From contig JAIYAR010000018.1 in assembly GCA_027488985.1 (NCBI GenBank), forward strand, positions 180,202 through 244,201: a stretch of DNA of 64,000 nucleotides, in the 5' to 3' direction. Shown here one piece after another: positions 1-64,000 of the stretch (positions are counted from its first letter, which is position 1; the number at the start of each line of letters is the position of its first letter). This DNA comes from Comamonadaceae bacterium. Its GTDB lineage: Bacteria; Pseudomonadota; Gammaproteobacteria; Burkholderiales; Burkholderiaceae_C. A program made the position numbers and the translations under genes. The notes beneath the pieces were generated by a model that saw only the letters and a program-made list of their open reading frames with translations, was not told where the DNA came from and ran no database searches.

Positions 1-410
1 GGACAGACTCCGAGAAGCAAGCCGAGCTGGACAACAATGCCCAAGGCATTCTGGGCTACGTGGTGCGCTGGGTGGACCAGGGCGTGGGCTGCTCCAAGGT
101 GCCCGACATCAACGACATCGGCCTCATGGAAGACCGCGCAACCCTGCGCATCAGCAGCCAGCACATGGCCAACTGGTTGCACCACGGCGTGGTCACCAAG
201 GCTCAAGTGGAAGAAACCTTCCAGCGCATGGCTGCCAAGGTGGACAAGCAAAACGCTGGCGACAAGCTCTACACCCCCATGGTGGGCAACTTCAAGGGCG
301 CGGCATATCAGGCAGCAACCGAGCTGGTGTTCAAGGGCCTGGCCCAGCCAAGCGGCTACACCGAGCCGCTGCTGCATGCATGGCGCTTGAAGGTGAAGGC
401 GGCTGCGTAA
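1..410 (+). CDS. glcB: Malate synthase G, C-terminal part (5' end outside window)
   Basis: The reading frame is open from base 3 to the TAA at 408-410, giving about 135 C-terminal residues. They match the end of malate synthase G, which condenses glyoxylate with acetyl-CoA to malate in the cytosol (glyoxylate shunt and glycolate use). Family-typical stretches are [18 protein letters not shown], the NWLHHGVV block, VDKQNAGD and the near-terminal [12 protein letters not shown]. The enzyme is about 720 residues in other bacteria, so roughly four fifths lie upstream of the window. The end is regular and shows no truncation. A dispersed repeat begins 28 bases after the stop. Confidence 0.93.
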
Positions 411-437
411 GCCTCCATGGCTTAGTGGGCGTGAGTT

Positions 438-500
438 GCTATATTTTTGATAGCTTCTCGCGCACATTTCACGAGCGCGAGGCGCCTATTTGGCATCAAT
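438..500 (+). repeat. Dispersed repeat family A, copy 1 (intergenic)
   Basis: This is a copy of a roughly 60 bp repeat that recurs nine times in the window. It starts with gctatatttttgatagct, continues with tctcgcgcacatttcacgag, and ends in a cgcctattt tail. It fills almost all of the gap between the convergent glcB and VTT-protein genes. The VTT gene's stop codon lies at its right edge. Confidence 0.75.
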
Positions 501-1143
501 CTTGAGAGGTTGAAAGACCTTGATCCGGGTGACGTGCCAGCCAGCGGATTCGACGGCAGTAGGCGACGAAGCGGCTGGCGCGGCGCTGCAACCATCGCTT
601 CCAAGAGGCTTCTGCGCTTCGCCACCTACCCAGCCTGGATGGAAGGTAGTGCACCAAACCCAGGAGCCCGGCATACAGGATCAGCTTTCCCCCGAACACC
701 ATCAGGCCAATCAATAAGGGTCCCACACCACTCAAGGCAAGTGCAGCAATAGTGGTACGCGGAGAGTCCGGGAAAGCGGACAAAAACATGAGACTGCCCG
801 GCCCCCAAGTCCGAACGGTTGTTAACGCCTGCTCCCATTGCGAGCCCAAAAGCTGCAACCCCAACCAAACAGCCGACGAACTCAGCGTGCTTAGCAGCAA
901 GGCCAACAACAACGCGCTCAAGCCAGAGGCCACTGCAAACAGCAACACGATAAGTTTGCTCCTCTGAGGCTGCAGGATGCCCAAGGCCAACACAAAAGCC
1001 TCTGCGGGCAACATGGGAATGAACCCATCCAAAGTCGAAAAGGCGGCAAGGAAAAAAAGAGTGCGCGGCTGGGTTCCGTGGCGGAACAGTGCGGTCTCGG
1101 CCACCCGGAGCAAGCGAAGAAAGAACGAACGTATGGCTTGCAT
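496..1143 (-). CDS. VTT/DedA-like (SNARE-associated family) inner-membrane protein
   Basis: A 215-residue, strongly hydrophobic protein with about five membrane segments. The conserved core GFIPMLPAEAF near residues 40-50, and FLSAFPDSPRTTIAALA with a glycine-rich segment near 120-150, resemble the VTT fold of small DedA/YqaA/TVP38-type proteins. These are thought to act in membrane lipid or ion homeostasis. The arginine-rich C-terminus (from about residue 170) is predicted cytoplasmic. The gene starts 6 bases after the SDR gene's stop on the same strand, so the two are probably co-transcribed. Its stop touches repeat copy 1. The substrate is unknown and the family call is moderate. Confidence 0.6.
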   Translation of the reverse strand: MQAIRSFFLRLLRVAETALFRHGTQPRTLFFLAAFSTLDGFIPMLPAEAFVLALGILQPQRSKLIVLLFAVASGLSALLLALLLSTLSSSAVWLGLQLLGSQWEQALTTVRTWGPGSLMFLSAFPDSPRTTIAALALSGVGPLLIGLMVFGGKLILYAGLLGLVHYLPSRLGRWRSAEASWKRWLQRRASRFVAYCRRIRWLARHPDQGLSTSQD

Positions 1144-1149
1144 CCCGTA

Positions 1150-1893
1150 CTAACGGTTGATCATGATCGCCTCTGCCAAGGCAGGGCTGATGCGAGTGAT
1201 GACACGCAGCAAGGCGGAGGCTCCTACATAAATCTCGGACTTGCCCGCATGGATGCCCGCCACGATCTGGCGTGCTGCGGTTTCGGCCGTGATCTTCCCG
1301 CGCCCGCGGCCGCGGCCGCGGGTCATGTCGGTATCCACTAGCGGGGGCAAAGCTTCCGTTACTTCGATACCCCACTGCGCATGCCGCAATTGGGCGCGCA
1401 GCGACTTGGCGAAAGAGCGCAGCCCGGCCTTGTTGGCGCAATAGACCGGGCTGCTGCGCTTGGGGGCCAGTGCCAGCCCGGAAGTGACAAAGACGATACG
1501 CGCATCCGCCTGTTCGCGCAGTTGAGGCAACATGGCCCTGCTTAATTCAACCGGTCCGACAAAGTTGATGGCAGTTTCCAACTCAGTAGTGAACTGCAGT
1601 GTCTCGCCTCCTTGGGTGAAGTCATGCAACTGCTGAACGCCTGCGTTGTGAATCAGCAAATTGACACCTTTGCCCTGCATCTGCGCTACCAGCTCGGCCC
1701 GTTGCTGTTCGTCCGACTGGTCAAACACGATCCAGCGGGCCCCCGGGCATTCCAGGCTGGCTTGATCAACGCTGGCACCGGTGCGCCCGGTGGCGGTCAC
1801 CCTAGCGCCCTTCTCCAGCAAGAGTGCAACGAGTGCGCGGCCGATACCTCGCGTGCCACCGGTTACCAATGCATGTGTCTGATTCCAGTTCAT
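1150..1893 (-). CDS. Short-chain dehydrogenase/reductase (DltE-like)
   Basis: A 247-residue classical SDR. The NAD(P)-binding motif TGGTRGIG is at residues 11-18, NAG follows near 83-85, and a Ser followed by the YCANK catalytic Tyr-Lys pair lies near 140-157. The closest subfamily by eye is DltE-like SDRs; the substrate is unknown. It is transcribed away from the cytochrome c gene and sits just upstream of the VTT membrane gene. An RGRGRGRGK run near residues 191-199 is encoded by an almost perfect GC-only hexamer repeat, longer than the single or double RG that I recall from relatives. Confidence 0.85.
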   Translation of the reverse strand: MNWNQTHALVTGGTRGIGRALVALLLEKGARVTATGRTGASVDQASLECPGARWIVFDQSDEQQRAELVAQMQGKGVNLLIHNAGVQQLHDFTQGGETLQFTTELETAINFVGPVELSRAMLPQLREQADARIVFVTSGLALAPKRSSPVYCANKAGLRSFAKSLRAQLRHAQWGIEVTEALPPLVDTDMTRGRGRGRGKITAETAARQIVAGIHAGKSEIYVGASALLRVITRISPALAEAIMINR

Positions 1894-2063
1894 ACTTTTC
1901 GTCCTTGGGGGACAAGAGAGGGTTGACGTTTTGTAATCATGCCGGACCTACCAGTCGCGGCGCGAAAGACCAGACGCAACATCGGGACTTGAAAAAGCCC
2001 GCACCCCACGATGCCATGACTTTCGCGCGACACTCCGGCACCGCACCACCAGAGACCACAAAT

Positions 2064-2549
2064 ATGCACCCGGAAGACGAATCTCCACCCCAGCGCCCGC
2101 GTTGGCTTGCAGCGGCACTTATTGTGGCGGTGCTAGTGGTCGTTGCGGGCATGCTGACGGTGGGCTGGCGCACGCTGCAGGCTGACAACAGGGAAAGCAC
2201 AAAGATTCAAAGTGCGGAAGTTACAACGACGAGCACCAGCCCCCCTGTGGCACCCGCCTCCCCGACCTCCCCCGCTGTCGCACTGGCGGCCGGAATGGCC
2301 ACGGCCAACGCCGCCAACTGCATGCGCTGCCACGGGGTAGACAGGCGCTACGTCGGCCCTGCATTCAATCAGGTGGCGGCGCGCTACCAAGGCCGCGCGG
2401 ATGCGGTGGACTACCTGGCCGGCAAGATACGTAACGGGGGCTCCGGTGAATGGGGCCGGGCCCTGATGCCCCGACACCCGCATGTCAGTGAAGAGCAAGC
2501 GCGGCACATGGCGCAGTGGGTGATGTCACTGCCGCCCGCTACGCCGTAG
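2064..2549 (+). CDS. Membrane-anchored class I cytochrome c
   Basis: A 161-residue protein with one N-terminal membrane segment (about residues 14-34), a Ser/Thr/Pro-rich linker, and a cytochrome c domain. The haem attachment site is CMRCH and the probable axial methionine is in ALMPRHPH. Size and spacing suit a c551/c552-type electron carrier held on the periplasmic face. The reading frame extends upstream to 1824, but the ATG at 2064 gives the shortest plausible cytoplasmic tail before the anchor; 2016 is an alternative ATG. No strong ribosome site marks either. The gene is divergent from the SDR gene and the redox partner is unknown. Confidence 0.75.
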   Translation: MHPEDESPPQRPRWLAAALIVAVLVVVAGMLTVGWRTLQADNRESTKIQSAEVTTTSTSPPVAPASPTSPAVALAAGMATANAANCMRCHGVDRRYVGPAFNQVAARYQGRADAVDYLAGKIRNGGSGEWGRALMPRHPHVSEEQARHMAQWVMSLPPATP

Positions 2550-2570
2550 GCATCACGGAAACCTAAATTT

Positions 2571-2632
2571 GCTACGCTTTTTATAGCTTTCCGCGCATAT
2601 TTCATGAGCGCCAGAAGCCTATTTCTCTTCAG
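2571..2632 (+). repeat. Dispersed repeat family A, copy 2 (intergenic)
   Basis: This copy lies between the convergent cytochrome c and CYTH genes (gap 2550-2763). It contains ttatagctttccgcgcatat then ttcatgagcgccagaagcct, followed by atttctcttcag, the same tail as copy 3 at 21219. No gene was seen in the rest of the gap. Confidence 0.78.
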
Positions 2633-2763
2633 TTCGTCGACCTCGGTTTGGCGCACGGGGTTCTTCGGTTTCTGTGTCAAATAGACCGGCTCGCTGGCCG
2701 GCGCCGAGAATGTACCCCCTCTGTGGAGAAAGCATGGAGGCACCACCCGGGTGGACCGGGTCC

Positions 2764-3228
2764 TTACTTTGACCAGGCACAAAACGGCTGCGTGGCCAGG
2801 TTGGAATTGAAATAGCGTGCGTCGTGCGTCACTTCCGCGCCCAACCATGAGGGTGACTCGAAGGTCTCGTCTTCCGATGTCAGCTCCAGCTCGGCCACGA
2901 CCAAACCTGCGTTGTCTCCGGCAAACTCGTCAACCTCCCAGCGGTGGCCGGCGTGCAGCACGAGGTAGCGGGTTTTCTCAATCAGCGGGCCATCACACAA
3001 GGCAAGCAGGGCCTGCGCATCTTCAATAGGTATCGAGTACTCAAACTCCGCCCGTGTCGCGCCTGTGCTTTTGCCCTTGATGGTGAGAAAGGCCGCTTCA
3101 CCCGCAATGCGTACCCGCACGGTGCGCAACTTGTCCCGATTGAGGTAGCCCTGCCGATACAGCACGCCACTGTCGTTGCGCCAGGCATCGCCCTTCACCA
3201 GAAACTTGCGTTCTATTTCTACTGCCAA
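2764..3228 (-). CDS. CYTH domain protein (triphosphate tunnel metalloenzyme)
   Basis: A 154-residue protein opening with the diagnostic EIERKFLV motif at residues 4-11, followed by the alternating charged strands of the CYTH tunnel fold: RVRIAGEAAFLTIKGK, RAEFEYSIP, EVDEFAG and VVAELEL. Family members hydrolyse inorganic triphosphate or related nucleotides with a divalent metal; the substrate here is unproven. The start is a TTG at 3228 placed 5-6 bases after AGGAGA, and no in-frame ATG gives the EIERK motif at the N-terminus. It is divergent from the CWC gene. Confidence 0.85.
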   Translation of the reverse strand: MAVEIERKFLVKGDAWRNDSGVLYRQGYLNRDKLRTVRVRIAGEAAFLTIKGKSTGATRAEFEYSIPIEDAQALLALCDGPLIEKTRYLVLHAGHRWEVDEFAGDNAGLVVAELELTSEDETFESPSWLGAEVTHDARYFNSNLATQPFCAWSK

Positions 3229-3277
3229 ATTGTTCTCCTGTGTGTTGCGGTTGGTGGCTCGCTACACTGCGGGTTCC

Positions 3278-3511
3278 ATGCTTCCAACACCTGCTGCCAA
3301 CGTCAACCCCGAAGTGTGCCCTGTGTGCGGTCAGGGAAACCGCTGTGCCATGGAGCTCGAAAAGCTAACCGGCCAACCCCAGGGCCCGTGCTGGTGCACC
3401 CGGGTGGATTTCAGCGCCGAGGTTCTGAGCCGTATTCCTGCACAAGCGCGAGGCAAAGCCTGCATCTGCCAGGCCTGCGCTACTCGATCCGGTGCAACGC
3501 CGCCAGATTGA
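3278..3511 (+). CDS. Cysteine-rich CWC family protein
   Basis: A small 77-residue protein with eight cysteines. They include CPVCGQGNRC near residues 12-21, the CWCT signature (residues 38-41) that names the family, and CICQAC near 61-66. The pattern suggests a zinc-ribbon-like or other metal-binding fold; no function is established. The ATG at 3278 was chosen because the upstream extension of the frame (to 3176) overlaps the divergent CYTH gene and carries no cysteines. The 3' end overlaps the convergent hypothetical gene by 32 bases. Confidence 0.75.
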   Translation: MLPTPAANVNPEVCPVCGQGNRCAMELEKLTGQPQGPCWCTRVDFSAEVLSRIPAQARGKACICQACATRSGATPPD

Positions 3512-3833
3512 TCAGTGCGGAAACCACGTCTGGCTTAAACCCCACCCGGTTGGTACTTCCGTCAGAGTACCCCCCGCTCATGATGAGGGTGCGGATGTAT
3601 TCCACGCAGTCCCGGTGGCCCCAGAACTTTTCAATCGCCAGCGCAATGCGGATGTGATGTTCCGCAATGATGGCCATTTCATGGTCAATGCGGGCTTGCA
3701 GAGGGCGCTCGTTGAGCGGCAGGGGGCGCGTGTCCAAGTCTTCATCCTCCCACTGCAATGAGGGGAAGCCGGTTTCGGAAAAACGGGAATCTTTGGGATC
3801 AGTCACCGGGCGCGTTCGTATTCTGTCCCCCAC
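3480..3833 (-). CDS. Conserved-looking hypothetical protein, 117 residues
   Basis: Not recognised. The protein is soluble and charged, with an N-terminal disordered stretch to about residue 40. A helical core with HEMAIIAEHHIRIALAIEKF and YIRTLIMSGG follows. The start is a GTG at 3833; a later start is possible. The end overlaps the CWC gene on the other strand by 32 bases. Its codon use resembles the neighbours, and the sequence reads like a real protein rather than an antisense shadow. Confidence 0.55.
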   Translation of the reverse strand: MGDRIRTRPVTDPKDSRFSETGFPSLQWEDEDLDTRPLPLNERPLQARIDHEMAIIAEHHIRIALAIEKFWGHRDCVEYIRTLIMSGGYSDGSTNRVGFKPDVVSALINLAALHRIE

Positions 3834-3890
3834 ACTCTACTCCAGTCGCCCCACGCTTGCGCCGGACTTTTCCAGCGGCACAATGGGGGC

Positions 3891-5384
3891 ATGAGTCGCC
3901 TCCCCCCTTTCATTGCCCCTTCCCGCTTTACCGATCCGGCTGCCGCGCTGGCCCAGGTGCAGTCAATCTACGACCAGAGCATCAGCCACTTGCGCCACGC
4001 GATGCAGCGCTTTGTGGCCGGCGAAGAGTTGGGCGGACATGTACGCGCTTGCTACCCGCTGGTGCGCATTCACACCGATACCGTGTCACGCAAGGCGGCG
4101 GCCGACATTGCCTGCCTGAGCTATGGCTTTGTGGCCGGCCCTGGCCGCTTCGAGACCACGCTGACCCGGCCTGACCTGTACCACCGCTACTACCTGGAGC
4201 AGTTCCGTCTACTGCTGCAAAACCACGGCGGCGAGATCGAGGTGGCCACCAGCAACCAGCCGATTCCGGTGCACTTTTCCTTCGCTGAACACGACCATGT
4301 GGAAGGCCAGATGAGCGCCGAGCGCCGCACCCTGATGCGAGATGTGTTCGACCTGCCCGACCTGGCCGCCATGGACGATGGCATTGCCAATGGCACTTAC
4401 CAGCCACGCCCCGGCGAGCCCCTGCCGCTGTCGTTGTTCACTGCCCCGCGCATAGACTACTCGCTGCACCGCCTGCGCCACTACACCGGTACAGGGCCCG
4501 AGCACTTCCAGAACTTTGTACTGTTCACCAACTACCAGTTTTATATTGACGAGTTCATTGCCCTGGGCCGCAAAGCCATGCAGGACCCGGACAGCGAATA
4601 CATCGCCTTTGTAGAGCCCGGCAACATGATTACCCGCAGGGTTGGCTTGCCACCAGAAGCTGCTGACGCCTTGGGCAAAGAACCGCCGCGACTGCCCCAG
4701 ATGCCCGGATACCACCTGGTTCGGGCGGACAACGCCGGCATCACTATGGTGAACATCGGCGTGGGCCCTGCCAACGCCAAGAACATTACCGACCATATTG
4801 CCGTACTGCGCCCGCATGCCTGGATCATGCTGGGCCACTGCGCCGGCCTGCGCAACAGCCAGCAACTGGGCGACTACGTGCTGGCCCACGGCTATGTGCG
4901 CGAAGACCATGTGCTGGACGAAGAGCTGCCGCTGTGGGTGCCGATTCCGGCGCTGGCCGAGATTCAAGTCGCACTGGAGCAAGCAGTAGCGGATGTGACG
5001 CAGGTGAGCGGCAACGCGCTCAAAAGCATCATGCGCACCGGCACCGTGGCGAGCACCGACAACCGCAACTGGGAACTGCTGCCCGACAACCAGCCCCAGC
5101 GCCGCTTCAGTCAGAGCCGCGCTGTAGCGCTGGATATGGAGAGCGCCACCATTGCTGCCAACGGCTTCCGTTTCCGGGTGCCCTACGGCACCTTGCTTTG
5201 TGTGAGCGACAAACCGCTGCACGGCGAAATCAAACTGCCCGGCATGGCCAACCATTTCTACCGCGAGCGGGTGGACCAGCATTTGCGCATCGGCATACGC
5301 GCCTTGGAGCTGCTGCGCTCACAAGGCATTGATCAGCTACACAGCCGCAAGCTGCGCAGTTTTGCAGAAGTGGCGTTTCAATAA
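3891..5384 (+). CDS. amn: AMP nucleosidase
   Basis: A 497-residue enzyme that hydrolyses AMP to adenine and ribose-5-phosphate, linking purine pool size to energy state. The length fits the family (E. coli Amn, 484). The N-terminal Amn-specific regulatory domain covers about residues 1-170. The C-terminal nucleoside-phosphorylase fold contains NIGVGPANAKNITDH, HAWIMLGHCAGLR and the terminal-domain stretch ALDMESATIAANGFRFRVPY. Its TAA stop shares a base with the ATG of the downstream ABC gene (TAATG), so it may lead the transcript for the exporter. Confidence 0.93.
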   Translation: MSRLPPFIAPSRFTDPAAALAQVQSIYDQSISHLRHAMQRFVAGEELGGHVRACYPLVRIHTDTVSRKAAADIACLSYGFVAGPGRFETTLTRPDLYHRYYLEQFRLLLQNHGGEIEVATSNQPIPVHFSFAEHDHVEGQMSAERRTLMRDVFDLPDLAAMDDGIANGTYQPRPGEPLPLSLFTAPRIDYSLHRLRHYTGTGPEHFQNFVLFTNYQFYIDEFIALGRKAMQDPDSEYIAFVEPGNMITRRVGLPPEAADALGKEPPRLPQMPGYHLVRADNAGITMVNIGVGPANAKNITDHIAVLRPHAWIMLGHCAGLRNSQQLGDYVLAHGYVREDHVLDEELPLWVPIPALAEIQVALEQAVADVTQVSGNALKSIMRTGTVASTDNRNWELLPDNQPQRRFSQSRAVALDMESATIAANGFRFRVPYGTLLCVSDKPLHGEIKLPGMANHFYRERVDQHLRIGIRALELLRSQGIDQLHSRKLRSFAEVAFQ

Positions 5385-6316
5385 TGACAACCTCAGACCC
5401 CACCTTTTTCCAGGTCGAGCACCTTCACAAGCGCTATGGCGATGCTGAGGTCGTCAAAGACCTGTCCTTCCACATATCGCCGGGCGAATGCCTGGGCGTC
5501 ATCGGGCCGAATGGCGCGGGCAAGACGACGACCATCCGCATGTGCCTGGGCCACACCCTGCCTGATGGCGGCACCATCACCGCCATGGGCCTGCAAATGC
5601 CGCATGAAGCCATGGCCATCAAGGCGCAACTCGGCGTTGTCACCCAGTTCGATACCTTGGACCCGGACTTCACTTGCGCCGAGAACCTGCTGGTCTATGG
5701 CCGCTACTTCGGCATGAATGACGCTGCCATCAAGGCGCGGATTCCGCAATTGCTGGAGTTCGCTGCGCTGACCCATAAGGCCAACGCGAAGCCCGGCGAG
5801 TTGTCCGGCGGTATGCGCCGCCGCCTCAGCTTGGCCCGCGCCTTGGTCAACGACCCCAAGCTGCTGCTGCTGGACGAACCCACTACCGGGCTGGACCCGC
5901 AAGCCCGCCACCTGATGTGGGAGCGCTTGCAGGTGCTGCTGCAACAAGGCAAGTCGATTTTGCTCACCACCCATTTCATGGACGAAGCCGAGCGCCTGTG
6001 CAACCGGCTTTTGGTGCTGGACCATGGCAAGAAAATTGCCGAGGGCACTCCGCGCGACTTGATTGCCGCCCACCTGGAACCCGATGTGGTGGAAGTGTTC
6101 GGCGTCGGTGCCCAAGCCTTGGTGGACAGCCCCTTGCGCAGCTTGGCAGCACGGGTGGAGGTGAGCGGTGAGACTGTTTTCTTTTACACCCAAGATTCGG
6201 CCCAGTTGCTGCAGGCGCTGGTCTCTTACCCCCAATTGCGCACTCTGCACCGCCCGGCCAACTTGGAAGACCTGTTCTTGAAATTGACCGGACGCCAGAT
6301 CCGCGAGGACGCCTGA
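5384..6316 (+). CDS. ABC-2 type exporter ATP-binding subunit (NodI-like)
   Basis: A 310-residue ATPase. Walker A is GPNGAGKTT near residue 45, the signature is LSGGMRRRLSLARAL, and Walker B LLLLDEPTTGLDPQ is followed by TTHFMDEAERL. The LFLKLTGRQIRED ending and overall layout match the NodI/DrrA type. Overlap with amn upstream and a 1-base gap to the permease downstream indicate one operon. No nodulation genes are nearby, so a housekeeping or lipid/drug export role is more likely than Nod-factor export; the substrate is unknown. Confidence 0.88.
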   Translation: MTTSDPTFFQVEHLHKRYGDAEVVKDLSFHISPGECLGVIGPNGAGKTTTIRMCLGHTLPDGGTITAMGLQMPHEAMAIKAQLGVVTQFDTLDPDFTCAENLLVYGRYFGMNDAAIKARIPQLLEFAALTHKANAKPGELSGGMRRRLSLARALVNDPKLLLLDEPTTGLDPQARHLMWERLQVLLQQGKSILLTTHFMDEAERLCNRLLVLDHGKKIAEGTPRDLIAAHLEPDVVEVFGVGAQALVDSPLRSLAARVEVSGETVFFYTQDSAQLLQALVSYPQLRTLHRPANLEDLFLKLTGRQIREDA

Positions 6317-6317
6317 T

Positions 6318-7145
6318 ATGAGCACCCCCACAACCGCCCGCCTTCTTAAGCCCCAGAGCATCTGGCGTGCGCCGGAACTGTCGATGCGCTTCTGGCCGGT
6401 GTTTCTGCGCAACCTGCTGGTCTGGCGCAAGCTGGCCATACCCAGCCTGGTGGGCAATATTGCCGAGCCCTTAATGTGGTTGGTCGCCTTCGGCTACGGC
6501 ATGGGCGCGCTGGTGGGGCAGATCACGGTGAACGGGCAGCAGGTGCCCTACATCCTGTTCCTGGCCAGTGGCTCCATTTGCATGAGCGCCATGCAGTCCG
6601 CCTCGTTTGAGGCGCTGTACTCCGCCTTCAGTCGCATGCATGTGCAAAAGACGTGGGACGGCATCATGAACGCGCCGGTGAGCCTGGACAACGTGGTGCT
6701 GGCCGAAATGCTGTGGGCGGCCTTCAAGTCGCTGTTCACCGTCACGGCCATCTTGGGCGTGATGCTGGCTCTGAGCATCAGCCACAGCCCCAAGCTGCTG
6801 GTGGCCTGGCCCATTTTGTTGGGCGTGGGCATTACCTTTAGTTGCATTGCACTCATCTTCAACGCGCTGGCCAAAGGCTACGACTTTTTCACCTACTACT
6901 TCACGCTGTTCCTCACGCCCATGATGTTTTTGAGCGGCGTGTTCTTCCCGCTGGAGCAGTTGCCGCAGGCCGTACGCGTGGTGGCAGACTGGCTGCCCCT
7001 GTCCAACGCCGTGGCCTTAGTACGGCCGCTGTTCATGGACCAGTGGCCCACGGATGCGGAGCGGCATCTGGCGGTGCTGGCGGTGTATGCGGTAGCGTCT
7101 TTCTGGGTCGCGTTGGCGCTGACCCGTAAGCGGTTTGCCAAATAG
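6318..7145 (+). CDS. ABC-2 type exporter permease subunit (NodJ-like)
   Basis: A 275-residue membrane protein with six predicted helices and the ABC2_membrane pattern. FLSGVFFPLEQLPQAVRVVADWLPLSNAVALVRP near the C-terminus is typical of NodJ-like permeases. It partners the ATPase encoded one base upstream, presumably as a homodimer with two ATPases. The next gene begins 2 bases after its stop. Confidence 0.87.
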   Translation: MSTPTTARLLKPQSIWRAPELSMRFWPVFLRNLLVWRKLAIPSLVGNIAEPLMWLVAFGYGMGALVGQITVNGQQVPYILFLASGSICMSAMQSASFEALYSAFSRMHVQKTWDGIMNAPVSLDNVVLAEMLWAAFKSLFTVTAILGVMLALSISHSPKLLVAWPILLGVGITFSCIALIFNALAKGYDFFTYYFTLFLTPMMFLSGVFFPLEQLPQAVRVVADWLPLSNAVALVRPLFMDQWPTDAERHLAVLAVYAVASFWVALALTRKRFAK

Positions 7146-7147
7146 CC

Positions 7148-7906
7148 ATGTCGCGTCTGCAACGGTTCTTGCGGATTTTGCTGGTGGCAGCCTCTGCGTC
7201 GAGTGCAGGCGCTGCGAGAGCTGCAGATGCACCTTTGCTGACACTGGATTGGCCCCCCTATTCCGGCAACATCCCAGAGCAAGGTTTCCTGTCCGTTGTT
7301 CTCCGGCAAGCTTTGACGTCACAGGGGCATTCTTTGAGTGTGAAGGTGTACCCTTGGCGGCGCGCCATCAAGCTGGCCATGGAAGGTGGAGCCAATGGCC
7401 CTTTGGGGTTTTACTCCGCATCGCAACAGGAATGCAGAGATGCGAACGGTGTGCTGTCTGATGCCATCGGTACATTTCAATTCGGCCTTGCGCAACGCAA
7501 AGGCAGTGCCCCTCCTTGGAGAGACTGGCCGGACTTGCACGGAAAGCGAATCGGCGTTGTGGATGGCTATGACAACGGACCGGATCTCAGCCGGATGATT
7601 GAACAAGACCTGGTCACCGCAGACATCGCGCCCAGTGACTTGTTCAGCCTGAGAAAGCTGGAAGCAAGTCGGGTGGACTATGTGTCCATTGACCTGCAGG
7701 TTTTTCAGCACTTGACGCGCACCCACAAACTCAAGGGACTGGAGCTTGCCGCGCGCGCCACCACGCCCAAGCTTCCGCTGTTTGTGTGCTTCAACCGCAC
7801 CGCCCCGGCGCAAACCATGCGACTGGCTTTGAACGAAGGCCTCAAACGGGTCAACAGCCGTAAGGTCGCCCAAGACTACCTGCGCGGCGGGAGCTCCGGC
7901 GGTTAG
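7148..7906 (+). CDS. Periplasmic substrate-binding protein, family 3-like
   Basis: A 252-residue protein with a signal peptide (about residues 1-25, ending ARAADA). A PBP2-type fold follows: LTLDWPPYSG at the start of the mature chain, KVYPWRRAIKLAMEG, LHGKRIGVVDGYDNGP and a C-terminal LNEGLKRVNS. Such proteins capture amino acids or other small polar ligands, or serve as sensors. It follows the NodIJ-type permease by 2 bases, although ABC-2 exporters do not normally use a binding protein, so co-transcription need not mean shared function. Its last 4 bases overlap the convergent GMC gene. Confidence 0.75.
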   Translation: MSRLQRFLRILLVAASASSAGAARAADAPLLTLDWPPYSGNIPEQGFLSVVLRQALTSQGHSLSVKVYPWRRAIKLAMEGGANGPLGFYSASQQECRDANGVLSDAIGTFQFGLAQRKGSAPPWRDWPDLHGKRIGVVDGYDNGPDLSRMIEQDLVTADIAPSDLFSLRKLEASRVDYVSIDLQVFQHLTRTHKLKGLELAARATTPKLPLFVCFNRTAPAQTMRLALNEGLKRVNSRKVAQDYLRGGSSGG

Positions 7907-9531
7907 GTGTTGTCGGCCGTGGCGGAGGCGTTACGCCCCTGCTGCGCTTTGATCATGTCGGCCGCCTTCTCGGCAATCATGATAGTCGGGGCATTGGTGT
8001 TGCCACTGACGATGCGCGGCATGATGGACGCGTCCACCACGCGCAGAGCCTCCATGCCGTGGACACGCAGTTCATGGTCCACCACATCCAGCTCGCCCGG
8101 GCCCATGCGGCAACTTCCTACGGGGTGATAGACCGTGTCCGCATAGTCGCGGATGAACTGCTCAACCGCCAGGTCGCTGGTAGCTTGGGCTGATGCCTGC
8201 ACTTCTTTGCCGCCCAGTTTCGCCATGGCGGGCTGCTGCAGCACATTGCGCATGATGCGAAAGCCTCGCATCAAGCGTTCGACGTCGTCTCGTACGCCCA
8301 GAAAGTTGGGATCTATCAGAGGCGCATCCATCGGGTCTTTGCTGGCCAAGGAGACGCTGCCCCGACTCATCGGGCGCAGCAGGCAGACATGGCAGGAATA
8401 CCCATGGCCGAACACGGTGCCGCGGCCGTGGTCCACCAGTTTGGCAATCACGAAGTGGAACTGCAGGTCCGGCGTTAGCTCGGAGCTTTGGCTCTTCACA
8501 AAGCCGCCGGCTTCGGCGAAGTTGGTAGTTAACAGGCCTGTGCGCTGCTTGCGCCATTCCAAGGTGGCACCGATCAAGCGGGCAATACCGCCGGGGGTGA
8601 CGCCCACACTTTGGGTGAGTTTGGGTGCATGCACCATCTGCACAATGTCGATGTGGTCATGGAGATGTTGTCCTACACCGGGCAGGTCATGCACCGTCGG
8701 GATTCGGTGCTCCAGCAAGTGCTGGTGCGGGCCGATACCAGAGAGCATCAGTATCTGCGGTGATTGGAACGCACCCGCACACACCAGTACTTCACGGCTT
8801 GCACGCAGTTGTTTGGTTTCGCCCTCGTGCACGAATTCCACGCCCACCGCGCGCTTGCGCTCTGTCAGGATGCGAGTGGTGTGCGCGCCGGTGAACACAT
8901 GCAGGTTCGGGCGACCGAGGTGGGGCGTGAGATAGGCCTTGGCGGCACTGAAACGCTCACCATGCTTGTGGGTCACCTGGTACATGCCCACGCCTTCTTG
9001 GGTTGGGCCGTTGAAGTCCCTGTTGTGCGTGTAGCCCGCCTCTACGCCGGCTTGTATGAAGGCCGGCCCCAAGTCGGTCGGGCTGGTCAGGTCCTGCACA
9101 TGCAGCGGGCCACCTTTGCCGTGAAAGGCATCCGCGCCACGGGCGTTGTCTTCCGCCTTCATGAAGTAAGGCAACACCTCGTCAAAGCTCCAGCCGGGGT
9201 TGCCTTCTGCAGCCCAGTGGTCATAGTCTTCTTTTTGGCCACGGATATAGATCATGGCATTGACCGAACTGGACCCCCCTAGTACCTTGCCTCGCGGCTG
9301 ATAGCCCCGGCGCCCATTCAGGCCTGCCTGCACGGTGGTATTCAATTTCCAGTTGGCCTGCCCGTTACGGGCGAGTGCAGCAATGCCTGCTGGGCAATGG
9401 ATCAGCACGCTTTTGTCGGCCGGCCCGGCCTCCAATAACGCTACTTGAATTTCCGGGTCTTCGCTCAAACGCCCCGCCAGCACGCAGCCTGCCGATCCGC
9501 CGCCGATGATGATGTAGTCCCACATATGCAT
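7903..9531 (-). CDS. GMC family FAD-dependent oxidoreductase (choline dehydrogenase-like)
   Basis: A 542-residue flavoprotein. The FAD-binding GGGSAGCVLAGRLSE is at residues 9-23, and the GMC signatures are GKVLGGSSSVNAMIYIRG near 82-99 and GAFQSPQILMLSGIGP near 255-270. The catalytic region is YHPVGSCRMG, with a C-terminal SGNTNAPTIMIAEKAADMI. Enzymes of this type oxidise alcohols such as choline. With no betaine aldehyde dehydrogenase or BetI nearby, the substrate is left open. It is convergent with the binding-protein gene and divergent from ohrR. Confidence 0.85.
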   Translation of the reverse strand: MHMWDYIIIGGGSAGCVLAGRLSEDPEIQVALLEAGPADKSVLIHCPAGIAALARNGQANWKLNTTVQAGLNGRRGYQPRGKVLGGSSSVNAMIYIRGQKEDYDHWAAEGNPGWSFDEVLPYFMKAEDNARGADAFHGKGGPLHVQDLTSPTDLGPAFIQAGVEAGYTHNRDFNGPTQEGVGMYQVTHKHGERFSAAKAYLTPHLGRPNLHVFTGAHTTRILTERKRAVGVEFVHEGETKQLRASREVLVCAGAFQSPQILMLSGIGPHQHLLEHRIPTVHDLPGVGQHLHDHIDIVQMVHAPKLTQSVGVTPGGIARLIGATLEWRKQRTGLLTTNFAEAGGFVKSQSSELTPDLQFHFVIAKLVDHGRGTVFGHGYSCHVCLLRPMSRGSVSLASKDPMDAPLIDPNFLGVRDDVERLMRGFRIMRNVLQQPAMAKLGGKEVQASAQATSDLAVEQFIRDYADTVYHPVGSCRMGPGELDVVDHELRVHGMEALRVVDASIMPRIVSGNTNAPTIMIAEKAADMIKAQQGRNASATADNT

Positions 9532-9633
9532 TGCCCCTTGTCCCAGTGTGAAACTTGACCTTAGCCACTGCGCAGCGCCCTGCCAAGACCCGATTTACCC
9601 TTGTCCCCGATGTGACCATGGTTTCTTCAGTTT

Positions 9634-9664
9634 AATTGCGTGCAATTTAATTGCTCGCTACAAT
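9634..9664 (+). promoter_or_regulatory. ohrR promoter with overlapping OhrR-type palindrome
   Basis: The palindrome AATTGC-GT-GCAATT spans 9634-9647 and overlaps a -35-like TTGCGT (9636-9641). This is followed 17 bases later by a -10-like TACAAT (9659-9664). A transcript started here would begin within a base or two of the ohrR ATG at 9672, so the message may be leaderless. The arrangement fits autorepression by OhrR. No similar palindrome lies in the 51-base gap before ohr, suggesting one shared transcript. Confidence 0.6.
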
Positions 9665-9671
9665 TCATGCC

Positions 9672-10136
9672 ATGCCAAGCAATCGCACACCCCCTGCCAA
9701 CGACGCCGCCTTGCGGCTGGACAACCAGCTGTGCTTTGCGCTGTATTCGGCATCGCTCGCCATGACCAAGCTGTATAAACCCTTGCTGGAAGCGCTGCAA
9801 CTCACGTATCCCCAATACCTGGTGATGCTGGTGCTGTGGGAAACCGACGGTATGAGCGTCTCAGCGCTGGGCGAGCGCTTGTTCCTCGATTCCGGCACGC
9901 TCACCCCCCTGCTCAAACGCATGGAAACCAGCGGCCTGTTAAGCCGCCAACGCAGCGCACAAGACGAACGCAAGGTAGAAGTATTTCTAAGCGCAGAAGG
10001 CCGTGCGCTGAAAGCGCGGGCTATCAGCATCCCGGCCTGTGTCGTTGCCGCGAGCGCCTGTCCGGTCCCGGAGCTCATGTCGCTGACTGGCCAGATCCGA
10101 ACCCTGCGTGACCAGATTAGCGCCGGGCATCACTAA
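9672..10136 (+). CDS. ohrR: Organic hydroperoxide-sensing repressor OhrR (MarR family)
   Basis: A 154-residue MarR-type winged-helix repressor. The N-terminal LDNQLCFALYSASLAMTKLY carries the single peroxide-sensing cysteine, at residue 22, that defines OhrR. The DNA-binding part includes LTYPQYLVMLVLWE, SVSALGERLFLDSGTLTPLL and the wing RSAQDERKVEVFL. Oxidation of the cysteine by organic peroxides releases DNA and derepresses ohr. A frame extension to 9651 lacks an ATG and runs into the promoter, so the start is 9672. It lies directly upstream of ohr. Confidence 0.93.
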   Translation: MPSNRTPPANDAALRLDNQLCFALYSASLAMTKLYKPLLEALQLTYPQYLVMLVLWETDGMSVSALGERLFLDSGTLTPLLKRMETSGLLSRQRSAQDERKVEVFLSAEGRALKARAISIPACVVAASACPVPELMSLTGQIRTLRDQISAGHH

Positions 10137-10187
10137 CTTTTCAATTACCCACCCGCTGCAGTCGCAGCATTTTCTGAAGGAAGCACC

Positions 10188-10616
10188 ATGGTCAACAAGA
10201 TCGAAAAAGTCATTTACACCGCCCACGCCAAGTCCACCGGCGGCCGTGATGGCACTACCCGCACCTCCGACGGCCTGCTGGACCTGAAGTTGGCCGTTCC
10301 CAAGGAAATGGGCGGCCCCGGTGCCGGCGTGAACCCTGAGCAGCTGTTTGCCTCCGGCTATAGCGCTTGCTTCATTGGCGCCATGAAGTTTGTGGCCGGC
10401 ACTCAGAAGATTGCGCTGCCTGCAGACACCAGCATCAACGCGTCGGTGGGCATCGGCCAGATCCCCCAAGGCTTCGGCATTGAAGTGGCACTAGAGGTGA
10501 GCATTCCCGGCATGGACAAAGCTGCTGCAGAAGCCCTGGTTGCCAAGGCTCACGAGGTGTGCCCGTACTCCAATGCGACACGCGGCAACATCGAAGTGAC
10601 CATCACGATCGTTTAA
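10188..10616 (+). CDS. ohr: Organic hydroperoxide reductase Ohr
   Basis: A 142-residue thiol peroxidase of the Ohr/OsmC family that reduces organic hydroperoxides in the cytosol. The two catalytic cysteines are visible in [13 protein letters not shown] (near residue 61) and [13 protein letters not shown] (near residue 125). The length is exactly family-like. A GAAGGAAG ribosome site precedes the ATG. The gene follows its regulator ohrR by 51 bases and is followed by a rho-independent terminator. Confidence 0.96.
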
Positions 10617-10657
10617 TCACGACATGCTGTACGGCGCTACAGCGCCACCAGCAACCC

Positions 10658-10691
10658 AAGCCGGCAATCCTTAAGGTCTGCCGGCTTTTTG
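10658..10691 (+). terminator. Rho-independent terminator of ohr
   Basis: A nine-base perfect inverted repeat AAGCCGGCA/TGCCGGCTT (10658-10666 and 10679-10687) ends in TTTTT on the plus strand. Its right half and T-run lie within the last codons of the convergent K+ channel gene. Confidence 0.75.
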
Positions 10692-11096
10692 CTGCGCGTC
10701 ATCTGCACGCGATATGTGCACCTCATCGCGCAAATGTCGCACCTCCAAGCGCAAAGCATGGATCTCGCGCAGCAGCTCACTGTCTACGGCTCGCTCTTCC
10801 ACTTCCACCAGCATGGCGGCCACCGACGCGGTAACCAGCGAAAGCACTGCCAGCCCCATCAACACCACCACTACGGAAAAGAAGCGCGATGCATGCGTGC
10901 TTGGCACGATATCGCCATAGCCCACCGTTGCAGCCGTTGTGAAGGCTAACCAGAGCCCATCTGAAAAAGTCACTGCCTGTGGCTCCAAGGCCCAAAACCC
11001 CAAACCGCCCATCCCCAGAATGAGCATGCACAGGCCCAATGAATAAATGAGCCCGCGGCGGCCAATCACGAGTTTGTGCAGTTTGACTTTGCGCAT
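10671..11096 (-). CDS. Small two-helix potassium channel
   Basis: A 141-residue protein with a KcsA-like pore. TM1 is at about residues 14-36, followed by a re-entrant loop with the K+ selectivity filter TVGYGD (residues 56-61 or close) and TM2 at about 70-95. The cytoplasmic helical tail (VEVEERAVDSELLREIHALR) probably drives coiled-coil assembly of the tetramer. No RCK/TrkA-N or cyclic-nucleotide domain is present. An FNR-like box and a -10-like hexamer sit immediately upstream with the geometry of an FNR-activated promoter. The 3' end doubles as the ohr terminator. Confidence 0.85.
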   Translation of the reverse strand: MRKVKLHKLVIGRRGLIYSLGLCMLILGMGGLGFWALEPQAVTFSDGLWLAFTTAATVGYGDIVPSTHASRFFSVVVVLMGLAVLSLVTASVAAMLVEVEERAVDSELLREIHALRLEVRHLRDEVHISRADDAQQKAGRP

Positions 11097-11102
11097 GGAA
11101 TC

Positions 11103-11144
11103 ACTGTACGACCGTCATCCGGGTCAGACATTGACCTGCATCAA
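11103..11144 (-). promoter_or_regulatory. FNR/Anr-like box and -10 element upstream of the K+ channel gene
   Basis: TTGAC-CTGC-ATCAA at 11131-11144 matches the FNR consensus TTGAT-N4-ATCAA at nine of ten positions. On the minus strand a TACAGT hexamer (11108-11103) lies so that a start at 11096 would put the box centre at -41.5, the classic activator position, and the first base would be the A of the channel's ATG. The box also lies 89 bases upstream of the divergent phosphoesterase gene. Prediction by eye only. Confidence 0.45.
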
Positions 11145-11232
11145 TTAGGCAGGCCCCTCCATTCTGCAAACTTGCCGTCAGCCCGGCAGGGCATGATGCG
11201 CAGAATACGAAAAGAACAGAGATGGAGACGGG

Positions 11233-11982
11233 ATGAGATTGGCTTTGTTGTCCGACATTCACGGCAACCTGCAGGCGCTGGACGCCTGCCTGGCCCACGC
11301 ACGTGCGCAAAAGACACAGCGATTCGCTTTTCTGGGGGATATGGTCGGTTACGGTGCGCAGCCTTCGGAGGTGCTGGAGCGCATCATGCTGCTCACCGAA
11401 GAAGGCGCCATTGTGCTCAAGGGCAACCATGACGACATGGCCGTGAATCCGCCAGCTGTGCCGAAAACCATAGGCGACAGCACAGCCGATTGGACGCACC
11501 GGCAACTCAACGACAGCCAACGGGAATGGATTGATGACCTGCCCCTCACCCACCACATGGATACCGTATTGCTGGTGCATGCCAGTGTGGATGCCCCTGA
11601 ACTATGGCGCTATGTGTACGACGAGCGCAGTGCTTCTGAGAGTTTGAATGCTGCTAATGCATTTCCGGATGTGCGCTATGTGTTCGGAGGCCACGTGCAT
11701 TTGCAGAGTCTGTATTACCGGGGCACCGACGGACTGATGAAGTTCAACCCGCAAGCCGGTGTGGCCGTGCCTGTCCCCAAACACCGGCAGTGGCTCAGCA
11801 CCGTGGGCTCAGTCGGTCAGCCACGCGACGGTAAACCGCAAGCCATGTACACCCTGCTCGACACCGAGCGCCAACAGCTCACCTACCACCGGGTGCCGTA
11901 CGACCATTTCGCTGCTGCAGCCGCCATCCGCCGCGCAGGGCTGCCAGAATTCTTCGCCCAACGCCTGGAGGAAGGCCGATGA
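11233..11982 (+). CDS. Calcineurin-like metallophosphoesterase
   Basis: A 249-residue protein with the full metal-site motif set: SDIHGN (residues 7-12), GDMVGYG (near 36-42), GNHDD (near 63-67) and GGHVH (near 155-159). The short layout resembles YfcE/PrpE-like phosphodiesterases or protein phosphatases. Its last four bases overlap the start of the Ser/Thr kinase-UspA gene (ATGA), so the two are translationally coupled. A phosphatase-kinase pair acting on the same targets is an inference from this coupling. Confidence 0.87.
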   Translation: MRLALLSDIHGNLQALDACLAHARAQKTQRFAFLGDMVGYGAQPSEVLERIMLLTEEGAIVLKGNHDDMAVNPPAVPKTIGDSTADWTHRQLNDSQREWIDDLPLTHHMDTVLLVHASVDAPELWRYVYDERSASESLNAANAFPDVRYVFGGHVHLQSLYYRGTDGLMKFNPQAGVAVPVPKHRQWLSTVGSVGQPRDGKPQAMYTLLDTERQQLTYHRVPYDHFAAAAAIRRAGLPEFFAQRLEEGR

Positions 11983-13502
11983 AACTGCTGGAGCCCGGCG
12001 AGGACTTGGACGGCTTCCGCATAGAAGCCTGCATCCACTCCGGCGGCATGGCCCACATATACCAGGTGGTCTATGCCGACGGCCGGGTTGGACCGGGCTT
12101 TGACATGGCCATGAAAGTGCCCCGCATGACTGCGGGGGATGGGGCTGAAAACATCGTCAGCTTCGAAGTGGAGTGCCAGATCATGCAGGCCCTGAGCGGG
12201 CCGCACACACCGCGATTTGTAGCTGCCGGTGACCTTCTGAACGTGCCCTACTTGGTGATGGAATATGTGCAAGGGCGCACGCTGCAGCACTGGCTGGATG
12301 GTCCGCAGCCCCTGGACATTGCCGAGATTACACGCCTCGGCGCGGTGGTGGCGCGGGCGGCCCATGCCTTGCACCAGCAGAACACCGTGCACCTCGACCT
12401 GAAGCCCGCCAATGTACTGATCCGCGAGGATGGGAGTGCGGTGCTGCTGGACTTCGGGCTGTCCTGCCACGCCCACTTTCCGGACCTGCTGGCCGAGCAA
12501 TTGCGCAAGGCGGTGGGTTCTCCGGCCTGGATTGCTCCGGAGCAGGTCGTGGGCGTGCGGGGTGACCCGCGCAGCGATGTGTTTGCCATCGGGGTCATGC
12601 TCTATCAGCTGTGCACCGAGGAACTGCCCTTCGGCGAACCGCAAACCAATGCCGGCCTACGCCAACGCCTGTGGATGGACCCGGTGCCACCGCGCAAACG
12701 CCGCTCGGACGTACCCGCCTGGCTGCAAGAAGTCGTGCTGCGCTGCCTGGAGCCTGAGGCTGCAAAGCGCTACCCGTCGGCAGCCCACTTGGCTTTCGAC
12801 CTCGCCCACCCGACACAAGTGCACGTCACCCGCCGGGGCACCAACGTAGAGGGCACGCCCTTCAGCACCCACTTCAAGCGCTGGATCAAGGCAGCCGGCA
12901 TGCACTACCAGCCCAGCCCCTTACCCGCACAGCAGGTAGACGAGGTGCCTATCGTGATGGTGGCGGTGCCCCACAAAGATGCCACCGATGCCACCCTGTA
13001 CAGCCTTCGGCAGGCGGTAGCCCGCTCGCTGGGCACCCGCCCGGGCGCGCGACTTGCCTGTGTGACCGTTATCTCAGGCAACCAGACCAGCGCATCCGAG
13101 GAAGACCGCAGCGAAACCCAGGTGCACCGCCGCTACCTGAACGCCTTGCGCCAGTGGGCGCAGCCGCTGGACTACCCGGGTCACCAGATTTCCTGCCACG
13201 TGCTGGAGAGCAGTGACGTGGCCCAGGCGCTGCTGGACTATGCACGCGGCAACAACGTCAGTGTGATCGTCATGGGCGCTGCTACCCACGGCCTGATGAC
13301 GCAGCGCTTTGTCGCCACCGTGCCCATCAAGGTAGCCATGGAAGCACCCTGCACCATCATCCTGGTGAAGCAAGCTCTGCCCTTCGAGCACCTGGGTGGC
13401 AAAGGCGCAGCACACGAGGGGGGGGGCTATTCGGACTCCGACTCCGACGCCCATGGCGACGGCCCGTCCGGGTATGGGGACGACCTCGGCCCGCTGGGCT
13501 GA
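11979..13502 (+). CDS. Hanks-type Ser/Thr protein kinase fused to a UspA domain
   Basis: A 507-residue fusion. The kinase domain covers about residues 11-275. It has a glycine-rich loop SGGMAHIYQV, ATP lysine K46 in MAMKVPR, catalytic D140 in VHLDLKPANVL (the HRD arginine is replaced by leucine), DFG at 158-160, and an activation segment ending GSPAWIAPEQ. Residues about 325-455 form a UspA-like domain ending NNVSVIVMGAATHG and APCTIILVK. An acidic, low-complexity tail (SDSDSD) follows, encoded after a run of nine G at 13418-13426. There is no membrane segment. It overlaps the phosphoesterase gene by 4 bases. The combination suggests stress-linked phosphosignalling in the cytosol; targets are unknown. 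Confidence 0.86.
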   Translation: MKLLEPGEDLDGFRIEACIHSGGMAHIYQVVYADGRVGPGFDMAMKVPRMTAGDGAENIVSFEVECQIMQALSGPHTPRFVAAGDLLNVPYLVMEYVQGRTLQHWLDGPQPLDIAEITRLGAVVARAAHALHQQNTVHLDLKPANVLIREDGSAVLLDFGLSCHAHFPDLLAEQLRKAVGSPAWIAPEQVVGVRGDPRSDVFAIGVMLYQLCTEELPFGEPQTNAGLRQRLWMDPVPPRKRRSDVPAWLQEVVLRCLEPEAAKRYPSAAHLAFDLAHPTQVHVTRRGTNVEGTPFSTHFKRWIKAAGMHYQPSPLPAQQVDEVPIVMVAVPHKDATDATLYSLRQAVARSLGTRPGARLACVTVISGNQTSASEEDRSETQVHRRYLNALRQWAQPLDYPGHQISCHVLESSDVAQALLDYARGNNVSVIVMGAATHGLMTQRFVATVPIKVAMEAPCTIILVKQALPFEHLGGKGAAHEGGGYSDSDSDAHGDGPSGYGDDLGPLG

Positions 13503-13571
13503 AACCCTGTGGAAGTGTTGCGGACGAAATGCCCCTACCATCAGGGCAAACTCAACCACACCAAAACACTC

Positions 13572-14690
<1,119 letters not shown>

Positions 14691-14721
14691 CCCGTTGCGG
14701 CCCGCGGGCGACAATAGCCCC

Positions 14722-15771
14722 ATGCACAGCACCGCGGGCTCCGCCCAACATCCTTTCGAATCTCTCACTCCCGATATCGTGCTGGACGCGCTGGAAAGCG
14801 TGGGCCTGCGCGGCGACGGGCGCCTGACCGCCCTCTCGTCCTACGAGAACCGCGTCTACCAAGTGCAACTGGAAGACGGCGCCCCGGTGGTGGCCAAGTT
14901 CTACCGCCCGGAACGCTGGACCGATGCTCAGATTCAGGAGGAGCACGACTTTGCCAGCGAACTAATGGGCGACGAAATCCCCGCAGTAGGACCATTGGTG
15001 CTCAATGGCCAGACGCTTCATCACTTCGGAGGCTTTGCCTTCTCGGTGAGCCCCCGCCGAGGTGGCCGCCCGCCCGAGCTGGACGATGGCGAGGTTCTGG
15101 AGTGGATTGGCCGCTTTCTGGCGCGCATCCATGCGGTGGGTGCCAAGCGTCCCTTTGTGCACCGCCCGGCCTTGGATGTGCAAACCTTCGCCAGAGAGCC
15201 CATGCAGTGGCTGCTAGCGAACCAGATGGTGCCGCTGGATGTGCAAACCCTGTGGAGCGAGCGCTGCCAGCAAGCTATTGATTTGATAGCTGCTCGCGCA
15301 GATATGGCGGGCGCTACAGGCCAAAACAAGACCAATACGAGCGGCATACGCCAGCTGCGCCTGCACGGCGACTGCCACCCGGGCAACATCCTCTGGACGC
15401 CGACCGACGTAGCCGCCAGCGCGGGCCCAGGTCCGCATTTTGTGGACCTGGACGACGCCCGTACCGGTCCCGCAGTGCAAGACCTCTGGATGCTCCTCAG
15501 CGGCGACCGGCAGCAACAAACCCGCCAGCTCGGCATGCTGGTGGACGGCTACGAGCAGTTCCGCGAGTTCGACCGGGCCGAGCTGGCGTTGATCGAGCCG
15601 CTGCGCACATTGCGCCTGATCCACTACAGCGCCTGGTTGGCCCGGCGCTGGAGCGACCCGACGTTTCCGGCGAATTTTCCGTGGTTCGGCAGCAGCGACT
15701 ACTGGAAGGGCCAGATCCAGATGCTGGAAGACCAGATCGAGGCCATGGAGCAGGACCCGATGATCGTATGA
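14722..15771 (+). CDS. srkA: Stress response kinase A (YihE-like)
   Basis: A 349-residue protein kinase of the YihE/RdoA family, which in E. coli counters programmed death after stress. The catalytic motif is LHGDCHPGNILW, then VDLDDARTGPAVQDLWMLLSGD with the metal-binding aspartate; the C-terminus FPWFGSSDYWKGQ is family-typical. The ATG at 14722 is preferred over a TTG at 14695. A stretch of about 19 residues (185-203) between ERCQQ and the catalytic motif is encoded by a copy of dispersed repeat A and looks like an in-frame insertion. The stop overlaps the PAP2 start by 3 bases. Confidence 0.9.
   Translation: MHSTAGSAQHPFESLTPDIVLDALESVGLRGDGRLTALSSYENRVYQVQLEDGAPVVAKFYRPERWTDAQIQEEHDFASELMGDEIPAVGPLVLNGQTLHHFGGFAFSVSPRRGGRPPELDDGEVLEWIGRFLARIHAVGAKRPFVHRPALDVQTFAREPMQWLLANQMVPLDVQTLWSERCQQAIDLIAARADMAGATGQNKTNTSGIRQLRLHGDCHPGNILWTPTDVAASAGPGPHFVDLDDARTGPAVQDLWMLLSGDRQQQTRQLGMLVDGYEQFREFDRAELALIEPLRTLRLIHYSAWLARRWSDPTFPANFPWFGSSDYWKGQIQMLEDQIEAMEQDPMIV
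15274..15329 (+). repeat. Dispersed repeat family A, copy inside srkA
   Basis: Begins gctattgatttgatagctgc, continues tcgcgcagatatggcgggcg, and ends ctacaggccaaaa. It aligns with the intergenic copies over its whole length and is read in frame as AIDLIAARADMAGATGQN. Confidence 0.75.
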
Positions 15772-16436
15772 GCGGCGATGCCAACGGCGCGCCTGCAGTA
15801 GCGCCAGTGTGGTGGGTGATCACGCACCTCGGTTCTTCCAGCTTGCTGCTACCCGCATTTTTACTGCTGGTGTGGAGCTTCTGGCGCAGTGGCCTAACCG
15901 AGGCGGCGCGCCACTATGCTCTGGCGATGGCGGGCGCCGTGCTGCTCACCGTCGTGAGCAAATGCCTGTTTTACGGCTGGGGCATCGGTATTGCCACGCT
16001 GGATTTCACGGGCATCAGTGGCCACGGCTTGCTCGCCGGCGCCGTTCTACCAGTACTGTTGCGTGGCCTTCCGGGAAACACTGCGTGGCGCTGGGGACCT
16101 GGGCTGGGCGTGGGCTTGGCGCTGTGTGTCGGCGTGTCCCGGGTGATGGTGGGCGCCCACAGCGTCAGTGAAGTGTTTGCGGCGTGGCTGCTGGGCTTGG
16201 CCGTGAGCTGGCCCGTGGTGCAGCGCCTTCACACCCTCAAGGTGGCCCACTGGGGCACCCGATGGGCTCCCCTTCTGCTGGTGCTGGCGCTCAACACCTC
16301 TACCGCCACTTACTTGCCTACCCATGCATTGGAGGTACGGGTGGCCTTGTGGCTGTCAGGACAAGTACAACCCTTCAACCGTCACCAACTGCACCAGGCG
16401 CCTGCGGCCTCCTCTAGGACGCCAGTACCTCTGTGA
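15768..16436 (+). CDS. PAP2-type phosphatase, membrane protein
   Basis: A 222-residue protein with five to six membrane segments. SGHGLLAG (near residue 82) and SRVMVGAHSVSEV (near 123-135) correspond to two of the three acid phosphatase/PAP2 motifs. The first KX6RP motif is weak here, with only K64 preceding. Likely substrates are lipid phosphates or undecaprenyl pyrophosphate. It starts inside the srkA stop (ATGA-type overlap). The 3' end overlaps the convergent epimerase gene by 23 bases. Confidence 0.72.
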   Translation: MSGDANGAPAVAPVWWVITHLGSSSLLLPAFLLLVWSFWRSGLTEAARHYALAMAGAVLLTVVSKCLFYGWGIGIATLDFTGISGHGLLAGAVLPVLLRGLPGNTAWRWGPGLGVGLALCVGVSRVMVGAHSVSEVFAAWLLGLAVSWPVVQRLHTLKVAHWGTRWAPLLLVLALNTSTATYLPTHALEVRVALWLSGQVQPFNRHQLHQAPAASSRTPVPL

Positions 16437-17271
16437 CGCCGAACTGCGGCGCGTAGCCCAACAGCCTCGCAGCTTTGGCGTGCGAAATCAGGGGTGCGGT
16501 GCCTGTAAAGTCCGGTGCGAACTGCGTCACCTCCGGCCAGAACTCGTCCATCAGCGCACGACCATCGCGGCCCGTCCAGTTGTGCGGGCCGGTGATGAAA
16601 AAGGCTTCGTGCTTGTTGTCCAGATCGACTTCGAGCGCCAAGCGGTGAGCGGTGGCCACATCGCGCGCATCCACAAAGGTCCAGATGTTTTTGTACCAGT
16701 TGGGGTACTCCGCTACCAGCGAACGGTAGAAGGGGCGCTGCGCGTCATCCGGCAGCCAGACCCAGGGCATGCGCAAACACACAGTACGCATGCCATAGCG
16801 CTCGGTGTAGGTCTTGCAGATTTGTTCGCTCACCACTTTACTCAGACCGTACGGGTCCTGCGGGCGGGCCGGATGGGCCTCGTCCACCGGAATGTAGAGG
16901 GGCGCCAGCCGGTGCGCGGCAAAGGCAAAGCCCATGGTGGACTCGCTGGAGGTGAACACCACTTTGTCAATGTCGGACTGGGCGGCAGCTTCCAGCACAT
17001 TGAAGGTGCCGTTCACGTTGACGTCAAACACACGCTTGGCCGGATCGTTGAGCGGGTGCGGAATGCCCGCCACATGCATGACGGCGTCATACCCGGTCAT
17101 GGCCTGCAGCACCGCGTCGAGCTGCAACACGTCCACGGCATGATGCACAACGTCGCCGCGGGCGGGAGCCGCCAAGTCCAGCACGCCCACGGTGTACCCG
17201 TGCTGCACCAGATCGTCCACAATGTATTTGCCGACGGCACCGGTGCCGCCTGTAACCAGAATTTTTTTCAT
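16414..17271 (-). CDS. NAD-dependent epimerase/dehydratase (extended SDR)
   Basis: A 285-residue protein with TGGTGAVGKYIV (residues 7-18) for NAD binding, VNVNGTFNVLEAA, and the YGLSK catalytic Tyr-Lys near residue 144. It resembles uronate dehydrogenase or sugar-nucleotide epimerases, but the substrate is not determinable. The ATG at 17271 (MKKILVTGG) is the only start that places the Rossmann motif at the N-terminus; the frame is open further up to 17529. Divergent from the DUF2520 gene 44 bases away. Confidence 0.82.
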   Translation of the reverse strand: MKKILVTGGTGAVGKYIVDDLVQHGYTVGVLDLAAPARGDVVHHAVDVLQLDAVLQAMTGYDAVMHVAGIPHPLNDPAKRVFDVNVNGTFNVLEAAAQSDIDKVVFTSSESTMGFAFAAHRLAPLYIPVDEAHPARPQDPYGLSKVVSEQICKTYTERYGMRTVCLRMPWVWLPDDAQRPFYRSLVAEYPNWYKNIWTFVDARDVATAHRLALEVDLDNKHEAFFITGPHNWTGRDGRALMDEFWPEVTQFAPDFTGTAPLISHAKAARLLGYAPQFGVTEVLAS

Positions 17272-17315
17272 GGCGCCATGGTAGCGGCGCCCACCGTTCC
17301 CGGAGTGAAGCGCGC

Positions 17316-18134
17316 GTGACAACCCTGAACCTGATCGGTGCCGGCCGTGTAGGCCGCACATTGGCCACCTTGTGGGCACGGCATGGCGTGTTCGAGATTC
17401 AAGATGTGCTGACCAGCAGCCTCGCGAGCGCCCAAGAGGCCTGCACCGCGCTAGGCGCAGGCTCGGCAGTGGCCACCATGGCGGCCATGCGCCCGGCCGA
17501 TGTTTGGATGGTGGCGGTGCAGGACGCACGGATCGCAGAAGTCGCCAGCGCGCTCGCCGCTGCGCAACAAACCGGGAACGCTAAACCCGCCGTCTTTCAC
17601 TGCAGCGGAGCCCAGAACGCAGGCAGCTTGCGGCCCTTGGCAGATCTCGGTTGGCGCACGGCCAGTGTGCACTGCATTTTGAGTTTTGCGAACGTAAGAG
17701 CGGCGGTACAGCAGTTTGCAGAAACTGCTTGTGCACTGGAGGGCGAGGCCACTGCCTGCGCAGTGTTGGAGCCCGCTTTCCGAGCCATAGGCGGCCAGTG
17801 CTTCCGGGTAGCGGGTGAAGACAAAGTGCTGTACCACGCAGCGGCAGTGTTTGCGACCAACTTTCTGCCGGTGCTGCAGTCTGTGGCTGAGGCTGCATGG
17901 ACCCGCAGCGGCGTGCCCGCCGAACTGATACCCCAATTGCGCGCCAACTTACTGCGCAATGCGGTGGACAACATCACCCGCCTGGGGCCCGCCGGTGCCT
18001 TGACCGGACCTGCGGCGCGGGGCGATGTGGCCGCCATTCAACGGCAGGCCGCAGTGGTGAGCGCATGGGATGCACCCAGTGGCGATGCCTACCAGGCCCT
18101 CAGCGCCTTGGCACTGAGGTTGGCCGGGCACTGA
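17316..18134 (+). CDS. Rossmann-like protein with DUF2520 domain
   Basis: A 272-residue protein with LIGAGRVGRTLA (residues 5-16) at the N-terminus. The NADP-like Rossmann domain reaches about residue 120. A helical C-terminal domain follows, with VLYHAAAVFATNFLPVL and GPAARGDVAAIQRQ, characteristic of DUF2520 proteins related to pyrroline-carboxylate/ketopantoate reductases. It starts with GTG at 17316. No substrate is known. The broken AraC-type gene begins 15 bases after its stop on the same strand. Confidence 0.8.
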   Translation: MTTLNLIGAGRVGRTLATLWARHGVFEIQDVLTSSLASAQEACTALGAGSAVATMAAMRPADVWMVAVQDARIAEVASALAAAQQTGNAKPAVFHCSGAQNAGSLRPLADLGWRTASVHCILSFANVRAAVQQFAETACALEGEATACAVLEPAFRAIGGQCFRVAGEDKVLYHAAAVFATNFLPVLQSVAEAAWTRSGVPAELIPQLRANLLRNAVDNITRLGPAGALTGPAARGDVAAIQRQAAVVSAWDAPSGDAYQALSALALRLAGH

Positions 18135-18149
18135 GCCCGCTGCCGAGCC

Positions 18150-19011
18150 ATGCAAGACGTCATCCCGCAATTGCTGCCGGTGCCGCACGATCTGCAGCCC
18201 TGGCTGGAGGCCGCTGTCGTCGTGAAGGCCCCTGCAACGCTGACGCAGTCACACTTTCCCGCCATGATCTCGAGCATGCTGGTGGTGCGTTTGCAGGGTC
18301 TGGTGGTATGTCGGGGCGAAACGGTGCCGCCATCCGCCTGGATCAGCGCCAGCACCGTGCCTGCAGACTATCAACACAGTGGCGAGGTGCATGCCGTGGG
18401 TCTTGTGGTGCGCCCTGAAGCGTCGGGAGCGCTCTTTGCCAATGCACGGGGACTTAGCAATACGATGTACCCGCTATCCGGTCTGGTAGGACCCCGATGG
18501 TCTCGGGTGGAGCAAGAAGTGCTGGCTGCCCCAGAAGATCAGGCACAACTCGGGGTGCTGTTCCGCTTTGTCCGGGCAAGAGATCGCACCACCGTCTTCT
18601 TGCGAGACGCGCAGGCAACAGGCGCTTGCCTTGTTGCAAGCGGCAGCGCTGACCGGAGCACCCGGCGATCCATCCATGCCATGGAGTCAGCGCCAGCTTG
18701 AACGGCACTTTGCCAAACTCTGGGGTATGTCGCCCAAGCAATTCGCGCTGATTGCGCGCCTGAACAGTGCGCTAGGCGATGCACTCGCAGAGCCGGGCGG
18801 CTCCGTCGCAGATCTGGCGATGGAGCATGGCTATTTTGACCAGTCGCACCTCGGGCGCGATGTACGCCGACTGGCGGGACACCCCCTGCCGGCCATGAAG
18901 CAGAGTACACAAAACACTCTCACAACACACTGGCCTTTGCAGGCGGGGCGGCATATCCTGCCAACCCCCAAACCTCACGCTCTTGAACCGCCTCCCGCGC
19001 GCAAGCGATAG
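18150..19011 (+). pseudogene. AraC-type transcriptional regulator, frameshifted
   Basis: Two consecutive reading frames together give one AraC-like regulator of about 287 residues. The N-terminal half (from ATG 18150) reads MQDVIPQLLPVPHD and LGVLFRFVR in one frame. The C-terminal helix-turn-helix half, including RRQQALALLQAAALTG, WSQRQLERHFAKLWGMSPKQ and EHGYFDQSHLGRDVRRLAGH, is in the frame one base further on. The sense switches between about 18570 and 18610. The upstream frame alone stops at 18701 without a DNA-binding domain. A sequencing error is possible, but the neighbouring gene is also broken. Its end overlaps that convergent gene by 37 bases. Confidence 0.75.
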
Positions 19012-19319
19012 GCCAGGTACAGAGGCATCACAAACGCGAGGCCTAGGCCAGAGCAGGCAGCAATGCAGAGCCAGCGCCAGGCACCCAGACTACGGTCCGT
19101 AGCGACCCAAACCGAAAACGCCAGCGCAGCAAGATAAACATCGAAAGTGATGCTGGTCGTCAGGGAGTTGGCAAATGCATCACGCCAGAACACCTCCGGC
19201 ATGACGCTGCCGCCGCCCAGAAAGTACACCGTATTGAAGTACTAGGGAACGGCCAAGCCCAATGCGGCAAGCACCCACAAAAAAACACGCAAAAGACGAG
19301 TGGAAGAAAGATGTGGCAT
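18975..19319 (-). pseudogene. DUF2834-like membrane protein with in-frame TAG
   Basis: From an ATG at 19319 the frame encodes 25 residues (ending LAALGLAVP). A TAG at 19244-19242 follows, then the frame continues as YFNTVYFLGGGSVMPEVFW to the stop at 18975. Without the stop the product would be about 114 residues with three membrane segments, typical of DUF2834 proteins. In my recollection of the family a tryptophan (PWYFN) occupies the TAG position, so TGG to TAG is the simplest change. Re-initiation at GTG 19229 could yield only the C-terminal 84 residues. Confidence 0.72.
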
Positions 19320-19417
19320 CGGTCTCATCGGCCTGCTGCGACAGACCCCCATGAAGTTGTTGAAGCACCGATTGAACCCGCCAGCCCCCCACCAGGGCTA
19401 GGAAAAAACCGACATTC

Positions 19418-20035
19418 TCATTGCGGCCGCAGCGGCCAAGCTGCCCATAGTTCAGGCGCCCAATGGGCAGCCCCGCCGGCAAGGGCGGCCAAGACCGCCA
19501 ACAAAGCCACGCCCAGTACGACACCCGAGAGCATGGCCAAGCCGTCTTCAAACACCAGCCCCAAGCCGATGAGCACCAAGGCCGCTGCCGGCACCACATT
19601 ACCGAAAGGGATAGGCATAAAAATGATCAAGGCCATGGCAGCCACAAAGGGGGCGAGCCAGACGCGGTGACCGGGCTGCATCCACCAGCGCATCCGTGTT
19701 CGCATGACAGCGGAAGCCTTTTCATACATCCACGCCAGGGTGTTCAAGGCCCGCCGTGCCATGGAGGGCGAGAGTTGAAAACGCCCCACCTTGCGCGGCA
19801 TGACCAGGCGCGGGTAGTAGCGCCAGATCATCCAAGCCACCATCACCATGCCCATCGAAAGCAACATGCCCGCGCCGGGCACGGGCAAGAGACAGGGGAC
19901 TGCAAGCACCACCAGCAAGGCACCAGGCCCGGCCCGGCCATGCAGCCGGAACAGCTGCTGCAGGCTCAGGGGTTGATCCTGCAGCGCTGCCGCCGCGGCC
20001 CGCAGGCGGTCCGCCTGCGTGTGGCGATCACTCAT
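19418..20035 (-). CDS. ExoD-family exopolysaccharide synthesis protein
   Basis: A 205-residue membrane protein with the ExoD pattern: an N-terminal helix LSLQQLFRLHGRAGPGALLVVLAV, a mid segment PGAGMLLSMGMVMVAWMIWR, and paired C-terminal membrane helices around FMPIPFGNVVPAAALVLIGLG. ExoD influences exopolysaccharide and alkaline tolerance in rhizobia; the mechanism is unknown. The ATG at 20035 overlaps the terC stop (ATGA), so it is translationally coupled to terC. That coupling puts it under the manganese riboswitch. Confidence 0.82.
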   Translation of the reverse strand: MSDRHTQADRLRAAAAALQDQPLSLQQLFRLHGRAGPGALLVVLAVPCLLPVPGAGMLLSMGMVMVAWMIWRYYPRLVMPRKVGRFQLSPSMARRALNTLAWMYEKASAVMRTRMRWWMQPGHRVWLAPFVAAMALIIFMPIPFGNVVPAAALVLIGLGLVFEDGLAMLSGVVLGVALLAVLAALAGGAAHWAPELWAAWPLRPQ

Positions 20036-20991
20036 GCGTGCTCTTCGTTCTTGCTGGTACGCACACTCAGCCACATGGTCGTTGCCAGAATACCCACCAC
20101 CACGCCCAGGGAAACGCCCACAGGGATTTTGTAGATATCGATCAGGCACATCTTGGTACCGATGAACACCAGAATCACAGCCAGACCGTAGTTCAACAGG
20201 TGGAACTTGTTAGCCACGGCAGCCAGCAGGAAATACATGGCACGCAGACCCAGGATCGCAAACACATTGCTGGTCAGCACAATGAAGGGGTCACTGGTGA
20301 TCGCGAAGATCGCGGGGATGGAGTCCACCGCAAAAATCACGTCCGTCAGGGCCACCAAACAGATCACCATGAACAGGGGTGTTGCGATCTTTTTGCCGTT
20401 TTCCACGGTCCAGAAATTCTCGCCGTCATAGTTCTTGCTCACGGGCAGGATCTTGCGCAACAGCTTCAGGGCAGGGTTGTCATCCAGGCTGGGTTCCTGG
20501 CCGGCAGCCCACCACATCTTCACACCGGTGAGGATCAGGAAAGCACCGAACACATACAGAATCCAGTGGAACTCGGCAAGCAACCAGCCACCCACCAAAA
20601 TCATAATGGTGCGCAACACGATGGCACCGATGATGCCGATCATCAGCACCCGCTTCTGGTAGTGCGTTGGCACCGCGAAATAGGTGAAGATGAGCAAGAA
20701 CACAAAGATGTTGTCGACCGCCAGCGATTTCTCGATGAGGTAACCGGTCAGAAACTCCAGCGACTTGGTGTTCGCGATTTCGGTCGAACCGGTGGTGTCT
20801 TTGACCGCCCACCAGAACAGGCCATTGAACAGGAAGCTCAAAGCGATCCAGATGAGGGACCAGTTGAGCGCCTCTTTGACGCCTATGTCATGCGCGCCCT
20901 GTTTTTTGAGGACGACGAAGTCGACGAAAAGCGACACCAGAACGATGCCGACGAAGGTGGCCCATAGCCACAGCGGTGCGATTGTTTGCAT
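20032..20991 (-). CDS. terC: TerC/Alx family integral membrane protein, probable Mn2+ exporter
   Basis: A 319-residue protein with about nine membrane helices, as in E. coli Alx (321 residues). Family hallmarks are EKSLAVDNIFVFLLIFTYFAVP and ALTDVIFAVDSIPAIFAITSDPF, whose acidic residues in the membrane are thought to bind metal. The start MQTIAPLW at 20991 was chosen since the upstream open frame to 21123 is the riboswitch RNA. A yybP-ykoY element precedes it by about 30 bases, which points to manganese efflux rather than tellurite resistance. exoD overlaps its stop. Confidence 0.92.
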   Translation of the reverse strand: MQTIAPLWLWATFVGIVLVSLFVDFVVLKKQGAHDIGVKEALNWSLIWIALSFLFNGLFWWAVKDTTGSTEIANTKSLEFLTGYLIEKSLAVDNIFVFLLIFTYFAVPTHYQKRVLMIGIIGAIVLRTIMILVGGWLLAEFHWILYVFGAFLILTGVKMWWAAGQEPSLDDNPALKLLRKILPVSKNYDGENFWTVENGKKIATPLFMVICLVALTDVIFAVDSIPAIFAITSDPFIVLTSNVFAILGLRAMYFLLAAVANKFHLLNYGLAVILVFIGTKMCLIDIYKIPVGVSLGVVVGILATTMWLSVRTSKNEEHA

Positions 20992-21020
20992 ATGCAAGAC
21001 CCAGAAATGGTTGAAACATT

Positions 21021-21160
21021 CCCTGTAGGTCTTGCGGGAGAGCGCCGGATGGCGCCTCTGCATGTTCCGGCCGGGGTAACAGAACCACCCGCGACGTACT
21101 GACGAAACATGCAACCCCGGCACCTGCGCGCCGGGAATGCTACTCCCCTAAAGGTGCACC
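21021..21160 (-). promoter_or_regulatory. yybP-ykoY manganese riboswitch upstream of terC
   Basis: On the minus strand the leader carries the signature TTTAGGGGAGTAGC (21152-21139). It ends in GCAAGACCTACAGG (21035-21022 region). CTTTAGG and CCTACAG pair as P1 with one mismatch. The conserved L1 GGGGAGUA and L3 GCAAGACC pieces thus meet as in known Mn-sensing yybP-ykoY RNAs. Between them are CGTCAGTACG and a GCATGTT/AACATGC stem. The element ends about 30 bases before the terC ATG, which would allow control of ribosome access or of termination. Confidence 0.85.
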
Positions 21161-21218
21161 GATCATGACAGAAAAAAACGGAATCTCACGAGTAAGCTTG
21201 CGTTTCCCGGGGGCATTA

Positions 21219-21281
21219 GCTATCAAATAAATAGCTACTCACGCATATTTCATGAGCGCTGGAGGCTTATTTCTCTTGAAG
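21219..21281 (+). repeat. Dispersed repeat family A, copy 3 (overlaps PAP2 3' end)
   Basis: Reads gctatcaaataaatagctac, tcacgcatatttcatgagcg, ctggaggcttatttctcttg. The right edge supplies the last two codons and stop of the PAP2 gene on the minus strand. Bases 21161-21218 between it and the riboswitch hold no recognisable gene. Confidence 0.78.
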
Positions 21282-22085
21282 CCTGGATTGCACCAACCGC
21301 CAGAGATAGGTCGCCAGACTCGTACCCGCCACCACAGCAAGCACCAGTTGCACGCCATGGTTCTCCGGAAAATCCAACTGCTCAGTGAGCAGATGGAAGA
21401 TGGACAAAGCCACCAGCACGGCGGCAATGCGCGGCCCCCACGCGGACGGCGCAAACTGTTGTTCCGGCAAGCGGATCCAGATCTGATGTCCTAGCAAACC
21501 GGCGAGCAAGCCCAGACTCGCTCCCACCGCCACGTCACCCGGCCAATGGGCGCCGACCGCAATGCGGGAGAGTCCGGCGCCTGCTGCAAGCACCAACAGC
21601 CACCAGTGACGCCGGCGTTGGGCCACCGTGAGGGCAAAGTAAATGCCCGCAGCGACCGCGAATGCGGTCAGGGTATGGCCGGAGGGCATAGAGACGTTAT
21701 GCAGCAGCTCCCCCACCACGCGCATTTGCGCGTTGTCGACCACCGCCGCAGGGCGCGGGCTCTCGATCAAGAACTTGCCGGTGCGAGCAAACAGCACGGC
21801 AAAGGGAGCCGCACACAGCCAAGCCACCATAAGGCGAGGCGCAAATACCAGCAATGGGGCCGTTACCGCCAGCAGGCCCCAGCCATTGCCCAACAAAGAC
21901 AAACCGGTCCAGAATTCGGCCGCCACCGGCGCACACCATTGGTTGATGGTGATGAAGAGCGTGGGCTCCCACAGTTGCAGCCACAGAGGCGTGCTCAGAA
22001 CAAAAATCACCAATGGCCACCACCAGCTGCGGGCGGACACCGGGCTGGCAAGTGCGTGGGGCGTAGTGGGGCGAGGCATGGGCAT
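21267..22085 (-). CDS. PAP2-family phosphatase
   Basis: A 272-residue protein with six membrane segments and all three PAP2 motifs: KFLIESPRP (KX6RP), PSGH in SMPSGHTLTAFA, and SRIAVGAHWPGD. It probably dephosphorylates undecaprenyl pyrophosphate or another lipid pyrophosphate at the periplasmic face. It follows the GT39 gene on the same strand by 6 bases, so lipid-linked sugar metabolism is a reasonable shared theme. The C-terminal QEK residues and stop are encoded by a dispersed repeat, suggesting the original end was replaced. Confidence 0.83.
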   Translation of the reverse strand: MPMPRPTTPHALASPVSARSWWWPLVIFVLSTPLWLQLWEPTLFITINQWCAPVAAEFWTGLSLLGNGWGLLAVTAPLLVFAPRLMVAWLCAAPFAVLFARTGKFLIESPRPAAVVDNAQMRVVGELLHNVSMPSGHTLTAFAVAAGIYFALTVAQRRRHWWLLVLAAGAGLSRIAVGAHWPGDVAVGASLGLLAGLLGHQIWIRLPEQQFAPSAWGPRIAAVLVALSIFHLLTEQLDFPENHGVQLVLAVVAGTSLATYLWRLVQSRLQEK

Positions 22086-22091
22086 GTGGTT

Positions 22092-23546
22092 TCAGGAATC
22101 GGGCGCGAGTGTAAGTCGTGGCTGTGGCGTGCCACCAGACCAGCCTCGGCAGTTGTAGAAACGGAAGCTCGCCAGCGGCATTCCCCAGTGCTGCACCGGC
22201 AAGTTCTCCAGCAAGGTGCAAGATGCAAACCCGTGCGCACCCACGGGTGGCTCATAAGCCATGTGGGACCAATCCACCAGCAAGGCACCTTCGCCTGCGG
22301 GCAAATCGCCGACCCAGAGTTTGAATTGGGAATCACCGTTCTCCAGCACAAACACCGGCAGGGGCCGTGCATACCAGCCCAGGCGGCTTCCCAGCGTCCA
22401 GTTCTGCACAGCGACCCGGGCTAGCCCTTGTTGTGCGGCCAGGGTTTGGGCACGGGCACCCGCCACGTCCCATCCGTGCAAGTCGGCAAACGGGTTCGGC
22501 TGCGGAGCCACCGCCGCATCGCTGCCCTTCACGGCAGGCCACCCTGCACTGAGCATCAAACCCAGCAAACCTGTACAGACCAGCATTTGCAATGCCGCGA
22601 AGGACACCGACCACCAGCGGGCGGTGCCACGCCACAGTTGCGCCAGCCCCCAACCTGCAAAAGGCGCAAGCGCCACCCAGGACGGTGCCGTCCAGTGCGG
22701 CAGCGCGGTGCCGCCGCCCGACATGTACGTGAAGATCGCAAAAGGAATGGCAAACAGCCAAGCCAAGGGGCGCAAAGCGGGCGAGGCAGTCCGCCAACCC
22801 GGCAGGGCGAAGAGCAACAGGGGCCCGAATACCAATAGCTGCATCAGCACAAAGCGCAGCACATGCGACAGTTGCCACGCACTACCCTTGCCGTGGGCGA
22901 TTTGGTAGGTGAAGGAAATCCATTCGTTCCTGGAGTTCCAAATGAGAACAGGCGCAATCAACAGTCCGGCGATGGCCATGCCACCCCACAGTGCAGGCAG
23001 GCGTAAAACCCGGATCCCTTGGGCACCGAGGACGCATACCGCAATCGCCAGCGCGGTGAACGCGGCGGTGTACTTCGCCAAGCCCGCCAAACCCAACAAC
23101 ACGCCCATGACCCACCACGGCGCGGCGCGGGTCATCGCGCCGGGCTGCATCAAGGTCCAGGTCTGGTGCATCAGGGCTACTGTGAGCGCCATCAACAAAG
23201 TGTCAGGCAGCAGGCCTATGCCCAGCACATGCAACAAGGGCGCCAACGCAAGTGCCAGCACAGCGGCCAATGCGGCCCGGGGTGCCAGCGCTTGGCCTGC
23301 GAACAGCCGAAGTGTCAGCCGGTGAACGCCCCACACTGTGAGCAGCCAGAAAACGCCCGGTACCAGACGCAGTAAGGCAACAGGTGCATCCAAGGCCACC
23401 AGCGGCATCTGTACCCAGCCCACCAGGGGTGGGTGGTCGAAGTAACTCAACGCAGGATGGGCGGCATACAACAGGTAGTGGGCCTCGTCTACCGAGAGTC
23501 CGATCGCAGCGCCCAGCACCGCATGCAGCACCAACACCGCCAGCAT
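22092..23546 (-). CDS. Glycosyltransferase family 39-like membrane protein
   Basis: A protein of about 484 residues with at least ten membrane helices. Near the N-terminus LSVDEAHYLLYAAHPALSYFDHPPLVGW has the acidic residue and YFDHPPLVGW motif of ArnT/PMT-like lipid-linked sugar transferases (PMT_2). The central TYQIAHGKGSAW and C-terminal soluble domain fit the family. The start is uncertain: ATG 23546 places the first helix at the N-terminus, while the open frame runs on to 24020 across the divergent tautomerase gene. A TTG about 50-60 bases further upstream is another option. Function: sugar transfer to lipid or lipopolysaccharide at the periplasmic face (inferred). Confidence 0.78.
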   Translation of the reverse strand: MLAVLVLHAVLGAAIGLSVDEAHYLLYAAHPALSYFDHPPLVGWVQMPLVALDAPVALLRLVPGVFWLLTVWGVHRLTLRLFAGQALAPRAALAAVLALALAPLLHVLGIGLLPDTLLMALTVALMHQTWTLMQPGAMTRAAPWWVMGVLLGLAGLAKYTAAFTALAIAVCVLGAQGIRVLRLPALWGGMAIAGLLIAPVLIWNSRNEWISFTYQIAHGKGSAWQLSHVLRFVLMQLLVFGPLLLFALPGWRTASPALRPLAWLFAIPFAIFTYMSGGGTALPHWTAPSWVALAPFAGWGLAQLWRGTARWWSVSFAALQMLVCTGLLGLMLSAGWPAVKGSDAAVAPQPNPFADLHGWDVAGARAQTLAAQQGLARVAVQNWTLGSRLGWYARPLPVFVLENGDSQFKLWVGDLPAGEGALLVDWSHMAYEPPVGAHGFASCTLLENLPVQHWGMPLASFRFYNCRGWSGGTPQPRLTLAPDS

Positions 23547-23678
23547 TACCCGGTGGGCTACAAGGTGCTCAGGCGCTGGCGGGAGAGAGGGGAACAAAAC
23601 TTGCAAGGGACGAGTCAGAGGAAAATGTCGACCCCGCAGTCTAATCTGCACGTCCGATGCCCCCACTTGAGGAAGCCC

Positions 23679-23870
23679 ATGCCCACGTACCACGTCGAAA
23701 TGTTTGAAGGCCGCTCGCCCGAGCAAAAGAAAAAGCTGGTCGAGGAAGTGACCCGCGTTACTGCTGAAACCTTGGGCTGCTCGCCGGAAGCGGTGGACAT
23801 CATCATCACTGAGGTGAAGCGCGAAAACTGGTCCACCGGTGGCAAGCTCTGGTCGGAGCCACGCACATAA
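23679..23870 (+). CDS. 4-oxalocrotonate tautomerase-like small enzyme
   Basis: A 63-residue protein, MPTYHVEMFEGRSPEQKK, with the catalytic N-terminal proline exposed after Met removal. The family pattern of one beta strand, a helix EQKKKLVEEVTRVTAETLG and a second strand DIIITEVKRENW is present. Members form hexamers and move protons on ketoacids; the substrate here is unknown. A GAGGAAG ribosome site lies 4 bases before the ATG, which settles the start against the longer open frame. Divergent from the GT39 gene. Confidence 0.88.
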   Translation: MPTYHVEMFEGRSPEQKKKLVEEVTRVTAETLGCSPEAVDIIITEVKRENWSTGGKLWSEPRT

Positions 23871-23934
23871 GCTCATGCACATTTCGTCCGGGTCGCGCTG
23901 CCCAACCTTGTACCCCGCAGAGTAAACTGTTTCC

Positions 23935-24825
23935 ATGTGCCAACTGCTTGGAATGAACAGCCATTTGCCGGCCAGCCTGACGCTGAGCTTTACCGGTTTT
24001 TCGCAGCGCGGCGGCTGCACCGATCACCACTCGGACGGATGGGGCATCGCCTTCTTCGAGAGCGAGGGCAACCAACCCGGCAAGGCGGCGCGGCATTTTG
24101 TGGACAAGGAAAGTGCGTCCACTTCGCCGATTGCGGCCATGCTGAAGAGCTATCCGATCAAAAGCCACAACGTGGTGGCCCATGTGCGCAAGGCCACGGT
24201 GGGCGCAGTGACCCTGGAAAACTGCCACCCCTTCACCCGCGAACTCTGGGGCCGCTACTGGGTGTTTGCCCACAATGGCGACCTCAAGGAATTCAACCCT
24301 CCCCTGCACGGCAGTTTCAAGCCCGTGGGAAACACTGATAGCGAGTTGGCTTTTTGCTGGCTGCTTCAAGAGCTGAACAAATCCCACGCGGCTGTGCCCA
24401 CCGTGGAAGAGCTCACCAGCACCTTGGCCGAACTGGTACCCCGGATTGCCCGGCACGGGACCTTCAACTTTCTCATGAGCAACGGCCAGGCCCTGTGGGC
24501 CCATGCAAGCACCAAACTTTGTTATGTGCTGCGGCAACACCCGTTTCCGGAGGTGCAGCTCAAGGATGACGATGTCACTGTGGATCTCTCTCACTTGAAT
24601 GGCCCCGAAGACATGCAGGTGATAGTGGTGACCGAGCCGCTGACCACCAACGAGGCCTGGGTAGCCATGGAGGCCGGAGAGCTACAGGCTTTTGTCGATG
24701 GGAGACCTCTTGCTCGCGCCGTTTGCAAAACCACCTTGATTGCGGCCGCCGCAGCCGCTGCGGCACAGCGTGAAGCAGAAGAGGCCGCCAAAGCCGCAGC
24801 CCTGGCAGCCTCCGCTGCAGGTTGA
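23935..24825 (+). CDS. Class II glutamine amidotransferase (YafJ-like)
   Basis: A 296-residue protein with the N-terminal nucleophile Cys2 (MCQLLGMNS), HHSDGWGIAFF near residue 32, HVRKATVG near 85, and AHNGDLKEF near 108. All are glutaminase-domain residues for glutamine binding and ammonia release. No synthase domain follows, as in YafJ. From about residue 265 an alanine-rich helical tail (AAAAAAAAQREAEEAAKAAA) extends past the usual end. The ammonia acceptor is unknown. It stands alone, convergent with the next gene. Confidence 0.9.
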   Translation: MCQLLGMNSHLPASLTLSFTGFSQRGGCTDHHSDGWGIAFFESEGNQPGKAARHFVDKESASTSPIAAMLKSYPIKSHNVVAHVRKATVGAVTLENCHPFTRELWGRYWVFAHNGDLKEFNPPLHGSFKPVGNTDSELAFCWLLQELNKSHAAVPTVEELTSTLAELVPRIARHGTFNFLMSNGQALWAHASTKLCYVLRQHPFPEVQLKDDDVTVDLSHLNGPEDMQVIVVTEPLTTNEAWVAMEAGELQAFVDGRPLARAVCKTTLIAAAAAAAAQREAEEAAKAAALAASAAG

Positions 24826-24838
24826 GTTTCGCCGGGCT

Positions 24839-25402
24839 CTAGGGCTTGCAGCCGAACTGGCCCTTCTTGGTGTTTTCAAAGTAGCTCAAGTCGCCCTTAC
24901 AAACCGGCTTGGTGGCCGGAAGGGTGGTTCCCGGCTTGGCGGTGCAAGTGAAAGCGCCCGTTTTGGCATTGGGCTTACCGGAGATCTTCCAAGGTTTTTC
25001 GCACAGCTCTGCGGGTTTGGCAGGCGTTGCGGCCATCGCTGCGCCTGTGACTGTGATGTCCACGGCACGCTCAGGACCGCCGCAGTTGGGGCGATTCTGA
25101 ACATTCTTGCCCCCCAGCGTCACATGGTAAGAACCGGGCTTGTCAAAAGTGCGGGTGATCACCAAAGGCACAGGATTGTTGACGTCGCTGACAGCATCTT
25201 TGAATGTTCCGTCGCCGAATCCGACTACGAAGCCACAGTAGTTCCCACTGACGATATCGATATTGGCCGTGATGGTGACCGGCTCACCGACCTTGATCTG
25301 GGTGCTGGAAGCGGAAATGGTTCCGAGTACTTGCGCATGTGCGGCACATGCCAGCAAAAGGCTGGCGCTGACGGCAGAAAAACGTGTCATTTGACGGTTC
25401 AT
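24839..25402 (-). CDS. Exported cysteine-containing protein with PKD-like domain
   Basis: A 187-residue protein with a clear signal peptide (MNRQMTRFSAVSASLLLACAAHA, to about residue 23). An Ig/PKD-like stretch follows: TISASSTQIKVGEPVTITANI, FGDGTFKD and ITRTFDKPGSYHVTL. The second half carries ELCEKPW, FTCTAKPG, PVCKGDL and FGCKP. Six cysteines in the mature chain suggest disulphides in the periplasm. Not recognised beyond this; function unknown. MNRQ at 25402 was chosen over an upstream extension that lacks a signal peptide. The 180-base gap up to gshB holds no other gene. Confidence 0.65.
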   Translation of the reverse strand: MNRQMTRFSAVSASLLLACAAHAQVLGTISASSTQIKVGEPVTITANIDIVSGNYCGFVVGFGDGTFKDAVSDVNNPVPLVITRTFDKPGSYHVTLGGKNVQNRPNCGGPERAVDITVTGAAMAATPAKPAELCEKPWKISGKPNAKTGAFTCTAKPGTTLPATKPVCKGDLSYFENTKKGQFGCKP

Positions 25403-25582
25403 AGGGCTGGTTCTCCGGGGGGCATGCCGCGGCACCTGTGTGGGCTGCAGACCATGTTCACCTGATTCTGCGACCCGAACAACCCATTGGTACCAGCATG
25501 GACCCACCCCGGCCATGAAAAAACCGGGAAACGTGAAGAATTGCCCCCGGTGAGCGGTGTGAGGCCACCCTGTCCGTTAGAT

Positions 25583-26545
25583 TCAGTCAGCTGCCTGAGC
25601 CGCTTCCAGTGCATCCATGAACATGGCGGGCACATCAAACCCGGTCTGGTCGGTGATCTCCTGGAAGCAAGTCGGGCTGGTGACGTTGATTTCGGTCAGG
25701 CTGTCGCCGATGATGTCCAGCCCCACCAGCAGCAATCCCCGTGCGGCGAGGATGGGACCGAGCGCCACAGCAATCGCACGGTCACTGTCGGTGATCGGCC
25801 GGGCCACGCCCTTTCCGCCGGCTGCCAGGTTGCCGCGCACCTCGCCGCCCTGGGGAATGCGCGCCAGGCAGAACGGCACGGGCTTGCCGCCTATGACCAG
25901 CACCCGTTTGTCCCCTTCACTGATCGCGGGCAGGAACTTCTGCACCATCAAGGTCTGGGCACCGTCCTTATTGAGCGTCTCGATGATGCCGCCCAGATTC
26001 AGGCCGTCTTCTTTCACCCGAAAGATGCCCATGCCGCCCATGCCATCGAGGGGTTTCAAGATGATGTCGTGGTGCTCCGCATGGAAGCGGCGTACATCAT
26101 CCGCATCGCGGGTCACCAAGGTGGGGCCGATGAACTGGGGAAACTCCAGGATCGCCAGCTTCTCGGGGTGGTCGCGCAAGGCGCGAGGTTTGTTGAATAC
26201 TTTGGCACCCTCGCGCTCCGCTTGCTCCAGCAGATGTGTCGCGTAGAAGAACTCGCTGTCAAACGGCGGGTCCTTGCGCATAACCACACAGTCGAAGTCC
26301 TTGAGCGCCTGGGGCCGTTCGTCGGGCTTGCTCTGCGCGGCGGTAAACCACACATCCGGCTCGCCGGTGAGCGTGATGTCACGCACGAAAGCCGTTACCA
26401 CGCCCCCCCGTTGCCACATGATGTCCTTGGGCTCACAGACGCTGAGACGGTGACCCCGCTTCTGCGCCTCACGCATCATGGAAAACGTGGTGTCTTTATA
26501 AATCTTGAAGGATTCAAGCGGGTCAGCGACGAAAAGAATGTGCAT
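25583..26545 (-). CDS. gshB: Glutathione synthetase
   Basis: A 320-residue ATP-grasp enzyme that joins gamma-glutamylcysteine and glycine. MHILFVADPLESFKIYKDTTF at the N-terminus, RKDPPFDSEFFYATHLL, the ATP-binding KPLDGMGGMGIFRV loop and NVTSPTCFQEI at the C-terminus are all characteristic. The start is ATG 26545. It shares the strand with benE, kup and gshA. gshA lies 3.5 kb upstream rather than adjacent. Confidence 0.95.
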   Translation of the reverse strand: MHILFVADPLESFKIYKDTTFSMMREAQKRGHRLSVCEPKDIMWQRGGVVTAFVRDITLTGEPDVWFTAAQSKPDERPQALKDFDCVVMRKDPPFDSEFFYATHLLEQAEREGAKVFNKPRALRDHPEKLAILEFPQFIGPTLVTRDADDVRRFHAEHHDIILKPLDGMGGMGIFRVKEDGLNLGGIIETLNKDGAQTLMVQKFLPAISEGDKRVLVIGGKPVPFCLARIPQGGEVRGNLAAGGKGVARPITDSDRAIAVALGPILAARGLLLVGLDIIGDSLTEINVTSPTCFQEITDQTGFDVPAMFMDALEAAQAAD

Positions 26546-26603
26546 GCTGTTTCTTTGCAAAAAGGGGGGGCTTGTCAGGCACCGTGCCTGCCAAACCCAC
26601 TGG

Positions 26604-27821
26604 TCAGTCCTTGGCTTGCGGCGCGCGGGCTACATGTTGCACCAAAAGTGCAAACACCCCCGCCACCACGCCCCAAAAGGCGGAACCCACACCGGCAATT
26701 ACCACCCCACTGAGTGTGACCAGAAAAGTAATGAGTGCCGCTTCACGGTTGCGCTCGTCCTGCAACGCGGAATGCATGGCACCACCAATGGTGCCCAAGA
26801 GGGCCAACCCGGCTATCGCCGCCACCAGTTCTTTGGGAAAGGCGGTCAACACACCGGTAATGGCCGCACCAAAGAGACCAATCACCACATAAATCGCACC
26901 ACAGGAAGCAGCCGCTGTGTAGCGGCGCGCCGGGTTGGTGTGGGCTTCCGGCCCCATACAGATGGCAGCGGTGATGGCGCTCAGGTTCAGCGCGAAAGCC
27001 CCGAAAGGTGCCAACACCAGGGTCATCAGCCCGGTCAGGGTAATGACTTTGGAGATGGGAATACCCGTATCGCCGCCTTGTGCATGACGGTCGGCAAAGC
27101 CGGCCGCTTGTATAGCCGCGACGCCAGGGAGGTTCTGCGAAGCCATGGTCACGACAAACAAAGGCAAAGACATACTGATGAATGCCGCCATTGAGAACGC
27201 AGGTGCAACAAATACCGGCATCGTCAAGCCAAAGTGGATGTTTGCGCCCGTAAATTCTGCGCGAGCAGCTACAAAAATAATAGCTACCAGCAGAGTGAGC
27301 GGTACTGTATACCGGGGCAAAAAGCGCTTACCGAGCAGGTAAGTCACCAGCATCAGAGTCACCAAGGGCAATGCGGTTTGGGCGGCGGCAAAACCTTGCA
27401 AGCCGAAACGAGCCAATACACCGGCGAGCAAGGCTGAGGCTAGCGCCAGGGGAATGCGGTTCATGACACGCTCGAACCAACCGGTGGCTCCAGCCACGGT
27501 GATGAGTACCGCGCACAACATGAACGCACCCACACCATCGGCCATGTTGAATCCGCCTGCGGTCGCCGCGGTGGCCAGCACTGCCGCGCCGGGCGTGCTC
27601 CATGCGACCATGACCGGCTTCTTCCACCACAGGGAGGGCAACAAAGAGCAAAGTCCCATGCCGATACCCAGCGCCCACATCCACGAGGCGACCATCTCGG
27701 GCGTTGCGCCCAAGGCCAGTGCCGCCTGAAACACAATCGCCACCGAGCTGGTAAAGCCCACCAGCACCGCCACAAAACCGGCAGTGAACGCCGAGAGACT
27801 CAGGTCTTTGAAAAATCGCAT
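26604..27821 (-). CDS. benE: BenE-family benzoate/H+ symporter-like transporter
   Basis: A 405-residue protein with about 12 membrane helices. Family pieces are AFTAGFVAVLVGFTSSVAIVFQAA, WSTPGAAVLATA, SLPLFVVTMASQNLPGVAAIQAAGF and AAICMGPEAHTNPARRYTAA. BenE moves benzoate inward with protons, but no benzoate catabolic genes are nearby, so the substrate is open. Residues VAIIFVAARAEFTGAN near position 195 are encoded by a copy of dispersed repeat A, in frame. The start at ATG 27821 fits family length; the longer open frame is rejected. Confidence 0.85.
   Translation of the reverse strand: MRFFKDLSLSAFTAGFVAVLVGFTSSVAIVFQAALALGATPEMVASWMWALGIGMGLCSLLPSLWWKKPVMVAWSTPGAAVLATAATAGGFNMADGVGAFMLCAVLITVAGATGWFERVMNRIPLALASALLAGVLARFGLQGFAAAQTALPLVTLMLVTYLLGKRFLPRYTVPLTLLVAIIFVAARAEFTGANIHFGLTMPVFVAPAFSMAAFISMSLPLFVVTMASQNLPGVAAIQAAGFADRHAQGGDTGIPISKVITLTGLMTLVLAPFGAFALNLSAITAAICMGPEAHTNPARRYTAAASCGAIYVVIGLFGAAITGVLTAFPKELVAAIAGLALLGTIGGAMHSALQDERNREAALITFLVTLSGVVIAGVGSAFWGVVAGVFALLVQHVARAPQAKD
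27241..27284 (-). repeat. Dispersed repeat family A, copy inside benE
   Basis: On the minus strand: gctattatttttgtagctgc, tcgcgcagaatttacgggcg. This is among the closest matches to the family consensus, yet it lies within a membrane-protein reading frame and is translated as AIIFVAARAEFTGA. Confidence 0.72.
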
Positions 27822-27839
27822 TCCCGCATTGTCAGCGAT

Positions 27840-27960
27840 GCGGGCAGCGCCCCGCGCAGCGACGGAGCACGGGGGCCAGGTGTCACCGCCGGGCCGCCCC
27901 AAGGTGAAACACGCCCCCACAGGGGGCAGCGCCCCGCGCAGCGGCGGAGCGTGGGGGCCT
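27840..27960 (+). repeat. Dispersed repeat family B, partial copy followed by full copy
   Basis: A GC-rich element: CAGCGCCCCGCGCAGCGACG near 27844, then a complete unit from 27889 (ccgggccgccccaaggtgaa ... cacagggggcagcgccccgc ... gtgggggcct). It fills most of the 137-base gap between kup and benE. Its right edge merges with the kup stop codon. A related copy in the opposite orientation is at 36200-36299. Confidence 0.65.
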
Positions 27961-29827
27961 AAATTTCAATCTTGGAGCCCAGCTCCACCACGGAGTTGTT
28001 GGGCAGGTTCAGAAAGTCCGCTGCAGCGCTGGCGTTGTGGTGCATTTGCGCAAACAACTTTTCACGCCATGGCGCCATGCCTTCACCCAGGGTGGGCACC
28101 ACGGTGTCACGCGACAGGAAATAACTTGTGGACATCGCATCCAGTGCGCAACCGCGGCCACGCATCTGTTCCAGCGCTTTGGGCACATCGGGGTCGTTCT
28201 TGAAACCGTAATTGATAATGACCTGCCAGCAATCATGGCCGAGCGACTCGATCTGCAGGCGTTTGTCCAATCCGATCCACGGCACTTCGTGGCTCTTGAC
28301 CGTCACAAACAAATTATTGGCATGCAACACCTTGTTGTGTTTCAGGTTATGCAGCAGGGCGTTAGGCACACTGCCTTTGTCCGCCGTCAAAAACACGGCC
28401 GTTCCTTCAACGCGAGCCGGTGGGCTGACAAAGACGGCCTCCAGAAAACTCGACAGATCCAGCGAATCGGCACGCAGCTTTTCGTTCAGCATCCGGCGAC
28501 CGTCCTTCCAGGTCACCATGAGCGTAAAGATTGCGCCGCCGATAGCCAGGGGGAACCAACCGCCTTCAAACAGCTTCAGCATATTGGAGGCCCAGAAGGC
28601 GAAGTCCACCACGAAGAAGAATCCCGTCGCACCAACGCACAGCCACAGCGGGTACTTCCAGTTGTAGCGGATGACATAGAACGTCAGGATGGTCGTGATC
28701 AGCATGTCGGTACAGACCGCAATACCGTAGGCGGCCGCCAGATTGCTGGATGACTTGAACATCACCACCGCCAGCACAATGGCCACGAACAAGCCCCAAT
28801 TCACAAAGGGCATATAGATCTGTCCAGTGTCTTTAACGCTGGTGTGGTCAATCCGCAAACGGGGCAGGTAGCCCAATTGGATGACCTGTTTGGTCACGGA
28901 GAACGCGCCCGAGATCAAGGCCTGCGACGCGATGACGGTCGCCATGGTGGCAAGGCCGACCAAGGGCACCAGGGCCCAGTCAGGCGCCATCAAATAAAAC
29001 GGGTTTTTGACAGCTTCCGGGTGGTCCAGCAGCAAGGCGCCTTGACCGAAGTAGTTCAGGGTGAGCGCCGGCATGACGATAGAAAACCAGGCGAGCCGGA
29101 TCGGTTTTTTCCCGAAATGCCCCATGTCGGCATACAGGGCCTCTCCGCCGGTCACACACAGGACCACCGCACCCAGAATGATGAAAGTGGTGCCGGGGTT
29201 GTTCCACATAAAGCCCAAGGCGTAATGCGGGCTGATCGCCCACAAGATGCGCGGCTGGTCAATGATGTGGCTCACACCAAGGACGGCAATCGTGACAAAC
29301 CAGACCACGGTGATCGGACCGAAGAATTTGCCAATACCGGCGGTGCCCCGCTTTTGCACGGCAAACAGGCAAAACAAAATGACCAGCGTGAGCGGGATCA
29401 CAAAACGCTTGAAGCCCGGGGAAATCACCTCCAGACCCTCCACGGCGGAGAGCACCGAAATGGCCGGGGTAATCACCCCGTCACCGTAGAACAAGCAGGT
29501 GCCGAAGATGCCCAACAGCAGCAATACCCGACGCAACTGCGGTTTGTCTTTCACGGACTGCGAAGCCAGGGCCAACATGGCCACCAACCCGCCTTCACCA
29601 TGGTTGTCGGCGCGCAGCACCAGCACCACGTACTTGATGGAGACGATGACCGTCAGGGTCCAGAAAAAGATGGAAAGGATGCCGTAGACATTGGCTTCGG
29701 TGAAAGGCACATGGCCGGACCCGAAGACCTCTTTCAAGGCGTACAACACGCTGGTGCCGATGTCGCCGTATACAACGCCGATGGCACCGAGGGTGAGTGC
29801 CGCGAGAGACGATTTGGATGCTGACAC
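27959..29827 (-). CDS. kup: Kup-family low-affinity potassium uptake protein
   Basis: A 622-residue K+/H+ symporter, the normal length. The N-terminal [20 protein letters not shown] is the Kup hallmark (with V where P is usual, GTSPLY). [20 protein letters not shown] and [16 protein letters not shown] follow, with 12 membrane helices to about residue 440 and a C-terminal cytosolic domain. The start is a GTG at 29827; no Shine-Dalgarno is visible, because a hairpin with a T5 tract abuts it. The frame is closed 90 bases further up, so no other start is available. Confidence 0.95.
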
Positions 29828-29858
29828 AAAAACACCCGGCCTGCGATGGACACCGGGT
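29828..29858 (-). terminator. Terminator-like hairpin abutting the kup start
   Basis: On the minus strand ACCCGG (29858-29853) pairs with CCGGGT (29839-29834), followed by G and TTTTT directly before the GTG start. A second GC-rich hairpin lies further upstream in the same 171-base gap between gshA and kup (ccccgcaaaggtcgccgcaa then gggg, about 29897-29920). It could end gshA transcription or act as a kup leader element. Confidence 0.5.
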
Positions 29859-29998
29859 TCCGTTCCTTGAGGGATCGCTATTTTGCTCCCCGCAAAGGTC
29901 GCCGCAAGGGGCTAATTCTCTAATCGCAAGGTTTTCGCTGTCTTGTTGCAGCGCAACAACTGGACCGCCGCCCCACGTGTTGCAGGGCTTGACGGCGC

Positions 29999-31285
29999 TC
30001 AGTCGTAGCGCTCTGCGTCCGGATCGGTGGCTTCCAGTTCATAACTGGCGGCCAACATGGCCAACCGACCGATCACGCCATACATATAGAAGCGATTCGG
30101 GGCACTTGCACCCGGGCGCACCCCGGGTTGAGGTAAGTGCGTACTCTCGGCGAAAGCCAATGGCACATAGCTGGAGCCGGGTGCGCTGAGGTTTTCATCC
30201 ACCCCGCGCTCTGCATGCATCCGGTAGAAGCCTCCGACCACATACCGGTCCATCAGGTACACCACGGGTTCGGCCACGGCATCGTTAATCCGCTCATTGG
30301 TGAGCACACCTTCCTGAAGGATGAGCTCCAGGGGATCGGGTGCATCCTCCACTCCGGCGCCCATTTTGCGCAGCTTGGCTTCGAGATCTTTGGTGTCCCG
30401 TACCGACAGGATGGTATTGCCACTGGTCCGGTTATCGGCCTTGATCACGAGGAAGGGCTTTTCCTTGATGCCGTATTCCTTGTACTTCTTTTTTACTTTG
30501 GTGAGCATGCCGTCGATGCGGCTGGCCAGAGCGGCCAGGCCCTCGGGGGTACGCAAGTCCGCCACGCCGTACTTCTCGTACATGGGTGTGATCAGCCAGT
30601 GATCCACGCCGATAAGCTTGCCGAAGCGCTTTGCGACTTCTTCATAACAACGGAAGTGGGTGCTCTTGCGACGGGTGGTCCAGCTGGCGTGCAAGGGGGG
30701 CAACAGGTACTGCTCGTGCAGGTCTTCCAAGATACCGGGCACACCGGCACGCAAGTCGTTGTTCAGCAGGATGGTGCAAGGATCGAAATCCTTGACGCCC
30801 AAACGCCCTTTGGAGCGAACCACCGGCTCGAGCGTGATGGACTCGCCGTCCGGCAGCTCGATGGTGGTGCTTTTCTTGATGTCGGGGCTGATGGAGCCGA
30901 TGCGCACATTCAATCCGGCCATGTTGAAAATGCGGCGCAACTGCGCCAGATTCATCAAGTAGAAGGTGCTGCGGCTGTTATTTTCTGGAACGATCAGCAG
31001 ATTGCGGGCTTCGGGGCAGATCTTTTCAATCGCGGCTTGGGCGGCCTGCACAGCCAGCGGCAACATGGCGGGAGTAAGGTTGTTCCAGCCGCCGGGGAAG
31101 AAGTTGGTGTCGACCGGCGCCAGCTTGAAACCCGCATTGCGTACGTCTACCGCCGTGTAAAACGGGGGCGTGTGCTCCATCCACTCGAGGCGGAACCAGC
31201 GCTCGATGGCTGGCATGGAGTCCAGCACTCGCTGCTCCAGTTCGTTGATGGGCCCGGTCAGGGCGGTAATGAGATGCGGGACCAT
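29999..31285 (-). CDS. gshA: Glutamate-cysteine ligase, proteobacterial type
   Basis: A 428-residue enzyme for the first step of glutathione synthesis, of the ATP-grasp-like class found in beta- and gammaproteobacteria rather than the E. coli type. Supporting stretches are VDTNFFPGGWNNL, VPENNSRSTFYLMNLA, KDFDPCTILLNNDL, KKKYKEYGIKEKPFLVIKADN and MYGVIGRLAMLAASYELEATD at the C-terminus. The start is ATG 31285. An 18-base-long hairpin arm pair (31309-31338) lies just upstream. Confidence 0.92.
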   Translation of the reverse strand: MVPHLITALTGPINELEQRVLDSMPAIERWFRLEWMEHTPPFYTAVDVRNAGFKLAPVDTNFFPGGWNNLTPAMLPLAVQAAQAAIEKICPEARNLLIVPENNSRSTFYLMNLAQLRRIFNMAGLNVRIGSISPDIKKSTTIELPDGESITLEPVVRSKGRLGVKDFDPCTILLNNDLRAGVPGILEDLHEQYLLPPLHASWTTRRKSTHFRCYEEVAKRFGKLIGVDHWLITPMYEKYGVADLRTPEGLAALASRIDGMLTKVKKKYKEYGIKEKPFLVIKADNRTSGNTILSVRDTKDLEAKLRKMGAGVEDAPDPLELILQEGVLTNERINDAVAEPVVYLMDRYVVGGFYRMHAERGVDENLSAPGSSYVPLAFAESTHLPQPGVRPGASAPNRFYMYGVIGRLAMLAASYELEATDPDAERYD

Positions 31286-31308
31286 GCGCTGTTGGCTTTC
31301 TTTGAATG

Positions 31309-31338
31309 AAGGTGCACACCTTCGGGGAGGTGCACCTT
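31309..31338. promoter_or_regulatory. Perfect 9-bp inverted repeat upstream of gshA
   Basis: AAGGTGCAC (31309-31317) and GTGCACCTT (31330-31338) enclose ACCTTCGGGGAG, so an RNA hairpin would close on a CUUCGG-type tetraloop. It lies 24-53 bases before the gshA start and 43 bases after the diguanylate cyclase stop. No T-run follows on the minus strand. It may be a weak terminator, an mRNA stabiliser or a protein-binding site. Confidence 0.5.
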
Positions 31339-31380
31339 CATATGGGAGTGACCAACCAGTTTACAACATGACCGAATCGA

Positions 31381-32418
31381 CTAAAACAACTCCGTAGATC
31401 CGTAACGCATGTCTTTGATCAAACCACGCTGCAACAGGTCTCCATGGGATTGGACCTGATTGCGGCCCATTTCTTTGGCACAGTACAAGGCACGGTCCGC
31501 GCGACCGATGTTTTCGGAGGGCGATCGCGACGGATCAATGATCGTGTAGCCCACGCTGACCGTCACCTTTTCCACCTGCGGGAAAAAATGCGCCTCGACT
31601 TTGGTCCGCACACGCTCAAACAGGGCGTGCATCGCTTGCGCTGATTCAGCCCCCGCAACCACCAGAAACTCCTCCCCGCCATAGCGGTACACAGGGTCGC
31701 TCTTGCGGAAACAGCTGGAGATCAATCGCGAGACCAACAGCAGAATTTCATCGCCCAGGATGTGTCCGTAATCGTCGTTCACTTTCTTGAAGTGATCAAT
31801 GTCGATCACAGCGAGCGCGTACATCTGCACCACACTGCTGCGGCGCGCATCTGCCTGGCTGGCGCCCCTCCCCAGGACCGACCACATCCGGTCGATATTC
31901 AGGTCCATCGCATGGCGGTTGTACAAGCCGGTCAGGCGGTCGCGCTGGCTTTCATCGAGGAGTGCATGGTAGTTGGAGTACACCCGCAAAATGCCGTTGA
32001 TCAGTTCCTGATCATGCTCACCCATGGGCTTGCTCAGGCGCATGCTGATCAGGCCACTCAAGCCCAGTGAGCCCATCAGGGGAAACATTTGGAGCCCACC
32101 GCTTTCCGTGCGACGGGCAGCAGGCTTGAGGCTAAGGACCACGGTTTGTGCAAGACTGCGCACGTCTTCCGGGACTTCGATGTTCGAGTAGACCGTATCG
32201 ACCTGCTCGGTATCGCGTCCCATGCTTCCACCGCGCACCTCAATCTGGCGGTAGTAATGCAGTACCTTGGAAACCTCGTGATTGGCATCTAGTGTCCATA
32301 GCGACAGGTCTTCGACATGGACTGTGGAGCCTATGGCCCGCAAGAGACTGTGCTCGATCGCGACAAAGTCGCGGGTGGCGGTAATTTTCTCCAGTTTGGA
32401 GAGAAGCGAGATGCTCAC
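31381..32418 (-). CDS. GGDEF diguanylate cyclase
   Basis: A 345-residue soluble protein. Residues 1-165 form an unassigned, possibly GAF-like sensory region. The GGDEF domain starts at DRLTGLYNRHAMD, contains DIDHFKKVNDDYGH and the active site RYGGEEF. RKSD lies exactly five residues before GGEEF, an intact RxxD inhibitory site, so product feedback by c-di-GMP is expected. No EAL domain is present. It makes c-di-GMP from GTP in the cytosol and could feed the LapA-type adhesin system 26 kb away, but this is inference. Confidence 0.9.
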   Translation of the reverse strand: MSISLLSKLEKITATRDFVAIEHSLLRAIGSTVHVEDLSLWTLDANHEVSKVLHYYRQIEVRGGSMGRDTEQVDTVYSNIEVPEDVRSLAQTVVLSLKPAARRTESGGLQMFPLMGSLGLSGLISMRLSKPMGEHDQELINGILRVYSNYHALLDESQRDRLTGLYNRHAMDLNIDRMWSVLGRGASQADARRSSVVQMYALAVIDIDHFKKVNDDYGHILGDEILLLVSRLISSCFRKSDPVYRYGGEEFLVVAGAESAQAMHALFERVRTKVEAHFFPQVEKVTVSVGYTIIDPSRSPSENIGRADRALYCAKEMGRNQVQSHGDLLQRGLIKDMRYGSTELF

Positions 32419-32441
32419 GTTGTTGACTTTCCGGTTCCAAC

Positions 32442-32458
32442 TGCGCTTATGAAGCGCA
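32442..32458. promoter_or_regulatory. Short perfect inverted repeat in the GGDEF-proA gap
   Basis: TGCGCTT-ATG-AAGCGCA lies 24 bases upstream of the diguanylate cyclase start, inside the 155-base gap 32419-32573. The rest of the gap holds nothing I can name. The repeat could be an operator or a short mRNA hairpin. Confidence 0.35.
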
Positions 32459-32573
32459 TGTTTTGTAAAGCGTCTTGCTAGTCGCCTAAGTTACACCCGG
32501 AAAACAGCCAAAACAAGGAAATATTCCACAACTAGGGTTTCTCAGTACAGGAAGTAGAGGGCTTACTCCCAAT

Positions 32574-33896
32574 TCATTTCCGCACTTCGCCCTCACCCAG
32601 CACCACGTACTTCAGGGACGTGAGACCTTCAATACCCACGGGGCCGCGGGCATGGAATTTGTCGGTGCTGATACCGATTTCAGCCCCCAAGCCATACTCA
32701 AAACCATCGGCAAAGCGGGTGCTGGCATTCACCATCACGCTGGCGGAATCCACCTCGCGCAAAAACCGTTGGGCATGCACGTGGTTGGTGGTGAGAATGG
32801 CGTCGGTATGGTGGCTGCTGTATCGGTTGATATGCGCAATGGCCTCGTCCACACCGGCCACCACTTTCACACTGACGATGGGCGCAAGGTACTCCTCGTA
32901 CCAGTCTTGCTCGGTAGCAGGCACCAGTTTTGCTCCTGAATCGGTAGCTGCTTGCGCAGTATCCACGGGCGCCAGCAGCAATTTTCCTTGCAAAACAGCC
33001 AGCGCCTCGGGGTCGCAGCGCATCTCTACGCCCTTGTCGGCGTAGACCTTGCCGATCAAGGGCAGGAACTCAGCGGCCACACCTCGTGCCACCAGCAGAC
33101 CCTCAGTCGCATTGCAGGGGCTGTACTTGTTGGTCTTGGCGTTGTCCGCCACCTTGACGGCCATAGCGATGTCGCAAGGGTCGTCCACATAAGTGTGGCA
33201 ATTGCCGTCCAGGTGCTTGATGACAGGCACCTTGGCATCGCGGCTGATGCGTTCGATGAGGCCCTTGCCACCGCGGGGAATGATCACGTCCACAAACTGT
33301 GGCATGGCAATCAACTGCCCCACCACTTCACGGTCGGTGGTCTGCACCAGCTGCACGGCGTCTGAAGGCAAACCGCTCTCAGTGAGCGCCTGTTGCACCA
33401 GCTTGGCCAGCGCCTTGTTGGAGTCAATCGCCTCCGAGCCACCGCGCAAGATGCTGGCGTTGCCGCTCTTGATGGAGAGGCTGGCGGCCTCGATGGTCAC
33501 GTTCGGGCGGCTCTCGAAAATCATGCCGAACACACCGATGGGCACTCGCATCTGGCCCACGCGGATACCGCTGGGCTGCTGTTTCATGCCGATAATTTCG
33601 CCGATCACATCGGCCATGGCGGCCAGTTGCTCGCAACCTTCGGCGCAGGTTTCCAGCACCTTGGGGGTAAGTTTCAGGCGATCCACCATGGGAGCAGACA
33701 GTCCATTGGCCACCGCGCGCTCAATGTCCTTGGCGTTGTCCACCTGCAAGGCCTGGGTGTTCTCGCGCAGCAGCTCCGCCAGGCGGCGAAGCGCTCTGTT
33801 TTTCATAGCTGCCGGCGCACGCGCCATCAGCGCGGATGCCACTTTTGCTTGTGAACCAAGGGCCAGGGTGTATTCGGTGGTGTTGGTGGCGTTCAT
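32574..33896 (-). CDS. proA: Gamma-glutamyl phosphate reductase
   Basis: A 440-residue enzyme that reduces gamma-glutamyl phosphate to glutamate semialdehyde in proline synthesis. Family pieces are [49 protein letters not shown], the nucleophile region [11 protein letters not shown], and the C-terminal [17 protein letters not shown]. The start at ATG 33896 is chosen over 33959. Residues near 310-325 ([19 protein letters not shown]) are encoded opposite a copy of repeat A. proB is not in the window. Confidence 0.96.
32932..32985 (+). repeat. Dispersed repeat family A, copy inside proA (antisense to gene)
   Basis: On the plus strand gctcctgaatcggtagctgc, ttgcgcagtatccacgggcg, ccagcagcaatttt. 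It aligns with the consensus across the core and the right half but is more diverged at the left end. ProA is read through its complement without a frame break. Confidence 0.6.
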
Positions 33897-33958
33897 GGGC
33901 TGATTTTCGCAGATGTCTAGGCGCGGGGCATTCCAACCGCTTTCTCTAGAATTCATCA

Positions 33959-34498
33959 ATGCTCCATGCCAACACGATGAAATCTGCGGCCCTCTGTATT
34001 GCCCTTGCGATCGGTAGCCTTATCGTGGGTGGGTACCTGGCCGGGCTTCTTGGCATTGTGCTGGCCGCACCGCTAGCGGGCGCGCTGGTATCGCGTGTGT
34101 TAATCGATGGGGTTGCAGGGGGTTACGGGGCCATGCGGGCGCATGCCTATGCGAGTGTTCAAGGGCGGCACTACGCGTACAAAAGCATCTCGATCTCCAT
34201 AAAGGAGGACGAGGACGGACACCGGTGGCTCAGGGTTAAAGACATTCGCCGTGTATTGCGACACCTGCCCAAAGACGCCACCCTGGGACGCATTGAGCCG
34301 GAACGCACCAGTTCAGGCCCGGATGGCAAGAGCATGCATATTCGTGCCGATGCCTTGCTCCATTGGCTATCCAAGGCTCAGTCGAGTGAATCCATCCGGT
34401 TCAAACTGTGGATTGAGCGAACCGTCCACTTTCCTTCACCAGCCGCCATGCGCGATAGAGCGCACGCGGCGCCGTCACTGAACGATGACGCTGATTGA
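33959..34498 (+). CDS. Uncharacterised protein with N-terminal membrane segments
   Basis: Not recognised. 179 residues: two hydrophobic segments at about 8-26 and 28-50, then a soluble charged part with [26 protein letters not shown] and [16 protein letters not shown]. These could form a small DNA- or ligand-binding domain. MLHAN at 33959 or MKSAA at 33977 could be the start. Divergent from proA (62-base gap) and convergent with the PilZ-like gene, 7 bases from its stop. Confidence 0.6.
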
Positions 34499-34505
34499 AA
34501 GGTAT

Positions 34506-35066
34506 TCAACTGCCACCCAAGGTGCCAGACCAACGCTCCAGATCCTGCACCACGGCACCTAAAGTCAGCGCATCGGCAACTACCGCGGACCAAGCCGGAG
34601 AGGCCACCCGCACACCCGACTGGAACAGCGCTTCTTGCATGCGCTGCCTGATCTGTTGCTGCCACAGCGAAGCCTCGGGCATGCCGCCCAGCGTGGTCAG
34701 CACCCGCTGCTTGGCCTCCACCATGCCTTGCACACGCATCAGGCGCAGCAAGCGTTGCTGCATCTCGGGCTGGGAAGACAAGCGGTCTGCCTGGCGGTGG
34801 ATGGCTTCGTTGAGCAGCATCTCGCTCACCTGCGCTTCGTCGTGGCAAATGCGTGTCCAGACGATCTCGCCCTCGAAGTGCTGCAAGCTGCGTTTGAAGG
34901 CGACCGGGCCGGCCTGCAGCGCATGGGTATGGAAAAAACAAAATCCACGCTCATTCCACTGCTGGGCCTCCAAGCGGTGCCAATCGGCATCAAGCCGGTA
35001 GTGCAGGCGAATGGAGATCTGGTTGTGGCGCTGCACGTTCCGCTGGGCAGGGGTGGCATCAGTCAC
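34506..35066 (-). CDS. PilZ-like domain protein
   Basis: A 186-residue protein. The first 80 residues, including ISIRLHYRLDADWHRLEAQQ, NERGFCFFHTHALQAGPVAF and GEIVWTRI, have the strand order and the late VxW strand of PilZ domains. The canonical RxxxR and DxSxxG motifs are not clear, so c-di-GMP binding is doubtful. The rest is helical. The start is GTG 35066, with GGAG 6 bases upstream; the longer frame overlaps holA. It follows holA by 20 bases on the same strand. Confidence 0.5.
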   Translation of the reverse strand: MTDATPAQRNVQRHNQISIRLHYRLDADWHRLEAQQWNERGFCFFHTHALQAGPVAFKRSLQHFEGEIVWTRICHDEAQVSEMLLNEAIHRQADRLSSQPEMQQRLLRLMRVQGMVEAKQRVLTTLGGMPEASLWQQQIRQRMQEALFQSGVRVASPAWSAVVADALTLGAVVQDLERWSGTLGGS

Positions 35067-35086
35067 ATGCGTCTCCGATCGGTCCC

Positions 35087-36184
35087 TTAGCGGCGTGGAC
35101 CGCCTGCGGGTGCCGCCTTGGTTTGCCCGGCGCATAGTGCACACACCTGCAAGGCGAGCCGATGTAGCGCCTGCCAGCCGGAGCTGGGCCAATCCGGCTG
35201 CTTCAAGCCTTTCACAATGCCGTCCACCGCATGGGCGGACTGCAACAGCTCCGCCAAGGTGCGCTCAGAGAGCTTCGGCAGTACGCGTTCAAACAGGCGC
35301 TCTTTGGCGCCCCAGATGCGGTTTTCGCGCAGCGCCATTGGCAGGGGGCGGCCTTGGCCCATGGCGTCTTTCACGCGCTTGAGGGCGCGGATGTCTTCGG
35401 CCAGGGTGTAGTGCACCAGCACTTCGGCCTCACCCTCCGCCTGCAGGCCATCCAGCATGCGTTGCACCCGCCCGGCCTGGCCGGCGAGCACAGCCTCGGA
35501 CAACTTGAATACGTCGTAGCGTGCCACATTGAGCACGGCACTCTCCACCTGCTCCAGGCTCAGCACGCCGCCGTGGGCATCGGCGGGAAACAACAAACCC
35601 AACTTCTGGATTTCCTGGTGCGCGGCCAACAAGTTACCTTCCACCCGATCCGCAAAAAACTGCAGAGTGCGCTGCCCCTCTTCTCCGGCCGCCACCCGCT
35701 GGCCCTGCGCACTCAGGCGCTGGGCGATCCATTGCGGCAAAGCGTTGCGCTCCACAGGATCCACCTGGAGGGTGATTCCATAGCTCTCCAGCGCAGAAAA
35801 CCAGGCGCCGGATTTGGTCATCTTGTCCAGCCGGGGCAAGAGCACGATGGTCAAGGTGGAATCATTGCCCTGCGACGCTTCCGCCAGCTGCTGCAAAGCG
35901 ACACTGCCATCCTTGCCGGGCTTGCCACTGGGAATGCGGATTTCCACAATCTGTTTGTCTGCAAACAAACTCAGGGAGCCACCCGCGGCCAGCACCTCGC
36001 TCCAGTCAAAGTGAGCCCCGGCGACCGTGTGCGAGGTCCGCTCGGTGTAGCCCTGCGTGCGGGCGTGGGCGCGAATGGCGTCCAGCGCTTCCTGCTGCAA
36101 CAAAGGCTCATCGCCATGCACCGTGTACAGGCTCTTAAACCCGCGCTGCAGGTGGTTGCTGAGTTGGTTCGCTGCGAGTTGCAT
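35087..36184 (-). CDS. holA: DNA polymerase III delta subunit
   Basis: A 365-residue clamp-loader subunit that opens the beta sliding clamp. Evidence: LYTVHGDEPLLQQEALDAIR near residue 20, IVEIRIPSGKPGKDG, LPRLDKMTKSGAWF, RVEGNLLAAHQEIQKLGLL and the C-terminal RENRIWGAKERLFERVLPKLS. In many proteobacteria holA directly follows lptE. Here the two are 2.8 kb apart with an arginine-catabolism block between. Confidence 0.92.
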   Translation of the reverse strand: MQLAANQLSNHLQRGFKSLYTVHGDEPLLQQEALDAIRAHARTQGYTERTSHTVAGAHFDWSEVLAAGGSLSLFADKQIVEIRIPSGKPGKDGSVALQQLAEASQGNDSTLTIVLLPRLDKMTKSGAWFSALESYGITLQVDPVERNALPQWIAQRLSAQGQRVAAGEEGQRTLQFFADRVEGNLLAAHQEIQKLGLLFPADAHGGVLSLEQVESAVLNVARYDVFKLSEAVLAGQAGRVQRMLDGLQAEGEAEVLVHYTLAEDIRALKRVKDAMGQGRPLPMALRENRIWGAKERLFERVLPKLSERTLAELLQSAHAVDGIVKGLKQPDWPSSGWQALHRLALQVCALCAGQTKAAPAGGPRR

Positions 36185-36199
36185 AGGAGCTTGAGTTTA

Positions 36200-36299
36200 A
36201 GGCCCCCACGCTCTGCCACTGCGCGGGTCGCTGCCCCAACTAACGAAGGGGTTCCAATGAAACCGTGGGGCTAGTTTCAGCTTGGGGCGGCCCGGCGCT
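36200..36299 (-). repeat. Dispersed repeat family B, copy between holA and arginase
   Basis: On the minus strand this reads cgggccgccccaagctgaaa, then a diverged middle, then ttggggcagcgacccgcgca and gagcgtgggggcctt. It matches the unit at 27889-27960 at both ends with a longer middle. It fills most of the gap 36185-36330. Confidence 0.65.
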
Positions 36300-36330
36300 G
36301 AAACCAAGGCTCCCACACTTCCCCGGCAGT

Positions 36331-37239
36331 TCAAGCTGCCAGTTCCATAGTCGCCCGCTCGGGCGCCAAGACGGCGCACACCAGATCGGTAGCAGCCTGG
36401 GCGGTGCGGCCACCAAAGTCGCGCAAAGGGTTGTACTCCGTGAGTTCCATGGCCACAAAGCCGGCTTGCTGCTGGCAACCCGCAAGTACTTCCAAGGCGT
36501 CCGCCAAACGTATGCCCTGCTCCACCGGCGTGCCGGTGCCCGGGGCGTCCCGCGGGTCCAGGCCATCCAAATCAAAACTGATGCCCCAGCCTGCGGTGCC
36601 GCTTTGTGCAATGGCTTGCGCCTCAGCAAAGCAAGCGGCGAATCCGCGCTCCTGCACTTCCGGCATGTACATCACCCGCACGCCCAAGCGCGCGAGCAGT
36701 GCCTGCTCGGCGGGCTCATAACTGCGGGCACCGATGATGGCCACATGCTCCGGACGCAGTTTTCCGCTCCAACCGAAAAGCCCGGTCATGCCCGGCGCGC
36801 CATGACCCAACAGTGCTGCCAAGGGCATGCCATGCGGGGCCTGGGTGTCTGAGGTATCCGGTGTGTGGGCGTCCAAGTGGGCATCAATCCAGATCAGCCC
36901 CAAATCGCCTTGCGGGCGCAAATGGTCTGCCACCGCACTCCAGGTGCCGACGGCGCAGGAGTGGTCGCCACCCACGACCAGCGGCTGCTGGCCATGTCGC
37001 AGAACTTGCTGCACAGCCATGGACAGGTGGTCCGAAAACACTTCGATCGCATGCAACCTGCTGGTGGCCAGCATAGGCTGTGCGTTGATGGTGTCGCCCC
37101 AGGTCACCTTACGCCCGGTGTCCGCGAGCCCCCTCGCCATGCCGTGCTCTTTGAGCGCAGCAGCGCCCCATTTGCAACCGCCATCACTGGCCCCTTCACC
37201 GACGGCCGCGCCGATGATGTGCAGGACTTGATCGTTCAT
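36331..37239 (-). CDS. rocF: Arginase
   Basis: A 302-residue ureohydrolase. Mn-binding motifs GGDHSCAVG (near residue 90), DAHLDAHT (near 119) and DLDGLDPRDAPGTGTP (near 223) are all present, and EYNP near 268 agrees with arginase rather than agmatinase. It splits arginine to urea and ornithine. The start overlaps the ocd stop by 4 bases (ATGA), coupling the two steps: ornithine made here is the substrate of Ocd. Confidence 0.93.
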   Translation of the reverse strand: MNDQVLHIIGAAVGEGASDGGCKWGAAALKEHGMARGLADTGRKVTWGDTINAQPMLATSRLHAIEVFSDHLSMAVQQVLRHGQQPLVVGGDHSCAVGTWSAVADHLRPQGDLGLIWIDAHLDAHTPDTSDTQAPHGMPLAALLGHGAPGMTGLFGWSGKLRPEHVAIIGARSYEPAEQALLARLGVRVMYMPEVQERGFAACFAEAQAIAQSGTAGWGISFDLDGLDPRDAPGTGTPVEQGIRLADALEVLAGCQQQAGFVAMELTEYNPLRDFGGRTAQAATDLVCAVLAPERATMELAA

Positions 37240-38288
37240 GCTGCTTTGCGCAAAACAGGACGGGTCGCCGTGGCGCAGGCAAACAGGTCCTTGGGGTCCG
37301 CCATCTCCGGCACCAGCTGCACCGTGCTGCCCACGCCCAGCTTCTGGGACAAGGCATGCACATAGCGCAGGGCCGACAGGTCTTCCAGCGCAAAACCCAC
37401 CGAGTCGAACAAGGTCACTTGCGCGGCGTTGTCGCGCCCTGCCGCTGTGCCGGCCAGCACCTTCCAGAGTGGATGGGTCTCAAACTCAGCGGGCATCTGC
37501 TGCAGCTCGCCTTCCACACGGGTTTGGGGTTCAAACTCCACAAACACTTTGGCGCGGTTCAGAATGGCTGCTTCCAATTCGGTCTTGCCGGGGCAATCTC
37601 CACCCACGGCGTTGAGGTGCATGCCCGGTTCGATCATGTCGGCGGTCAGGATGGTGGCATTGGTCTTGTCCGCCGTGACGGTGGTGACAATGTCGGCGCC
37701 GCGCACGGCCTCCCGGGTGGAGGCGCAACGCACGATGTGCAGCTTGCCCGCATCGGTGTAGGGGCGCAGGTTGACGACGAGTTTTTCGGTGGCTTTGGCA
37801 TCCACATCAAACACGCGCAGCGTTGTAATACCCAGCTGCGTCATGAAGGCAATCGCCTGGAACTCGCTCTGCGACCCATTGCCGATCAGGGCCATGGTTT
37901 GGCTGTCCGGACGGGTCAAGACCTTGGCCGCCATGGCGGAAGTAGCGGCGGTACGTAGCGCGGTGGTGATGGTGAGCTCGCTCAGCAGCTCGGGGTAACC
38001 GGTAGCCACATCTGCCAGCACGCCAAAGGCCATCACGGTAGACAGTCCTTGCAAGGGGTTCTTGGGGTGGCCGTTCACGTACTTGAACGCGTAGAGGGCG
38101 TTGTCCGACACGGGCATCAACTCAATCACGCCATCGCGGCTGTGGTTGGCGGTGCGGGGGGATTTATCAAAATCGTCCCAGCGCAAAAAGTCTTCACGGA
38201 TGGTCTGGGCCATTTCCGACATCATGGGGGCCAGGCCGTGCTGGTGCACCAGTGCTTGCATGTCGTGGACGTCGATATAGCGGGTCAT
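37236..38288 (-). CDS. ocd: Ornithine cyclodeaminase
   Basis: A 350-residue member of the OCD/mu-crystallin family that turns ornithine into proline and ammonia using NAD. RDGVIELMPVSDNALYAFKYVNGHP, the Rossmann motif LIGNGSQSEFQAIAF and GGDCPGKTELEAAIL support this. The ATG at 38288 has a strong GAGGAGAA ribosome site. With arginase it forms an arginine-to-proline route. The 183-base gap upstream contains two perfect palindromes that are probable Lrp-type operators. Confidence 0.93.
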   Translation of the reverse strand: MTRYIDVHDMQALVHQHGLAPMMSEMAQTIREDFLRWDDFDKSPRTANHSRDGVIELMPVSDNALYAFKYVNGHPKNPLQGLSTVMAFGVLADVATGYPELLSELTITTALRTAATSAMAAKVLTRPDSQTMALIGNGSQSEFQAIAFMTQLGITTLRVFDVDAKATEKLVVNLRPYTDAGKLHIVRCASTREAVRGADIVTTVTADKTNATILTADMIEPGMHLNAVGGDCPGKTELEAAILNRAKVFVEFEPQTRVEGELQQMPAEFETHPLWKVLAGTAAGRDNAAQVTLFDSVGFALEDLSALRYVHALSQKLGVGSTVQLVPEMADPKDLFACATATRPVLRKAA

Positions 38289-38320
38289 GGGGTTCTCCTC
38301 GGGGCCGAGCGCCGGGGAAG

Positions 38321-38337
38321 GATGCGGAATCCGCATC
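38321..38337. promoter_or_regulatory. Perfect palindrome 33 bases upstream of ocd
   Basis: GATGCGGAATCCGCATC, symmetric around a central A/T pair. It is located where a repressor or activator of the ocd-rocF operon would bind, and shares the GGAATCC-type centre with the second palindrome at 38443. Confidence 0.5.
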
Positions 38338-38442
38338 TACTGCACTGCCGGCTGCTGCGTCTAGTCTAGGAGAGGCACAGAGGCATGAAACGACGAACTC
38401 CGCATGGCAAAGCGCGCAAAGCGCCGCACACCCCCAGAAATA

Positions 38443-38457
38443 CTTCCGAATCGGAAG
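38443..38457. promoter_or_regulatory. Perfect palindrome between lrp and ocd
   Basis: CTTCCGAATCGGAAG, a perfect 15-base palindrome with a central A, 15 bases after the regulator's stop codon and about 155 bases before ocd. Probably an operator for the adjacent Lrp/AsnC protein. Confidence 0.5.
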
Positions 38458-38471
38458 CAACCTGCAAACGA

Positions 38472-38951
38472 TTACCGGGTGGTACGGACCATCAATGGGA
38501 AACCGGCGAACTCTTTGACGGTTTGCAACTCGGTGCTGGTAACCACCTTGTCGATGCCCAGCCCCACATCATCAATCCAGGTGTTGGTGAGGTCGCGGTA
38601 GTGCGCCAGATCGCGGCAGGCCAGGCGCACCAGGTAGTCGTAGCGACCACTCACCAGATAGCAGGCAATGACTTCCGGGCAGGCCACCATGGCCTGCTCG
38701 AAGCGCTGCACCGTGGCCTGACGCTGGTCCTTGAGCGCGATCTCGGCAAACACCGACACATGCTCGCCGATGGACTGGCGCGCCAACAAGGCACGGTAGC
38801 CTTCAATATGCCCTTCGTCTTCCAGCTTGTGGATGCGGTTCAGAGTGGCTCGGGCCGAAAGGTTGACCACTTCCGACAGCGCCTGCGCGCTCATGCGCCC
38901 GTCACGCTGCAGCAGCTCCAGCAGGGTCTGGTCCACCCGGTCCAAGGCCAC
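38472..38951 (-). CDS. Lrp/AsnC family transcriptional regulator
   Basis: A 159-residue protein. The N-terminal helix-turn-helix is LDRVDQTLLELLQRDGRMSAQALSEVVNLSARATLNRIHKLE, and the C-terminal RAM ligand domain includes YLVSGRYDYLVRLACRDLAHY. Its position directly upstream of ocd-rocF suggests it senses arginine or ornithine and controls them. It starts 3 bases after the lptE stop on the same strand, so it is also read from the leuS-lptE transcript. Confidence 0.9.
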   Translation of the reverse strand: MALDRVDQTLLELLQRDGRMSAQALSEVVNLSARATLNRIHKLEDEGHIEGYRALLARQSIGEHVSVFAEIALKDQRQATVQRFEQAMVACPEVIACYLVSGRYDYLVRLACRDLAHYRDLTNTWIDDVGLGIDKVVTSTELQTVKEFAGFPLMVRTTR

Positions 38952-38954
38952 GGC

Positions 38955-39455
38955 TCAGGGCTCCAGGGTCTTGACGGCCGCAATCCGGCGCAACAACTGC
39001 TGCACGATGTCGGACTGCATGTCGCGGTAGAGCAGCACCTCTTCCGCCTCTTTGGCCAGCACGGCAGATTCGTTGAAGCTGATGTCCCGCTCCTGCAGGA
39101 TATCTGTCGGCTCGATCAAGTCGCGCCCCTTGGAGCTGCGCATGCGAAAGCGCACCTTGATGCGCAGCTGGTACTCCCGCACCTGGCCAGAGGCGTTCAG
39201 CGCAACGATGACCTTCTCGCGGGTCTCGCCCAGGATGTCAACAATCACATCCGGCAAAGCGCCACCCGCAGCAGGCGCCACCGGGCGCACCATGCTGCCC
39301 AGATAACGGCTCAGCTCGGATGCGACCGCGCCCCCCTTTTCGGGAGTGACCGCGATCGTCTCAAACACATAGGCCTGCTTGCCGCGCAGCTTGAAGCCGC
39401 AGCCCCCCAGCAACGCGGCGGCAGGCAGAGCAAACAGGTTGCGGCGGTTCAACAT
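38955..39455 (-). CDS. lptE: LPS-assembly lipoprotein LptE
   Basis: A 166-residue outer-membrane lipoprotein. The signal peptide ends in the lipobox LLGGCGFKLRG (Cys19 or close), and the GFKLRG start of the mature chain is an LptE hallmark. It plugs the LptD barrel for lipopolysaccharide insertion. It follows leuS by 5 bases as in other proteobacteria, but the next gene is the Lrp regulator instead of holA. Confidence 0.9.
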   Translation of the reverse strand: MLNRRNLFALPAAALLGGCGFKLRGKQAYVFETIAVTPEKGGAVASELSRYLGSMVRPVAPAAGGALPDVIVDILGETREKVIVALNASGQVREYQLRIKVRFRMRSSKGRDLIEPTDILQERDISFNESAVLAKEAEEVLLYRDMQSDIVQQLLRRIAAVKTLEP

Positions 39456-39460
39456 GGTGC

Positions 39461-42229
39461 TCAGACGACGATGTTGACCAGGCGGCCCGGCACCACGATG
39501 ACCTTCTTGGCAGAGGCGCCTGAAGCATGGCTCACAAACACGTCACTGGCCAGCGCGGCCGCTTCGATGGCGGCCTTGTCAGCGCCTGCCGGCACGCGCA
39601 CGGCTCCGCGCAGCTTGCCGTTGATCTGAAGCACCAGTTCGATCTCGTCTTGCACCAGGGCTGTCGCGTCCACCTGGGGCCAAGGCGCATCCAGCAGATC
39701 GCCCAATGCGGAGGCATAGCCCAGCTCGGACCACAGGGCGTGCGACAAGTGTGGCGTAGCGGGGTACAGGCAACGCAGCAGGATGCCGAAACCTTCGATC
39801 AGGGCCACTTGTGCACCTGCGCTGTCCATGGCTTTGAAGCCTTCCAGCGCGTTGATCATTTTCATCGCACCCGACACCACCGTGTTGTATTGCATGCGCT
39901 GGTAATCAAAGTCCACCTGCTTGAGCACGGTGTGCATTTCCAGTCGCAGCGCCTTGGCTTCCTTGCCGAACTCCACGTCATTAAGGCTCTTGGCGCCCGC
40001 CACGCTTGCGCGAGCAGCTACAGAATCCATAGCAGACAACTTGTAGCCGAAGTTCCAGACACGGCGCAGGAAGCGGTAGCTGCCTTCCACCGCCGAGTCG
40101 TTCCACTCCAGCGTGGCCTCGGGCGGCGAGGTGAACATGGTGTAGATGCGGGCGGTGTCTGCGCCGTACTTGGCGATCAGCTCCTGCGGGTCCACACCGT
40201 TGTTCTTGGACTTGGACATGGTGCCCACGCCCTCGTAGTCAATCGCGGTCCCCACCGGCAGCGAACCGTCGGCGCTGTCCACCTGGACAATCAGCTTGGC
40301 GCCCACTACCTTGCCGGCTGCGTCATGCACGTGCTCCACATCCTTGGGCCAGAAGTATTCCTTGCCGCCCTTGGCGGTGCGGCGGCTGTAGATGTGGTTG
40401 AGCACCATGCCTTGGGTCAGCAGCTTGGTGAAAGGCTCGTCCACCTTGACCAGCCCCAGGTCGCGCATGACCTTGATCCAGAAGCGGGCGTACAGCAAGT
40501 GCAGGATGGCGTGTTCGATACCTCCGATGTATTGGTCCATGCCGCTGCCGCCGGTAGCGGCATTCTGGTCCCGCATCCAGTAGTCAGTACCGCCGGCCAC
40601 CATGGCGTCCGGGTTCTTCGGATCGCAATAACGCATGAAGTACCAGGACGAGTCCACAAAGGTGTCCATGGTATCGGTCTCGCGGCGCGCGGCCTTTCCG
40701 CACACCGGGCACACCACCCCGGCGTGGAATCCTTCGTGCTTGTGCAGCGGGTTACCGGAGCCATCGGGCACGCAGTCCTGCGGCAGCACCACGGGCAGGT
40801 CTTTTTCAGGGACCGGCACGGCGCCGTGTTCATCGCAATGGATGATCGGGATGGGCGTGCCCCAATAACGCTGGCGGCTCACGCCCCAGTCGCGCAGGCG
40901 CCAGGTGGTTTTCTTCTCGCCCAAGCCTTTGGCTGCCAAGTCTGTAGCCACTGCATCGACCGCTGCTTTGTAGGCCAAACCGTCGTACTTGCCAGAGTTC
41001 ACCGTCACGGCGCGCTGCTTGTCGCCATACCAATCAGCCCAAGACTCCAGCGAGAAGGTTTCGCCCTCGGCGGAGACGACCTGCTTGATCTCGATACCGT
41101 ACTTCTTGGCAAACGCAAAGTCGCGCTCATCGTGAGCAGGCACGCCCATCACGGCGCCATCGCCATAGCCCATCAACACATAGTTGCCTACCCACACCGG
41201 CACGTGGGCGCCGGTCAGCGGGTGGGTCACGAACAAGCCGGTGTTCAGGCCCTTCTTCTCTTGCGTGGCCAGCTCGGCTTCGGTGGTGCCACCGGTTTTG
41301 CACTCTTCAATAAAGGCGGCCAGCGCGGGGTTGGAGGCTGCAGCGTGTGCAGCCAGAGGGTGCTCAGGCGCCACCGCGCAGAAGGTCACACCCATTACGG
41401 TATCCGCACGGGTGGTGAACACGTACATGCGGCCGTCGCCGATCAGGGCTCCGCTTGCGTCCTTGATGTCGTGGGTAAAGGCAAAGCGAACACCTTCGGA
41501 CTTGCCGATCCAGTTTTCCTGCATCAGGCGCACGCGGTCGGGCCAGCCGGTGAGCGTGGCCTTGTCGTTACCCATTTGCACGTGGTCCAGCAGCTCTTGC
41601 GCGTAGTCGGTGATCTTGAGGTAGTAGCCGGGGATCTCGCGCTTCTCGACCACCGCACCGGTACGCCAGCCTTTGCCGTCGATCACCTGCTCGTTGGCCA
41701 ACACGGTCTGGTCCACCGGGTCCCAGTTCACGACTTGGGTCTTGCGGTAGGCAATGCCTTTTTCCAGCATCTTCAGGAACAACCATTGGTTCCATTGGTA
41801 GTAATCGGGATCGCAGGTGGCGACTTCACGGCTCCAGTCGATGGCCAGGCCCATGGCCTGCATCTGGCCCTTCATGTACGCAATGTTCTCGTAGGTCCAC
41901 TTAGCAGGGGGGACTCTGTTTTTGAGCGCCGCGTTTTCGGCAGGCAACCCGAACGCATCCCACCCCATGGGCATGAGCACGTTGTGGCCGTTCATGCGCA
42001 GGTAGCGGGCCAGCATGTCGTTGATGGTGTAGTTGCGTACATGACCCATGTGCAGCTTGCCGCTGGGGTACGGCAGCATGGAGCAGGCGTAGAACTTCTT
42101 CTTGGGCTTGCCGTCCACGCCCACGGCGTTTTCGGTGACCCGGTAGGCGGTATCGCCATTCCACAAAGGCTGTGCCCAATGGGCTTGCGCGGCTTGTTCT
42201 ACGTCGAGGTGCTGGTACTTGTCTTGCAT
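39461..42229 (-). CDS. leuS: Leucyl-tRNA synthetase
   Basis: A 922-residue class Ia synthetase. HIGH-type motif [15 protein letters not shown] near residue 53, the editing domain in the middle ([35 protein letters not shown]), [16 protein letters not shown], and KMSKS-type [12 protein letters not shown] near 630 are all in place. Residues [15 protein letters not shown] near 735, in the anticodon-binding linker, are encoded by a copy of repeat A in frame. An antisense open frame covers the whole gene but is a codon-composition shadow. Confidence 0.97.
39983..40033 (-). repeat. Dispersed repeat family A, copy inside leuS
   Basis: On the minus strand gctatggattctgtagctgc, tcgcgcaagcgtggcgggcg, ccaagagc. 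Translated in frame as [16 protein letters not shown], in the same frame as the copies in srkA and benE. Confidence 0.68.
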
Positions 42230-42303
42230 GGGGAATGGGCAGCGGTCACGCTGCCGTGAAGAGAGGCTTGGTGCGATTTTAGGCGCTGCACCGCGCGCGG
42301 GGT

Positions 42304-42732
42304 TCAGGGGGAGGCGGACGCCTCGGGTTCGGCTACAAATCCGATCTGGCTCAAGCCCGCTTTTTGGGCCAAACCCATGACCTCCACCACGCGGCCGTAA
42401 GGCACGGTGGAGTCGGCGCGCAGACGGACTTCGGTATTCGGGTTGCGTTTGGCAGCGTCGGTCAAGGCATTGGCCAAAGCGGGCTTGTCCATGGGCGCAT
42501 CGTTCACATAGGTCTGCCCTGCAGGATCGATGGTGACCGCTATAAATTTGGGAGCATCCGCCGCTTGCGTACCCTGCGCCTGTGGCAAATCCACCTTCAC
42601 GGCGCTCACCATCAGGGGGGCGGTGATGATGAAGATCACCAGCAACACCAACATCACGTCAATCAGCGGCGTCATGTTGATTTCGCTCATCGGCTGCGCG
42701 CCGGACGGGCGTTCCAAGCGGCCGAATGCCAT
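42304..42732 (-). CDS. exbD: ExbD/TolR family protein
   Basis: A 142-residue inner-membrane protein with one helix ([19 protein letters not shown], residues 23-41) carrying the proton-path aspartate, and a periplasmic domain. [11 protein letters not shown] is the family start. It energises TonB- or Tol-dependent outer-membrane processes with ExbB. Its ATG follows the exbB stop directly. ExbD rather than TolR is a position-based choice, as no tolA/tolB is adjacent. Confidence 0.85.
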
Positions 42733-43383
42733 TCAGTCCGCCTTGGGGCTGCTCAGCAGCAGTTCGCGCAGGTCCAGGGCAAAGCCTTCGAGATCGGCCT
42801 CCAGACGGGCGACCAGACGGCCGAACACGTTGTACGCTAACACTGCGGGAATCGCCACGGCCAAACCGGCCGCCGTCATGATCAATGCCTCCCCCACCGG
42901 GCCGGAGATTTTGTCGATGCTGACCTGCCCGCCACCGGTAATGCTAATCAACGCATGGTAGATGCCCCACACCGTGCCCAACAGTCCCACAAAGGGGGCG
43001 GTCGATCCCACGGTAGCCAGCAACACCTGACCGGACTGCAGACGTTGCAGCACGCCGTGCAAAGCGTCACGCAGGACGCGGGTGAGTTGTTGGCCCTTGT
43101 CACCGGCAGCTGCCAGAGTCCCGGCACCTTGGGTCTGCGTGGCTTGGACCAAGGGCAAGACCAGACCCTCCCGGTCAAATGCGGGTAGCGCCGCCAACGC
43201 GGCATTCACATCTGCCGCTTGCCAAAAGGCCGCGGTACTGCGCGACACGTCGGTCAGCGCGCGCTGCAGCAACCAGCTTTTCCAGAAAATCACAAACCAC
43301 GCGGCAATCGACATGCCCAGCAACGTCAGCGCCACGGCGGTGTGAACCGCATCCCCTTGAAAAAGCAGCTGCAGCGGGCTCAT
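42733..43383 (-). CDS. exbB: MotA/TolQ/ExbB proton channel family protein
   Basis: A 216-residue protein with three membrane segments (about 14-34, 115-140, 158-180). The family core [19 protein letters not shown] and the C-terminal [22 protein letters not shown] are present. It forms the pentameric stator ring around ExbD. The start overlaps the dapB stop by four bases, so dapB-exbB-exbD-leuS-lptE are probably one transcription unit. Confidence 0.9.
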
Positions 43384-44183
43384 TTCAAATTCAGTACGTC
43401 AAACATGTCATACAGCCCCGGCGCACGACCGGCGAGGAAACGCACAGCGCGCAAGCTACCTTGGGCATAAGTGGCGCGACTGGACGACTTGTGGCTGATC
43501 TCAATCCGCTCACCGGTGCCAGCGAATAGCACGGTGTGGTCACCCACGATATCTCCTCCGCGGATGGTGGCGAAGCCGATGCTGGAGGGGTCGCGCTCGC
43601 CGGTCACGCCGTAGCGCTCATAGACAGCGCATTCCTTCAAATCACGGCCGAGCGCATCGGCGATAACTTCGCCCATCTTGAGTGCGGTGCCGGAAGGAGC
43701 ATCTACCTTGTGACGGTGGTGGGCTTCCACGATTTCAATGTCATAGCCGGTGGAAAGCGCCTTGGCCGCCATTTCCAGCAGCTTCAAGGTCACGTTCACG
43801 CCGACGCTCATGTTGGGCGCCATCATGATGGGGATGGACTTGGCAATCTCGGCGATTTCGGCCTTTTGTCCGTCGGTAAACCCGGTGGTGCCGATTACTG
43901 CGGCAACACCCAATTCGCGGCATACCTGCAAGTGCGCCAAAGTGCCCTCGGGGCGAGTGAAGTCGATGAGCGCCTGACTATTTTTCAAGCCTTCGCGCAC
44001 ATCTGCAGTGATCAATACACCGGTAGCTTGTCCAGAAAATGCACCTGCGTCCAAGCCCAGCGAGGGGCTGCCGGCAATGTCCAAAGCACCGGCCAGTGTG
44101 CAATCGTCCGCAGCGCGGACAGCGTCAATCAACATCTGGCCCATGCGGCCGGAGGCGCCAGCAATGGCAATGGTGTGGGTCAT
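43380..44183 (-). CDS. dapB: 4-hydroxy-tetrahydrodipicolinate reductase
   Basis: A 267-residue enzyme of lysine and diaminopimelate synthesis. The NAD(P) motif [15 protein letters not shown] is at residues 5-19, [13 protein letters not shown] and GTTGFTDGQ follow, and the substrate-binding [16 protein letters not shown] lies near residue 160. The ATG at 44183 is used; a TTG two codons earlier is not needed. It lies 21 bases downstream of bamE on the same strand. Confidence 0.95.
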
Positions 44184-44204
44184 GGTCAAAAGAGAAAAGA
44201 AAAA

Positions 44205-44756
44205 TCAGAGGCCGCCGGGTTCCAGAGGCGGGTAGACCTTCGCAGCGCCATCAGGGGTCGTTGCCGGTTCGGGCGCTTCGGCTCTTTTGGGCGCTGGAAA
44301 CTTTTTGAGCGCTTCTTCGGAAGCGGTGAGCGATGGAATTGGACCCTTGATGGCTCCGCCTTTGAGCGTCGAAACGAATTCGGTTTCACTCGGCAGCTCA
44401 TCCGCCTCTATGCGGCTGATCACGTCATTGGCAAAAAACACTGCGACTTTGCGCGCCTGAGGCTCACTGCCCTGACGCTTGAGCGTGAACACATAATCCC
44501 AGCGATCGGCATGAAAAACACTGGTTAACAAAGGGGTTCCCAGCACATCTTGGGCGATGGCGCGCGGCATTCCAACCCTTAGTACAGCCAACTGCTCGCG
44601 TGTCACCACATTACCTTGCACGATGTCAATCTTGTAAGGCGTGATCGCGCTTGCGACTTTGTCACCCGAAGTACCCAACGATCCGCAGGCGGCAAGTGCC
44701 GCCGCCATGAAGACCCATGCTACGGAAGAGAGGCGACGGAAGGAGAAAAGAGGCAT
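44205..44756 (-). CDS. bamE: Outer membrane assembly lipoprotein BamE
   Basis: A 183-residue lipoprotein: a signal ending ALAACGSLG, then the SmpA/OmlA core YKIDIVQGNVVTREQLAVLRVGMPRAIAQDVLGTPLL and DRWDYVF. It is a non-essential stabiliser of the BAM complex. The C-terminal 60 residues (proline- and alanine-rich) extend beyond the usual length. A possible start at 44786 lies inside a TACAAT -10-like hexamer (44790-44785, minus), favouring the ATG at 44756. It is divergent from fur, the common betaproteobacterial arrangement. A CAGGCC/GGCCTG hairpin (44795-44812) sits between them. Confidence 0.9.
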   Translation of the reverse strand: MPLFSFRRLSSVAWVFMAAALAACGSLGTSGDKVASAITPYKIDIVQGNVVTREQLAVLRVGMPRAIAQDVLGTPLLTSVFHADRWDYVFTLKRQGSEPQARKVAVFFANDVISRIEADELPSETEFVSTLKGGAIKGPIPSLTASEEALKKFPAPKRAEAPEPATTPDGAAKVYPPLEPGGL

Positions 44757-44839
44757 GGAAATTGAAGGACGATATGATCCGGTCATTGTAGCGGCAGGCC
44801 TTTTCGGGCCTGTTTGATGACCATGCCAGGAATGTGCCG

Positions 44840-45274
44840 ATGAGCAATATCGAAGAATTGAAAAACACGGGCCTCAAGGCCACGGTCCCACGCCTCAAGA
44901 TCTTGGAAGTGTTTCAAAGAGGTACTCAGCGACACATGACCGCCGAAGATGTGTTCCGCGTCTTGTTGCAGGAACGGTCAGATGTAGGCTTGGCCACGGT
45001 CTACCGGGTATTGACTCAGTTTGAACAGGCGAGCATTCTGAGCCGCAGCCATTTTGAGAGCGGCAAAGCGGTGTACGAGTTGAATGAAGGGCAGCACCAC
45101 GACCATTTGGTCTGCCTCGACTGCGGTCGGGTCGAAGAGTTTTACGACGCGGAGATTGAGAAAAGACAACACGCGGTTGCCAAAGCCAAGGGCTTTGCAA
45201 TTTCTGACCACGCCCTCAGTTTGTACGCCAATTGCACCAAGGGCGCCTGCCCCCATCGCAACAGCAGCAATTAG
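44840..45274 (+). CDS. fur: Ferric uptake regulator
   Basis: A 144-residue metal-dependent repressor. The winged helix is in [15 protein letters not shown] and [20 protein letters not shown]. Metal ligands are in [18 protein letters not shown] and in the C-terminal CTKGACPH. With Fe2+ it represses iron uptake genes. The ATG at 44840 was chosen over an earlier GTG. It is convergent with hprK (4-base overlap). Confidence 0.96.
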
Positions 45275-46221
45275 CCGCCTTGGGCCATCGCCTTGCGGTG
45301 GCGCTCCACGAACTCCTGGTAAGTGTCAATACCGCGCAACTGCAGAATCGTGTTGCGTACCGCGGCCTCCACTAGCACAGCAATGTTCCGGCCAGCCACC
45401 ACCTGAATCACCACCTTGCGCACCGGTATGCCCAGCACATCCTGCGTCAGGGGCTCATAGGGAATGCGTTCGTAATCCCGTTCCAGCGTTTCCCTGCGAA
45501 CGAGATGCACGATCAACTTCAGACGCATTTTGCGGCGCACCGCTGTCTCACCAAAAATACCGCGGATATCCAGCAGGCCGATACCGCGCACTTCCAGCAG
45601 GTTTTGAAGTAGTTCCGGGCAACGCCCCTCAATCGTGGTTTGGTTGATGCGGTACAGATCTACGGCATCGTCCGCCACCAAGCCGTTTCCACGTGAAATC
45701 AACTCCAAGCCGAGTTCACTTTTGCCCAAGCCTGATTCGCCGGTAATCAGAACGCCCAGCCCGAGGATGTCCATGAACACACCGTGCATGGACATGCGGT
45801 CTGCAAAGTGCTTGGAGAGATAGGCCCGAAGAACATCGATGACGAAGGCGGAAGACTCTTTGGTCGCAAACATGGGGATTTGTGCTCGCTCGCACATCGC
45901 CAACAAGGCTTGAGGAGCGACTTGGCCATCCGCCAGCACAAGCACAGGCGGCTCCAAGGTCACGATGCGGGAAATACGGCGGGCGCAGTCTTCCGGGGTG
46001 GCATTAGTGATGTAGGTGATCTCGCGCTCGCCGAGAATCTGAACTCGATAGGGATGGATGTAATTCAAATACCCAACCAAGTCGGCGCCGGAGCGCGCTG
46101 CCTTGATGGCGACCTCATCAAATCTGCGCTCCGAGGCCCCTAACCCGGCAACCCATTCCCAGCGCAAATGCCCCCTGAATTCCTCAAAAAGTGCGTCTGC
46201 GCTGACTGCGGTGGGTTTCAA
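45271..46221 (-). CDS. hprK: HPr kinase/phosphorylase
   Basis: A 316-residue bifunctional enzyme that phosphorylates and dephosphorylates HPr on Ser. The N-terminal domain reaches about residue 130. Walker A is [16 protein letters not shown], followed by the HprK signature [33 protein letters not shown]. It belongs to the proteobacterial PTS-Ntr set and lies 27 bases after ptsN on the same strand. Confidence 0.95.
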
Positions 46222-46248
46222 TGCGGCACCAGACAGCGGTGGGAGAAA

Positions 46249-46716
46249 TTAAGCTACTCGGGCGGATTGCCATCCGGCAATCAGGGAATGCAAAAGCGTC
46301 GCGTCTGCACACGTGGTGATTTGTTCACGCAAGGCGGAATCACTAAGTAATTCAGCGATTTCCGACAGGATTTCCAAGTGTTTCTGGGTTGCCGCTTCGG
46401 GCACCAGCAGGAAAATCAGCAAACTCACAGGAACGTCATCCGGAGAGTCAAAGCCGATGGGGTGTGCCAACTGAAACACCGCAGCCATAGGAGACTTCAA
46501 GCCCTTGATGCGACCATGGGGAATGGCCACTCCATGACCTAGACCGGTGGAGCCCAAACGTTCACGGGAAAAAAGACTGTCGGTGACGAGCGCGCGACTC
46601 AGACCGTGCAGGTTCTCGAACAGCAGGCCGGCCTCTTCGAATGCACGCTTTTTGCTGGTGACATCAACTTGCGCAAGTACTTGCGAAGGAGGGAGGATAG
46701 ACGCTAGGCGGTTCAT
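46249..46716 (-). CDS. ptsN: PTS IIA-like nitrogen regulatory protein
   Basis: A 155-residue EIIA-Ntr domain. The active-site histidine is in GLGHGVAIPHGRIKG (His67), and SLLIFLLVPEAATQKHLEILSEIAELL follows. It receives phosphate from NPr/HPr and tunes K+ transport and nitrogen or stress regulation. The ATG at 46716 is preferred over 46737 by homology. A strong terminator separates it from hpf. Confidence 0.95.
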   Translation of the reverse strand: MNRLASILPPSQVLAQVDVTSKKRAFEEAGLLFENLHGLSRALVTDSLFSRERLGSTGLGHGVAIPHGRIKGLKSPMAAVFQLAHPIGFDSPDDVPVSLLIFLLVPEAATQKHLEILSEIAELLSDSALREQITTCADATLLHSLIAGWQSARVA

Positions 46717-46738
46717 GGTAAGGAGCGGATTATGCACA

Positions 46739-46771
46739 CAAAAAAACCGCCCGTGTCTGGGCGGTTTTGGT
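46739..46771 (-). terminator. Rho-independent terminator after hpf
   Basis: AAACCGCCC and GGGCGGTTT flank a short loop. On the minus strand the stem is followed by a run of at least seven T, giving a strong terminator for hpf. The plus-strand reading ends in TTTT and could also work weakly. Confidence 0.85.
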
Positions 46772-46792
46772 GTTGTCGTCTCTATTGCAACA

Positions 46793-47122
46793 CTACATCA
46801 GACGCTTGGGGGCCTCATGGTGGTGATTTTGCAAACGGTCCTTGTGGCGGACCACTTGGCGATCGAGCTTGTCAACCAGATCATCCACAGCGGCATACAA
46901 GTCAGAATGGGCGCTTTCTGCAAACATGTCACTGCCTTTGACATGGATGTTGCACTCGGCGCGCTGCCGTCGTTCCTTTTCCTTCTGCTTTTCAACGGTG
47001 AGTAGCACCTTGACATCTACCACTTGATCGAAGTGGCGCATGATGCGATCGAGCTTGGTCGTGACATAACTACGCAGGGCCGGGGTAACTTCCAGGTGAT
47101 GACCGCTGATCGTCAAATTCAT
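46793..47122 (-). CDS. hpf: Ribosome hibernation promoting factor (short form)
   Basis: A 109-residue protein starting [20 protein letters not shown], with the S30AE fold pattern [34 protein letters not shown] and [17 protein letters not shown]. It binds the 30S subunit and, with RMF-type partners, forms inactive 100S ribosomes. It lacks the extra dimerisation domain of long HPF. In many relatives rpoN precedes it; here an MFS gene does. Confidence 0.93.
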
Positions 47123-47218
47123 AAATAGCCTCCAGTTGCTCTCAGGGTTGAAAATGCCTTCTGCAACCTAGCAGTCGGCGCTCAAACTTGTTAAACGATT
47201 TGCGCTGTTTATGAATCC

Positions 47219-47247
47219 ACTATGCGCCCGAATCAGACCAATTGCAA
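47219..47247 (-). promoter_or_regulatory. Possible sigma-70 promoter of hpf
   Basis: On the minus strand TTGCAA (47247-47242), a 17-base spacer and CATAGT (47224-47219). The predicted start lies about 90 bases upstream of the hpf ATG. The gap 47123-47291 shows no other feature. Confidence 0.35.
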
Positions 47248-47291
47248 AGTCTTTTTTGTAATGCACTGCAGCAAAGAAATGACTTCAAATT

Positions 47292-48509
47292 TCATGATTT
47301 TCCAGCTGCTTGATGGAGATTGAGTCTTCCCCCAACAACCACCGCCAAAACGCTGGCAACAGCTCCGATGAGGGCCGCACCCCAATAGTTTTGCACCAGC
47401 CCGGCTGCATCACGGCTAATGATGTAACCGCCCACCAGGGCGGCAAGTCCCATGGCGGCGGACTGTACCGACGCATTCAGGGTCATGAATGTGCCGCGCA
47501 GGGCCGGGTTGGCCGCTGAGGTCAACATGGCCATGCCGGGAATCATGCGCCCGCTGCCACACACGAAAAATAGGGTCGAGACCGCCAAAGCACCCCAGAG
47601 ACCGACTGCGCCCAGCAAGGTGAGTCCGATCAGGGGCAGCAAAAACACTAGGGCGATAGCCCTGAAAGTCTGGAACTTACCCCAGCTATCCGCCAACTTC
47701 CCGAACCAGCGCGCAGTGATCAGCGTCGCCACCCCCCCGCACAGGTATACATAAGGCACCTGATCAGCACGCAGACCAACATTGGACTGCATGAAGATGG
47801 TGATGTACGGTATCACCGTGAAGCCGGAGAACATGAGCAAGGCGGAAAAAGCAAAAGCACGCAGGTGGTTGCGATCTCTGAGCACCTCGGAGATCCGCGT
47901 CCACGCCGATACCGGCACTTGCGTCCGTAAGTGCGCATTCAGTGCGGGAAGGGTCAGAAATGCAAACACAGCAAACAGAACGCACACCCCCGCGATCAGC
48001 AGGAAGGGGATGTGCCAGCCGAAGTGCGCCGCCAAAAACAAGCCCAGCGGCACGCCTGCAACGGTAGAAACTGAAAATGAGGTCATCACGATGCCCATGG
48101 CGTGGCCCCGCCGCTCAAAGGGAATCACGTCTCCCACAATGGTCTGGCTCAAGGCAGACAACACGCCACCGAAGATGCCGGCACTGACTCGTGCCAGCAG
48201 CAAGGTTTCGTAGGTCGGCGCGACACCACAGGCGAAGGTTGACAAAGCAAAAAGTCCGTACAACACCAGTAGCAAACGCTTGCGATCAAAACGGTCTATG
48301 TAAGTGGAAGCAAGCAATCCGGAAGCACCACCGGCCAGCGTGTATGCCGAGACCAGCATGCCGAACTGGGCATCGCTGATTTGAAACAGCGCGGTCAATG
48401 CCGGCCCCAGCGGCATCATGATCATGAAGTCCAGGATGTTGGTGAACTGGATGCCGGCGAGCGTGATCAGCAGCCATCGCTCTCGGGCGGGACTCATTGG
48501 AGTGGGCAT
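47292..48509 (-). CDS. Major facilitator superfamily transporter
   Basis: A 405-residue protein with 12 predicted helices. IDRFDRKRLLLVLYG is the loop 2-3 signature, with RVSAGIFGGVLSALSQTIVGDVIPFERRGHAMGIV and a second-half FGKLADSWGKFQTFR. The overall look is of the DHA1 drug/metabolite exporters. The substrate is unknown. The start is at MPTPMSP or at the second Met four codons on. It stands alone between hpf and corA. Confidence 0.83.
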   Translation of the reverse strand: MPTPMSPARERWLLITLAGIQFTNILDFMIMMPLGPALTALFQISDAQFGMLVSAYTLAGGASGLLASTYIDRFDRKRLLLVLYGLFALSTFACGVAPTYETLLLARVSAGIFGGVLSALSQTIVGDVIPFERRGHAMGIVMTSFSVSTVAGVPLGLFLAAHFGWHIPFLLIAGVCVLFAVFAFLTLPALNAHLRTQVPVSAWTRISEVLRDRNHLRAFAFSALLMFSGFTVIPYITIFMQSNVGLRADQVPYVYLCGGVATLITARWFGKLADSWGKFQTFRAIALVFLLPLIGLTLLGAVGLWGALAVSTLFFVCGSGRMIPGMAMLTSAANPALRGTFMTLNASVQSAAMGLAALVGGYIISRDAAGLVQNYWGAALIGAVASVLAVVVGGRLNLHQAAGKS

Positions 48510-48614
48510 GGGAAAGTAAAAAGAGGACGAACCGGTGGGGAGGTGAACACTCTATCACTGTGCACGGTGCGATAATTTGCGCTTCTGTATTACTGGAGAA
48601 CGCTCCTTGGAAAC

Positions 48615-48665
48615 CTACCCTAGTCGGTAGCTTTCAACTCCCACTACTGCACCGGGGTTGAAAGC
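48615..48665 (+). promoter_or_regulatory. Two consecutive hairpins in the corA leader
   Basis: CTACC (48615-48619) pairs with GGTAG (48626-48630). GCTTTCAAC (48630-48638) pairs perfectly with GTTGAAAGC (48657-48665), extended by CC/GG pairs. They lie 42-92 bases before the corA ATG. No T-run follows. This may be a regulatory leader. Confidence 0.45.
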
Positions 48666-48706
48666 ACCCATTTCCCGCCTGCAGCCAACTTATTTGGGAG
48701 TGAGCC

Positions 48707-49693
48707 ATGCTCAACATTTTTACGCTCGCAAATGGTCGACTCTTCCAGGAAGAGATCGAGTCGCTCGAAGAGCTATCCAAGTTCCAGCCGATCTGGGTGG
48801 ACTTGGAATCCCCCACGCTCGAAGAGAAGCGCTGGGTCAAACAGTATTACGGACTGTCCATCCCGGATGACGCGATGGACGAAGACATTGAAGAGTCAGC
48901 CCGTTTTTACGCCGAGGACAACGGCGATCTGCACATCCGCAGTGACTTCTTGATTGCCGACGACGACGAGCCCCGAACCGTGCGGGCTGCGTTCATCCTG
49001 AACTTGGTGAACGACGATCTCAAAAGCAAGGGCGTGCTGTTCTCTATCCACGATGAAGATGTGCCGGTGTTTCGCCTGCTGCGGATGCGGGCGCGCCGGG
49101 CTCCGGGGCTGATTGAAGACGCCAAAGAAGTCTTGCTCAAACTCTTTGATGCGGACGCCGAGTATTCCGCGGATACGCTTGAGGGCATCTATGACGAGCT
49201 GGAGAAGGTTAGTAAAAAGGTGCTGTCGGGGAACGTGACGGATGCCATTGCGGGCGAAGCGCTGGGCGCCATTGCCCGCCACGAAGACTTGAGCGGCCGA
49301 ATCCGCCGCAATGTCATGGACACCCGCCGCGCAGTGAGCTTCATGATGCGCAGCAAAATGCTGAACGCCGAGCAGTTCGAGCAGGCGCGACAGATTCTGC
49401 GCGACATCGATTCGCTGGACTCTCACACGGCCTTCCTGTTCGACAAAATCAACTTTTTGATGGATGCGACGGTGGGTTTCATCAACATCAACCAGAACAA
49501 GACCATCAAGATTTTCTCGGTGGCCAGCGTGGCTTTGCTGCCGCCGACCTTGATTGCAAGCGTCTATGGCATGAATTTCGAGTTCATGCCTGAACTCCGT
49601 CAAACATGGGGCTACCCGTATGCCTTGGCCTTGATGATCGCCAGTGCGGTAGTGCCCATGTGGTACTTCCACAGGCGGGGATGGCTGCGCTAA
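48707..49693 (+). CDS. corA: CorA-family magnesium/cobalt transporter
   Basis: A 328-residue channel subunit. It has a large N-terminal cytosolic domain with EEIESLEELSKFQPIWVDLESP, a long helix near 200-270, then two C-terminal membrane segments. The invariant filter YGMNFEFMPEL is at residues 284-294 or close, and the chain ends WYFHRRGWLR. It forms pentamers that take up Mg2+. The upstream gap holds two hairpins. Confidence 0.95.
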   Translation: MLNIFTLANGRLFQEEIESLEELSKFQPIWVDLESPTLEEKRWVKQYYGLSIPDDAMDEDIEESARFYAEDNGDLHIRSDFLIADDDEPRTVRAAFILNLVNDDLKSKGVLFSIHDEDVPVFRLLRMRARRAPGLIEDAKEVLLKLFDADAEYSADTLEGIYDELEKVSKKVLSGNVTDAIAGEALGAIARHEDLSGRIRRNVMDTRRAVSFMMRSKMLNAEQFEQARQILRDIDSLDSHTAFLFDKINFLMDATVGFININQNKTIKIFSVASVALLPPTLIASVYGMNFEFMPELRQTWGYPYALALMIASAVVPMWYFHRRGWLR

Positions 49694-49696
49694 GTG

Positions 49697-49752
49697 CCAA
49701 TTAGGGCTCTGGCGCTCATGGAAACTTCGCAAGCAGCTACTCTTTTGATAGC
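49697..49752 (-). repeat. Dispersed repeat family A, copy spanning the mtnN stop
   Basis: On the minus strand gctatcaaaagagtagctgc, ttgcgaagtttccatgagcg, ccagagccctaatt. The TAG of the family core TAGCT is the stop codon of mtnN. The repeat fills the 43-base gap to corA. Confidence 0.7.
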
Positions 49753-50489
49753 AGATTCAGTATTTCCATGACAAAGGCCCGAGCGTAACGGCTTGCCGTC
49801 TCTCGCACGAACTGTGGAAAGTCTGCGTGTGCCGTGTCATCGGCACGGTCTGAGATAGTGCGCATGGCCACGAAGGGAACGCGGTAGTCGGCACACACTT
49901 GGGCGACAGCTGCGCCCTCCATCTCCACTGCCAAGGGGCGGTAGCCGTAGGCGGCCAACCCGTCCAGCAAGACTGCCACTTCGGCAGAGCTGCTGATAAA
50001 CCGGTCACCACTGGCGATCAGCCCCTGGTGCAGATGAGCCGGATACTGTTCCGTCCGCAACACTGGCTGCACCCGTTTGAAGGCTTCGCAGGCGGTGGCT
50101 GCCAGTGAGGCATCTGCGGCAAAAAGTGCTTGCCCGCACAGCGGAATCTCGAAGCGCGGAAACAGGGGGGATGCATCCATGTCGTGCTGCACATAGTGGG
50201 TACCCACCACCACATCGCCCACCTGAACCCCGCGCCCTACCCCGCCGGCTACGCCGGTAAACACCACATGCGTAGCACCGAAATGTGCAATCAAGCCCGT
50301 AGCCGTGGTCGCTGCAGCCACTTTACCGATACGCGAAAGCGCCAGCACCACCGGGAGGCCTTGCATGCGGCCAGTCCAAAAGACGCGCCCTCCATGCACC
50401 ACCTGCTGAGCATTTTGCAGGTGCTCCAGCAAACCCTCTTGTTCTTCAGCGAGTGCGCTCAGTATGGCGATGGGGGAATCAGGGCTCAT
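49737..50489 (-). CDS. mtnN: 5'-methylthioadenosine/S-adenosylhomocysteine nucleosidase
   Basis: A 250-residue enzyme that cleaves adenine from MTA and SAH. Family pieces are IAILSALAEEQEGLLEHL, VVFTGVAGGVGRGVQVGDVVVGTHYVQHD, GLIASGDRFI and VEMEGAAVAQVC, with ISDRADD near the C-terminus. The C-terminal residues LLSKE and stop are encoded in a dispersed repeat, so the original tail may have been exchanged. Confidence 0.93.
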   Translation of the reverse strand: MSPDSPIAILSALAEEQEGLLEHLQNAQQVVHGGRVFWTGRMQGLPVVLALSRIGKVAAATTATGLIAHFGATHVVFTGVAGGVGRGVQVGDVVVGTHYVQHDMDASPLFPRFEIPLCGQALFAADASLAATACEAFKRVQPVLRTEQYPAHLHQGLIASGDRFISSSAEVAVLLDGLAAYGYRPLAVEMEGAAVAQVCADYRVPFVAMRTISDRADDTAHADFPQFVRETASRYARAFVMEILNLLSKE

Positions 50490-50537
50490 AAAGTCAGTTG
50501 CTGTTTCAAGTCACGCACCCTTGGGGATACCCTCAAA

Positions 50538-50560
50538 ACAAAAAGCGGCCCGGAGGCCGC
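50538..50560 (-). terminator. Rho-independent terminator after fadD
   Basis: GCGGCC-CGGA-GGCCGC (50545-50560). On the minus strand the stem is followed by TTTTTGTTTT, which gives a clear terminator for fadD. Confidence 0.8.
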
Positions 50561-50600
50561 CGTTGTCTTTGGGCGATTCCCCTTTCCGGGAATGCCGAGA

Positions 50601-52274
50601 TCATTTTTCGCGCAGTTCACGCCGGAGAATTTTGCCAACCGGGGTTTTGGGCAGGTCAGCGCGGAATTCCACCACTTTGGGCTGCTTGTAACCCGTCAGG
50701 TTTTCTTTGCAGAAATCGCGCACATCCTCTTCGCTGAGGTTGGGGTCTTTTTTGACGATCACAAGCTTGACGGCTTCGCCGGACTTGGCATCGACCACCC
50801 CCACACAGGCGCACTCCAGGACGCCGGGCATTTGAGCGACCACGTCTTCAAGCTCGGTAGGGAAGACGTTGAAGCCGCTCACCAAGATCATGTCCTTCTT
50901 ACGGTCCACAATCTTGAAGAACCCACGGGCGTCGACTACGCCGATATCCCCTGTCTTGAAATAGCCATCCGGCGTCATGGCCTTGGCCGTCTCATCCGGA
51001 CGCTGCCAGTAGCCTGCCATGACTTGGGGCCCCTTGATGGCGATTTCACCACTCTGGCCTTCGGCCACTTCCACACCCTCGTCATCCAACAGCTTCATAT
51101 AGGTGCTGGGCAACGGCACGCCGATGGTGCCGGTGTACTCGTTGGAAGTGATGGGGTTGCAACTCACGGTGGGCGAGGTTTCGCTCAGGCCATAGCCCTC
51201 GCAAATGGGGCAACCGGTTTTGTCAAACCACAGCTTGGCCACAGCACTCTGCACCGCAGTACCGCCACCGACCGCCACCTTGAGGTGACTCCAGTCCACC
51301 GTATTGAAGTCCGGATGGTTGGCCAAGCCGTTGAACAGGGTGTTGACGGCAGGAAAGCTGTGGATGGTGTGCTTGGACAATTCTTTGAGCACCCCGGGAA
51401 TATCACGCGGGTTGGGGATCAGGATGAGCTTGCCCCCGGTGCGCATAGACAGCATCATGCCGACCGTGAAGGCGAAGACGTGGTACAGCGGCAGCGCGCA
51501 CACCGTGGTGGGTTGCTGGTCCGCCGGCACCTTGGCCATGGCAGGTGCGTACCATGCCTCGGACTGCAAAGTGTTAGCAATCACGTTGCGATGCAAGAGC
51601 ACGGCGCCTTTGGAAACGCCTGTGGTGCCGCCGGTGTACTGCAACACAGCCACGTCATCGGCCTTGATGTCGGGCTTCTTGAAGGGGGCCTTGGTACCGC
51701 GTGCCACTGCTTCGTTGAAGCGGACCGCCTGAGGCAGGTTGAAGGCAGGCACCATCTTCTTGACGTTGCGCACCACGTAGTTCACAAGGGTGCCTTTGAG
51801 CAGGCCCAAGCGGTCGCCCATGGAACACAGCACCACATGTTTGACAGGCGTGGCTGCTATGCACTTTTCCAAGGTGTGGGCGAAATTCTCAATGATGATG
51901 ATGGCCTTGGAACCGGAGTCCTTGAGTTGATGTTCCAACTCCCGTGCGGTGTACAAGGGGTTCACGTTCACCACCACAAACCCGGCGCGCAGGATGGCGG
52001 CCACGGCAATCGGGTACTGGGGCACATTGGGCATCATGATGGCAACACGATCGCCCTTGATCAGACCTAAGCCCTGCAAGTAGGCTGCGACCGCCAAGCT
52101 CAAGCTGTCGGTTTGACCGAAGGTGAGGTCCTTGCCCATAAAGTTGTAGGCCACGCGGCTTTCATATTTGCGAAAGCTTTCCTCCAACAACGCCACCAGG
52201 GAGGAGTATTTGGCAGGGTCGATGTCAGCAGGCACACCTTGTGGGTAGCTGCCGAGCCAAACGCGTTCAGTCAT
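50601..52274 (-). CDS. fadD: Long-chain fatty acid-CoA ligase
   Basis: A 557-residue adenylate-forming enzyme. The AMP-binding loop is YTGGTTGVSKGAVL, GYGLSETSPTVSCNP follows, then DGYFKTGDIGVVDARGFFKIVDRKKDMILVSGFNVFPTELE and the C-terminal lysine in KTPVGKILRRELR. It activates fatty acids for beta-oxidation at the inner face of the membrane. The ATG at 52274 is preferred over 52340. It follows pntB on the same strand after a 105-base gap without a clear terminator. Confidence 0.94.
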   Translation of the reverse strand: MTERVWLGSYPQGVPADIDPAKYSSLVALLEESFRKYESRVAYNFMGKDLTFGQTDSLSLAVAAYLQGLGLIKGDRVAIMMPNVPQYPIAVAAILRAGFVVVNVNPLYTARELEHQLKDSGSKAIIIIENFAHTLEKCIAATPVKHVVLCSMGDRLGLLKGTLVNYVVRNVKKMVPAFNLPQAVRFNEAVARGTKAPFKKPDIKADDVAVLQYTGGTTGVSKGAVLLHRNVIANTLQSEAWYAPAMAKVPADQQPTTVCALPLYHVFAFTVGMMLSMRTGGKLILIPNPRDIPGVLKELSKHTIHSFPAVNTLFNGLANHPDFNTVDWSHLKVAVGGGTAVQSAVAKLWFDKTGCPICEGYGLSETSPTVSCNPITSNEYTGTIGVPLPSTYMKLLDDEGVEVAEGQSGEIAIKGPQVMAGYWQRPDETAKAMTPDGYFKTGDIGVVDARGFFKIVDRKKDMILVSGFNVFPTELEDVVAQMPGVLECACVGVVDAKSGEAVKLVIVKKDPNLSEEDVRDFCKENLTGYKQPKVVEFRADLPKTPVGKILRRELREK

Positions 52275-52379
52275 GTCTTGTGTCTCCGGTCTATTTTTGT
52301 GCAGCCTGCTATTTTCATGCAGGCCTACAAGGCCGCCCACGGTGTTTACCTTAGGCGGTCTATCCTTAGGGCTGCGCCT

Positions 52380-53816
52380 CTATTCGATGGCTTTGCCCAT
52401 GTCCTCAACGACCTTCTTCGCGTCGCCGAACACCATCATGGTCTTGTCCATATAAAACAGCTCGTTATCCAGACCGGCATAACCCGCTGCCATAGAGCGC
52501 TTGTTCACGATGATGGTCTTGGCCTTGTAGGCCTCCAGAATCGGCATGCCGTAAATCGGGCTGCCCTTGGTGTGGGCTGCGGGGTTCACCACGTCGTTGG
52601 CACCTAGGATGATGGCCACATCTGCCTGGCCGAACTCGCCGTTGATGTCTTCCATTTCAAACACCTGGTCATAAGGCACTTCAGCTTCGGCCAGCAGCAC
52701 GTTCATGTGGCCGGGCATACGGCCCGCGACAGGGTGGATGGCGTACTTCACGGTGATGCCCTTCTCGGTGAGTTTGGCTGCCAGTTCCTTCACTGCGTGC
52801 TGTGCGCGGGCCACTGCCAGTCCGTAGCCGGGCACAATCACCACGGTTTCGGCATTACCCAGCACGAAGGCAGCATCATCCGCACTGCCGCTTTTGACAG
52901 TGCGTTGCACCGCAGCACCCGCCGGACCAGCAGAAGCATCGCCCCCGAAGCCGCCCAGAATCACATTGAAGAACGAGCGGTTCATCGCCTTGCACATGAT
53001 GTAACTCAAGATGGCGCCGCTGGACCCAACCAGGGAGCCGGCAATGATCAACATGCTGTTGTTCAAGCTGAAACCGATGCCCGCTGCCGCCCAGCCGGAG
53101 TAGCTGTTGAGCATGGACACCACCACGGGCATGTCCGCGCCGCCAATGGGGATGATGATGAGAACACCCATCACAAAACCCAACGCCAGAATCAAGGCGA
53201 AGTCCATGGGGCTCTGGGAATGCCAGAAGCCGAACACAAAGAAGACGGACGCCAGACCCAGCACCAGATTGAGCTTGTGCTGGCCGGGAAAGGTGACCGG
53301 TGCGCCTTGGAACAGGCGGAACTTGTATTTGCCGGACAACTTGCCAAAGGCAATCACCGAGCCGCTGAAGGTCACCGCACCGATGAAGGCACCGAGGGCC
53401 AGTTCAATGCGGTTGCCGCCGGGAATGGCGCCGCCTTTTTCGGTAATACTGAAGGCCCAAGGCTCGGCCACCGCAGCCACTGCGATGAACACGGCAGCCA
53501 AACCGATCATGCTATGCATGAAGGCGACCAGTTCGGGCATCTTGGTCATTTCCACCCGCTTAGCCATCAAGGTGCCGGCAGTGCCGCCGACCAGCAAGGC
53601 CCCCAGTACCCAGGCCATCCCGGTCATGCCATCCTGACCAAGCTGGCCAGCGAGTTTGAAAATCAGGGCACCAGTGGTGAAGACGGCCACCCCCATACCC
53701 ACCATACCGAAGACGTTGCCACGGATGGAGGTGGTGGGGTGTGAGAGTCCTTTGAGCGCTTGAATAAAGCAGACGCTAGCAAAGAGATACAACAGGGTGA
53801 CGAGGTTGAGGCTCAT
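52380..53816 (-). CDS. pntB: NAD(P) transhydrogenase beta subunit
   Basis: A 478-residue protein: nine membrane helices to about residue 270, then the NADP-binding domain III with VIVPGYGLAVARAQHAVKEL, IHPVAGRMPGHMNVLLAEAEVPYD and ANDVVNPAAHTKGSPIYGMPILEA. It couples proton entry to NADPH formation. The start at 53816 overlaps the pntAB stop by 4 bases. An upstream open frame to 54212 is a shadow of pntAB. Confidence 0.96.
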   Translation of the reverse strand: MSLNLVTLLYLFASVCFIQALKGLSHPTTSIRGNVFGMVGMGVAVFTTGALIFKLAGQLGQDGMTGMAWVLGALLVGGTAGTLMAKRVEMTKMPELVAFMHSMIGLAAVFIAVAAVAEPWAFSITEKGGAIPGGNRIELALGAFIGAVTFSGSVIAFGKLSGKYKFRLFQGAPVTFPGQHKLNLVLGLASVFFVFGFWHSQSPMDFALILALGFVMGVLIIIPIGGADMPVVVSMLNSYSGWAAAGIGFSLNNSMLIIAGSLVGSSGAILSYIMCKAMNRSFFNVILGGFGGDASAGPAGAAVQRTVKSGSADDAAFVLGNAETVVIVPGYGLAVARAQHAVKELAAKLTEKGITVKYAIHPVAGRMPGHMNVLLAEAEVPYDQVFEMEDINGEFGQADVAIILGANDVVNPAAHTKGSPIYGMPILEAYKAKTIIVNKRSMAAGYAGLDNELFYMDKTMMVFGDAKKVVEDMGKAIE

Positions 53817-54133
53817 TCTTTGGCTCCTGCGGTGGCGGCTTTCTTCTCTTTCTTCTTGAACATCTCCAGCATGCGGCGAGTCACCATGAATCCGCCGAAC
53901 ACATTGACAGCCGCCAAGGCTACGGCCAGTACGCCCATGGATTTGCCCAGGGTGGTTTCCGTCAACGCCGCGGCCAACATGGCACCCACGATAACGATGG
54001 CGGAAATAGCGTTGGTCACGGCCATCAAAGGCGTGTGCAGTGCAGGGGTCACGGTCCAGACCACGTGGTAACCCACGTAAATGGCCAGCACAAAGATGAT
54101 CAGGTTCAGGATGGTGGGGGAAACCATTTCCAT
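53813..54133 (-). CDS. pntAB: NAD(P) transhydrogenase alpha subunit, membrane part
   Basis: A 106-residue protein with three or four membrane helices, including IIFVLAIYVGYHVVWTVTPALHTPLMAVTNAISAIVIVGAM, diagnostic for the transmembrane half of PntA when split. The C-terminal KKKEKKAATAGAKE is charged. It overlaps pntB and lies 59 bases after pntAA. Confidence 0.94.
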   Translation of the reverse strand: MEMVSPTILNLIIFVLAIYVGYHVVWTVTPALHTPLMAVTNAISAIVIVGAMLAAALTETTLGKSMGVLAVALAAVNVFGGFMVTRRMLEMFKKKEKKAATAGAKE

Positions 54134-54192
54134 GGTGTCGCTCCTTCAATGAGGTGAGTAAATGGAGTGAAGCGTAAAAAAGAGTGCGCGGT

Positions 54193-55320
54193 TTATTTGC
54201 GACGCACTTCACCGCCCTGGGTCACCAGGCAGGCTGCCACGATGTCGTCTTCCAGGTCTACGTGCAAAGCACCTTCCTTGTTGATGATCAACTTCAGGAA
54301 GTCCAGCACGTTGCGCGCATAGAGAGACGAAGCATCCGCTGCTACCAGCGCTGGCAGGTTGGTTTCGCCAATCAGGGTGACGCCATGTTTGACCACGGTT
54401 TTGTCGGCTTCGGACAGCGGGCAGTTGCCACCACCGTTCGGGCCCTTGCCCGCAGCAATATCCACAATCACCGAACCGGGTTTCATGGACTTGACCATGT
54501 CTTCGGTAATCAGGGTGGGGGCTGCGCGACCGGGGATCAGCGCGGTGCTGATGACCACATCGGCCTGCGCCACGCGCTTGGCAACCTCTGCCTTCTGGCG
54601 GTCCAGCCAGCTTTGGGGCATAGGCTTGGCGTAGCCGCCCACGCCGACTGCGGCTTCTTTTTCTTCATCTGTCTCGTAAGGGACGTCGATGAACTTGGCC
54701 CCGAGGGATTCGACCTGTTCTTTGACACTGGGGCGTACATCTGAGGCTTCAATCACTGCACCCAAGCGCTTGGCAGTGGCGATGGCCTGCAAACCGGCCA
54801 CGCCGACGCCAAGGATGACGACCCGCGCCGCTTTGACGGTACCTGCCGCTGTCATCAACATGGGGAAGAAGCGTTGGTATTTGTCAGCGGCCATCATCAC
54901 GGCCTTGTAGCCGGCAATATTGGCCTGGCTGGAGAGCACGTCCATGCTTTGCGCGCGGGTGGTGCGGGGCGCAGCTTCCAAGGCATAGGCATTGAGCTTG
55001 GCAGCCGCCAGGCGCTGCAGGCCCTCTACATCAAACGGATTGAGCATGCCCACCAGCGTGGCGCCGGGCGCCATGAGTGCGGCTTCCGCATCTACCGGTG
55101 TGCGAACCTTGAGCACTAACTCGCTGCCAAAGGCACCTGCTGCATCGGTGATTTCAGCACCTGCGGCGACATAGGCCTCATCGGTGACACTGGCAGCGAT
55201 GCCGGCACCGGTTTGAACACGCACCGTGTGCCCTTGGGATTTCAGTTTTTTGACTGTCTCCGGGGTCACGGCAACTCGGGTCTCTCCCGCCAGGGTTTCA
55301 GCGGGTACGCCTATGTGCAT
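54193..55320 (-). CDS. pntAA: NAD(P) transhydrogenase alpha subunit, NAD-binding part
   Basis: A 375-residue soluble subunit starting MHIGVPAETLAGETRVAVTPE. The alanine dehydrogenase-like fold has RVVILGVGVAGLQAIATAKRLGAVIEASDVRP as the NAD site, and PGSVIVDIAAGKGPNGGGNCPLSEADKT near the C-terminus. First gene of the pntAA-pntAB-pntB operon, divergent from nudJ. The three-gene layout is the ordinary one outside enterobacteria. Confidence 0.96.
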   Translation of the reverse strand: MHIGVPAETLAGETRVAVTPETVKKLKSQGHTVRVQTGAGIAASVTDEAYVAAGAEITDAAGAFGSELVLKVRTPVDAEAALMAPGATLVGMLNPFDVEGLQRLAAAKLNAYALEAAPRTTRAQSMDVLSSQANIAGYKAVMMAADKYQRFFPMLMTAAGTVKAARVVILGVGVAGLQAIATAKRLGAVIEASDVRPSVKEQVESLGAKFIDVPYETDEEKEAAVGVGGYAKPMPQSWLDRQKAEVAKRVAQADVVISTALIPGRAAPTLITEDMVKSMKPGSVIVDIAAGKGPNGGGNCPLSEADKTVVKHGVTLIGETNLPALVAADASSLYARNVLDFLKLIINKEGALHVDLEDDIVAACLVTQGGEVRRK

Positions 55321-55443
55321 GGGGCACTCCTATAGAGTTGGAATTCAAGCTGTCTGTTAGCTTACATGAGTTTCCATGCATTCCGTAAGGCTAAAGTGGC
55401 GGCTTTCGGCAAAGACTTTTGCGCCAATTACACATAATCAACC

Positions 55444-55947
55444 ATGACCGAACGATGGAAACCCAGCGTTACCGTAGCTGCAGTGGTGGAGCAAGACGGC
55501 AAGTTCCTGCTGGTGGAGGAGCACACACAGGAAGGTTTGCGGCTTAACAACCCGGCGGGCCACTTGGACCCCGGCGAGTCGCCAGCTCAAGGTTGTGCCA
55601 GGGAAGTGCTGGAAGAAACCGCCTACCCCTTCGTGCCCACGGCACTGGTGGGCATTTACCTGTCGCGGTTTGTCAGAGAGCGCCCTACCGGCCCGGATGA
55701 CATCACCTACCTCCGGTTCGCATTTTGCGGCACCGTGGGTCAAGTAGTTGCGGGGTGGGTGTTGGACCACGGCATTGTCCGGGCCGTCTGGCTGACACCG
55801 GAAGAAATTCGTGCCAGTCAGGACCGGCATCGCAGCCCCTTGCTCTTGCAATGCATAGAGGACTATCTGCGCGGTCAGCGCTACCCCCTGGAGGTAATTC
55901 AAACTGATTTGAGCGTCTGGGCTCCTTGGAACTTGCTACAAAAATAG
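55444..55947 (+). CDS. nudJ: NUDIX hydrolase, NudJ-like
   Basis: A 167-residue phosphatase with the Nudix box GHLDPGESPAQGCAREVLEETA (near residues 39-60). SVTVAAVVEQDGKFLLVEE precedes it. NudJ proteins act on nucleoside tri- and diphosphates and HMP-PP. It lies just upstream of mnmA, as in E. coli. Its last codons and TAG stop are encoded in a dispersed repeat, which fills the gap to mnmA. Confidence 0.88.
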   Translation: MTERWKPSVTVAAVVEQDGKFLLVEEHTQEGLRLNNPAGHLDPGESPAQGCAREVLEETAYPFVPTALVGIYLSRFVRERPTGPDDITYLRFAFCGTVGQVVAGWVLDHGIVRAVWLTPEEIRASQDRHRSPLLLQCIEDYLRGQRYPLEVIQTDLSVWAPWNLLQK

Positions 55948-55990
55948 TAGCTATCCGCGCTTAATCCATAAGCGCATATCGCCAATTCAC
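55935..55990 (+). repeat. Dispersed repeat family A, copy spanning the nudJ stop
   Basis: gctacaaaaatagtagctat, ccgcgcttaatccataagcg, catatcgccaatt. The nudJ stop TAG lies within its first 15 bases. The right part is more diverged than in other copies. Confidence 0.6.
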
Positions 55991-56031
55991 CTCTGAATGC
56001 CGGCATTTGGTCCTACGACTAAAATCAGGCG

Positions 56032-57156
56032 ATGAGCAAGCAACGTATCGTGGTCGGCCTGAGCGGAGGCGTAGATTCAGCAGTCACCGCCCATCTATTG
56101 AAACAACAGGGCCATGAGGTGATCGGCATCTTCATGAAGAACTGGGAAGATGACGACGACAGCGAATACTGCTCCTCCAACATCGACTTCGTCGATGCCG
56201 CGGCCGTAGCCGACGTGCTGGGGATTGAAATCGAGCATGTCAACTTTGCGGCCGAATACCGTGATCGTGTCTTTGCGGAGTTCCTGCACGAATACCAAGC
56301 AGGCCGCACCCCGAACCCGGACATCCTCTGCAATGCGGAAATCAAGTTCAAGGCATTTCTGGACCACGCCATGCGACTGGGTGCCGAGAAAATAGCCACC
56401 GGTCACTACGCCAGAGTGCGCTTGAACGACGGGACTGGAAAGCACGAACTACTCAAAGGCCTGGATCCTGCCAAAGATCAAAGCTACTTTCTGCACCGGT
56501 TGAACCAAGCCCAACTATCCAAAACGCTCTTCCCTGTGGGAGAGCTCCATAAAACCGAAGTGCGCCGTATCGCCGACGAAATCGGTCTGCCGAATGCCAA
56601 AAAGAAAGATTCCACTGGAATTTGTTTTATCGGCGAACGTCCATTCCGCGAGTTTTTGAACAGGTACATCTCCAAGGAGCCCGGGCCGATCAAGAACCCC
56701 AAGGGCCACACCATCGGTGAGCATGTCGGATTGTCCTTCTACACGCTGGGGCAGCGCCAGGGTCTGGGCATTGGCGGCATCAAAGCCAAAGGCGCCCAGC
56801 GAGGTGGCGGTGAACACACCCCGTGGTTTGTAGCGCGCAAAGATTTGCCTAACAACACGCTATGGGTGGTGCAAGGGCATGACCACCCTTGGCTGCAATC
56901 CGAACGCTTGGAGGCCTTGAACGCTTCCTGGGTCAGCGGAGAGGCACCTATGCCTATTGCTGCTGCCGCGAAAACCCGGTACCGCCAAACCGACGCGCCC
57001 TGCGGGTTTGAACCTGTGGGCTTAAACAATTTTGCTTTGCAGTTCCCCGAGGCCCAATGGGCGGTTACACCCGGCCAATCCGCGGTCCTTTATGACGGTG
57101 ATGTGTGCCTGGGTGGCGGGATCATCCACCGCGCATCTGCGCTTCCGGACAGCTGA
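56032..57156 (+). CDS. mnmA: tRNA-specific 2-thiouridylase
   Basis: A 374-residue enzyme that thiolates U34 of tRNA-Lys, -Glu and -Gln. The PP-loop is [17 protein letters not shown] at residues 7-23. The two catalytic cysteines are in [14 protein letters not shown] and [10 protein letters not shown]. The family ending [23 protein letters not shown] is complete. It is encoded after nudJ on the same strand; the T1SS genes follow after a 132-base gap. Confidence 0.97.
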
Positions 57157-57288
57157 ACTACGCAATTACAACAAATATTCATGGAAAACATGGCATTTTT
57201 GGCACCTTGTTTTCACCATGCGATGCTAGCATTCAAAGCCATCGGGGTGGCACAGCCAACCCAATGTCTCATTTGAAAGCGGCCTGCC

Positions 57289-57612
57289 ATGTTCCATGTG
57301 TTGCGTAACGAGGATGGATCGATTGCCTCCCTGTCCCGCGCGGAGAGACCTGGCGGTGAGCTTTTGGCCGACGAGCATCCAGACATTCTTGCCTTTCTCG
57401 GTGAGACCACAGGCCGGAGCGGTTTTGGAGAGGCAGATGCCGAGTTCGTGCGGGTGCTGGAAGACTTGATAGATACCTTGATCATCAAAAACGTGATTCG
57501 GCACACCGATCTGCCTGTGGCAGCCCAACAAAAAATCAGCAAACGCAAAGGGTTGCGCAACCGTATGCACGGCGCGCTCAATCTGCTGGGTGGCGATCAA
57601 TCCATTCTTTAA
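57289..57612 (+). CDS. Small uncharacterised protein leading the type I secretion genes
   Basis: A 107-residue soluble protein starting MFHVLRNEDGSIASLSR, with acidic FGEADAEFVRVLEDLIDTLI and a basic C-terminus QQKISKRKGLRNRMHGALNLLGG. Relatives in Burkholderiales often carry the name 'tryptophan synthase subunit beta-like', without resemblance to TrpB that I can see. Its TAA is followed directly by the ATG of the ABC gene, so it is translated from the same message and may assist adhesin export or its control. Confidence 0.75.
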   Translation: MFHVLRNEDGSIASLSRAERPGGELLADEHPDILAFLGETTGRSGFGEADAEFVRVLEDLIDTLIIKNVIRHTDLPVAAQQKISKRKGLRNRMHGALNLLGGDQSIL

Positions 57613-59799
57613 ATGACAGTCACCTTGCCATCTTCAGGACCCGCCAGCGCGAAGCCATCCAATTGGCGGATCGGTGAACACGGTACGCATTTCGACCCCT
57701 TGCTGGATAGCTTGGTCTCGATCTCCCGCGTGTACGGCATCTCCACCACCCAGGAATCCCTGTCTGCCGGGCTACCCCTGGAAAACAACCTGATTACCCC
57801 GGCCCTGTTGCCACGCGCAGCTGCCAGGGCCGGACTGACCGCCCGTCTGGCAAGGCGAAAGCTCACGGATTTGCGGCCCGGTTTGTTGCCCGTTATTTTG
57901 CTGTTGCAGGACAAGCAAGCGTGCCTGCTGCTGGAGTGGACCGAAGACGGTCAAGCGCGTGTGCGGTTCCCGGAAAGTGGCGAGTCGGGTGACCTCATCA
58001 GCAAAGAGGCCCTGGAGTCCTTGTTTGCCGGTGTCGTCTTTTTTGTCCGTCCTGTATTCAAGTTCGATCCACGCACACCGGCGACTGGCGAACTGAAGTC
58101 CAAACACTGGTTTTGGAGTGTCGTCTTTCAAAACTGGCGTCTTTACAGGGACAGTCTGATCGCCGCCCTGCTGATCAATATTTTTGCGCTGGCCATGCCG
58201 ATGTTTTCCATGACGGTTTATGACCGTGTGGTCCCCAACAGGGCAGAGGAAACGCTGTGGGTCCTGGCCATCGGTGTGATGCTGATGATGGTCTTTGACA
58301 CGGTGCTGCGCACCATGCGTGCCTATATTCTGGATACAGCAGGCAAGCGGATTGATGTGACCTTGTCCGCCCGCATCATGGAACGCGTACTGGGTCTCAA
58401 GATGTCAGACCGCCCCGCCTCCGTTGGATCATTTGCAGCGAACCTGCGGGCATTTGAGTCTGTCAGGGACTTTGTTGCCTCTGCGACCATCACCGCCCTG
58501 GTAGACCTGCCGTTCGTATTGGTGTTTTTTCTGGCGTTGATCTGGATTTCACCTTGGCTGGCTCTTCCGCCTCTGGTGTGTATTGTGTTGCTGCTGGGAG
58601 TATCACTCGTCACACAACGCAAGATGCAAGAGTTGGTTGAGGTTTCGCAACGCGCAACATCACAACGCAATGCCACTTTGGTGGAAAGCCTGGTAGGCAT
58701 AGAGACCATCAAATTTATGGTGGCTGAAAGCAGCTTTCAACGTAAATGGGAACAAAGCACCATCTTCCTGGCGCAAACAGGTACCCAACTGAAGTTGCTC
58801 TCCAACGGCACCATGAACTTCGCTCAAGCCATGCAGCAACTGGTGTCTGTTACCAGCGTCATCGTCGGGGTGTATCTGCTCATGGTCAATCAGATCAGCA
58901 TGGGCGCCATCATCGCGGCGTCAATGCTCGCAGGGCGAGCCATGGCGCCATTCGGCCAAGTGGCCGGCTTGCTTTTGCAATACCACAGTGCCAAAAGCGG
59001 CCTGGCCTCGGTAGACATCCACATGAAGCAGGAACCGGAGCGATCGGAGGAAACCGCCTATCTGCACCGCGCAGGTTTTCAGGGAACCATAGAGTTCAAG
59101 AACGTCAGCTTTACCTATCCAGGCCAGCAGCAAGCCGTGCTCAGCAAGGTGTCGTTCAAAATCCATGCAGGAGAAAAAGTGGCGTTTATCGGGCGCGTCG
59201 GCTCCGGCAAGTCCACCATCCAACGCTTGATACTCGGCTTGCACCAACCGACCGAAGGTGCCATCCTGATCGATGGCATTGACTCGCGTCAGATTGACCC
59301 GGCCGAATTACGTCGTGCTGCCGGCTTTGTGTCTCAGGACGTTAGTCTTTTTTACGGAACCCTGAAGGAGAACATTGCGCTGGGAGCCCCTTTCGCGGAT
59401 GACCAGGACATACTGGCTGCAGCGGACATAGCTGGCGTCTCTGAATTTGCGAACCGCCATCCCAAGGGCTTCGACATGACGATCGGGGAACGTGGAGAGT
59501 CCTTGTCAGGCGGGCAACGACAGGCTGTAGGTATCGCCCGTGCGGTTCTGAATGACTCATCCATGCTCCTCTTGGATGAACCGAGCAGTGCCATGGACCA
59601 CCAAAGCGAAGATGCACTCAAGAGCAGGTTACGGCGCTTTGCGACCGGCAAAACCATGATCCTGGTCACGCACCGGACCTCGCTGCTGGAGCTGATTGAC
59701 CGATTAATCGTGATAGATAACGGACAGATCGTGGCGGATGGCCCCAAAGCGCAAGTTGTTGAGGCGCTGCAAAGTGGCCGGATCGGGAGGGCCTCCTGA
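57613..59799 (+). CDS. Type I secretion ABC transporter with degenerate C39-like domain (LapB-like)
   Basis: A 728-residue inner-membrane ABC exporter. Residues 1-150 form a C39-like domain with no catalytic cysteine in the expected place (HFDPLLDSLVSISRVYGI), so it should hold, not cut, the substrate. The transmembrane domain is about 170-440. The ATPase domain has Walker A IGRVGSGKST, signature SLSGGQRQAVGIARA and Walker B LLLDEPSSAMD. It matches the LapB/RTX-adhesin exporters. Overlaps the HlyD gene by one base (TGATG). Confidence 0.93.
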   Translation: MTVTLPSSGPASAKPSNWRIGEHGTHFDPLLDSLVSISRVYGISTTQESLSAGLPLENNLITPALLPRAAARAGLTARLARRKLTDLRPGLLPVILLLQDKQACLLLEWTEDGQARVRFPESGESGDLISKEALESLFAGVVFFVRPVFKFDPRTPATGELKSKHWFWSVVFQNWRLYRDSLIAALLINIFALAMPMFSMTVYDRVVPNRAEETLWVLAIGVMLMMVFDTVLRTMRAYILDTAGKRIDVTLSARIMERVLGLKMSDRPASVGSFAANLRAFESVRDFVASATITALVDLPFVLVFFLALIWISPWLALPPLVCIVLLLGVSLVTQRKMQELVEVSQRATSQRNATLVESLVGIETIKFMVAESSFQRKWEQSTIFLAQTGTQLKLLSNGTMNFAQAMQQLVSVTSVIVGVYLLMVNQISMGAIIAASMLAGRAMAPFGQVAGLLLQYHSAKSGLASVDIHMKQEPERSEETAYLHRAGFQGTIEFKNVSFTYPGQQQAVLSKVSFKIHAGEKVAFIGRVGSGKSTIQRLILGLHQPTEGAILIDGIDSRQIDPAELRRAAGFVSQDVSLFYGTLKENIALGAPFADDQDILAAADIAGVSEFANRHPKGFDMTIGERGESLSGGQRQAVGIARAVLNDSSMLLLDEPSSAMDHQSEDALKSRLRRFATGKTMILVTHRTSLLELIDRLIVIDNGQIVADGPKAQVVEALQSGRIGRAS

Positions 59800-61217
59800 T
59801 GACTCCGCCTGATGCACAAGCAACAACGCCGACGCCCAAAGTATGGGAAAAAATGTACGCCGCGAGCTCGCGGGCCTTGGACAAGCTGATGCTCGCCGTA
59901 ATGGGTAAGCAGAAAGAACTGGACAGTGATTTCGACGCCAATGCAGACTGGGCCATCGCAGAGCAAACCCCACAGGGTGCCAGGATTCTCGTCTGGCTAA
60001 GTGCCCTCGCTGTGCTGGTGCTTTTGCTCTGGTCTGCTTTTGCGGAGTTGGACGAGGTAACGCGAGGCGAAGGCAAGGTCATTCCGTCACGCCAGATTCA
60101 GATCCTGCAAAGCTTGGACGGCGGCATTGTTTCGGAAATATTGGCGCGCGAAGGCCAGGTAGTAAAAACTGGCGACTTGCTTCTCAAGGTCGACCCCACC
60201 CGAATGGTTTCCTCCCTTCGGGAGAACCAGTCCCAATACCTGTCATTGCTGGCTAAAGCAGCCCGACTCCGGGCGTTAGCGGAAGGATCCCGCTTTGTGC
60301 CCCCTGAAGAAGTACTGAAGCAGGCTCCGGAAATCGTTGAACAGGAGCGCGCCTTGTATGAGTCCCGCCGCGCGGAACTGGATGCGACAGTAGGTGTAGC
60401 ACGCCAGCAGTCTTCACAACGCTCCCAAGAGTTAATCTCGGTGAGGGCCCGCCGCGAACAAGCGACGCAGAGCTACACCTTAACGGCGAAAGAGCTGGAG
60501 CTGACCCGCCCCTTGGTCAAAACCGGGGCAGTATCTGATGTGGAGCTTTTGCGCTTGGAGCGCGATGTGGCCCGCTATCGTGGGGAGCGTGACAGCGCGA
60601 ATTCCGATATTCCGAGGCTGGAGTCCGCGGTTGCTGAATCGAACCGCAAGATTCAGGAGGTGGAACTTACTTTCAGGAATATTGCCCGCTCTGAATTGAG
60701 TGAAACCAATGCCAAATTGAACGCCTTGTCGGAGGGCAGTACGGCCTTGGAAGATCGTGTGAAACAAACTGAAATCCGGTCGCCAGTCAATGGCACTGTG
60801 AAACAGTTGCGGGTTAACACAGTCGGTGGCGTGGTGCAGCCCGGAAAAGACCTGATCGAATTGGTTCCTTCTGACGACGCACTTTTGCTGGAAGCACGCG
60901 TTTTGCCACGGGATATCGCATTCTTGCGTCCTGGCCAGAAAGCCCTGGTCAAGTTCACCGCTTATGACTTTGCGGTTTACGGAGGTCTGGAAGCCACCTT
61001 GGAACAGATAGGTGCAGACAGTGTTGTCGACGAAAAAGGAAACGCGTTCTTTGTGGTCCGCGTGAGAACACTTTCCACCACGATAGGTCAACAAAAGCTA
61101 CCCATCATTCCAGGCATGGTGGCAGAAGTAGACATTCTGACGGGCAAGAAATCAGTGCTGGCTTACCTGATGAAGCCGATCTTGCGCGCAAAATCGAAGG
61201 CATTGTCAGAACGATGA
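59799..61217 (+). CDS. HlyD family type I secretion adaptor (LapC-like)
   Basis: A 472-residue membrane-fusion protein. A cytosolic N-terminus of about 65 residues is followed by a single helix ILVWLSALAVLVLLLWSAF. A lipoyl-like strand (GGIVSEILAREGQVVKTGDLLLKVDPT), a long coiled-coil hairpin (about 130-310) and a beta-barrel close (RSPVNGTVKQLRVNTVGGVVQPGKDLIELVP) complete the layout. It bridges the ABC protein with an outer-membrane TolC-like partner, not in the window. Overlaps the next gene by 4 bases. Confidence 0.94.
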   Translation: MTPPDAQATTPTPKVWEKMYAASSRALDKLMLAVMGKQKELDSDFDANADWAIAEQTPQGARILVWLSALAVLVLLLWSAFAELDEVTRGEGKVIPSRQIQILQSLDGGIVSEILAREGQVVKTGDLLLKVDPTRMVSSLRENQSQYLSLLAKAARLRALAEGSRFVPPEEVLKQAPEIVEQERALYESRRAELDATVGVARQQSSQRSQELISVRARREQATQSYTLTAKELELTRPLVKTGAVSDVELLRLERDVARYRGERDSANSDIPRLESAVAESNRKIQEVELTFRNIARSELSETNAKLNALSEGSTALEDRVKQTEIRSPVNGTVKQLRVNTVGGVVQPGKDLIELVPSDDALLLEARVLPRDIAFLRPGQKALVKFTAYDFAVYGGLEATLEQIGADSVVDEKGNAFFVVRVRTLSTTIGQQKLPIIPGMVAEVDILTGKKSVLAYLMKPILRAKSKALSER

Positions 61218-61852
61218 GAAGGAATCATGCCCCGTTACTGGTTAGCAAAGACAAAGGGCTCTTGAAACATTGGCGGGACGCGCTGAAGATCAGGTCAGCC
61301 ATCGAATTGGAAAGCTTTGCTGCACTCAAACAACTTGCCCGGCGCAGCGGCGATGTGGTTTGGCTGGATCTGAAGGTAGGTGACGTGCCCTCTTGGGGAG
61401 CTGTCGAATGGAAAGATTTGCTGCATGGCAAGCAAATGCGAATCGTCGCTGCGAGCTCTTACCCGAAAGATGAGGAAGCGATTTCTGCATTGGACCAAGG
61501 CTGCGCGGGATATTGCCATGCGTTCTCAGACCCCGAAACTCTTCTACAAGTGCACCAGGTCACCAAGGCGGGGCATGTCTGGATCGGCCAGCACCTGATG
61601 CAGCAATTGATTCAAACTGCAAACCGAGCAAAGCCCATTCCCATCAAGACGGAATCATCCTGGGACACCGGACTCACCGCCCGGGAACGCGAAGTGGCCA
61701 GTTTGGCGGCTCACGGCGCATCCAATCTTGCGATCGCAGAGCAATGTGACATCACAGAACGGACAGTCAAAGCACATCTGAGTGCCGTTTTCGAGAAGCT
61801 GGGCGTGGCAGACCGATTGCAGCTCGCATTGAAAGTACACGGAATACAGTAA
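61214..61852 (+). CDS. LuxR-family response regulator-like protein
   Basis: A 212-residue protein. The N-terminal 120 residues resemble a receiver domain with D52 in VVWLDLKVGD at the phosphorylation position. The acidic pair that binds Mg2+ in receivers is absent (LLVSKDKG), so phosphorylation is uncertain. The C-terminal LuxR helix-turn-helix is complete: LTAREREVASLAAHGASNLAIAEQCDITERTVKAHLSAVFEKLGV. It is translationally coupled to the HlyD gene and precedes the adhesin by 99 bases, so it probably controls the adhesin. Confidence 0.85.
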   Translation: MRRNHAPLLVSKDKGLLKHWRDALKIRSAIELESFAALKQLARRSGDVVWLDLKVGDVPSWGAVEWKDLLHGKQMRIVAASSYPKDEEAISALDQGCAGYCHAFSDPETLLQVHQVTKAGHVWIGQHLMQQLIQTANRAKPIPIKTESSWDTGLTAREREVASLAAHGASNLAIAEQCDITERTVKAHLSAVFEKLGVADRLQLALKVHGIQ

Positions 61853-61919
61853 TCGGTAATCCGTCACACAACCTGTACTTGAGGCCAATAGGCGAAAGGC
61901 ATGTAAATCACTACATTGA

Positions 61920-61936
61920 TCAGCTAGTTTTGCTGA
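61920..61936. promoter_or_regulatory. Inverted repeat upstream of the adhesin gene
   Basis: TCAGC-TAGTTTT-GCTGA within the 99-base gap 61853-61951, 16 bases before the adhesin ATG. A candidate site for the LuxR-type regulator or an RNA hairpin near the ribosome site (GGAG at about 61940). Confidence 0.35.
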
Positions 61937-61951
61937 CTCTGGAGTTTTTAC

Positions 61952-64000
61952 ATGGCTACTTCCCAAATTTCTGCCCAAGCCCGCGGCGTTGTTGTCATCC
62001 TGCAAGGTAATGCATGGGTGGTTTCACCAGACGGAAGCAAACGCGCTATCAAGCTGGGCGATGAGATTCAGGAAGGCCAAGTCGTCCTTACCGAGAATGG
62101 AACACGACTGGAACTCGCACTACCGAATGGACGGGAGATCAGCCTCGAATCAGGTCGAGAACTTCTGATTGATGCAAATTTGCTGGGCCTTGCGCCGGAA
62201 GACGCAACAAACGCCGCGCTCAAAGACCTCAACAGCAGTCCTGCAGCCATCGCCAGAGTGATTGCCTCCGGAGGAGATCTTTCTGCCGAATTGGATCCGA
62301 CAGCTGCGGGTTTAAGCGGGGGAGATGCGAGTGACTCGCACAGCTTTGTGCGGGTCATGCGTATCAGCGAGGCAGTAACGCCGCTATCGATTGACAGAGC
62401 TGCAGACAATAGTTCGGAGGAGTTCCCGCAACTCGGCGCTCAACTATCCACGGTGCCAGCACCCACAGTCAACAGCATATCGAACCCAACTCAAACCGAG
62501 GGCAATGCCTTGGTCTACAGTGTTTCGCTTTCCGGAAGCACGATCACTTCGACTACTTATTCACTTTTAATTGGAAGTGGCACAGCAGCGTCGTCTGACT
62601 ATGGAACGCCAGTATTTAGTAACGGTGTAACTTATAACTCCGCTACAAGCACTGTAACGGTGCCAAGTGGGGTTAGCAGCTTTACCGTCTCAATTCCGGC
62701 GATCGACGATCTTTTGTATGAGCAGAGTGAAACTGTTCCTCTGACTATTGGGGGAGTGACCGGTGTCGGCACCATCGTTGACAACGACGCACCGACGCTA
62801 ACCATCAACGATGTGATCATCAATGAGGCTGCCGGCACCGTGACCTTCACCGTCACCCGCGCAGGCGACCTCACCCAGGCCGCCTCCGTCCAGTACGCCA
62901 GCGCCAATGACTCCGCCACCTCCGGCGCAGGCAACGACTACACCGCCGTCGCAGGCACCTTGAACTTCGCCGCCAACGTCGCCACCCAGACCATTACCGT
63001 TGCCATCAACAACGACTCGGTCTTTGAAGGCGCTGAGTCTTTCAACATCAACCTCTCCAACGCCGTCGGCGCTGTCATCACCGACAACCAAGGTGTGGGC
63101 ACCATCGTCGATGACGGGCGCACTCTGCCCGGCGGCGGTACCGCCAACGACGACCGCCCGGTCTTCAACGTGGGCTCGGACTTCATCGTCGATGAGGCCG
63201 CAGGCACCATCACTTTCACGGTCACCAAGACCGGCTCCACCAATCTGGCTTCCTCCGTGGCCTTCACTACCGTGGACGGCTCCGCCTCCGCCGGCAGCGA
63301 CTACACCGCAACCGCAGGCACTCTGACTTTTGCAGCCAACGAGACCTCCAAGACCATCACCGTGCCCATCACCAATGACACGGTGTTTGAAGGTGCCGAG
63401 TCTTTCAGCCTGCAAATCAGCACGCCCACCAACGCCACCATCGGTGACAACTCTCAAGTCGCCACCATCGTCGACGATGGCCGTACCCTGCCCGGCGGCG
63501 GTACCTCCAACGATGACCGCCCTTCTGTCTCCATCGGCTCCAATGTGGTCATCGATGAGGCCGCCGGCACCGTCACTTTCACCGTCACCAAGACCGGCTC
63601 GACCAACCTGCCTGTCACCGTCGATTTCGCAACCGCCAATGGCTCTGCCACTGCAGGCTCCGACTACACCGCAACCAACGGCTCTCTGACCTTTGCGGCC
63701 AATGAGACGACCAAGACCATTACGGTCAATATCACCAACGATACGACCTACGAGATCAGCGAAGACTTCACCGTCTCCCTCTCCAATGTCTCCGGCGCTA
63801 CCTTGGGCACTTCCAGTGCTACCGGTACCATCGTCGACGATGGCCGCACCCTGCCCGGTGGCGGCACTGCCAACGATGACCGTCCAGGCTTCTCCATCAA
63901 CGATGTGATCATCAATGAGGCTGCCGGCACCGTGACCTTCACCGTCACCCGCGCAGGCGACCTCACCCAGGCCGCCTCCGTCCAGTACGCCAGCGCCAAT
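61952..64000 (+). CDS. LapA-type giant surface adhesin with Calx-beta repeats (3' end outside window)
   Basis: At least 683 residues, open to the window edge. Residues 1-115 form the retention module of LapA-like adhesins (ARGVVVILQGNAWVVSPDGS, IKLGDEIQEGQVVLTENGTRLELALPNG). DPTAAG at 115-120 carries a TAAG site as cut by LapG proteases. After a linker come Calx-beta-type repeats of about 121 residues (NEAAGTVTFTVTR, AGSDYTATAGTLTFAANET, TIVDDGRTLPGGG), starting near residue 285. The C-terminal secretion signal must lie beyond the window. Exported by the adjacent type I system, retained at the outer membrane for attachment and biofilm. Confidence 0.9.
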   Translation, partial: MATSQISAQARGVVVILQGNAWVVSPDGSKRAIKLGDEIQEGQVVLTENGTRLELALPNGREISLESGRELLIDANLLGLAPEDATNAALKDLNSSPAAIARVIASGGDLSAELDPTAAGLSGGDASDSHSFVRVMRISEAVTPLSIDRAADNSSEEFPQLGAQLSTVPAPTVNSISNPTQTEGNALVYSVSLSGSTITSTTYSLLIGSGTAASSDYGTPVFSNGVTYNSATSTVTVPSGVSSFTVSIPAIDDLLYEQSETVPLTIGGVTGVGTIVDNDAPTLTINDVIINEAAGTVTFTVTRAGDLTQAASVQYASANDSATSGAGNDYTAVAGTLNFAANVATQTITVAINNDSVFEGAESFNINLSNAVGAVITDNQGVGTIVDDGRTLPGGGTANDDRPVFNVGSDFIVDEAAGTITFTVTKTGSTNLASSVAFTTVDGSASAGSDYTATAGTLTFAANETSKTITVPITNDTVFEGAESFSLQISTPTNATIGDNSQVATIVDDGRTLPGGGTSNDDRPSVSIGSNVVIDEAAGTVTFTVTKTGSTNLPVTVDFATANGSATAGSDYTATNGSLTFAANETTKTITVNITNDTTYEISEDFTVSLSNVSGATLGTSSATGTIVDDGRTLPGGGTANDDRPGFSINDVIINEAAGTVTFTVTRAGDLTQAASVQYASAN
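62802..64000 (+). repeat. Tandem Calx-beta coding repeats, three full units and the start of a fourth
   Basis: Each unit is close to 363 bases and ends with the linker DDGRTLPGGGT and NDDRP. The first 107 bases of the first unit (62802-62908) recur identically at 63894-64000, 1092 bases (364 codons) later. Units two and three differ from each other and from the first mainly in the first half. The pattern points to recent duplication or gene conversion and probably continues beyond the window. Confidence 0.9.

Follow-up and report, generated by a model that had tools for sequence, protein, structure and literature searches.

REP and BIME sequences are imperfect palindromes scattered behind genes in hundreds of copies. 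Sequences that serve for DNA uptake, that is, the DUS of the Neisseriaceae and the USS of the Pasteurellaceae, have cores of 9-10 bp and, for USS, a no-gap test has been used to show that they are not insertions (both points from the excerpted parts of PMC1626085). DUS are found behind genes as well as in genes (PMC3630211, in part), and in-gene placement, terminator-like dyads and dialects have all been described for them (PMC3630211; PMC2346458, both in excerpt). In the part of the former paper considered here, the DUS of S. muelleri are reported to have no reading-frame preference (PMC3630211). Finally, the Rickettsia palindromic elements (RPE) form a palindromic family that is located between and inside genes, with a preferred open frame and a shared peptide (PMC10969869, in part).

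The window analyzed here is a stretch of 64,000 nt from the draft genome of a Comamonadaceae bacterium (G000:C10:180202-244201, G000 being the window's own genome) whose closest named relative, as judged by SrkA, is Rhodoferax sp. TH121 (90%). The gene srkA (yihE), which codes for the stress response kinase A, is located at 14722..15771 on the + strand (NCBIfam PRK11768, E 2e-148; PDB 1zyl yihE, E 5e-95), and it harbors at 15274..15330 (+) a copy of a 57-nt motif, read in sense frame 0 as the peptide AIDLIAARADMAGATGQNK. The description of 15274-15329 as a copy of a dispersed repeat, given in an earlier note on this DNA, is well founded: (i) the core GATAGCTGCTCGCGCAG is present at 15285-15301 with 0 mismatches; (ii) a covariance model (R1; 57 nt, trained on 14 copies with the srkA copy left out) gives 45.3 bits to 15274-15330 (E 5.9e-7 in 864 kb); and (iii) a nucleotide HMM from nine other window copies also recovers the srkA copy. 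The window contains five matches to GATAGCTGCTCGCGCAG with up to three mismatches, against 0.22 expected from shuffles, and its own genome has seven exact cores, srkA's included, and 0 of the reversed pattern. A blastn search of plasmids with srkA gave a single distant match. AlphaFold models SrkA with a mean pLDDT of 80 and places the motif at the end of helix 172-190 and in helix 193-199; residues 201-207 have a pLDDT below 50 and the catalytic region after them is also poorly modeled. As a weak structural hint, then, the SrkA linker comes where a helix ends, ahead of the catalytic HGDCHPGN loop, which is probably a position where the peptide that the motif encodes can be accommodated.

The family to which this copy belongs is long and degenerate, with a consensus of about GCTATnnWTTnnATAGCTGCTCGCGCAnATTCCAyGGGCGCTAGnGGCCnATTTGnC, in which the conserved positions are scattered across the 57 nt rather than gathered in one short, strong stretch of about 9-12 nt. 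Three AT-rich tracts are present at around positions 8-11, 29-31 and 51-54, with a spacing of about 21 nt, i.e. two helical turns. In 864 kb of sampled sequence, roughly a quarter of the genome (the window and 800 kb from two contigs), R1 gives 124 matches at E ≤0.1; according to our own hexamer-based gene calls, 63 of them fall wholly within genes, 37 are intergenic and 24 overlap genes in part, and in five of these 24 the stop codon of the gene ends at motif position 16. The whole genome has at least 150 copies, as 150 of 2838 candidates were scored and 150/150 matched, and by extrapolation the total would be about 500. A second core, TAGCTGCTNGCGC, occurs 75 times in forward and 77 times in reverse orientation (152 in total) in the draft contigs of G000, against 1 and 0 for controls. 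Across 150 genomes of the family (126 genera) it is far over control in a minority, and in a set of 60 genomes, one per genus, the covariance model has a match in 21. Some genomes of other genera are richer in this core (G112, 243+206; G210, 117+131; G224, 108+129). Viral contigs gave 41 stretches matching ATAGCTGCTCGCGCA, a number guessed to be about what chance yields in a collection of that size. No Rfam family matches the window at gathering thresholds; a search by title of the open-access literature found nothing relevant on the repeat or on a Comamonadaceae uptake sequence, and novelty in print is unproven.

Within the window, two intergenic copies are located at 438..494 (+; 69.9 bits, the top score) and 2571..2627 (+; 65.5 bits). 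Three copies lie at gene ends: (i) 21219..21275 (+; 61.4 bits), which overlaps by 9 nt the 3' end of the gene at 21267-22010 (-); (ii) 49696..49752 (-; 58.3 bits), which provides the stop codon of the gene at 49737-50489 (-), ending at motif position 16; and (iii) 55935..55991 (+; 52.4 bits), at the 3' end of the gene at 55444-55947 (+). Apart from srkA, copies fall within benE (26604-27920, -; BenE by Pfam) at 27228..27284 (-; 64 bits), within leuS (39461-42229, -; by NCBIfam) at 39977..40033 (-; 54.6 bits), and, in antisense, within proA (32574-33956, -; by NCBIfam) at 32932..32988 (+; 58.6 bits). proA has in addition a weaker, motif-like antisense copy at 33793..33849 (+), which reaches 48.6 bits by R1, of which it is a training copy, and 15.7 bits by the HMM built from intergenic copies. 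Two copies in a single gene are also found elsewhere in the sample (C3 42241-42297 and 42961-43017; C7 352491 and 354336), the genes with two copies including one of 329 codons and one that codes for a penicillin-binding protein. Apart from this family, the window has at 62802-64000 a tandem array with a unit of about 363 nt (units 61-72% alike), which continues beyond the end of the window and perhaps codes for a repetitive protein.

The earlier note had proposed that the repeat is adapted to, or tolerated by, protein coding, and in the sampled quarter of the genome the 63 of 124 copies wholly in genes agree with that idea. The copies in srkA, benE (peptide AIIFVAARAEFTGANIHFG) and leuS do share, as it had claimed, the reading frame and the peptide pattern, all three being read in sense frame 0. 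Its suggestion of a profile search scored by frame was followed with an HMM from 52 intergenic or end-overlapping copies, which, at 20 bits or more, gave 56 in-gene matches across 751 genes (768 kb): 30 in antisense frame 2 and 22 in sense frame 0, so that two frames account for 52/56. Among all 63 in-gene copies the distribution is sense 0, 24; antisense 2, 24; antisense 0, 10; sense 2, 3; and antisense 1, 2. The 52 training copies are free of stop codons in 31 and 39 cases in the two preferred frames and in 19 cases in each of two other frames; since these other frames are also open, stop codons alone predict 62.5% of the matches in the two frames, not 93% (p 2e-7).

The sites themselves hardly move. 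Window copies that could be compared in five syntenic relatives are mostly at the same place in all five, with diverged spacers around them, and that in srkA is at the same site in 5/5; for those at 438 and 2571, the syntenic match is missing in five and four of the five relatives, respectively. The exception is proA, whose copy at 32932..32988 is gone in G067 and G001, where an in-frame 42-nt gap is found and the adjoining stretch differs on both sides too. Between G000 and G034, 113 copies were examined, 39 of them without homologous DNA in the stretches compared and 16 with one flank only; of the 58 comparable copies, 56 are at the orthologous site and two were scored absent, one of which is visibly there, below threshold. 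In the reverse direction (G034 to G000), 66 were examined, with 56 present, 0 absent and 10 not comparable. The DNA of the motif is also constrained between these two genomes: of the four-fold degenerate sites within the motif 298/381 (78%) are identical, versus 5419/8340 (65%) in the remainder of the 38 genes that carry it (p 4e-8), and positions 15 (29/29) and 24 (30/30) do not vary at all. In 28 intergenic pairs identity is 0.77 in the motif versus 0.47-0.49 in the flanks, positions 2, 3, 15, 16, 17, 24 and 25 being identical in all 28; the copies were picked by their match in G000, which can inflate these identities somewhat.

Furthermore, the spelling of the motif differs between lineages. 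Two patterns that differ only at position 39 (GCGC or GGGC) were counted in 100 same-genus genomes, and matched 32 and 42 of them. Expressed as GCGC:GGGC, some genomes are almost entirely of the first type (G034, 63:1; G007, 43:1; G059, 46:0), others almost entirely of the second (G015, 2:103; G066, 3:105; G088, 2:95; G044, 3:50; G092, 7:63), and others are mixed (G067, 24:17; G095, 43:20; G050, 19:67); G048, with 3 copies in 100 kb, has too few for a dialect consensus. From G000 to G050, position 39 changed from C to G at 30 of 49 unique, orthologous and unmoved copies (53 orthologous rows, less four that share a G050 copy) and from G to C at 0, against a background at four-fold sites of 209 genes of 21% for C-to-G and 25% for G-to-C, with alanine GCG becoming GCC in 41%. 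As the HMM was trained on C-type copies, detection was biased against this result. Eighteen of the 30 switched sites are in genes, where 13 changes are synonymous and five are not, including Ser-to-Arg replacements in Maf and a radical SAM gene. The srkA copy matches the dialect of its genome in 15 of 20 assignable genomes, an association that is only suggestive. The position-39 switch would appear to have happened more than once.

Taken together, the fixed sites, the lack of indels in at least part of the genes (see below), the synonymous constraint and the concerted spelling changes point to recognition in trans: with a high degree of confidence, these are sites that something else reads and mostly not inserted elements. 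This suggests that a protein reads the motif, perhaps for recognition of its own DNA, and that the motif is not a jumping repeat. A predicted trans-acting factor would recognize the motif as DNA; sites would build up by substitution of sequence that already resembles the motif (such as AARARL in a Maf homologue or ELIAA in E. coli SrkA), an accumulation that the predicted binding protein would drive; and DNA bearing the motif would be preferentially taken up or recombined, leading to enrichment wherever proteins tolerate it. By analogy with known systems, uptake may be the function, with a likelihood that reaches an even chance at most, and the explanation as a whole (trans-recognized DNA sites that are most likely an uptake-type signature of self) is a proposition for which the odds are about even.

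A chromosome-organizing protein fits nearly as well as uptake. The motif might be the site of a protein related to chromosome organization or to transcription (nucleoid structure, segregation, termination), whose specificity shifted in some lineages with the sites following, a serious candidate although clearly short of an even chance. Fixed sites, DNA constraint and dialects are explained equally well by such a protein, and the location behind genes, the few close neighbors and the hairpin arms speak in its favor. The location and the spacing count for the uptake signature as well. As regards location, 55 of 57 non-divergent, non-genic copies have a gene 3' end at a distance of 60 nt or less, a figure in which short spacers were not controlled for, and divergent spacers, 30% of the total spacer length, hold four of the 61 non-genic copies. 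Gaps of less than 1 kb between copies number 6, versus 16.8 expected (0/1000 simulations as low); the overall variation in spacing, 0.87 versus 0.99 at random, is not significant (7.3% of simulations as low). In the main hairpin 81.7% of cells are paired, with weak covariation (22/500 shuffles reach the score), and for that reason the hairpin is not claimed as a function. The competence genes, too, favor this explanation, as they fail to track the motif: among 30 same-genus genomes, 16 motif-rich and 14 motif-free, ComEC is found in 29 and the ComP_DUS-type pilin in 30, "motif-free" denoting no match to either strict position-39 pattern, and these patterns can pass over eroded copies. Against it, about half of the sites are in genes and they occur on both strands, which is odd for termination, and no candidate for such a protein turned up.

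The earlier note had rather seen an inserted repeat, comparable to RPE, and on that account the motif would be a palindromic mobile element (like RPE or MITEs), inserted long ago in permissive frames of genes and in spacers and later kept by selection. This is unlikely, even though the two preferred frames, the additional residues that ProA, C3_204604 and LeuS have at the motif, and the difference in presence that proA exhibits in G067 and G001 would all be expected from it. The gap test covered 13 of 14 chosen in-gene copies (the ABC transporter copy was left out because of paralogues), with homologues drawn from as many as six genomes (two of the same genus, and one each of Variovorax, Ramlibacter, Polaromonas and Acidovorax). 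In four of the 13 genes (Maf, LpxB, PolA and SpoU) the motif is ungapped against every genome compared, which already weakens the idea of entry as an RPE-like element; Maf of G000 aligns without gaps to that of the motif-less G048 while 19/19 codons of the segment differ, and the Maf-like protein BCAL2394 (4oo0), presumably from Burkholderia, is also ungapped across the motif and contains AARARL. Against homologues with less than 10 bits, the length difference is (i) 0-6 residues in NadD, C3_228219, C3_191704, TruB, HemD and MIP, with 2-6 extra residues in some comparisons of TruB, MIP, HemD and NadD; (ii) 0 to 12 residues in LeuS, with 10-12 versus Variovorax and Ramlibacter; and (iii) 9 to 17 residues in ProA and 10 to 24 in C3_204604, near the size of the element. 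These differences exclude a uniform insertion of 19 residues. It counts for the note's view that ProA, LeuS and a third gene carry additional residues at the motif; insertions in variable linkers may contribute to some copies, and a motif-less homologue of the same length may be an eroded copy instead of an empty site, e.g. LeuS in Acidovorax. As for the SpoU-type methyltransferase (L171:10774-11544), Variovorax, Polaromonas and Acidovorax still have recognizable pieces of it at matching codons, and thus that site looks older than these genera.

SrkA itself tells a similar story. The alignment comprised 80 and 30 loci (one of them from the own genome; L115 was left out), and among the loci listed the motif DNA is present in many Rhodoferax loci, Acidovorax, Simplicispira, Giesbergeria and Paracidovorax wautersii, weak in Comamonas, and not apparent in Variovorax, Limnohabitans, Polaromonas and Ramlibacter. 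Counted by eye on the alignment from a conserved W to LRLHGD/IRLHGD, the linker has 33 residues in the window and, in motif-less SrkA, 29 (Variovorax L059), 26 and 23 (Ramlibacter L030 and L062) and 24 (Limnohabitans L074); it is 12 residues longer than that of E. coli YihE, whose native ELIAA stands opposite DLIAA. The left part of the motif overlies a native helix (ELIAA in E. coli, ALDMVRAT in Variovorax), and these lengths and the ELIAA/DLIAA alignment indicate that part of the srkA motif overlies native protein. The extra length in the window is in keeping with a mobile element, and motif-less linkers are shorter, as the note had anticipated for relatives of SrkA; nevertheless, the net change is 4-12 residues, which does not sustain an insertion of about 19. 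The note had also held that the segment occurring with unrelated DNA in a repeat-less SrkA would speak against it, and this is partly the case, for G053 (L098) keeps most of the residues with largely different codons.

On the other hand, srkA of three relatives has genuinely gained another repeat as an in-frame insertion, a precedent for a mobile element. This family B is a GC-rich dispersed repeat of about 81 nt, unrelated in sequence to the 57-nt motif, with five copies in 864 kb of G000; in the window it is located between genes or at a gene end (27886-27958 and 36202-36298). In SrkA of G007 and of G088, family B accounts for 27 extra codons (81 nt), inserted in frame after about residue 97 (VLNGQ; ORF from 14722), G003 has a variant with further residues (loci L375, L376 and L377 for G007, G088 and G003), and in G059 the srkA alignment is split in the same way as in G007 and G088. 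The window srkA is without family B, and the place of insertion differs from that of the 57-nt motif. The statement that a repeat entered srkA in frame is hence literally correct for family B in those three relatives. Against the mobile element stand, moreover, the 56/58 shared sites with their constrained synonymous positions, the concerted C-to-G change at fixed sites, and a Y1 transposase family that does not segregate with the motif, being present in motif-rich and motif-free genomes alike (29/30).

Short-tract gene conversion among copies could alone yield dialects, without any binding protein, and it would account for many copies having changed in concert; it is nonetheless very improbable. 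At the 18 in-gene switched sites, identity at variable positions is 0.70 between orthologues versus 0.42 between non-orthologues; the orthologue-specific letters were thus kept, an argument against copies having been overwritten by conversion, whose tracts would need to be no more than a few bases long. The intergenic switched sites (n of 10) are less clear, at 0.52 versus 0.44. Finally, chance, i.e. that codons often used for Ala-rich peptides happen to look like the repeat, is refuted: native peptides such as AARAR in Maf do encode part of the motif, but the HMM that found 56 matches at 20 bits found 0, 0, 0, 1 and 0 when the codons of these proteins were shuffled synonymously five times and 0, 0 and 0 in three codon-order shuffles, so that the excess of in-gene copies over composition-matched chance, on which the idea of a coding-tolerated repeat depended, is borne out.

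Returning to trans-recognized sites as a signature of self, a broader proposal is put forward tentatively: Rhodoferax, Acidovorax, Polaromonas and related genera may share a hitherto undescribed kind of self-recognition sequence, long (57 nt), dyadic and helically phased and probably for uptake, for which a short segment of around 200 or more proteins per genome would, by extrapolation, have been rewritten (housekeeping proteins such as LeuS, TruB, LpxB and PolA among them), and whose specificity at position 39 would have switched, dragging along many fixed sites, be the change synonymous or not. If true, one group of environmental betaproteobacteria labels its DNA as its own by means of a long signature to which the protein sequence gives way in hundreds of genes, and a specificity-switch experiment has already been run by nature within one genus; which protein binds, with what specificity, and how the signature is traded off against protein function would become directly testable. 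A word of caution also follows: in-frame "repeat insertions" called from a single genome can be changes in place.

How, then, does the motif compare with the systems described at the beginning? With REP and BIME it shares the condition of dispersed imperfect palindromes behind genes in hundreds of copies; yet those are extragenic, whereas here 63/124 are wholly in genes, and Y1 transposases do not track the copies. It resembles RPE, in the part of the RPE account considered (PMC10969869), in being a palindromic family between and inside genes with a preferred open frame and a shared peptide. In contrast to RPE, the motif (i) is 57 nt long versus about 150; (ii) is ungapped in several genes and immobile between the relatives compared; and (iii) uses two frames, sense and antisense, and exhibits concerted dialect changes. 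Assignment to RPE was rejected, as four of 13 genes are ungapped, gaps near the size of the element appear in two, and presence varies little, with 56/58 sites shared with G034 and one ProA case in G067 and G001.

The likeness to DUS and USS is broader: hundreds of copies on both strands, location in permissive coding regions and as dyads behind genes, lineage dialects, an orientation bias relative to the reading frame, and, for at least part of the genes, a probable origin by substitution. The motif is not classed with them because it has no short strong core, because its role in uptake is putative, and because ComEC and ComP_DUS are found in motif-rich and motif-free genomes alike. It also differs in (i) its length of 57 nt, its looser consensus and its layout of two GC-rich arms and three AT tracts that recur at intervals of about 21 nt; (ii) its host, a Rhodoferax-type member of the Burkholderiales; (iii) the extra residues of some copies; and (iv) its two preferred frames, whereas the excerpted account of S. 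muelleri gives none for its DUS. In any case, the spacing of about 21 nt between AT tracts recalls the USS of the Pasteurellaceae, whose segments are helically spaced according to the excerpt of PMC1626085.
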